A stretch of DNA of 26,175 nucleotides from a virus. Numbering within the stretch: the stretch's first letter is position 1; each line of letters starts with the position of its first letter. Shown here piece by piece: positions 1-26,175 of this stretch. The stretch spans positions 1 to 26,175 of the IMG/VR virus record IMGVR_UViG_3300009091_000052; one strand, written 5' to 3'. The position numbers and the translations under genes are program-made. The notes under the pieces are model-generated. The model saw only the letters and a list, made by a program, of their open reading frames with translations, was not told the DNA's origin and did no database searches.

Positions 1-279
1 TACGTAGTAGGCAGTGGTGAAACTCATTCAGTAGAGGAGTTTTGTAAACTAGCATTTAAAAGAGTAGGTCTTGATTACAAGAAATATGTTGTACAGCACC
101 CAGATTTGTATAGACCAGCAGAAGTAAATTTATTGTTAGCAGATTCCAGCAAGGCTAAGAGAGATTTGCTCTGGGAACCAAAAACTAATTTTAACGATCT
201 GGTCAACCTTATGGTTGACTATGAATTGGAGGAAATATCTAAGTGCCTATTATCGAGAGAGTCGAACAAGAAGACTTAA
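1..279 (+). CDS. gmd: GDP-mannose 4,6-dehydratase, C-terminal part (5' end outside window)
   Basis: This is the last 92 codons of a gene that enters from the left edge in frame 1 and stops with TAA at 277-279. The translation has the typical C-terminal end of GDP-mannose 4,6-dehydratase, a cytoplasmic short-chain dehydrogenase/reductase enzyme that turns GDP-mannose into GDP-4-keto-6-deoxymannose, the precursor of GDP-fucose, GDP-rhamnose and GDP-perosamine. Visible family signatures are a GETHSVEEF segment near the edge, then YRPAEVNLLLAD, then SKAKRDLLWEPKT, which match the Gmd pattern of a substrate-contacting RPAEV loop and a GW/LWxP(K) stretch. The catalytic Tyr-xxx-Lys and the NADP-binding Gly motif would lie upstream and cannot be checked. 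The gene overlaps the terminase start by 37 bases, so it is probably co-transcribed with the late genes. Its amelioration and full length are unknown. Confidence 0.88.
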   Translation, partial: YVVGSGETHSVEEFCKLAFKRVGLDYKKYVVQHPDLYRPAEVNLLLADSSKAKRDLLWEPKTNFNDLVNLMVDYELEEISKCLLSRESNKKT

Positions 280-1817
280 TATTTTATGAAATAATAAAAA
301 ATCCAGTACTCTGTACAGAGTTCATCTACAACATAGACCTGCTAGAAAGTGAAGAAAAATTTGAATATACCAGTTATCAAAGAGAGTTTATATGTGACTT
401 TAATAGTTATGTAAGTCTTTCGTGCGGGCGTAGTGTTGGTAAAACCGTTGCTTTAGTGGGGATTATTATCTGGATTTTAATAAGCAATGTGTACCCATTA
501 GAATATATAGTTTATGGTGTGCCGGGTAAAGTACATCTAGAGCCAGTATGGTCTAGTCTAGTAAGAAGGTTTAGGGGTAATTCATTCCTTAAATTCTTTT
601 TAGATAACAGAGCTGGCATAAATAATTCTGAGTACATACTCAAGTTACAGAATAACTCTCAACTAATGTGTAGACTTGCTGGACAAACTGGCACTGGTGT
701 AAACTTTATTGGTCTTCATACTCCAGTTGTAATTATAGATGAATCTGGGTATTTCCCATGGAGTGCATGGACAGAGCTACAACCTATTTTAAATACCTTT
801 GAACCAGGATTTAAAATGATAGCATCTGGTGTGCCTACTGGTTTACGTGAGAGAAATGTAAACTATCACTGCGATAGAGAAAATTCTAATTACACCAAGC
901 ATAAAATTTCTGCTTTACAAAATCCTAGATTTACAGATGATGATAGACTGAAGGCTTTAGAACTTTATGGTGATGAAGAGTCTGATGATTATATCCATTT
1001 AGTTCTAGGTTTGCATGGTAAGCCGGTATTCGCTTTGTTTGATAGAAATAACATGTCTATTTCTAATTATCCAGTTTACAAATTAGTTTTAGATGGTACA
1101 AAATATTTTGATAATATCACTGAGTATATTGGTAAGTTAGCAGTGTTACCGGGTTTACCGGATAAAGACTCTAAATGTTTAATTGGAGTTGACTTAGGCT
1201 ATACTGAACCTACGGCTATTGTAATCATGATTATGGAGAAGAACAATAATTTTAAATTCCATAGCAGGATTACACTTAACAAAGTAAATTACTTTATACA
1301 AGAGAAGATCATTGATTATTTAGATACCAAGTTTAGACCTTTTATTATAGGCATTGATGAAGGTTCCGCAGGTAAAGCAGTTATTCCTAGATTGCAAGAA
1401 CATGAAGAATTTTTACACAAAAATTTCAAAGATAGAGTTGTGCCAATTAATTTCTCATCACAGATAGTACTAGGTTCAGATAGCGAAGGTAATGAAATTA
1501 AAAGCAGAACTAAACCGTTCGCTGTAGGAGTACTCCAAGACTATAGTGATAGTCATAGAATTATATACTCATCTACAGATTTGGAAATGGTCTCTGAATT
1601 AGAGAGAATGACTTACAGTAAAACCCCGACTGGTGAAATCACCTATAAAACTATAACAGAGCGTGGAGGTAAAAAAGGTGAAGATCACTTTACATCCGCC
1701 ATGTTGTGTCTAGCTCTAGCATACTACATGTACAGCGATGTATTAAACTTTAGAGTACAGAAAAAGAAGCTAGCATCACCATTCTGGAATATTCCTGCGG
1801 ATACGTATGTCCTATAG
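243..1817 (+). CDS. terL: Terminase large subunit (ATPase/nuclease)
   Basis: This is the DNA-packaging motor protein, which cuts concatemeric phage DNA and pumps it through the portal. The 524-residue length is normal for the family. The N-terminal ATPase has a Walker A loop GRSVGKT at residues 62-68, a Walker B strand VVIIDES at 162-168 (acidic pair D166/E167) and a coupling-type SGVPTG at 195-200. The C-terminal RNase H-like nuclease shows the three expected acidic residues: D317 in GVDLGYTEPT, D372 in IGIDEGSAG, and D481 in GEDHFTSAM. The start is GTG at 243, chosen because a GGAGG lies at 228-232 with ten bases of spacing. The start sits inside the dehydratase gene. The TAG stop at 1815-1817 is part of the portal gene's ribosome binding site, so the two are translationally linked. 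No small terminase subunit is visible and it presumably lies upstream of the window. Confidence 0.95.
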   Translation: MPIIERVEQEDLIFYEIIKNPVLCTEFIYNIDLLESEEKFEYTSYQREFICDFNSYVSLSCGRSVGKTVALVGIIIWILISNVYPLEYIVYGVPGKVHLEPVWSSLVRRFRGNSFLKFFLDNRAGINNSEYILKLQNNSQLMCRLAGQTGTGVNFIGLHTPVVIIDESGYFPWSAWTELQPILNTFEPGFKMIASGVPTGLRERNVNYHCDRENSNYTKHKISALQNPRFTDDDRLKALELYGDEESDDYIHLVLGLHGKPVFALFDRNNMSISNYPVYKLVLDGTKYFDNITEYIGKLAVLPGLPDKDSKCLIGVDLGYTEPTAIVIMIMEKNNNFKFHSRITLNKVNYFIQEKIIDYLDTKFRPFIIGIDEGSAGKAVIPRLQEHEEFLHKNFKDRVVPINFSSQIVLGSDSEGNEIKSRTKPFAVGVLQDYSDSHRIIYSSTDLEMVSELERMTYSKTPTGEITYKTITERGGKKGEDHFTSAMLCLALAYYMYSDVLNFRVQKKKLASPFWNIPADTYVL

Positions 1818-1827
1818 GAGAGATATT

Positions 1828-3336
1828 ATGGAAGAAAAAGAAAGAAAATTAGCTAAAGCACAGTATACCATTTGGGATGTATATGGCTACAAAAGTAAAA
1901 CAACGGGGGTATGGTCTCCTAGTGATGTAGATAAGCTAGAGGTAGTAGACTTTAAAGAGTTTCATAAGCTTGTAGACCAGTGCAGATTTTATTACAGGAA
2001 AGACCCAATTGCAGGTACTGTTATTAACAAGTTGGTTGAGATTGGAATCCCAAGACTCAAGATAGAGAAGAAAGGCTTATCTCCAAATGAGGCTAGAATC
2101 TTTGAAGGTATTCTTGATGAAGTTCAAGAGTTTATAGAGAGTTGTGCCTTAGAATATTTAATCTCAGGTTTGGTAATTCCTGAGATTAAGTATGCTGCTG
2201 TTTCAAAAGATCAATTAGTCCAATTTGGAATTAAGAAGTATACTTCATTAGTTCTACCAGTTTCGATGTGGTTACGAGACCCTAAGACAATAAAGATAAA
2301 CTCTACCATGATAGGAGATGAACCATCCTATTATGTTATTCTACCAGAAGAGCTGATCTTTTTTATACAGAATAAGGGCATGTACCCTGATGGAACTAAA
2401 GATATAGCTTTATACCAGCAACTCCTAACTTACTATCCTGAGTTTGTTTATCAGGTTGAGCGGGGGGAGAAAGAAATCCTATTAGAGAATGATTTGATAG
2501 TACGTAGAAAACCTCTATCAGATTCTCCTTATCCTACTCAGTATTTACTTCCAGCAGTTGAAGCCCTTAAACATAAGAGAAACTTACGTAGAATGGATTA
2601 CTCTATCGCATCCAGGGTTATCAGTGCTATCATGCTGGTAAAACTAGGTAATGATGAGTTCCCTGTAACAGAGGATGATGAGAGTGCTTTTGAATCTATC
2701 CGAAGTCAAATGACATGGAGAAACTCTTATGGTAGAGATATAGAACGTATTTTCCAATTGTTTGGAAACCACACTCTAGAAATAGAGTGGGTATTCCCCC
2801 CAGTTGAAGCGTTGTTGAATGAAGCTAAATATCGTGAAGTAAACCAGGACATCTTCTTCGGTTTAGGATTTCCTAGAATCCTTACTACAGGTGAGACTGA
2901 AAGAACCCAGACATCCGACCCAGAATTTGCTACCATGTCTCCAGCTAAAACTATGGAGAACATGCAGAAAAAGTTACTACCTATAGCTCAAGCTATTATG
3001 GTAGAAACAGCTAACAGTAATAATCTTAGAGATTATCCAGTAATAAGTTTTGAACCAGTTAATCTACATGCCTTTGCTACATTTGTACAGGCTATGATTT
3101 CCTTGTACAATACTGGGAATATCTCTAGGACTACTCTGGATGAACTGTTTGGATTTAGATGGGAGGATGAAATGGAGTTAAAAGTGGACGAACAGAAAAT
3201 TATGGAAGAGTCTGATCTACCAGAGTTTTCACCACAACCTTTCTCACCTCAACCCGGAGCAGGAAATCAGCAAAAACCTAATAATACTCAACAAAAACCC
3301 CAACCAGCTAAGCCAAAACCATCTAAAACTGAATAA
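1828..3336 (+). CDS. Portal protein
   Basis: This is the probable dodecameric portal through which DNA enters and leaves the head. It follows the large terminase directly, the usual gene order. The ATG at 1828 is preferred over an in-frame ATG at 1807 because AGGAGA lies at 1816-1821 with six bases of spacing. This gives 502 residues, a usual portal length. The sequence has the portal style: an N-terminal region with FYYRKDPIAGTVINKLVE, a middle region where LKHKRNLRRMDYSIASRVI would fit the wing/stem helices, and a late VNQDIFFGLGFPRILTTGE followed by a helical crown-like part. The last 35 or so residues are rich in Pro, Gln and Lys and look disordered. Identification rests on position, length and general pattern, since portals share little sequence. 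Confidence 0.85.
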   Translation: MEEKERKLAKAQYTIWDVYGYKSKTTGVWSPSDVDKLEVVDFKEFHKLVDQCRFYYRKDPIAGTVINKLVEIGIPRLKIEKKGLSPNEARIFEGILDEVQEFIESCALEYLISGLVIPEIKYAAVSKDQLVQFGIKKYTSLVLPVSMWLRDPKTIKINSTMIGDEPSYYVILPEELIFFIQNKGMYPDGTKDIALYQQLLTYYPEFVYQVERGEKEILLENDLIVRRKPLSDSPYPTQYLLPAVEALKHKRNLRRMDYSIASRVISAIMLVKLGNDEFPVTEDDESAFESIRSQMTWRNSYGRDIERIFQLFGNHTLEIEWVFPPVEALLNEAKYREVNQDIFFGLGFPRILTTGETERTQTSDPEFATMSPAKTMENMQKKLLPIAQAIMVETANSNNLRDYPVISFEPVNLHAFATFVQAMISLYNTGNISRTTLDELFGFRWEDEMELKVDEQKIMEESDLPEFSPQPFSPQPGAGNQQKPNNTQQKPQPAKPKPSKTE

Positions 3337-3342
3337 AAACAG

Positions 3343-3378
3343 TAAAAATTACTATTTTTTAGATGATGTTGGTATAAT
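3343..3378 (+). promoter_or_regulatory. Promoter P1 (TTACTA-N18-TATAAT) for the capsid unit
   Basis: A perfect TATAAT lies at 3373-3378. An upstream element TAAAAATTACTA spans 3343-3354, with its TTACTA at 3349-3354, leaving an 18-base spacer. The same 12-base upstream element, the same spacer length and the same extended GTATAATA recur at 23786-23822, in the other intergenic gap that precedes a new functional block. Two copies with identical geometry in a window with very few gaps argue for a real phage promoter. TTACTA is a poor match to the sigma-70 -35 box, so a host sigma factor with help or a modified polymerase is possible. Confidence 0.7.
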
Positions 3379-3394
3379 ATATATGAATATAATT

Positions 3395-3414
3395 CATGGA
3401 ATATCTGTTCCATG
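3395..3414 (+). promoter_or_regulatory. 5' leader hairpin of the capsid unit
   Basis: A perfect 7-base inverted repeat, CATGGAA at 3395-3401 and TTCCATG at 3408-3414, flanks a six-base loop. It would sit about 10 bases into the transcript from P1 and six bases before the GAGG ribosome binding site at 3421. It could protect the mRNA 5' end, space the ribosome binding site, or act as a protein-binding operator. No T-rich tract follows, so it is not a terminator. Confidence 0.45.
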
Positions 3415-3430
3415 TTAATTGAGGTTAATC

Positions 3431-4453
3431 ATGACTGATAATAAGTTTTATTTGGATACTAAATTTGAATTTTTGGAGGACGATTCCCCAGAACTTGGGG
3501 AGGCGTTTTCCGCTATCAGTTTAAATCCGTTTTTTCAGTGGGCTAAAATAGTAGTCACCGATGATTTACCCAATGCTAATAAGATGCGTATACCTCAAAG
3601 TGAATTTGATAATATGATTAAAACAGGGATAAACGCACCTATCAAGATGGCTCAGGCGGAGATTTCTCCAGGGCATAAAGAGGCGTTTGGTAATCCTATT
3701 GGTGTAATTGCTAATCTAACCAAGGAGTCCAACAGAATTATTGCCCTGGCTGCGCTATGGAAAAAAGAAAGACCAGAAGATATTGCTAAGTTGAAGGAAA
3801 TGTACACAAATGGAAATCCCCCCAATGTTTCTTGGGAAGTTTCCTATACAGAAGCTTCAGTAACTGAGGATGGTATCGAAGAATTATTGGGAACATCTTT
3901 AGACGGCTTGGCTATAGTAGGTCTTCCAGCCTACAGGGGTAGGACTCCTTTTGTTGCAATGTCCGCTGAAGATCAAAATAAATCTGATAAGGAGAGTGTA
4001 ACTTTGGAAGAAAATGAACTATTAAAACAAGAGATCGAGCAGTTGAAACAGGAAATTGCTGGACTCAAAGCAGATAAAGAAACTTTAGAAGAGACTTTGA
4101 AGACTGCTCAGGCAGAAGCTGAAGAGTTGAAAGCCTTTAAAGACGGGATTGATAAAGAGAAAGCAGATGCAGAAAAGCTTGCTGCAATCAAAACCCGTTT
4201 TGAAGAGGCTGGAATTTCTAAAGATGAAAATTATTTCGTTGAGAAGAAAGAAACCCTTTTGGGATTAGCTGATGAGGAATTAGATTTTATGATTCAGGAA
4301 ATTGCTGCGTTCAGTAAAACTGCCACATCGTCTGATAAGACTAAAGGGCCTAAAATTCCTGACGTAAAGAACACAGATAATGAAACTGAACTTGATTTAT
4401 CTGATCCTAAAGATTTAGCCAAAGCTTTGAAAGAGCTGCAAGCTAAAAAGTAA
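3431..4453 (+). CDS. Prohead protease / scaffold fusion (predicted)
   Basis: This predicted bifunctional head-assembly protein has 340 residues. The ATG at 3431 with GAGG at 3421-3424 is preferred over an in-frame TTG at 3419. Residues 1-178 look like a phage prohead serine protease: a candidate histidine H82 in SPGHKEAFGNPIGV, a candidate nucleophile at S134 or S138 in PNVSWEVSYTE, and the late strand TSLDGLAIVGLPAYRG that resembles the xxSLVxxPA end of these proteases. Residues 192-258 are a charged Glu/Lys/Leu heptad-like coiled coil, followed by a linker and a helical tail with LSDPKDLAKALKELQAKK, as in scaffolding domains that line the procapsid and bind the coat protein. It follows the portal and precedes the decoration and capsid genes, the expected place. 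The protease assignment is inferred from pattern and order. A pure scaffold is the main alternative. Confidence 0.68.
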   Translation: MTDNKFYLDTKFEFLEDDSPELGEAFSAISLNPFFQWAKIVVTDDLPNANKMRIPQSEFDNMIKTGINAPIKMAQAEISPGHKEAFGNPIGVIANLTKESNRIIALAALWKKERPEDIAKLKEMYTNGNPPNVSWEVSYTEASVTEDGIEELLGTSLDGLAIVGLPAYRGRTPFVAMSAEDQNKSDKESVTLEENELLKQEIEQLKQEIAGLKADKETLEETLKTAQAEAEELKAFKDGIDKEKADAEKLAAIKTRFEEAGISKDENYFVEKKETLLGLADEELDFMIQEIAAFSKTATSSDKTKGPKIPDVKNTDNETELDLSDPKDLAKALKELQAKK

Positions 4454-4473
4454 TTTGGAGGTTTAAAAATATT

Positions 4474-5040
4474 ATGGAACTCAATCATTATGGCGATTTT
4501 GTGATCGGCGCTGTGGCGATGGATGACATCGTTGAAGGTCGATTCGTGATTTTAGCCTCGCATTCATTGAGCAAAGATTATGGTAGCCAGTCTGACTTAC
4601 CCGGAGCACGCCTCCCTGTAAGTTCGACCGAAGCTGCCAGAGCTAGATATATCACTAAGTTTGAGCAAGACAACCGTAGTTTACCGATCTACCAACCCCA
4701 TCCGGCATTTTCTTATGCCCTGCGTTACGGCTTTGACCAAGGCGAAAACGCACCCTTCGCGGCTACTGTGTACATCACCCACCCAGGTGTTCAGAGTGAA
4801 AGAACCATCCCGTCCGGCTCTAATTTAGTGCTGTACGGTGAGGGTATCTACACTATCCCCTCTGGTAGTTGGATTCATAGTGCGAATCTGCACGTTCCTG
4901 GTGCTACGTTCACTATTGGTGATCGTGCTACGGATACTACAGATGCTGGTAAAGTTAAGTCTAGCGCATCCAATGTTATTGGTGAAGTTGTGCGCTACAA
5001 CTCCAGCAACGATGAACTGACTATCAGGATTCTGACGTAA
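4474..5040 (+). CDS. Probable head decoration / capsid stabilisation protein
   Basis: This 188-residue protein is encoded between the scaffold-type gene and the major capsid gene, the usual place for a capsid decoration protein that binds the outside of the mature shell. It is rich in small and beta-forming residues and has no membrane segment. A Gly/Ser/Thr-rich second half (IPSGSNLVLYGEGIYTIPSG, then a short repeat-like IPSGSWIHSANLHVPGATF) suggests a beta-sandwich or beta-tulip-like fold. The stretch IGAVAMDDIVEGRFVIL resembles the start of DUF2190-like decoration proteins, in which a strand is followed by an E-G turn. A strong GGAGG at 4457-4461 precedes the ATG. The gene has clearly higher GC and different codon choice from the rest of the window, shared with the capsid gene, which fits heavy expression. 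The decoration role is inferred from context. Confidence 0.6.
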   Translation: MELNHYGDFVIGAVAMDDIVEGRFVILASHSLSKDYGSQSDLPGARLPVSSTEAARARYITKFEQDNRSLPIYQPHPAFSYALRYGFDQGENAPFAATVYITHPGVQSERTIPSGSNLVLYGEGIYTIPSGSWIHSANLHVPGATFTIGDRATDTTDAGKVKSSASNVIGEVVRYNSSNDELTIRILT

Positions 5041-5055
5041 GTGGAGGATTATACA

Positions 5056-5970
5056 ATGGCTGATGAATTGAAAGTTAAAGAAGCAATCGCATCGTTGATG
5101 TCCGATAAGAACAGACGCGATGAGCTTGCTGAGATGATTACCGAGTACGTGCAGCCCAACCATATCACTACAGATTTTGTTGGGATGTTGCTGAATACTC
5201 GTTCGCTAAAGCCTGGGGATTCTCTGGTCAAGAAACTCCGCAAGGGTTTGCAAGTACACACATTAGTTCCTGGTTCTATCCATTTGGCACACGAAGTTAC
5301 CGTGACAGATCGTGTTAACTATCTGCTCGATGGTGCTGATGTGAAGGTCACTTGGAATGAATGGGAAATGGATGCTGGTGAGATTGGTACGGTTAGTGAA
5401 ATTCGTAGTGAGATGCTAGCCAAACTGAGAGACTACTACTACAATAAAGTTTTTACCGCCTTGACTACAGTCTGGACTGCCGGTAATACTCCTAATAACT
5501 TCACCTCTGTTGGTGGAACTATTACTGCTGCGGCATTGGAGAATGCTATTGACAGGATTAATCAGACTACTCCTGGTGTAAAAGCTGTTGTAGGTACTAG
5601 AGCTGCTATGACTCCGATCACCAAATTTGGTGCATTCTGGAATGATGGTGGTACTCAGTGGGAAGGTGTTGATTCTCAGTTGGAGGAAATTGTTCAAAGA
5701 GGTATGTTGGGACGCTATTATGGTGCACCTCTGATCGTCCTAGATCAGGTGTATGATAATTTAGAATCGTGGTCTCCGATGCTGCCCACTGACAAGATTC
5801 TTGTCTTGGGTGAAAATGTTGGTGAGTTCATCACTTACGGTGATGTGAAGACCAAGCAGTATGACGATCCTCGCCCGACCCCGCCTCAATGGTTCCTCGA
5901 ACTGTATCAACAGTTTGCTTTGTTAATTTGGAACGCACAAGGCTTGTATGTAATTGGCGGGCTGTCGTAA
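5056..5970 (+). CDS. Major capsid protein (HK97-like fold predicted)
   Basis: This is the likely main shell protein, 304 residues, a typical size for a coat without a long delta domain, consistent with a separate scaffold domain upstream. The ATG at 5056 is chosen over an in-frame GTG at 5041 because the GTG lies inside the ribosome binding site GTGGAGG. Features in order are a charged N-terminal helix, a region around residues 75-115 with VTDRVNYLLDGADVKVTWNE and EWEMDAGEIGTVSEI that fits the E-loop/spine helix area, a domain with ALENAIDRINQ and VKAVVGTRAAMTPITKF, and a C-terminal part with LGRYYGAPLIVLDQVYD and KILVLGENVGEFITYGD, the pattern seen in HK97-fold A domains. It is followed at once by a hairpin. 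Raised GC and codon bias fit very high expression. The fold is inferred rather than proven. Confidence 0.85.
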   Translation: MADELKVKEAIASLMSDKNRRDELAEMITEYVQPNHITTDFVGMLLNTRSLKPGDSLVKKLRKGLQVHTLVPGSIHLAHEVTVTDRVNYLLDGADVKVTWNEWEMDAGEIGTVSEIRSEMLAKLRDYYYNKVFTALTTVWTAGNTPNNFTSVGGTITAAALENAIDRINQTTPGVKAVVGTRAAMTPITKFGAFWNDGGTQWEGVDSQLEEIVQRGMLGRYYGAPLIVLDQVYDNLESWSPMLPTDKILVLGENVGEFITYGDVKTKQYDDPRPTPPQWFLELYQQFALLIWNAQGLYVIGGLS

Positions 5971-5982
5971 GATGCCCCTTGG

Positions 5983-6012
5983 TAATGGGAGGGGGTAAAA
6001 GCCCTCCCATTA
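5983..6012 (+). terminator. Hairpin after the major capsid gene (terminator or mRNA-end structure)
   Basis: A perfect 11-base inverted repeat, TAATGGGAGGG at 5983-5993 and CCCTCCCATTA at 6002-6012, encloses an eight-base loop. It begins 12 bases after the capsid stop codon. It is GC-rich in a very AT-rich context, but the following bases (ATTACAATTGAAT) have no strong T run. It may therefore be a partial terminator or a 3' stabiliser that keeps capsid mRNA abundant while letting some transcription continue into the connector genes. Confidence 0.65.
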
Positions 6013-6052
6013 ATTACAATTGAATATAGAAAAATAGAAAGGATTCTTATAA

Positions 6053-6550
6053 ATGACAGAAGGAATGAGTGTATATTCTTTAATGCAGACAGGAAAACCA
6101 TACAAATCATATATTAAAACTGTTTTGGGTAAGGTATATGTTAATGTTTGGGACTCTTTTGAAAATAAAAAAGTCGGATTAATTATTGAAGGGAATCCCA
6201 ATTCCCAACCAGAAGAATGTATTATTGATGTATGGAATGAGCAAGAGGATGTTTACTTTAAGAGAGCTAATAAACGGCACTTTGAAACTGGTTTTATAAT
6301 TGCTCATAATAGGACAGATGCACCCGTAGAGAGGTCTCCTAATGATCTTACTGATGATGAACTTAATAACCTGCTGAACAGTAAGTTCTTATCATTACAG
6401 AGTGGAGTTAATAAGATGACCTCGGTAGCCCCTGTTTTTCGTATGATTGAAATGGCTAAGAAACAAGAGAAATCTGAAAAGATTATCAAGTTCTTGGAAG
6501 GTAAATTATCTGAATTACAGTTACGTGAGTATAATATAGAAGAGGCTTAA
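6053..6550 (+). CDS. Unknown protein in connector position
   Basis: This 165-residue protein is not recognised by sequence. It is the first gene after the capsid hairpin and has an AGAAAGGA ribosome binding site at 6036-6043, nine bases before the ATG. The N-terminal half looks beta-rich (SYIKTVLGKVYVNVWDSF, VGLIIEGN, CIIDVWNEQEDVYFKRANK). The second half is helical and charged, with PNDLTDDELNNLLNSKFLS followed by a Lys/Glu helix ending EKIIKFLEGKLSEL. No membrane segment or signal peptide is visible. Its stop codon directly abuts the ATG of the head-tail adaptor gene, so it is co-translated with head-completion functions and is likely a minor virion or assembly protein. That role is a guess from position only. 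Confidence 0.75.
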   Translation: MTEGMSVYSLMQTGKPYKSYIKTVLGKVYVNVWDSFENKKVGLIIEGNPNSQPEECIIDVWNEQEDVYFKRANKRHFETGFIIAHNRTDAPVERSPNDLTDDELNNLLNSKFLSLQSGVNKMTSVAPVFRMIEMAKKQEKSEKIIKFLEGKLSELQLREYNIEEA

Positions 6551-7066
6551 ATGTCTTATGATCTAACTAACCTTATTCCAGAATTACGCATCAGAATTGG
6601 TGATACTAACCCAGCATTATACCGCTATACGGATGTCTGGTTACTAGTTAGCCTTAAGTCCAGTGTAAAATTATTATCTAAATGGTGGAACTTTAAATAC
6701 CTATTAGATTCTAATGGGGATGTTATGAGAAACCCTGATGGATATTTTGTATTTGAAGAGACATCCGATGGTGTTATAGGTGGGGTTTTTGAACCTGGAG
6801 ATGATCAAGTTGTAATTATTTATGCGGCTATTGTAATTCTGGAAGGTAGTCTAGAAAATTCTGCCTGGGATTTTGGTAGCTGGAAGGATGCAGAGATCAG
6901 CTATTCTAATATAGAAAGTTCTAGATCAAGAGGAGATACCCTTAAAAGATTATGGACTGAACTTACATCTATCTTGAAAGTACCACAGAAGAGACTGGCA
7001 CAAGCATTAAAAGGTTCTTTACCAGGGTATTTAGCTAACTCATTTGAGAGGGAAGATAAGTATTAG
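6551..7066 (+). CDS. Head-tail connector (adaptor) protein, predicted
   Basis: This predicted ring-forming adaptor binds under the portal and starts the neck. It has 171 residues. The opening, LTNLIPELRIRIGDTNPALYRYTDVWLLVSLKSSV, is the classic start of phage adaptor proteins (the HK97 gp6 / SPP1 gp15 type): a helix, a GD turn, then a helix with a YTD or FSD motif. The C-terminal part is helical with a basic end (LKRLWTELTSILKVPQKRLAQAL). An inserted beta-hairpin-like segment with DSNGDVMRNPDGYFVFEETSDG lies at about residues 56-78. The ATG at 6551 follows the previous stop without a gap, with a GAGG about ten bases upstream in the preceding gene. The assignment is fairly firm because both pattern and gene order agree. 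Confidence 0.72.
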   Translation: MSYDLTNLIPELRIRIGDTNPALYRYTDVWLLVSLKSSVKLLSKWWNFKYLLDSNGDVMRNPDGYFVFEETSDGVIGGVFEPGDDQVVIIYAAIVILEGSLENSAWDFGSWKDAEISYSNIESSRSRGDTLKRLWTELTSILKVPQKRLAQALKGSLPGYLANSFEREDKY

Positions 7067-7077
7067 AAAGGATTATA

Positions 7078-8271
7078 ATGGCTAAGGTAAAAAAGAAAAA
7101 GGTTTTGTTTATTGGGGATGGTATAGTCCCAACAGGTTTTAGTACAGTCATCCATAACATAATTTCAAAACTTCCTAAGAGTGAATTTGAAGTTCACCAT
7201 CTGGCAGTAAACTATTATGGAGACCCACATGATAAAGCCTGGAGGGTATACCCGGCAGTAACTGGAGGAGATATCTGGGGTTTTAATAGGATAAAGATGT
7301 TTGCAGATCAGAATTTTGATCTGATATTTATCCTCAATGATCCTTGGGTAATAGATACATATCTAAAAGTTATTCAAGAGCAGTTTAAAAAAATCCCCCC
7401 TATTGTAGTTTATTTTCCAGTAGATGCTGCTCTTTTAGATAAAGATTGGTTTATAAGATATGATATAGTAACAAAGGTTTGTGTTTATACTCAGTTTGGT
7501 TTTATAGAAGTACAAAAGATCAGACCAGATTTAGAACCAGTTGTAATTCAACACGGTCTGGATAGGAACACTTTCTATAAAATTGATGAAGATAAAAGAA
7601 CTTTAAAAGCTAAAGTATATCCCAATAAAGAAGATTTTCTAGATTCTTTTATAGTTTTAAATGCTAATAGGAACCAGCCTAGAAAAAGAATAGACCTATC
7701 TATGCTAGCGTTTACTATTTTTGCAGAAGACAAACCTGAGAATGTAAAGTTGTACCTTCATATGGGTACTAGAGATATGGGTTGGGATATCCTGAAGATG
7801 GCTTTCAGGTATAATATTGAGAGCAGACTGATAGTAACTAACACCCTCCCTGGAGTACAGACTGTAACTTTAGACAAATTAAATCTAATTTACAATGCTA
7901 CAGATGTTGGATTAAATACAGCAGTAGGAGAGGGTTGGTCACTTACAAACATGGAACATGCTGTTACTGGAGCACCTCAAATTATTCCAGATCACAGCGC
8001 ACTACATGAATTATATTCAGATTGTGGTCTGCTAGTCCAAGTTGATACCTGGGCGGTTAACCCAGAAACCCTGACAGTATCCGGTATAGTAAGGGCAGAA
8101 GATGTTGCCAAAGGTTTACAACTTTTATATGATAATAAAACAATGTACAATCTTTTATCAGAAAAATGTTCACAGAAGTTTACATCCCAGGAATATGACT
8201 GGAATACTATTGTAAAAGAGAAGTGGATACCTGTATTTAGAGAAGCTTATGAGCATAACTTGGCCCAATAA
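7078..8271 (+). CDS. Glycosyltransferase, GT-B fold, GT4-like
   Basis: This retaining-type sugar transferase has 397 residues, the normal GT4 length. The N-terminal Rossmann half begins with basic residues, then VLFIGDGIVPTGFSTVIHNI, a beta strand followed by a glycine loop for the acceptor. An HG pair at 159-160 (VVIQHGLDR) marks the inter-domain hinge. The C-terminal donor-binding half contains LNANRNQPRKRIDL at 194-207 (the usual N/G-R-xxxKxxD segment), then NATDVGLNTAVGEGWSLTN. It has a perfect E-X7-E motif at E285 and E293 that contacts the nucleotide sugar, followed by GAPQIIPDHSALHEL. No membrane anchor is seen, so it should act in the cytoplasm. It sits between two head-tail connector genes with a good ribosome binding site (AGAAAGGA) and overlaps the next gene by 23 bases. 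It is therefore expressed late with virion genes. Donor and acceptor are unknown. Confidence 0.88.
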   Translation: MAKVKKKKVLFIGDGIVPTGFSTVIHNIISKLPKSEFEVHHLAVNYYGDPHDKAWRVYPAVTGGDIWGFNRIKMFADQNFDLIFILNDPWVIDTYLKVIQEQFKKIPPIVVYFPVDAALLDKDWFIRYDIVTKVCVYTQFGFIEVQKIRPDLEPVVIQHGLDRNTFYKIDEDKRTLKAKVYPNKEDFLDSFIVLNANRNQPRKRIDLSMLAFTIFAEDKPENVKLYLHMGTRDMGWDILKMAFRYNIESRLIVTNTLPGVQTVTLDKLNLIYNATDVGLNTAVGEGWSLTNMEHAVTGAPQIIPDHSALHELYSDCGLLVQVDTWAVNPETLTVSGIVRAEDVAKGLQLLYDNKTMYNLLSEKCSQKFTSQEYDWNTIVKEKWIPVFREAYEHNLAQ

Positions 8272-8695
8272 CACAGTAACAGTCATAGATGCTATTAGAG
8301 GTGCAATTGGTAGGGATGTATATTTTTATACCATCGTTACTACCACCCCATGCCCTCTATGTAACTTAGACCCTATAACTAATACATCTACAGATTCTTT
8401 CTGTCCTACTTGTTCAGGAGCTTTCTGGTTGTATACTTATAGTGGTACAAGTGTCTCCGGGCATGTAACCTGGGGATATGCAGATCAGATGGACTGGGCT
8501 ACTGGTGGGCAAATTTATGAGGGGGATTGTAGGGCACAAATCAAATACACTGTAGCTAATTTAAGTTTAGTAGAAGATGCTAAATGGTTAGTTATAGATG
8601 GTAAGAAGATGAGCATTATAAAGGTTATCTATCGTGGAGTTCCACAAGTAAATAGAATTCTCTTAGACTTAAGAGAGGAAGGAAAAGAAGGTTGA
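8249..8695 (+). CDS. Putative head-closure / connector protein with a zinc-ribbon insert
   Basis: This 148-residue protein starts with ATG at 8249, inside the end of the glycosyltransferase gene. The most notable feature is C35-x-x-C38 and C52-x-x-C55, two CPxC knuckles 13 residues apart that would bind one zinc. Around this insert the protein looks like a small beta barrel, with a final segment DAKWLVIDGKKMSIIKVIYRG and RILLDLREE. That ending is like the 'position required, relation to other strand' end of SPP1 gp16/HK97 gp7-type stopper proteins, where a DxV/IxxxxxxY pattern is common. Gene order (after the adaptor, before a tail-completion-type protein) supports a neck role. The zinc-binding insert is unusual. 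The connector call is an inference and the cysteines are seen directly. Confidence 0.6.
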   Translation: MSITWPNNTVTVIDAIRGAIGRDVYFYTIVTTTPCPLCNLDPITNTSTDSFCPTCSGAFWLYTYSGTSVSGHVTWGYADQMDWATGGQIYEGDCRAQIKYTVANLSLVEDAKWLVIDGKKMSIIKVIYRGVPQVNRILLDLREEGKEG

Positions 8696-8916
8696 AAAAA
8701 ACTGGCGTAATTATACAAGGATTTGATATCTTAGATGTGACCAAGTATATAGGACAGTGTAATAAAAAGTATCAAGCAATTCTACTTTCTAAGATAGAAG
8801 ATAAGGTTAGAGATAGAGATACTTTTTTACAACTTAGAAAAGATGTACTTGATTCTTTCAATGATTATACTAGAGATATTGTTGAGTCTGTTTTTGGTAA
8901 TATAGAGGATGCCTAA
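8692..8916 (+). CDS. Small unknown protein in connector cluster
   Basis: This 74-residue protein begins with a TTG at 8692 that overlaps the preceding stop (TTGA). It is supported by GAGAGGAAGG at 8672-8681 and by the absence of another usable start near the 5' end. It ends eight bases inside the next gene. The protein is mostly helical and charged (KYIGQCNKKYQAILLSKIED, then VRDRDTFLQLRKDVLDSFND), with no membrane segment. No family is recognised. Overlap on both sides and shared codon style make it a genuine gene, probably a small assembly factor or minor neck component. Confidence 0.7.
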   Translation: MKKTGVIIQGFDILDVTKYIGQCNKKYQAILLSKIEDKVRDRDTFLQLRKDVLDSFNDYTRDIVESVFGNIEDA

Positions 8917-10006
8917 ATATTTAACTAATGAAGGTTTAGTAAATTTAGCGGGAACTTCACAACTAAAAGATGATGCACTAGTTATGGTCTCCGCTATAGC
9001 TACTGAGCTTAGTAAAAGATTAGAGTCTGTTTTATATTTTACAGATATTATCGAAAATCAAAATCTAATTTTCAATGAGGCCAGAATGGAAGCTATAACC
9101 TATATGGAATCCCAGGCCTCTAACGTAGTCTTAGCAGAAGCTTTAAAAGCCTTTTTTATAACGACTGAATATAATTATCCTTTATATATAGAGCATTTTA
9201 CAAATGCATTTAGAGTTAAACAAGACCAAATAGTAACTTTCACACCAGAAAGTGAGAACTATACTAAAGTTCAAGTAGATTTCTCCCCATTAGGTGAAAT
9301 TCTAGAGTGGGAGAATGCAGTAATTTTTGCTAGGGCAGAACTTAAAGTTGGTGGTGGTGAAGAACCAGACATGGAAGAGGCCTCGTTCTACTGGTATGCT
9401 ATGGTATATGGCCCCGGTAGAGAAGGATTACCAGTATTCACTTATAGTAAAAAAGGTGGGGCAAAAGATGTTACAGAATATTATTCTGGTAAATATGAGA
9501 AGACTATAAGTACCAGATTAAAATTCTTAGATACAGAATCTGCACCTTTTTGGTATCTTATAGAGAATGGTAATGCTCCAGGTACTATGCAAGACAGGGG
9601 CGGTATGCCTTACCCCCAAATAGCACCAACACATTTTATAAGTAAAGCTGAAATTGCAGTAGCTAAAATATTTGAATTAGTATTATATAGATTTATAAAT
9701 AAAGTTCTAAATGACTATGCCTATGCATTATTAAAGGCTTTTGATAGTAAAGCATCTATTGGATTTACTATTACAGATATAAATGAGGTGTTTGATACTA
9801 TTCATAAATTAACTATAGATATGATGACTAGAGGTGAACCAATTGATCCTATAGATACTTCAAGAGTAAGAGAAATTGTATCTAAGAAAGTTTTAGCAGT
9901 ATCAGAATTTACAAGAAAAGGTCATAGAGAAAAAGCTTTGAGGGGGGCTGGAGGGCGGTTTGTACCATCACCAGTGCCTAAAAGAAATCTAAAGAGAAGT
10001 AAATAA
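8909..10006 (+). CDS. Putative neck / tail-completion protein (HK97 gp10-like end)
   Basis: This 365-residue protein of uncertain identity is encoded between the connector genes and the tail terminator. The ATG at 8909 overlaps the previous gene by eight bases and follows a GAGG. The first 120 residues are helical. The middle has beta segments and a Gly-rich turn (LKVGGGEEPDMEEASFYWYA). Around residues 210-250 is APFWYLIENGNAPGTMQD followed by GGMPYPQIAPTHFISKAEIA, which recalls the 'YxxxxExGT...YP..xPxxFlxxAe' end of HK97 gp10-type head-tail joining proteins. After that it carries about 115 further residues, with a very basic C-terminus (REKALRGAGGRFVPSPVPK, then RNLKRSK) that could contact DNA. 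It is much longer than gp10 relatives, which are usually 120-170 residues, so it may be a fusion or an expanded version. The family link is tentative. Confidence 0.5.
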   Translation: MPKYLTNEGLVNLAGTSQLKDDALVMVSAIATELSKRLESVLYFTDIIENQNLIFNEARMEAITYMESQASNVVLAEALKAFFITTEYNYPLYIEHFTNAFRVKQDQIVTFTPESENYTKVQVDFSPLGEILEWENAVIFARAELKVGGGEEPDMEEASFYWYAMVYGPGREGLPVFTYSKKGGAKDVTEYYSGKYEKTISTRLKFLDTESAPFWYLIENGNAPGTMQDRGGMPYPQIAPTHFISKAEIAVAKIFELVLYRFINKVLNDYAYALLKAFDSKASIGFTITDINEVFDTIHKLTIDMMTRGEPIDPIDTSRVREIVSKKVLAVSEFTRKGHREKALRGAGGRFVPSPVPKRNLKRSK

Positions 10007-10464
10007 TGAGCATGTATATAGAGAGAAAACAAGATTTATCTATTATATATTTCCTAAAGGATTTATTTGCAGATACAGAATATGTTACTGTATTAGATGC
10101 TTTTCCTATGGGAGAATTAACTATTCCTTGTATCTCCGTAGAAACTGATACTATTGATACAGCAGAATATCAATTAGGTGACTTTGATAGGTTAGAATTT
10201 AGAGTGTGGTTTATAGATGTATTTGCTAAAAATAAATCTCAAAGAGACGAGATGGGGTATAAAATTGTCAATGAATTAAAATCTGGAATAGCTGTTTACA
10301 ATTATGATGAAGGTTTCCCCCCAGATTTTAATCCAACCAAGGTTGGTAAACTTATACCTGATATTATTAAATTAAAAAATATTAGAGTCCTTCCAGAATT
10401 TGTGGAAAAACTCTATTATCGCTGTACAATTACGTTTACAGCAACTTACGAACAAATAACTTAG
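10006..10464 (+). CDS. Tail terminator / tail completion protein, predicted
   Basis: This 152-residue protein precedes the major tail protein, where tail-terminator genes normally lie. The ATG at 10006 shares a base with the preceding TAA. A second in-frame ATG at 10012 is an alternative. The fold pattern is alpha, then beta strands (PCISVETDTIDTAEYQLGD, RLEFRVWFIDVFAKN), then a helix with SQRDEMGYKIVNELKSGI, then a late beta strand (YYRCTITFTATYE). This 'strand - VFAxNxxQRDxxxxxI' arrangement is characteristic of lambda gpU / SPP1 gp17-type terminators that cap the tail tube and join it to the head. Sequence identity to named members cannot be judged here. The context and pattern make the call reasonable. 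Confidence 0.65.
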   Translation: MSMYIERKQDLSIIYFLKDLFADTEYVTVLDAFPMGELTIPCISVETDTIDTAEYQLGDFDRLEFRVWFIDVFAKNKSQRDEMGYKIVNELKSGIAVYNYDEGFPPDFNPTKVGKLIPDIIKLKNIRVLPEFVEKLYYRCTITFTATYEQIT

Positions 10465-10479
10465 GAGGCTTAGAATATT

Positions 10480-11670
10480 ATGGCAAAAAGATTAGCCATT
10501 CCTTCAGAGGATGTAAAACTTAGGATAGTTGGCCCCTATGATAGCTTTTTCACTCACAGAACTCAGAGAGTGGATATCAATGAAGATGTCCCTACTACAG
10601 ATGTGTATGAAATTGGTAATAATACCTTAGCTGGTACTGTACAAGATACCCCAAATGTTACGCTGACATTCAGTGCTTTTGATGTTGGGATTAAAATCTT
10701 TTCGGTATTGACTGGTACTAACCCGATTGCGTACCCTGCGGCTGGTGTTGATATCTCGGAGTTGGGAGAAGCTGACGCTATTATTTACATCCGTGATGCA
10801 AGCTTGGTGGATTATGTAAAATCTGCACATGCTAAAAGATTACAAGTACGAGACTTTACCTTCACATATAGTGTGGATGGTGAATCTACAGAAGATTATA
10901 CATTGGTTGGTTCTCAGAAAAGGTGGTTTAAGAATGATGTTGTCGTAGACAGGATTACTACGGGAACTACATCCTTCACTCTTACCCAGACACCAATTCA
11001 ATTAAAGAATGGAGATTATCTACTCTCCGTTATTCTAGATGGTGAATACCTTACAGAGGTTGCTGCGGCACCCGCTACTGGTGAGTATAGTATTGCAGGT
11101 ACTACTGTAACTACTGCTGATACCAGGACTGCCCAGTTTATCGCTGTTTACCATGCTAACCCTGCTGGTACTAACTGGAGTTATATTTCTGATTCTCTGG
11201 TTCCGGCAGCTACCAGAGGTAGAGATGTTGATATCGTTATCTTAGCTAACAACATTCCTAGGGTTCAATCGGTTACTATCAATGGTAACTTAAACGTACA
11301 GAGTGTACGTGAAATGGGTTCTAGAGACATTGTTGGTTATCAGAGACAGGTTCCTACTGTTGAAGGTACAATCGCTGTTTTGGATACTGATACGGAGTTG
11401 ATTGATCTGTTATTGACAGGTTCTATCAGTTCTGGTGATACAGAGTTCAAATTGGCTGAGGGTTGTGTGGCATCCGGTGTTGCACTGGATATTCAGATTA
11501 CAGACCCGTGCGATACAACTGTACCTTACACAGTTTTGAAGACTGTTTATGTGCCTAACATTACAGTTGTTGGTGATGCGTGGTCTGCTGTTGTAAACCA
11601 GAATAGCACATGGAATATCAATTTCCGCTCTAATACAGCAGAGTGTGTTGTGTACTCTGGTTCTAGATAA
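10480..11670 (+). CDS. Major tail (tube) protein, predicted
   Basis: This predicted tube subunit forms the hexameric rings of the tail. It has 396 residues, with AGGAGG at 10463-10468 and ATG at 10480. It is almost entirely beta-rich: an N-terminal segment with LAGTVQDTPNVTLTFSAFDV (the typical tube-strand region), then LQVRDFTFTYSVDGESTEDY, then a segment at about residues 157-230 with FTLTQTPIQLKNGDYLLSV that looks like an inserted or surface beta domain, then VQSVTINGNLNVQSVREMG and QVPTVEGTIAVLDTDTELID, a second tube-like motif. A strong terminator follows, as is usual for a very abundant protein, and GC content is raised relative to its neighbours. It lies before the frameshifted chaperone and tape measure, which fixes its role well. 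Confidence 0.8.
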   Translation: MAKRLAIPSEDVKLRIVGPYDSFFTHRTQRVDINEDVPTTDVYEIGNNTLAGTVQDTPNVTLTFSAFDVGIKIFSVLTGTNPIAYPAAGVDISELGEADAIIYIRDASLVDYVKSAHAKRLQVRDFTFTYSVDGESTEDYTLVGSQKRWFKNDVVVDRITTGTTSFTLTQTPIQLKNGDYLLSVILDGEYLTEVAAAPATGEYSIAGTTVTTADTRTAQFIAVYHANPAGTNWSYISDSLVPAATRGRDVDIVILANNIPRVQSVTINGNLNVQSVREMGSRDIVGYQRQVPTVEGTIAVLDTDTELIDLLLTGSISSGDTEFKLAEGCVASGVALDIQITDPCDTTVPYTVLKTVYVPNITVVGDAWSAVVNQNSTWNINFRSNTAECVVYSGSR

Positions 11671-11703
11671 TAATTAGATAATAAACGCCGTAAAGGATTT
11701 TTT

Positions 11704-11750
11704 AAAGGGGCCATACTTTTTACAGAAAAGTTATGGCTCCTTTTAATTTC
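11704..11750 (+). terminator. Rho-independent terminator after the major tail gene
   Basis: A long stem pairs AAAGGGGCCATA (from 11704) with TATGGCTCCTTT (to 11743). One G-T pair lies within it and a short bulge continues into CTTTT/AAAAG. The loop is small and is followed by a T-rich tract, TTTTAATTTCTT. It lies 34 bases after the major tail stop. It is well placed to raise major tail protein over downstream genes by partial termination, since no obvious promoter follows it. Confidence 0.8.
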
Positions 11751-11773
11751 TTATAGAAGAAAGGATAAAAATT

Positions 11774-12505
11774 ATGCGTAGCATAGACAAAAATGATGTG
11801 GATATTAGTAAGCTGTTTAGATGGGGTGCTAAATTTAATATTTTAGACTCCAGGGATCAGGTTATAGTTGAGGTTTATATTCGTTTAGTTGGGGATGCAG
11901 AACTAAACAGGGCTAGAGTCTTTGCACTTAGAAAATCAGCAGAATTGAGAAGTAAGCTCAGAGAAGAAAACTCTGATGAAAGGCTTGCTTTTATACCGCC
12001 TTTAGAAGATTTAGATAAAGAGAATCTGGTAGAAACTGCTTTACTTTATATGATCAGAGATATTACTTTAGATGCTATAAAGGATACTAGATTACCTTTA
12101 CCAGCAGAACCAGATTCCGATTCATCTCTAGAGAAACAAGAGAAGTATCAAAAAGAAGTTGATGAATATCCAACTAAAAAAGATAGTATTATAAGGGAAA
12201 AAATAGAAAAGACTGTTGAACTCCGAAGACAAGAGCTTTTATCTAAACCTATAGAATCTGTATATAAAGAGTTTGAAAGGTCTATTATTAATCAAATTTG
12301 TGAAGAGGAAATGATCCAAAAATTTAGGGAGATGTGTGCTTATTTAGGTACATATATGGACGAAAAATTTGAGGATATCCTGTTTGAAAGTTTTGAAGAG
12401 TTTGAAAATCTACCAAAAGAAATCAAAGATCAATTTCTAGAGTACTACAATACATTGGAGATTTCTGGAGAAGACCTAAAAAAATTGCAAGAAGTAATGC
12501 AGTAG
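11774..12505 (+). CDS. Tail assembly chaperone, short form (gpG-like)
   Basis: This 243-residue acidic, strongly helical protein is encoded between the major tail protein and the tape measure. An AAAGGA at 11760-11765 precedes the ATG. The position and the helical, charged character (EENSDERLAFIPPLEDLDKE, EYPTKKDSIIREKIEKTVEL, EECMIQ-type end region with Glu-rich helices) match siphophage tail chaperones such as lambda gpG. These bind the tape measure and recruit tube subunits, and are not part of the finished particle. The zero-frame product ends at TAG 12503-12505, just after a slippery run of seven A residues at 12478-12484. It is larger than lambda gpG (140 residues). No homology to a named family was recognised, so the call depends on context plus the frameshift signal. 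Confidence 0.8.
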   Translation: MRSIDKNDVDISKLFRWGAKFNILDSRDQVIVEVYIRLVGDAELNRARVFALRKSAELRSKLREENSDERLAFIPPLEDLDKENLVETALLYMIRDITLDAIKDTRLPLPAEPDSDSSLEKQEKYQKEVDEYPTKKDSIIREKIEKTVELRRQELLSKPIESVYKEFERSIINQICEEEMIQKFREMCAYLGTYMDEKFEDILFESFEEFENLPKEIKDQFLEYYNTLEISGEDLKKLQEVMQ

Positions 12506-12524
12506 CATCACTATGGGCTATTGC
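12478..12524 (+). promoter_or_regulatory. Programmed -1 ribosomal frameshift signal
   Basis: Seven A residues at 12478-12484 read A_AAA_AAA in the chaperone frame (codons CTA AAA AAA TTG), a strong -1 slippery heptamer. Fourteen bases later a stem can form between GCAGTAGC (12499-12506) and GCTATTGC (12517-12524): eight pairs with one G-T, and a ten-base loop. The zero-frame stop TAG lies in the left arm. Frame arithmetic agrees: the upstream gene is in frame 2 and the downstream gene in frame 1. Confidence 0.85.
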
Positions 12525-12777
12525 TAGGGATTTACAAATTCCCTTAGACAAAAACGTAGTGGAATTAAAAGATATTCCTTATACCATAACTTACGTGGTA
12601 AAGAAAAGAATGCAAATAGATAATCTTAACGAACTACCTAAAGAAAAAAGACCCCCAGATTTGATGATCTGGGAGGGTACTTCTGAAGAATTGGAATCCT
12701 GGATAGATAAAATCCTGGATAATAAGCAACAACAGAAAGCCAATTTGGTAATTGATGAGAATAAAATAGAAGGTTAA
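12484..12777 (+). CDS. Tail assembly chaperone, -1 frameshift extension (gpT-like part of gpGT)
   Basis: The -1 frame is open from the slippery site to TAA at 12775-12777 and adds 97 residues. These begin IARSNAVASLWAIARDLQI and continue through PYTITYVVKKRMQIDNLNEL to a Glu/Lys-rich end. The full frameshifted product would be about 334 residues: residues 1-237 from the zero frame, then this extension. Within it, a GTG at 12559 could be taken as an independent start. No ribosome binding site precedes that GTG, while the open frame runs all the way back to the slippery site. The segment PDLMIWEGTSEELESWIDKI is compatible with a small chaperone domain. In lambda the T domain of gpGT recruits tail tube protein, and the same job is inferred here. 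It is followed three bases later by the tape measure start. Confidence 0.85.
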   Translation: MARSNAVASLWAIARDLQIPLDKNVVELKDIPYTITYVVKKRMQIDNLNELPKEKRPPDLMIWEGTSEELESWIDKILDNKQQQKANLVIDENKIEG

Positions 12778-12779
12778 AT

Positions 12780-15700
12780 ATGGCAAATTCATTAGAAGAC
12801 CTTGAAAGACAGCTACAAAATATAAGAAAAGAAACAAAGCTAGCTAGAGAAGAGATAAACAAACTAAATGCGGCTGTTAAGGAACAATTTAAAGCTAACG
12901 TTACTGCTGGTATGCGCCCAGTACTTCAGGGTATGGCTACTGGAGGTACCCCTACTAATAAAGGCTTAGACAGACTTATTAATGAGTACTTAGAAGATCA
13001 GTTTACTGGTTGGCGTAGAGCTGGTGGTAATTCTAGGGTCTTTTTTGGAAAAGGATTAACTACTAAACTTAATGATATCATTAATAAGGCTGCTAATGAT
13101 GCTTTAGATTCCTTCAGAAAAGCTATGGAAGTGGAAGACTTTGATGTAGCTAATGTAGTAGCTGCTAAAAAAGGTAAAGTCTCTGTATTTACAGGTAAAG
13201 CAACTGAGAAAGAGGCTTACGATCAAACAGCTACTACTGCTGCTCAAGCCGCTAAAGCAGATGCAGAAGCTAAAAGACAAAAAAGAGAGGCTATGAGGGA
13301 AAAATTTGGTGGCGTTCAAGAAGAAGTAGATAGAATGCGCCAAGTTGAGGTTTTAAAACAAAGTATAGCCAGAACGGATAAAGAGGCAGCGGCAGCATCC
13401 AGGACTAAATATGAACAGGAGATGCGGGATTCCAGCGGGCTTGCTAAAAATCTTGAACAACAGAGGATAATTGAAGATTATCTAGCTAAAGCAGAGAAAG
13501 ATAAGGCAACAGCATCCAGGGCAGCCGCAACTAAAAAGTTACAAGATTTAGATGCCATAAATAGGGAAAGCCAGCAACTATTAAAACTTGAAAAGCAAAT
13601 AGCGGCACAAGACGCTGCTGAAGCTAGAAAACCTCCAACGGCAGAAAATTTGCAAGCTACAATGGGGGACTACAGAAGTCAAAGATTATTACAACAGGCT
13701 CAGAGATATAATTTTAAACCTGAGGATATCAGACAAATCTATACTCAGCAACCATCTGGAGTAACAGTAGCTAAATTTGAAAAGTTTGATGAGGCTACTA
13801 AAGCTTACCAAAGATTAGAAGTATCCGTAGATAAGTTTGGTAACACCATAAATAGGACTAATAAGAGACTTTTAGGGTTTACTGATTCCATAATTAGAAA
13901 CACTCAAGAAGTTTTAAAATGGTCTATAGGTGTAGGTTTAATCTACGGTAGCATGTACAAGTTACAAGCACTAATCAGACTAGCTATTGAAAATGAGGCT
14001 AAGCTTGCTGATATTGCTGTAATCTTAGGGGATGCTCAGAGGGATGTAAATCAAATTTTTGATGAGGCTGCTCAAGTTGCTTACGAAACCGGAGAAAGTA
14101 TTAATGGGGTCTTAGAAACTTACACCTTAGCATATAGAGCTGTAGGTGCTATTAAAGACCCAGTTGAAAGAGCTAACTCTGCTATTCAATTACTAACTGA
14201 TGCTACAGTATTAAATAAACTTTCTAGTTTAGATTCTGCTACAGCAATTGATGTCTTAGCAGGTTCTTTGAGACAGTTACAGAAGCCTGGGGAGGATATG
14301 GGGCAAGCCTTTACCAGAGGTAGAGACTTACTAGATGCTTGGGTAACTGTCACCAGAAAAGCCAATGTAGACTTAGCTACGTTGGCTACTGCTTTTTCTA
14401 TTACTTCAGAATCTGCCGAAAACTCTGGTGTTTCTATTGAACAATTAAATGCTATCATTGCATCTCTAGCAGAGAAGATTGGTGGTTTAGGTGGTAGGGA
14501 GACTGGTAATGCTGTAAGAGCATTAATTGGTGGTGTCTATCAACAGCAGGCTGCTGAGATTCTAACCAGATATGGTATCGCTGTACAAGATACTGCTGGT
14601 AGGATGAGACCATTCTTGGATATTTCGGAGGAAATTTATACACTTTATAAGGGTGGAATTATATCCGCTGATGAGCTGAATAAAATAGGTTATACATTGG
14701 GTGGGGGCGTACGTAGAGGCCAGCAGTATGTAGCTTTCCTATCTGACTTTGAGAGAATTCAAGAGCTAGCTAATGAACAGACTAATAGAGGTGGTGCAGC
14801 TCAAGAGGCTTTAGGTAGGAAAGTAGAGACTACCCAAACTGCTATTACCAGACTAAGTAATGCTTTCCAATCTTTAGCACAGACTTTAGGAACTGATGGA
14901 GGTTTATTAGATACTTTTGGTGGTATTCTAGAGATAGCTACTAAGTTGGTAGACGCTTTTGATAAGCTTACAGGGATACTCGGTAACATTACTATACCAG
15001 CTACTTTGTTAGGTATAACTGCTCTTATCTTTAGAGGCGGTGCAGGACAACTAAAACAGCAGGCATGGGCACAAAACGTAGGTGGAGCTTTGCAGGGTAT
15101 TACTGGAGCAGCCATGGGTGTAGTTCCATCTTACCGACAACCTAGACAAATAAGTACATCTGAAGGATTAATTACTACAACCAGAGCTAATGAAATAGGC
15201 AGGCAGGTTGGATTAAGTTTTGGAAAATATGCGTCAAATGCTATTTTTGCTGTTTTACCAGCAGCCATGCACGCTTTTCAGGGGGATTTACCCGGTGCTG
15301 GTGTAGTATTAGCTGGTGGGATGGTTGGTGCACTTACTGGTAGTCCGGTAGGTGCTATGATTGGAGCTGTTATAGCAGAAACATTCTTAGAAGTTGTTAG
15401 AAGGAACCAACCTACTTTTGAAGATTACTTTGAAAAACTAAATGTTCCAGAACCTCTTCCTACTGAAGGATTAAATTTAGGTATGAAGGGTGTTAGAAAA
15501 ATGACTGTAGAGGAACAACAGCAGGCTTTGATTAGTAAGAATGTTCCTTTTGGGGCTGGACTTGATATGGCTATGCAAGCATGGCTTAATAAAAACATAC
15601 TTGGCATGACCTCCCCATCAAGAATAGACCCCCTTCAAATGATAATAGATAAATATATTCCAAAAGAGACTCAAACTAAAATAGTAGAATTAGGTCAAAA

Positions 15701-17426
15701 GAATGTCCCAGTACCAGTAAGTGCCGAGACTACAGCAGCCAGTCAGATTGAAGCTAAAAGACTTCAGATGATAAAAGATGAAGCTGAATTAGTTGATGAA
15801 ATTATAACAACCAGAAATAAAGAAATAAAAATTAAATCCGCTACTGGAGAGATAACACCTAAAGAACAACTAGAAGCTCAAAAAACTTTAATGGGTTTGG
15901 ATGCTGCCCTCTCTAAATTAACCACAGCTTTTGGTACATCTTTTGATAAGATAAATGATACAATAAGTGGTACTGAGGATGTTTATAATACTTTTGCTAA
16001 TGTACTACTAAGAAGTAGTGAGGAGCAATCCCAGAGTTTAATAAACGCTGCTACTGAATGGGTAGGTTTAGCTGCCGCTATCGAAGTAGCCAGAGCATCC
16101 CAACAAAACTTTATTCTAGATTCTCAAGGGAATAAAGTATTAATAGAAGGTAGAGGTGGTGCACAAGAGCAACTTGATGAACTACAGAGAATGTGGACAG
16201 ACTATATAGACCTGTTAAATAAAGAACAGGAAATAGGTGCTGTCAAGATACCTGAAATAGTTAATGTAGATGAACTAGAAATAAAGACAAAGGCTAAACT
16301 TGAGGAATGGTTAAAGGGAGCTAGAGATTTAGAGACAGAATATTTTGATGCTGGGATTAGGGATGGGATTTTTACCCCAGCCCAAGTAGAGTATATAAAA
16401 TCTACTGCTGATGATATGTGGGCATATATCGGGCATCATGGCGGAGAAATTGTTGGTTATCAACTTATAGAGGGTATTACAGATTCTAGATTTCTTACAG
16501 AGTATGCTAACATAATGGAGGAGGCAGCATCTAAAGTAGACTTAGGTTTTCAAACATTTGATGTTACTAACCCACAATTAGCTCAAATAGTAGATAGAGC
16601 TAACGCTATGGCTAGTGTGTGGGAGCAAAAATACGGTTATACCCCAGACATAACTGAAGAACTTGCTATCACAATGAAGGATAATGTTGTAGAACCTATG
16701 AAAGCGGACTGGAAGATAGTCCAGTTATTACTTTCACAGATTGAGGAAAATACCAGTGAATTAGAGGGTATCTATAATTTACCTGAGGGGGCAGGGTTCT
16801 ACGTACCTTACCAAACTCTAAACCTAGCTTATCAAAAAGGTTTGAATGAAGGTCAAGGAGCTGGTGGGGCTTTAGCTGAAGAGGCGTTCACATATAAAGG
16901 TGAGGGTACTACTGAAGCTCTAAGACAAACTACGCAAACTCAACAGCTAATCTCTGATATGGTAAGAGGTAATGCTACTCAACTAGCTAAAACTACTGCA
17001 CAAATTTATAAAACTTATTTACCTCAAATAACAACACCTAAAACAGAATATGCAGGTCAAAAGTTTCCAGGATATACTGCTCCAAAATTTTCTGGAAAAC
17101 CTAGATTTGATGAAGAGATGATGCCAGAAACTTGGGCAGATAAAATAAAAGATGCTATTATGGGGCCTAACCCAAATATCCCAGATATTTGGAAGGCTAT
17201 TCAAAACATAACTGGAGAAGGTGAAGGAGTTAATTTAAAATCTTTATTTGATTCAGTCAGTTCTAATATAAATAACACTATAGCTATGAACCTTAATTCA
17301 GTATCTACTATCCAATTAGTCGTAGATGGTAGAGTATTAGCAGACATTGTTAAAACATATCTATATCAAGATACAGTTGCATTTGAAGGTTCTGGTGGGA
17401 CTATCAACAGAACTTTGGTAATATAG
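12780..17426 (+). CDS. Tail tape measure protein
   Basis: At 1,548 residues this is the longest gene here. It sets tail length (about 230 nm by 0.15 nm per residue) and is thought to pass through the tube to help DNA enter the host. Residues 1-300 are very helical and rich in Ala, Lys and Glu. Residues about 365-700 form a core typical of TP901-type phage tail tape measures: FTDSIIRNTQEVLKWSIGVG, AQVAYETGESINGVLETYTL, then TLATAFSITSESAENSGVSI and ALIGGVYQQQ. Hydrophobic Gly/Ala stretches follow at about 735-755 and 814-875, including GVVLAGGMVGALTGSPVGAM, and could insert in the host membrane. The rest is helical with few Cys. The C-terminal end becomes beta-rich and should bind the hub. No lytic transglycosylase or peptidase motif was recognised. 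The ATG at 12780 follows the chaperone stop by two bases. Confidence 0.93.
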   Translation: MANSLEDLERQLQNIRKETKLAREEINKLNAAVKEQFKANVTAGMRPVLQGMATGGTPTNKGLDRLINEYLEDQFTGWRRAGGNSRVFFGKGLTTKLNDIINKAANDALDSFRKAMEVEDFDVANVVAAKKGKVSVFTGKATEKEAYDQTATTAAQAAKADAEAKRQKREAMREKFGGVQEEVDRMRQVEVLKQSIARTDKEAAAASRTKYEQEMRDSSGLAKNLEQQRIIEDYLAKAEKDKATASRAAATKKLQDLDAINRESQQLLKLEKQIAAQDAAEARKPPTAENLQATMGDYRSQRLLQQAQRYNFKPEDIRQIYTQQPSGVTVAKFEKFDEATKAYQRLEVSVDKFGNTINRTNKRLLGFTDSIIRNTQEVLKWSIGVGLIYGSMYKLQALIRLAIENEAKLADIAVILGDAQRDVNQIFDEAAQVAYETGESINGVLETYTLAYRAVGAIKDPVERANSAIQLLTDATVLNKLSSLDSATAIDVLAGSLRQLQKPGEDMGQAFTRGRDLLDAWVTVTRKANVDLATLATAFSITSESAENSGVSIEQLNAIIASLAEKIGGLGGRETGNAVRALIGGVYQQQAAEILTRYGIAVQDTAGRMRPFLDISEEIYTLYKGGIISADELNKIGYTLGGGVRRGQQYVAFLSDFERIQELANEQTNRGGAAQEALGRKVETTQTAITRLSNAFQSLAQTLGTDGGLLDTFGGILEIATKLVDAFDKLTGILGNITIPATLLGITALIFRGGAGQLKQQAWAQNVGGALQGITGAAMGVVPSYRQPRQISTSEGLITTTRANEIGRQVGLSFGKYASNAIFAVLPAAMHAFQGDLPGAGVVLAGGMVGALTGSPVGAMIGAVIAETFLEVVRRNQPTFEDYFEKLNVPEPLPTEGLNLGMKGVRKMTVEEQQQALISKNVPFGAGLDMAMQAWLNKNILGMTSPSRIDPLQMIIDKYIPKETQTKIVELGQKNVPVPVSAETTAASQIEAKRLQMIKDEAELVDEIITTRNKEIKIKSATGEITPKEQLEAQKTLMGLDAALSKLTTAFGTSFDKINDTISGTEDVYNTFANVLLRSSEEQSQSLINAATEWVGLAAAIEVARASQQNFILDSQGNKVLIEGRGGAQEQLDELQRMWTDYIDLLNKEQEIGAVKIPEIVNVDELEIKTKAKLEEWLKGARDLETEYFDAGIRDGIFTPAQVEYIKSTADDMWAYIGHHGGEIVGYQLIEGITDSRFLTEYANIMEEAASKVDLGFQTFDVTNPQLAQIVDRANAMASVWEQKYGYTPDITEELAITMKDNVVEPMKADWKIVQLLLSQIEENTSELEGIYNLPEGAGFYVPYQTLNLAYQKGLNEGQGAGGALAEEAFTYKGEGTTEALRQTTQTQQLISDMVRGNATQLAKTTAQIYKTYLPQITTPKTEYAGQKFPGYTAPKFSGKPRFDEEMMPETWADKIKDAIMGPNPNIPDIWKAIQNITGEGEGVNLKSLFDSVSSNINNTIAMNLNSVSTIQLVVDGRVLADIVKTYLYQDTVAFEGSGGTINRTLVI

Positions 17427-17434
17427 GAGATATT

Positions 17435-17800
17435 ATGTCTAATTGGGAACTAGGCGGAAGAAGAATTTTTGTCACTGATATTGGTAGTGACTTCAAACAG
17501 ATCATAGCTAGATTGCATCCTTTAGGAGGTGGTACAGTCCACCATACTTTTGGTTATGAGGATGCAGTTAGAAAGCTTAAATGCTATGTAGTAGGTAGTA
17601 CTGATATGGGGCAGATAGAGAGTTTCACTGCTAGTGGGACTACCTTTGTATTAGGAAGTCCTTACGGAGCATTGGGAAATTATTTTGTAAGCAATGTAAA
17701 TCACAATATGTTGAATACTGTTTGTCAAACTCTAAGACCGGATTTACCGGATAACTCCCCTGTTTACGTAGTAGATATAGAACTGTATCAGGAAATATAA
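17435..17800 (+). CDS. Small tail-tip protein (gpU-like, tentative)
   Basis: This 121-residue protein is encoded directly after the tape measure. The stop TAG of the tape measure lies in its ribosome binding site AGGAGA (17425-17430). The pattern HPLGGGTVHHTFGYEDAVRK followed by LKCYVVGSTDMGQIESF, then TFVLGSPYGALGNYFVSNV and a final strand YVVDIELYQEI, is similar in style to the small P2 gpU family of tail proteins (a 'G-G-x-V-x-H-x-F-G' segment, a strand, a helix-like middle, then 'G-x-Y-x-V' and a final strand). It may also be a minor hub-adjacent protein unrelated to gpU. It ends one base inside the first hub gene. The tail-tip location is solid and the family link is tentative. Confidence 0.6.
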   Translation: MSNWELGGRRIFVTDIGSDFKQIIARLHPLGGGTVHHTFGYEDAVRKLKCYVVGSTDMGQIESFTASGTTFVLGSPYGALGNYFVSNVNHNMLNTVCQTLRPDLPDNSPVYVVDIELYQEI

Positions 17801-18789
17801 TGGCAGAACTTTACGCCGATATTACAGGTCTAAGTAATATTCTAAATGTTAGTGTCTCTATGAGCCATTCAGCCGCTACTTCTGTTGCTATTGTAGATGC
17901 TTTAAGTTCTTCTTTGGATATCGGGGATGATATAGATATTGATATTGGGTATACAGGTAATCATTCAAGAATTTTTAGAGGTTATGTAAAACAAATTGAT
18001 AGAAAAGTACCAGAAAATCTCTATACTATTACAGCCCATGATGTAATGACCAGAGCTGTAGATTTTTTTGTAGCATCCACTAACCCAGAAGAGCCTTTTA
18101 CCAGGACTAATATTTCTGCTGAAGATTTAGTAGAGGATGTATTAGCTTTAGCAGGTCTAACTAATTTTGATCCTGATCCTACAAATTTTGTTTTTGCTAC
18201 CAATTCAGAAGCTGAGGTTAATTTAGTATCAGCATTTGATTTTTGTAGATATATAGCTGATACTTTAACTTGGCATCTTTATGCAGATGAGGATGGAGTT
18301 GTACATTTTATAAACAGAAAACCTTATGTTATGAAAGCTGGTAGTGTAGAATCTAACCAACCTGGATTTCAAGCTGATACATCTTTAGGTACTATTGATG
18401 ATACTATGATCCTGGATTTTACATACAGAAGATCAGAAAAAGATTTAAGGAATAGAATAGTTGTTTATGGCAGTACTGGAGTTTACGCTGAGGCTAAAGC
18501 ATCCAGCCCTTATTTGCCTGCTGGATTTTACAAGACTGTAGCATTTGGTACTAACCTTATTGATCATCAGGGTTATGCACAAAAAGCTGCGGATTATAAT
18601 CTTATTATTTTAAATAGATTAACTGAACAACTATCTATGTCAGTATTAGGTGATCCAGCTTATATGGCTAGGTCTGTATTTACAATTAATGAGAGTATTC
18701 TAAGTATTAATGAGGATTATTATATTGTTCAGTCAGAACATAACTGGTCTAAAAATGGGTATATTGTTACTATGGAGTTGCGTAAATAA
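17800..18789 (+). CDS. Tail hub protein 1 (late control gpD-like)
   Basis: This 329-residue protein has the layout of phage hub proteins (P2 gpD, T4 gp27, Mu gp44). The N-terminal beta domain with SLDIGDDIDIDIGYTGNHSR, IFRGYVKQIDRKVPENLYTI and TAHDVMTRAVDFFVAS is the common 'GDxVxxxxG - RIFxGxV - YxxTAxD' start. A helix-rich middle follows (SAEDLVEDVLALAGLTNF), then a domain with WHLYADEDGVVHFINRK and RNRIVVYG. Hubs connect the tape measure and tube to the tail tip and open during infection. No lysozyme or peptidase domain is attached. It overlaps by one base with genes on both sides (TAATG at each end). It is paralogous to the first 315 residues of the next gene (see findings). Confidence 0.75.
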   Translation: MAELYADITGLSNILNVSVSMSHSAATSVAIVDALSSSLDIGDDIDIDIGYTGNHSRIFRGYVKQIDRKVPENLYTITAHDVMTRAVDFFVASTNPEEPFTRTNISAEDLVEDVLALAGLTNFDPDPTNFVFATNSEAEVNLVSAFDFCRYIADTLTWHLYADEDGVVHFINRKPYVMKAGSVESNQPGFQADTSLGTIDDTMILDFTYRRSEKDLRNRIVVYGSTGVYAEAKASSPYLPAGFYKTVAFGTNLIDHQGYAQKAADYNLIILNRLTEQLSMSVLGDPAYMARSVFTINESILSINEDYYIVQSEHNWSKNGYIVTMELRK

Positions 18790-21700
18790 TGGATGTTCAG
18801 ATAAAACATAATGGTACGGACATTACCGATTATGTTTTAGAGTATAACCGGACTAAAGAGTTATGCTCTGGTATAGGTTTATTAGACATTAGTATTACTA
18901 AGAATGTATCAAGGACTTTTGATCCCTGGGATACCATTACTATTTATGAAGAGGGCAGTAAAAGGGGTGAGTATAATATCTCTACCATTGCTAGGGATTC
19001 AAAAAGTGGAAATTACCAATTAGAATGTCAGGATGATTCTAAAAGGTTAGTAGATTATTTTGTAGCAGATTCTTATACAATAACTACATATAGCCTAACT
19101 AAATATTGGATAGAACTTATCCTAAATATGGCAGGTGTAAATTACACTTTTGATACTGCTGAATTAGGTACACCATTGAATGAGAATTCAGTAGTTGGGG
19201 TTGGAAGTGCATATGATGTAATCACCCCTCTATTACAGCAGAGTGGTTGGTATATATATTTTGATGAAGATAATTTAGCTCACATAGGTAAAATAGATAA
19301 AACTACCAGCCATGATGATAGTTTTAATGATAGTGATATTTTAAGTATTAACACTATGAAAAACGACGCTATGCTCAGGAATAGAGCAGTAGTTTGGGGT
19401 GCTGGGGATGCTTATAGTGGTACTTGGATATTTGCGGATGTTAGCAGACAAACTTCGTGGAATTATGATTCTAATGATGTTAGAACTGTAGTTCTAGCTA
19501 ATAGTAGTATTAGAAATACTGCTACAGCTAACCAACTAGCTATACAAATATTAGATGAATTTACTAAAAAGAATTATGTAAAAACTATTGAGATTATAGG
19601 AAGTCCTGATATTGAGATTGCGGATACAGTTTATATAAATTCAAATTATTTCTCAGGTCTTTGTTTAGTAACTACTATGGCTGTAAGTGTTAACAGTAAT
19701 GGTATGATTACTACATTAGTATTAGATCAACGTTGCCCAAGATTATTTGGTGTGTGGGATATTTCTAATAATTATGTTTATATTGGTACTCAAGGTTCTG
19801 GAGTAAAAAGAAAACTACTAAATGGATCAACTTGGGAAGATTATAGTACTGGATTAACTAATTTAAATATTACAGATTTAGATGTAAATAATGGTAAATT
19901 TGTATGTACAACATCTGGCGGGTCTTTGTTTCTTAGAGATGTTACAAGTAGTGGTTGGAGTGTGTTTACACCGAGCGGTTTTTATAATAGATTAAATATT
20001 CCTTCATATATGATATCAGCAAATGATGGTAACTATGTAGCATGTGCTATAAATAAAACTAATAATGAAATTTATGGTTTATTTACTAATAATGTATCTA
20101 GTTGGGTAACTACAATTACATCATCAGGTAATTATATAAATAGTTTAATAGTAACATTAAGTGGTTTGTCAACATATGATTATAACCATATAGGGTATGA
20201 TTTAGAGGATATTGGAAATTCTATACTAGTATCTACGTATACAGGTATAACTGCTGCAAGTGGTTTATTTTCAGAGGGTACTGGAATACAGAGAAATAAA
20301 AGTTCTTATATTAGTAACGCTACTAGTACATATAATACTGCTATGAATATGTCATATGGTAGTTTAGATGCGGTAACACTTGCAAGATGTTGGTACGAAA
20401 ATTATTATTTCAGACATGATACGAATAAGGCATGGAGAGTAGATGCATCTACAGGAGAAACTATAAATATAAATAATCCTGGAGGATATTCATTCTATGC
20501 ATCTTTTGGTGTAGGCGTAGTATTAGATGAAAATAATTACATAGTCTTTAAAACACATGCTACTGATGAAAAAATAAACTATATAGTTAGATTTAATTTT
20601 GAAGATGAAACCAGCAGTGTGATACACACTGAAAGCGATGCCACCCAATATGTAGGTGTATGGGATGCATCTGCTGTAAAAACAGATACTGATGTACGCT
20701 GTATTTTTATAGCCAGTAAAATGAATCCTGGTGCAGCGTATCAAAATTATTATTATTACAAATATTTTGATTTATCTAATTTTACAGTATCTTCTGAAAC
20801 AACTATAGCTACTTGGGAAGAATTATATGCTACTTCAAAAGACGAGTGGGGTCTTGATTTCGCCGGCAGTAAATTTGATGATTGTTACGGTAGATTTTTC
20901 TTGACTTATAAAGAACAACAAACTAACGCTGCTGGTGGTGGTGCTAAAGTAAAGCTTATAGTTATAAATGCATTAGAGGGTACTTTTGAATCTACTGTAA
21001 AAACTATGGATAAAGAAGGTTCTATATCAGTGGATTTTACACCTTTTGATAGTATATCAAGTTATGCCAATCAAAAATTTTATTTGATGTACAGGTTAAT
21101 TCGCATAACCCCAACTTCTACTGAATACGTGATAGATGAAATAGATTTTAGTGGTAATGATACTAATATAAAAACCAGTGCAACAACTTGGAATAAATTT
21201 TCATCATCTAAATACACAACATACTTAATATATAATGACGGAACTGTAGAAACATTAGCAGGTACAGGTGGGGTTACTTCTATACCAGTACCATCTAATA
21301 TTTCTAGAACAGCCGATGATAATGATAACTCTCTTATCATATACAGAAACTTTTATCCCGGACGGGTATATAAAGTTAGCCCAGGTAATACATTAACAAT
21401 ACTAATAGATGATTGGATTTATGGAGATGCTACACCTACACTATTTCTAGAAAAAATATTATTAGGTTCTGTTCTATTTTCTAATGGTGCTTGGCAAACT
21501 ACTATATATCCTAGTGTTTCTAGCGTATTGAAAAAACAAGCTGATAGTTTAATATTTGAGGATGTTTTTACAAAAGTTTTTGATTCTCAAGTACCTTTGA
21601 AATTAGATGCATCATTAGAATCTCCAATAGTACTTTTTAGCCCCGGGCAGGTACTTTTATATACTACACTAGCAGGAGATTTAGGTACTTTTTCTCTATT

Positions 21701-22016
21701 AGATAATATTAACAGCATATATGATGTAAGAGAATTCTACTCATCTAGTGGTATATATACTTTATTAGCTACATCATCTGGTGTATTTAAATTTCCATAT
21801 ACAGGCGGTAGTGGGCTTTCTTTAGTTCCTGTATATTCTGGTTTTTATAGAAAAGTTGAGACAAATAATCATGGATATTATTCTACACCCTATATATTTG
21901 TAGGTACATCTGGATTATTCTTTCAAAAGAACCCAGATATAGATACTTTTACAGATTATTCTTATAGTTTACCGATGAGCAATATTACAGTTATCAGAAT
22001 GGATGATTCCCTATGA
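18789..22016 (+). CDS. Tail hub protein 2 with a large beta-propeller-like extension
   Basis: This 1,075-residue tail-tip protein has two parts. Residues 1-315 repeat the hub layout of the previous gene: YQLECQDDSKRLVDYFVAD, WIELILNMAGVNYTF, WYIYFDEDNLAHIGKID, MLRNRAVVWGAGD. Residues about 316-1075 are beta-rich with Ser/Thr/Tyr/Asn bias and recurring strands such as YVYIGTQGSGVKR, GKFVCTTSGGSLFLRDV, IYTLLATSSGVFKFPYTG and YIFVGTSGLFF. These are in the style of propeller blades (strand, GT(S)SG turn, strand). No catalytic motif was recognised. It could be a receptor-binding or carbohydrate-contacting tip. GC falls to very low values here (11 of 60 bases at 20041-20100). The TGA stop overlaps the fibre start (ATGA). 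The hub half is firm and the propeller description is an inference. Confidence 0.7.
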   Translation: MDVQIKHNGTDITDYVLEYNRTKELCSGIGLLDISITKNVSRTFDPWDTITIYEEGSKRGEYNISTIARDSKSGNYQLECQDDSKRLVDYFVADSYTITTYSLTKYWIELILNMAGVNYTFDTAELGTPLNENSVVGVGSAYDVITPLLQQSGWYIYFDEDNLAHIGKIDKTTSHDDSFNDSDILSINTMKNDAMLRNRAVVWGAGDAYSGTWIFADVSRQTSWNYDSNDVRTVVLANSSIRNTATANQLAIQILDEFTKKNYVKTIEIIGSPDIEIADTVYINSNYFSGLCLVTTMAVSVNSNGMITTLVLDQRCPRLFGVWDISNNYVYIGTQGSGVKRKLLNGSTWEDYSTGLTNLNITDLDVNNGKFVCTTSGGSLFLRDVTSSGWSVFTPSGFYNRLNIPSYMISANDGNYVACAINKTNNEIYGLFTNNVSSWVTTITSSGNYINSLIVTLSGLSTYDYNHIGYDLEDIGNSILVSTYTGITAASGLFSEGTGIQRNKSSYISNATSTYNTAMNMSYGSLDAVTLARCWYENYYFRHDTNKAWRVDASTGETININNPGGYSFYASFGVGVVLDENNYIVFKTHATDEKINYIVRFNFEDETSSVIHTESDATQYVGVWDASAVKTDTDVRCIFIASKMNPGAAYQNYYYYKYFDLSNFTVSSETTIATWEELYATSKDEWGLDFAGSKFDDCYGRFFLTYKEQQTNAAGGGAKVKLIVINALEGTFESTVKTMDKEGSISVDFTPFDSISSYANQKFYLMYRLIRITPTSTEYVIDEIDFSGNDTNIKTSATTWNKFSSSKYTTYLIYNDGTVETLAGTGGVTSIPVPSNISRTADDNDNSLIIYRNFYPGRVYKVSPGNTLTILIDDWIYGDATPTLFLEKILLGSVLFSNGAWQTTIYPSVSSVLKKQADSLIFEDVFTKVFDSQVPLKLDASLESPIVLFSPGQVLLYTTLAGDLGTFSLLDNINSIYDVREFYSSSGIYTLLATSSGVFKFPYTGGSGLSLVPVYSGFYRKVETNNHGYYSTPYIFVGTSGLFFQKNPDIDTFTDYSYSLPMSNITVIRMDDSL

Positions 22017-23788
22017 CATATAAATACGAAAGAACTATTTTTGATTATTTCAACTACTTCAATAGAATGCAGGATATTAAACCTATGATTCTGGGAGGAT
22101 TACCGGGAGCCAGTGGTGGTGCCGGTGGTCATCCCGGAGGTTTTCTAGGTTATTTACCTCAGGATAGGGTATCTTATGACACTACAGAGGCGTCTTTAAG
22201 TGGCTTTGTATCTGCTAGTGCGTATAACCCAAGTGGTATATTAATAAATGCAACGTTAGTAGATAACTTAAATCATATCAGATATAGATTAGGGGTAGTT
22301 GAAAATCTGGCTTTTTCTGCTGGTACTCTTTCAATAGAAGAGAACCAAGTATTAATAGCATCTGGGATAACTATTCTAAATTTTGCTGGTAGTGCTGGAG
22401 TTGAATCTACAGGTGCTGGTGAGGTAACTGTAACAGTTTCTGGTGGTGGAGTTTCAGATGGTAAAGCTAAAGTATCATCAGATGACACTACTGCTAATTA
22501 CTTAGAAAGTAAAATAGTAAGTGGTAGTAATGTTACTGTAACAGTATTAAATCCAGGTGGAGATGAGCAAATAAGTATAGCTGCTGCTGGAAGTGGACTA
22601 GGTACAGATGAGCTATCTAAAATATCTGGCAATGATACTACTGCTGGATATCTAGAAGATAAAATAGTAGCAGGGAGTGGTGTCACTTTAACAGTACAAA
22701 ATGATGGTGCCAATGAACAACTAAGGATTACAGCATCTGGAGGTACTGGTAATGCTATAAATGTATCAGATGAGGGGTCAACTGTAGCCAGTAGTATAAC
22801 ATCCTTAAATTTTGTTGGGCCTACAGTTCATGCTACAGCAGTTGGTACTGCTGTGACTGTAACAGTATCAGGCCTATCTAATCCATTTATCGGTGCTAAA
22901 GTATACAAAACAACCAATGCTCAACTAACTACAGATACTGGGTGGCAAAATGTTACCTGGGGGGCATCAGAGTATGAATCAGATTCTACCATGTGGGATT
23001 CTGGTGTAAATTATTTGCTATATGCTAGAGAGGTTGGTTATTATTCTGTAACTGGTCAAATAACTTTAAGTGGAGCATTACCTACCACTGAAAGAATTCA
23101 GTTAGGTTTGTTTAGAGGGGAGTCTCTAGTAGCTAATATCTGGGATGGTTACTATATCACAACTTCTGGATACAGAACTTTACAGGCTTTATATCATGGG
23201 ATACTAAGTGAAGATGAATATATTTCTTTACGAATAGTAAATGGTGCTGGTACACAACCCTACGTATGTAGTGGAATTAATAATTCATTTTTATGCATGT
23301 ATAAGATTCAGGGTCAGGTAGCTAACCAATCCGCTGACCCAAAATTAGCTGCTGCGGTACTAAGTACTGGTTCTATAACAGTAGCTAATGAAACTGAGAC
23401 AGCCATATCAATGACAGCAGAAACCTATGATACCGGAGATTTCTGGACTTCGGGATCACAATTTACAGTACCAGAAACTGGTTATTATCATATTGTAGGG
23501 TACGCTACTTGGGAGAGTGTATACTACCATGGTGGAGTGCCTTTCCAAATTAAAATTGGGATTAGAAAGAATGGTAGTGTTATGCTTGCCCAGAAATGGG
23601 AATGGAATGATGTAGATACTGGTGGAGATAGATCAGATGCTTTAACTACGCCTATAGCCTGCGATGTATCCCTTAATTCTGGGGATTATATAGAATTAGT
23701 AGCATGGCATTCTAAAGGTTCATCTGCATCTAATATCATTTTATCAGCAGATTATAACACTGCCCTTATGATTCATAAAATTCAATAA
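22013..23788 (+). CDS. Tail fibre / receptor-binding protein with C1q-like domains
   Basis: This 591-residue protein is encoded last in the tail module, and its start overlaps the previous stop by four bases. Residues 1-50 are an anchor with a Gly-rich stretch (GGLPGASGGAGGHPGG). Residues 110-286 hold four shaft repeats in A-B-B-A order. Each A has a SITxLNF-like strand ending VTVTVSG, and each B has a DDTTA.YLE.KIV.GS.VT pattern. Residues about 292-435 and about 446-591 are two related jelly-roll-like domains. Each begins near a W or Y-rich strand, has Y-Y-x-V/I-x-G after a Thr/Gly strand (REVGYYSVTGQITL; VPETGYYHIVGYATW) and ends with L/I-M/C-Y/I-H/K-K-I-Q. This layout is found in C1q/TNF-type trimeric phage tips. 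A host-receptor role is inferred. No depolymerase motif was seen. Confidence 0.72.
   Translation: MTYKYERTIFDYFNYFNRMQDIKPMILGGLPGASGGAGGHPGGFLGYLPQDRVSYDTTEASLSGFVSASAYNPSGILINATLVDNLNHIRYRLGVVENLAFSAGTLSIEENQVLIASGITILNFAGSAGVESTGAGEVTVTVSGGGVSDGKAKVSSDDTTANYLESKIVSGSNVTVTVLNPGGDEQISIAAAGSGLGTDELSKISGNDTTAGYLEDKIVAGSGVTLTVQNDGANEQLRITASGGTGNAINVSDEGSTVASSITSLNFVGPTVHATAVGTAVTVTVSGLSNPFIGAKVYKTTNAQLTTDTGWQNVTWGASEYESDSTMWDSGVNYLLYAREVGYYSVTGQITLSGALPTTERIQLGLFRGESLVANIWDGYYITTSGYRTLQALYHGILSEDEYISLRIVNGAGTQPYVCSGINNSFLCMYKIQGQVANQSADPKLAAAVLSTGSITVANETETAISMTAETYDTGDFWTSGSQFTVPETGYYHIVGYATWESVYYHGGVPFQIKIGIRKNGSVMLAQKWEWNDVDTGGDRSDALTTPIACDVSLNSGDYIELVAWHSKGSSASNIILSADYNTALMIHKIQ
22340..22870 (+). 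repeat. A-B-B-A protein repeats of the fibre shaft
   Basis: There are two kinds of diverged repeat at protein level. A1 (residues 110-143) and A2 (250-286) share 'ASxITxLNF' and end in VTVTVSG. B1 (150-190) and B2 (198-241) share 'DDTTAxYLExKIVxGSxVTxTVxNxGxxEQxxI' with single-residue changes. Base-level identity is limited, so the copies are old and kept by selection. Confidence 0.75.
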
Positions 23789-23821
23789 AAATTACTAAAA
23801 AATGCTTAAAAACAGTATAAT
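23786..23821 (+). promoter_or_regulatory. Promoter P2 (TTACTA-N18-TATAAT) for the lysis-side unit
   Basis: TAAAAATTACTA occupies 23786-23797, with TTACTA at 23792-23797, and a perfect TATAAT lies at 23816-23821 after an 18-base spacer. The upstream 12 bases, the spacer length and the GTATAATA core are identical to those at 3343-3379. The upstream element begins at the fibre stop codon itself. Transcription from here would serve the coiled-coil protein, endonuclease, small gene and endolysin. Confidence 0.7.
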
Positions 23822-23848
23822 AATTATGACGAATGTAGGATTATGTTC

Positions 23849-24418
23849 ATGAAAATTGAAAAAGAACTACCTGATGAGGGAGAAATGAGAGCAGACAAAA
23901 ATGCTACCCAGAGCTATGTTGATAGTTCTTACATTAGTTTAAAAGACTATTATGATAAGATTTTAAGCCAATACAAAGAACATATGGATAGAGTATTGGA
24001 AGATCGTTTGCTATACACTAATACAAGACTAGACTCTATTGAGAAAGCTATTGAAATAGCTAAACAAGAGAGTTTGTTAAGATTAAGTGCTGCTACTGCT
24101 GCTAATGAGCATAGATTAAACATATTAAATGAATTTAGAGCTACAGTTGATGATTGGACAAAAAGAGCAGCAACTGTTGATCAATTAGATGGTGTTAAAA
24201 AAGAGACATCTCTAGAACTTGAAAAATTGTGCCAACTCATTAATCAATTAGAAAAAACTCACAAGCTTGATTATGAAAGACATGGTAATGATATATCTGA
24301 TCTCAGGCTAACAAGAGCTAACTTAGAAGGTAGAGCAAGTCAAACATCTGTACTTATTTTTGGGGGTATAGCAGTAATAGGGTTTATCATAACCCTAATT
24401 AATTTATTTTATGGATAA
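23849..24418 (+). CDS. Coiled-coil protein with C-terminal membrane anchor
   Basis: This 189-residue protein has an ATG at 23849, preferred over the ATG at 23843 because AGGA at 23837-23840 leaves eight bases rather than two. About 160 residues of helix with heptad-like Leu/Ile spacing come first, with the segment LSAATAANEHRLNILNEFRA. This 'AAxxNExRLxxLNExR' style occurs in coiled-coil proteins of many tailed phages near the lysis genes. A single hydrophobic span follows at the end (SVLIFGGIAVIGFIITLINL) with only two or three residues after it, which suggests a tail-anchored membrane protein with the coil in the cytoplasm. It is the first gene after promoter P2 and lies three genes before the endolysin. 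A holin-like or XhlA-like lysis role is possible but not shown. A structural role is an alternative. Confidence 0.7.
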   Translation: MKIEKELPDEGEMRADKNATQSYVDSSYISLKDYYDKILSQYKEHMDRVLEDRLLYTNTRLDSIEKAIEIAKQESLLRLSAATAANEHRLNILNEFRATVDDWTKRAATVDQLDGVKKETSLELEKLCQLINQLEKTHKLDYERHGNDISDLRLTRANLEGRASQTSVLIFGGIAVIGFIITLINLFYG

Positions 24419-24432
24419 ATAGGAGGTTTAAG

Positions 24433-24888
24433 ATGCCGAAGGCAGTGGGTGAATTAAAGATATGCCCAAAATGTGAAAAAACAAAAAACATATCTGAATT
24501 TCACAAAGATACTAGGACTGTAGATGGATTAAAGATTTGGTGCAAAACTTGTAGATACGAAAAATTAAATAAACCAACTAAATATGGATTGCCCAGAACT
24601 CATAAAGATTATGATAAAGCTGCTTATTTAGATAGGTTTTATGGAATATCTCTAGATATTTGGGATAAATTATTCCATGACCAGGAGGGTACGTGTGCTA
24701 TCTGCAATGAAGAATTTAAAGATAAAATTAATGTAGATCATGACCATATAACAGGAAAGGTTAGAGGTCTATTATGTGATAAATGTAATCGAGCATTGGG
24801 TCAGTTTAATGATGATATCAATAAACTTAAAAATGCTATAAAATATTTGGAAAATAGTAAGGAGGTATGTGATGCCCCAGGTGGTTGA
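24433..24888 (+). CDS. HNH nuclease, recombination endonuclease VII-like
   Basis: This 151-residue protein has two zinc-type cysteine pairs and a nuclease core. The N-terminal C11-x-x-C14 with C37-x-x-C40 forms one zinc knuckle with FHKD between. The second half has C88-x-x-C91, then the catalytic segment NVDHDHITGKVRGLLCDKCN (residues 100-119; D102, H103, D104, H105; C115-x-x-C118). The tail has ALGQFNDDINKLKNAIKYLE. This is the hallmark of endonuclease VII-like (T4 gp49) proteins, which cut branched DNA, and of related homing HNH enzymes. A GGAGG at 24421-24425 precedes the ATG. It ends inside the following gene (17-base overlap). Phage copies can resolve DNA branches before packaging, or be selfish homing genes, and its solitary place among lysis genes fits either. 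Confidence 0.88.
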   Translation: MPKAVGELKICPKCEKTKNISEFHKDTRTVDGLKIWCKTCRYEKLNKPTKYGLPRTHKDYDKAAYLDRFYGISLDIWDKLFHDQEGTCAICNEEFKDKINVDHDHITGKVRGLLCDKCNRALGQFNDDINKLKNAIKYLENSKEVCDAPGG

Positions 24889-25171
24889 AGAGTGCGTAAA
24901 GAAGATTAGTGGTAAAAATAACAGAACTGGAAAGCCCTACACAAAAAGTGAAAAATGGGCGATTTGTACAGCTCAACATAAGAAATCTAAAGCTGAATTA
25001 AATTTAGAAGATATCAGCAATCTTGTAGCTAATGCTACATATAATTACGCTGCTCAATTGTACAAGACCAAACGGGCTGGTACAATGACAGATGCCTATG
25101 AGTTAGCCCAAGTAGCACTAGCTAAGTCTGGGTATAATTATGAAGTGCTAGAAATGGTAGTAAATAAGTAA
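24872..25171 (+). CDS. Small unknown protein before the endolysin
   Basis: This 99-residue protein has an ATG at 24872, six bases after GGAGG at 24861-24865 and inside the end of the endonuclease gene. A GTG directly before it (24869) is less likely. The first part has CVKKISGKNNRTGKPYTKSE then KWAICTAQHKKSKAEL, a 'CV..I.........WAICTAQ' pattern that also appears in small proteins of other tailed phages, whose function is unknown. The second half is helical (YAAQLYKTKRAGTMTDAYEL). It is positively charged overall, with no membrane segment or signal peptide. Its TAA overlaps the endolysin ATG by one base (TAATG), so translation is probably coupled. No function is assigned. Confidence 0.75.
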   Translation: MPQVVEECVKKISGKNNRTGKPYTKSEKWAICTAQHKKSKAELNLEDISNLVANATYNYAAQLYKTKRAGTMTDAYELAQVALAKSGYNYEVLEMVVNK

Positions 25172-26145
25172 TGCCAGTAAAAATTGATTTTCCAATGAAC
25201 CAAAACCCACCTCTGGTATCAGCAGATATTTCCAGATATCAGGCTAGAGTTACCCAAGAAGGTGAAGTGATATCTCACTTTGACTTTGATAAATATATAA
25301 AAAAGTCTAGGACAATTAAACTCAGAGGTGGTGTAGCTACGGCGGGTATAGATTTTGAATATGAGTATAATCTAAAAACCTGTGAACAACTGGATATCTA
25401 TATAGATAATGTTTATCATTATACTAAACTATGGAAGGATTTAACTGCCCAAGCTAATATCATTAAAGATGTGTATGATATGGCTGTAACTATGGCACCT
25501 ACTAAATATCTTAAAAGGCTAACCCTTGATATAGAAGCTAACGATGATTTAGATAAGAACGAGTTTACTGGTAACGCAGAAAAACTGGTTAATAAAGTTT
25601 TTGGTCTAACTGGGGTTGTTGTAGATATTTATACTAGAGGATATTTCTGGGATCAGAATACTTACCTTGCAACTTGGATGAAGGAATGTAAATTATGGGA
25701 TGCACACCATTACTCTAATTTAGACCCATATTCAGTACCTGCTGTAAGACCATTTATTCCTAATGCATGGGGAGCCATTAATAACCCAATTATCCCTACT
25801 GAGTGGCAGTTTGATACCTGTGATAGTGGCTTTGATTGGGGTTCTACTGGGGACAATGAAATTGATCTAAACTTCTTCACCTATGATGGTGGTACTAAAG
25901 CAGCTTGGGAAAAGTTATATGGTGTAACCTATCCAGAGCCTCTTGAACCATGCCCAGTACCAACTGAAGATTGGAGAATTATGACAGTCAATGCTATGAA
26001 TATCAGAAGTGAACCTATTATTTCTTCGTCTACATTGGTAGGTAAAGGAATTAAAGGCAAAAAGATTTTAGTCTCTGGTGATCCTAAGAATGGTTATGTT
26101 CCTACAAAAGTATGGATTTTTGAAAAATCTTTAAAGAAAATTTAG
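25171..26145 (+). CDS. Endolysin: GH25 muramidase with C-terminal SH3-like domain
   Basis: This predicted cell-wall hydrolase (lysozyme) has 324 residues. Residues 15-240 match the GH25 plan: opening strand VSADISRYQ (D19), then VYHYTKLW with downstream QAN, then LTLDIEAND containing the catalytic pair D120/E122, then VVVDIYTRGYFW, KLWDAHHYSN, PTEWQFDT, and the final strand EIDLNFF (D232). All the acidic residues expected of an active GH25 (D, D-x-E, D) are present. GH25 enzymes cut the beta-1,4 bond between MurNAc and GlcNAc. Residues about 268-324 form a short SH3-like region (MTVNAMNIRSEP, then LVGKGIKGKKILVSG), probably for wall binding, which ends early. No signal peptide is seen, so release would need a holin. 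It overlaps the previous gene by one base. Confidence 0.9.
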   Translation: MPVKIDFPMNQNPPLVSADISRYQARVTQEGEVISHFDFDKYIKKSRTIKLRGGVATAGIDFEYEYNLKTCEQLDIYIDNVYHYTKLWKDLTAQANIIKDVYDMAVTMAPTKYLKRLTLDIEANDDLDKNEFTGNAEKLVNKVFGLTGVVVDIYTRGYFWDQNTYLATWMKECKLWDAHHYSNLDPYSVPAVRPFIPNAWGAINNPIIPTEWQFDTCDSGFDWGSTGDNEIDLNFFTYDGGTKAAWEKLYGVTYPEPLEPCPVPTEDWRIMTVNAMNIRSEPIISSSTLVGKGIKGKKILVSGDPKNGYVPTKVWIFEKSLKKI

Positions 26146-26155
26146 TGAGGTTGAT

Positions 26156-26175
26156 ATGACAGCTACAGGGCAGAA
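26156..26175 (+). CDS. Start of next gene (partial)
   Basis: The ATG at 26156 follows GTGAGG (26145-26150) and reads MTATGQ up to the window edge. The ribosome binding site overlaps the endolysin stop region. Only six codons are visible, so no function can be given. A holin or another lysis gene would be one plausible occupant. Confidence 0.5.

Follow-up and report, generated by a model that had tools for sequence, protein, structure and literature searches.

A GT4-type glycosyltransferase gene holds a fixed place in the head-tail connector region of a lineage of uncultured phages

The window analyzed here is the whole of a 26,175-base virus record, in which open reading frames (ORFs) were called mechanically; the genes given with coordinates from Gmd to the probable tail tube lie on the plus strand. 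It opens with the 3' end of a gene for GDP-mannose 4,6-dehydratase (Gmd, 1-279), cut by the contig edge. The large terminase subunit gene follows (terL, 243-1817; PHROG_2, E = 1e-18) and forms the 3' border of a variable glycan cassette. Downstream are the genes for the portal protein (1807-3336; PHROG_2739, E = 7e-13), a probable prohead protease/scaffold (3419-4453), assigned from its position and a coiled coil with weak profile matches, and a probable capsid decoration protein (4474-5040). The latter gave no match in a profile search of its product and was assigned from its place between the protease and the major capsid protein (MCP), where it is kept in the relatives read. The MCP (5041-5970) is of the HK97-fold type (NF042927, E = 2e-26, above the cut-off), and its matches among cultured phages are distant only, at about 21-24% identity to Bacillus Slash-type phages and Microcystis phage MaeS. 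Then come a conserved gene, syntenic in relatives (6053-6550), a putative head-tail adaptor (6551-7066), the glycosyltransferase gene under study (7078-8271, hereafter GT4) and a predicted neck protein, the stopper (8249-8695). Genes 8692, 8909 and 10006 separate the stopper from a probable tail tube (10480-11670; PHROG_985, E = 3e-5, and position), which is followed by genes 11774 and 12559 and by a probable tape measure. Further downstream, the window carries an Endonuclease VII/HNH-type gene (24433-24888; PF02945, E = 5e-23); in relatives, genes of this type turn up at differing sites among the virion genes, in contig L004 between portal and protease. Homologs of two adjacent tail genes, 17800-18789 and 18789-22016, cross-match at about 24% identity (E of about 1e-9 to 1e-10), which suggests a duplicated tail domain.

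The two genes flanking GT4 were examined by structure prediction. The product of 8249-8695, which has a conserved Cys-rich loop with Cys invariant in the alignment, models as a neck stopper: an AlphaFold2 model (pLDDT 74.5) found phage neck/stopper proteins as its best Foldseek matches, including the phage NF5 neck (E = 3.4e-4), the SPP1 connector 7z4w and the lambda neck. The product of 6551-7066 is a putative adaptor, judged from where its gene lies and from a model that is mainly helical and returned no significant match in a fold search; the protein found no match in cultured phages. An earlier note on this DNA had set GT4 between the adaptor and a likely stopper, and its stopper is borne out by these neck matches while its adaptor stays at the level of position and helical content.

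The ORF at 7078-8271 is uninterrupted and encodes 397 amino acids from an ATG start preceded by a purine-rich, ribosome-binding-like stretch (gaaaggatt). Its 3' end overlaps ORF 8249-8695 by 23 bases, as the earlier note had reported. The product is matched by PHROG_2170 "glycosyltransferase" (E = 5e-40, residues 8-389), and a profile search of the PDB placed chlorovirus B736L, a solved GT-B enzyme of family GT4, at the top (E = 6.5e-42, profile positions 9-391). This match covers almost the full length, so that the GT-B homology is far above chance; the second-best entry (E = 1.6e-6) lies about 35 orders of magnitude behind in E-value. The Pfam model Glyco_trans_1_4 (PF13692) scored below its curated cut-off (E = 0.012, 16.3 bits against 27). 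The phage/chlorovirus branch is divergent, and the GT4 assignment is therefore based on PHROG_2170 and B736L. The E-X7-E motif at E285/E293 and the GT-B layout described in the earlier note were recovered with the same residue numbers, together with the basic phosphate-binding residues R202/K203, and with H159 and T19-G20. No membrane-like segment was detected in a sequence scan of GT4, and its codon usage resembles that of the neighbouring genes. Taken together, 7078-8271 most likely encodes a soluble, retaining-type GT-B glycosyltransferase.

When viral contigs were searched with the GT4 alignment, hundreds of relatives were recovered, all uncultured and mostly fragments. Among the best 80, which were read, GT4 occupies the same place in about 53 loci. 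A search of this kind is biased towards contigs that carry GT4, and relatives were therefore also collected independently, with the MCP as anchor; MCP identity to the window falls to 53% within this set. GT4 was present in all 46 MCP-anchored loci that contain the adaptor and at least 600 bases past it; some of these contigs are near-duplicates, so that the independent lineages cannot be equated with this number. The earlier note's placement of GT4 inside the connector cluster, directly before the stopper, was confirmed in the window and in 27/27 MCP-anchored loci having both adaptor and stopper. The spacing between adaptor and GT4 is mostly 2-27 nt and the overlap with the stopper recurs in 38 of 46 cases; no loss or relocation of GT4 was seen in the lineage. 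In some relatives, inserted fibre-like genes flank GT4 on either side and GT4 stays. The placement of GT4 is a trait of this lineage. In some distant homologs (S-EIV1, L079) the gene was not seen adjoining virion genes. Genes inserted beside GT4, the adaptor or gene 6053 in L035, L036, L041, L047, L050 and L057 encode large proteins of fibre or decoration type, with up to 950 amino acids, and small companions, and L066 has two GT4-family genes, plus others, between adaptor and stopper.

Residues T19, G20, H159, R202, K203, E285 and E293 are invariant in 54/54 distinct GT4 copies. Over these copies, the median pairwise identity is 0.44 for GT4 and for the stopper, and 0.42 for the portal. Between the window and its 81%-identical relative, dN/dS is 0.080 for GT4, 0.073 for the MCP and 0.074 for the portal. 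GT4 is under purifying selection as strong as that on the capsid gene. Its divergence also keeps pace with that of the virion genes: its pairwise distances correlate with theirs at 0.34-0.64, inside the range found among the virion genes themselves. The highest value is that with the tail tube (Spearman 0.64), which is too weak to name the tail tube as acceptor. Several individual contigs deserve mention. In L095 (3004-5178), the GT4 ORF reaches 724 amino acids owing to an intein inserted between the two catalytic glutamates (Intein_splicing, E = 3e-17, with N- and C-terminal splicing regions), and joining the extein flanks restores the canonical motif (GEGWGL-CNVEH). Inteins are selfish elements that prefer conserved sites of important proteins, so this insertion fits a core role for GT4. 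The same contig encodes, two genes before the adaptor and near GT4, a Ser/Pro-repeat protein (1-1143, SVSPSASPS repeats) that is a candidate O-glycosylation substrate. In L007, many frame breaks affect the capsid, tube and tape-measure genes and GT4 is intact; stop-codon recoding was considered and rejected, all three stops being about equally frequent in the broken frames, which are probably assembly errors.

The earlier note had also placed Gmd at the left edge of the window, and this gene is whole in L003, a contig of the window's species with a 100% identical GT4. The L003 gene (742-1731) encodes a full Gmd of 329 amino acids (PF16363, E = 6e-123; TIGR01472 gmd, E = 1.2e-120, where its 402.8 bits fall short of the cut-off, 415) and has a GT2-like gene ahead of it. 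Among the long relatives, Gmd was found in 3/14, always upstream of terL, at about 4, 6 and 17 kb; G003, a relative of 62 kb whose GT4 is 81% identical, has no Gmd. An epimerase of L171 was not retained as Gmd, a general epimerase model fitting it better. The earlier note had treated Gmd and GT4 as a pair, to be looked for around terL and the connectors of related phages. They do not form a fixed unit: Gmd occurs in L003 and 3/14 long relatives as against GT4 in 46/46 loci, and the check for the pair in relatives found one of the two genes commonly missing, the outcome that the note itself had named as refuting.

What recurs instead of the pair is a broader cassette. In the longer regions it sits between a small-terminase-like gene (so named by position) and terL. 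Its order in long relatives is Gmd, a C-methyltransferase, further methyltransferases with FkbM among them, in some cases an NKWYS-type protein, a GT9-like and a GT2 gene, ending at terL; a DegT aminotransferase and a cytidylyltransferase are also found. A glycosyltransferase-like ORF lies at most three genes from terL in 32 of 42 non-redundant contigs. This tally combines profile hits with sequence clusters read by eye; the GT9-like and some GT2-like genes were assigned from the clusters, as several of them get no Pfam score. Four contigs (L030, L032, L115, L149) have no glycan gene at this place, yet GT4 is present in them and its catalytic residues are kept, which indicates that GT4 is independent of a cassette there. 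GT4 is constant and its presumed partner cassette variable, the cassette being common and more general than the Gmd-GT4 pair. The wider idea of the earlier note, that sugar-making and sugar-transferring steps are combined within the virion block, survives in this form, and its specific pairing of Gmd with GT4 does not.

RecA, DnaB and PolA encoded by G003 and a GH25-type lysozyme encoded in the window point to a bacterial host. Assignment of the host from genome bins was abandoned, as the lineage's only two GTDB contigs, L170 in a Brevinema bin and L171 in a Bathyarchaeota bin, name unrelated hosts and at least one of them is probably misbinned.

We consider it probable that GT4 adds a GDP-linked sugar to a virion protein and that the cassette elaborates the resulting glycan. 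According to this reading, GT4 would be made together with the neck proteins and would attach a sugar to a phage structural protein in the host cytoplasm, using a donor linked to GDP (GDP-mannose or a 6-deoxy sugar made through Gmd). The cassette enzymes (GT2, GT9-like, methyltransferases, aminotransferase and sometimes Gmd) would then extend and decorate this first sugar, to give a virion with a lineage-specific glycan. The operon position of GT4 speaks of timing and not of target; candidate acceptors include the MCP, the probable decoration protein and, by analogy with mycobacteriophages, the tail tube. We infer the protein acceptor, the joint action with the cassette and an effect on the particle, which might be shielding or changed adsorption. 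The choice of donor follows by analogy from B736L of chlorovirus NY-2A, which bound GDP-mannose best among the nucleotides tested (PMC9614988). Chloroviruses with B736L-type genes carry GMD too, and a B736L-type enzyme has been proposed to transfer D-rhamnose (PMC4691112). What B736L does in nature is uncertain as well, since NY-2A capsid glycans are without mannose (PMC9614988). The earlier note's tie between glycan function and the virion genes remains the best reading, through the fixed place, the constraint and the cassette, once the Gmd-GT4 pairing is set aside. A bolder version would make GT4 a core enzyme, perhaps an essential one, that is linked to morphogenesis in a lineage of tailed phages not yet described. 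It would set the first sugar on a protein of the neck, tail or capsid, and a swappable cassette between the small-terminase-like gene and terL would diversify this glycan like a serotype locus. As a whole, this version appears unlikely.

Other roles for GT4 were weighed against this reading. GT4 and the cassette could act late in infection on capsule, LPS or wall glycan at the surface of the host, blocking superinfection or helping progeny to escape from debris. The cassette does resemble a small polysaccharide locus, with its GT2, GT9-like, Gmd, DegT aminotransferase, cytidylyltransferase and methyltransferase genes, and PF10364 "putative capsular polysaccharide synthesis" matches in two members. 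However, the cassette regions of four relatives, which were read and partly scanned, the window's own cassette being cut off, revealed neither a flippase or polymerase nor a membrane protein of GtrA/GtrC type, and GT4 itself is without a membrane-like segment. Expression with a late virion operon, after entry, would be an odd timing for exclusion, and a surface role does not account well for a gene that tracks the virion genes and keeps its place in 46/46 loci. We regard it as a minority possibility. The chances are lower again that GT4 acts on some unrelated soluble acceptor and is carried by the lineage as cargo, riding in a stable, highly expressed operon. Distant homologs at other genomic places (S-EIV1, L079) and the four relatives without a cassette before terL would fit such a cargo, but no loss or move of GT4 was seen in the lineage, even though insertions to either side of it appear and disappear, and selection on it matches that on the capsid gene in strength.

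Least probable of all is glycosylation of modified phage DNA bases, as by the T4-type glucosyltransferases. DNA-acting phage GT-B enzymes exist, B736L is a remote profile match of the T4 and RB69 DNA glycosyltransferases (PMC6024577), and a single cassette protein, from one of the relatives, resembles a TET-associated glycosyltransferase in a profile match. DNA glycosyltransferase genes, however, normally adjoin nucleotide metabolism genes and not the neck, and no thymidylate-synthase/hydroxymethylase (PF00303) was found in 13 long relatives, possibly fragments, in a search whose controls matched. A Tet/JBP search gave no match, but neither did its positive controls, so that it carries no weight.

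Phage glycosyltransferases are usually treated as cargo, whereas this GT4, throughout a diverse uncultured lineage, equals the capsid and neck genes in constraint and in fixity of place, and it is the presumed partners that differ. Should the virions prove to be glycosylated, the lineage would have a constant-plus-variable surface-sugar system comparable to bacterial serotype loci and chlorovirus capsid glycans, and roles of virion sugars in shielding, adsorption and escape from surface decoys would become testable.

Comparable arrangements occur in several known viruses. The closest solved homolog, NY-2A B736L (PDB 3OY2/3OY7), shares with GT4 the GT-B layout, the NRNxxRKR stretch and E-X7-E, and belongs to viruses that also encode GMD, but it comes from a giant algal virus and has no known neck-operon location. 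Tetrasphaera phage TJE1 has a GT4 homolog (gp06) upstream of its terminase genes, with genes for a nucleotide-sugar epimerase, a nucleotidyltransferase and a methyltransferase, but outside the connector cluster. S-CBS4-type cyanophages have a gene of this GT4 family after the portal gene and one for 220 amino acids; next to come are a GT2 of PHROG_29879 and a methyltransferase. In Synechococcus phage S-CBS4 itself (gp014-gp016; 38.7% identity for GT4), these genes likewise lie in the head gene block, but the second glycosyltransferase is adjacent to GT4 and not before terL; no match to the MCP of the present lineage was found in S-CBS4. The GT2 ahead of Gmd in L003 matches PHROG_29879 (E = 6e-12) and, in a direct comparison that aligned the C-terminal part only, S-CBS4 gp015 (E = 2e-10), so that two enzyme families are shared by the virion blocks of both phage groups. 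The earlier note knew of no described system with this exact placement, which holds for the site and not for the general arrangement: mycobacteriophage Corndog (cluster O), absent from the phage records matched by GT4 at E ≤ 1e-5, carries an O-methyltransferase and three glycosyltransferase genes (gp35-gp38) in its structural operon, between portal and protease and not between adaptor and stopper. These four proteins are produced in infected cells and not packaged in virions (PMC4351075). Virion proteins of Che8, Corndog and Myrna are described as glycosylated in PMC12363180, which cites Freeman 2023. Corndog is the nearest described case for the GT4 arrangement, the glycan in the present lineage being a prediction from its genes.

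Follow-up and report, generated by a model that had tools for sequence, protein, structure and literature searches.

A putative programmed −1 ribosomal frameshift in the tail assembly chaperone gene of a family of uncultured tailed phages

Introduction

Long-tailed dsDNA phages widely produce a short tail assembly chaperone, G, and a longer one, GT, by a low-level −1 shift at the same point of the genome (PMC5009743, PMC4493119). The mechanism is that of bacteriophage lambda, and its wide conservation among long-tailed phages has been described (PMC5009743, PMC7618472, PMC4493119). The mechanism itself is, hence, already well established in tailed phages. Genes of this type are further characterized by a large excess of G over GT and by both products being required for tails yet missing from the virion.

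The present analysis deals with a stretch of viral DNA of 26,175 nt, referred to as the window, which corresponds to positions 1 to 26,175 of the IMG/VR virus record IMGVR_UViG_3300009091_000052. Here, a programmed −1 ribosomal frameshift very probably makes two tail assembly chaperones, namely, G of 243 and GT of 334 amino acids, from one gene located between the probable tail-tube gene and the tape-measure gene. This reading is based on conservation of the slippery site, the coding character of the −1 extension, the gene order, the predicted protein fold, and a covarying stem of the family. In an earlier note on this DNA, a −1 frameshift and its site had been proposed, both of which are borne out by the comparative evidence; the gene, which had been left unnamed there, is predicted to be that of a tail assembly chaperone.

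Gene Neighbourhood

The window represents the structural module of a tailed phage. The coordinates of the relevant features are compiled in Table 1. An ORF of about 395–410 amino acids upstream of the chaperone gene recurs in most relatives, and a PhageMin_Tail domain is also encoded directly after the extension in all eight relatives tested.

Table 1. Features of the window and their coordinates.
Feature	Position	Strand	Remarks
Terminase	243-1817		PHROG 2
Portal	1807-3336
Major head protein	5041-5970		weak match
Probable major tail (tube) protein, 396 aa	10480..11670	+	directly 5′ of chaperone ORF; module position; weak match to PHROG 985, virion structural protein, E 3e-5
Zero-frame ORF, G-like tail assembly chaperone (predicted), 243 aa	11774..12505	+
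Shine-Dalgarno-like GGAG	12467..12470	+	7 nt before heptamer; putative function
Slippery heptamer A_AAA_AAA	12478..12484	+	in frame; A_AAA_AAN in 48/48 distinct readable relatives
−1 frame extension (T-like), 97 aa + TAA stop	12484..12777	+	conserved from first residue; third-position-biased substitutions
Left arm of conserved stem A	12494..12500	+	spacer 9 nt; 5/7 pairs left in window
Left arm of stem of earlier note	12499..12506	+	GCAGTAGC; spacer 14 nt; modest enrichment in window's clade only
Zero-frame TAG stop	12503..12505	+	within the preceding arm; overlaps −1-frame codons GTA GCA (ATA GCN in most relatives)
Right arm of stem of earlier note	12517..12524	+	GCTATTGC
Right arm of conserved stem A	12529..12535	+	eroded in window
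Tape measure protein, 1548 aa	12780..17426	+	directly 3′ of extension; Pfam PhageMin_Tail, E 4e-14
Tail proteins and lysin	3′ of tape measure gene

Several further genes of the window deserve mention. Positions 1-279 encode the C-terminal portion of a protein resembling GDP-mannose 4,6-dehydratase (Pfam GDP_Man_Dehyd, E 3e-14); since the window opens within this gene, a nucleotide-sugar gene lies just 5′ of the terminase gene. Amid the head-tail genes, an ORF of 397 amino acids (7078-8271; GDGIVPTGFSTVIHNI...) resembles by eye a group-1 (GT4-type) glycosyltransferase; a Pfam search with this ORF gave no match. A recombination endonuclease VII-type gene (24433-24888; Pfam Endonuclease_7, E 5e-23) is situated between the tail and lysis genes. 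The adjacent ORFs 17800-18789 and 18789-22016 both have a match to PHROG 1887, a tail protein family, in a similar region, suggesting, as judged from sequence, duplication of a tail hub-like domain, and the second of them carries a long C-terminal addition.

Identity of the G Product

Sequence searches of Pfam, PHROGs, PDB, and INPHARED assigned neither the G product nor the extension to a family, and no relative of the G product was detectable among the INPHARED phages. An AlphaFold2 model of the G product, which was built from 46 sequences, has a pLDDT of 87.6; the extension folded alone is of low confidence (pLDDT 63). While a Foldseek search of the G model against PDB and BFVD gave no significant match, realignment of the Foldseek candidates with VIA-align 2 placed the tail assembly chaperone of HK97 (2ob9) at rank 1 (Z 7.7, 100 residues aligned) and YqbN of B. 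subtilis (3klu), itself a prophage tail chaperone homologue, at rank 2 (Z 6.1); both values are below Z 8, which the tool treats as safe, though each of the two top rows is a chaperone. The alignments with these best-matching structures span model residues 7-230, but only about 100 of the 243 G residues align, and long helices near residues 82-160 are extra in G. On the basis of the two leading structural rows and of the position before the tape measure gene, the protein encoded by 11774-12505 is predicted to be a tail assembly chaperone. In view of the predicted fold, the gene position, and the wide occurrence of G/GT frameshifting in long-tailed phages, the G/GT frameshift gene described here belongs to a known type, of which it represents a new sequence family.

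Slippery Site and −1 Extension

The heptamer is read CTA AAA AAA TTG, its first A occupying a third codon position in the ORF that begins at 11774; A_AAA_AAA had, thus, been placed in the right frame by the earlier note. The −1 frame had been given there as open to 12777, which agrees with an open stretch from 12406 to 12777 (123 codons), closed by TAA at 12775-12777. Fusion of 11774-12484 with the extension yields a GT-like sequence of 237 + 97 = 334 residues, and the products of 243 and about 334 residues predicted previously are in accordance with both the frame reading and the comparative evidence. Heptamers of the type XXXYYYN are common in the AT-rich window; a single one therefore means little, and the case rests on conservation in relatives.

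Relatives were collected by scanning IMG/VR with the protein, which returned 23 loci, and then with its alignment, which raised the number to 64. Sixty loci are readable through the slippery site, 48 of which are distinct, with identities of 35–100%. Five loci were left unscored, namely, L028, L082, L084, and L085, which are cut off, and L083, because of an in-frame stop. In the latter, the chaperone ORF (L083:3342-3840) ends at this stop after 165 codons, which is likely an indel or an error in a short contig. The only match on a genome contig, L089, lies on a MAG contig that bears the name Brevinema andersonii; it is a duplicate of the viral contig L053.

All distinct readable loci carry the site at the same place, 47 of them as AAAAAAA and one as AAAAAAC. 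The sole change (A6C; L031:1270-1276) leaves a valid heptamer that is still a legal X_XXY_YYZ site; loss of the seven-A run in relatives, which according to the earlier note would speak against frameshifting, was not encountered beyond this case. Going by the codon usage of the same genes, about 27% of Leu-Lys-Lys sites would be encoded as NTA AAA AAA; this spelling is used at none of the 11 other such sites that these genes contain.

The extension has the characteristics of a coding sequence from its very beginning. Its first residues, adjoining the slip, are IA[RG]SN in nearly all loci, its mean column identity is 56% (46 sequences), and 17 of its columns are invariant among 14 loci, several of them located before position 12559. 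Substitutions are biased to the third position of the −1 frame, including the 18-nt overlap with the zero frame. None of the 48 loci has an ATG, GTG, or TTG in the −1 frame upstream of the slippery site, and possible starts in that frame appear from extension residue 7 at the earliest. A shift is therefore the only way to reach the conserved beginning of the extension.

Conserved Downstream Stem

The 60 nt following the heptamer fold much more stably than the remainder of these genes (mean z −3.0, with 40 of the 48 loci below −1.5), and also more stably than synonymous recodings (mean z −1.8). Inspection of the folds revealed a conserved stem, the left arm of which, GYAAYGC, starts 9 nt after the heptamer. 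With q0 denoting the first base after the heptamer, the right arm is found either at q44-50 (GCRTTRC; group A) or at q56-62 (mostly CCGTTGC; group B). Synonymous shuffles keeping the −1 protein served as the null for stems. Against this null, 169 of 182 pairs are formed in group A without the window's clade (112.8 expected), and 89 of 91 in group B (61.8 expected); after thinning to loci less than 75% identical, z is 7.4 for stem A and 5.7 for stem B. Since these registers had been selected with the folds already inspected, the scan was extended to every register of seven pairs. Each stem came out best in its group, with a z of 8.8 versus a null maximum of 4.3 for stem A and of 6.2 versus 3.8 for stem B; stem B is first only narrowly because overlapping downstream registers score nearly as high in group B.

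Covarying pairs are present at synonymous third positions (UA17/CG13 and UA18/CG11), and in group B four pairs show double changes. Phylogenetic independent contrasts on single covarying pairs gave no significance, the number of starred branches being too small. RNAalifold predicted no structure on all 47 aligned loci or on group A, which is explained by the right arm differing between the groups and by some loci being devoid of the stem; on group B alone, it returned a seven-pair stem. A search of Rfam for this region found nothing. The usual spacer of stimulatory stems is 5–9 nt. The stem at 9 nt in most relatives falls in this range and would stimulate the shift.

The Stem at 14 nt and the Zero-Frame Stop

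A stem of eight pairs, one of them G-U, which starts 14 nt after the heptamer and includes the zero-frame TAG in its left arm, had been described in the earlier note, and its coordinates are correct. As a bare structure this stem is not exceptional (fold of 12485-12560, z −1.7 versus dinucleotide shuffles), and for the window alone, comparison with synonymous codons gives p 0.14. It is complete, with eight out of eight pairs, in the window, L026, L032, and L034; across the 47 aligned loci, 63% of cells are paired, which is not beyond column shuffles. A covarying stem, for which the earlier note had suggested looking, is shared by most relatives at 9 nt; the 14-nt-spaced stem is not the structure of the family.

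Among the 48 distinct loci, 19 have the zero-frame stop immediately after the heptamer (0 nt) and 26 have it 18 nt away, the distance being 21 nt in two further loci and 48 nt in the last one. On the protein tree, the stop has shifted between 0 nt and 18 nt or more no fewer than 11 times. Both common stop positions mostly arise from a −1-frame codon ending in TA that is followed by G or A, as in ATA GCN, which gives TAG. From the movement of the stop on the tree it follows that its position is set by the choice of −1-frame codons and not by the stem, and from its variability that the six residues after the site are dispensable in G. The location of the stop within the 14-nt-spaced stem is an incidental by-product. 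A stem with a buried stop, as put forward earlier, is not supported as the mechanism of the family, because the stem is absent as such from most relatives, the stop moves freely, and the conserved stem starts at 9 nt.

The Window's Own Clade

The protein tree unites the window with L026, L029, L031, L032, L034, and L048 in one clade. Stem A is near chance in this clade (30 of 49 pairs versus 26.1 expected). The 14-nt-spaced stem has 51 of 56 pairs versus 43.9 expected, a value reached by none of 2000 shuffles; without the window, 43 of 48 pairs remain (p 0.001), and without L026 as well, 35 of 40 (p 0.007). Two Ala-Ile/Val-Ala stretches of the protein account for much of this pairing, and none of the registers scanned exhaustively in the clade was clearly above the null maximum.

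The GGAG at 7-nt spacing is found in five of the seven clade members and at no other locus, and may go back to one shared inheritance. Within 20 nt upstream of the site, Shine-Dalgarno-like words are present family-wide in 9 of 48 loci versus 15% at control positions, which is no clear excess. It is in this GGAG-bearing clade, too, that the conserved downstream stem is largely lost.

The 14-nt-spaced stem may be a clade-specific stimulator, and the data are suggestive of a change of stimulator in the window's clade. Stem spacers of 11–14 nt are known (PMC5009743), and the cardiovirus stem at 13–14 nt acts through a bound protein (PMC7618472). A more far-reaching scenario, in which one invariant site is served by changing stimulators, that is, by the 9-nt stem with the near right arm, by the same left arm with a right arm 12 nt further away, and by the 14-nt stem plus GGAG of the clade, is speculative and rather unlikely. 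If it were true, the 14-nt stem would be further away than stimulators usually act and might depend on a bound protein, like the cardiovirus 2A stem.

Alternative Explanations

Homopolymers are prone to indels, and a sequencing or assembly error in the A run might have split one ordinary gene. Such an error is excluded by the concordance of 48 distinct loci from many metagenomes, with the same frame change at the same codon in each of them. The homopolymer run would also permit the fusion to be made by RNA polymerase slippage instead of by the ribosome; such slippage on runs of A or T has been described for bacteria and is highly efficient when the run comprises nine (PMC5009743). However, the run is exactly seven in 47 loci, never longer, and flanked by T on both sides, while L031 with its six A's and a C still obeys the X_XXY_YYZ rule; together with the covarying stem 9 nt downstream, which fits ribosomal stimulation, this renders polymerase slippage most improbable. 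That the downstream frame would be a separate gene, with GTG 12559 opening an ORF of 72 amino acids, is scarcely tenable, since invariant extension columns precede this codon, nothing resembling a ribosome binding site is found before it, and it is not conserved as a start, L003 and L026 having no start codon there; nor does any of the 48 loci offer a −1-frame start upstream of the slippery site. A start of the downstream frame with its own ribosome binding site, which had been named in the earlier note as an argument against the shift, was not found there, and 25 conserved residues before GTG 12559 would be left unexplained by it. With ribosomal frameshifting as the preferred reading, the fragment 12559-12777 would be part of the frameshift domain of a tail assembly chaperone.

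As an alternative role for the stop-bearing stem, regulation of termination or slowing of ribosomes at the stop had been considered in the earlier note. Its complete pairing in the window and in three relatives would be compatible with such a role, but in L034, with eight pairs, and in L031, with seven, the stop directly follows the heptamer and is outside the stem. Stop placement is, hence, independent of the stem, in line with the repeated moves of the stop on the tree, and a function of the stem at the stop is very unlikely.

Proposed Mechanism and Comparison with Known Systems

Summarizing, programmed −1 frameshifting in the window would proceed as follows. At CTA_AAA_AAA, the Lys-tRNAs in the P- and A-site would slip back by one base and re-pair with AAA AAA. 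A fraction of ribosomes would continue in the −1 frame and add the 97-residue T domain, and the remaining ribosomes would stop at TAG 12503. If lambda is taken as the model, G would coat the tape measure and T would bring the tail-tube protein to it. In most relatives, the shift would be stimulated by the stem 9 nt after the heptamer; in the window's clade, where this stem has decayed, the 14-nt stem, perhaps together with the upstream GGAG, may take its place. Slippage as such and its frequency, the functions of G and T, and stimulation by any stem are inferred.

With this assignment, two genes whose proteins match no Pfam or PHROG family are named in an uncultured phage group. The 48 distinct loci constitute an unusually well-sampled natural series, in which the site is fixed and the stem pairs with different arms or decays; such a series would allow the contribution of stem position to −1 frameshifting to be tested.

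As in the lambda gpG/gpGT system, the gene is located between a tail-tube gene, which is a probable one in the window, and the tape measure gene, the T domain is short and encoded in the −1 frame, and the tape measure gene comes next (PMC5009743, PMC7618472). The systems differ in the slippery sequence, which is G_GGA_AAG in lambda and A_AAA_AAA in the window. Further differences from lambda are the 243-amino acid G protein with its long helical insertion, the lack of detectable sequence similarity to named families, and the covarying downstream stem in most relatives of the window. The dnaX-type −1 cassette of E. coli consists of A_AAA_AAG, an upstream Shine-Dalgarno sequence, and a downstream stem. 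While in the family described here the Z base is A, the Shine-Dalgarno element is absent from most relatives, and the window's own stem is 14 nt away, it shares with dnaX-type cassettes the A-run heptamer, a normally spaced 3′ stem (most relatives), and a Shine-Dalgarno-like GGAG (window's clade).
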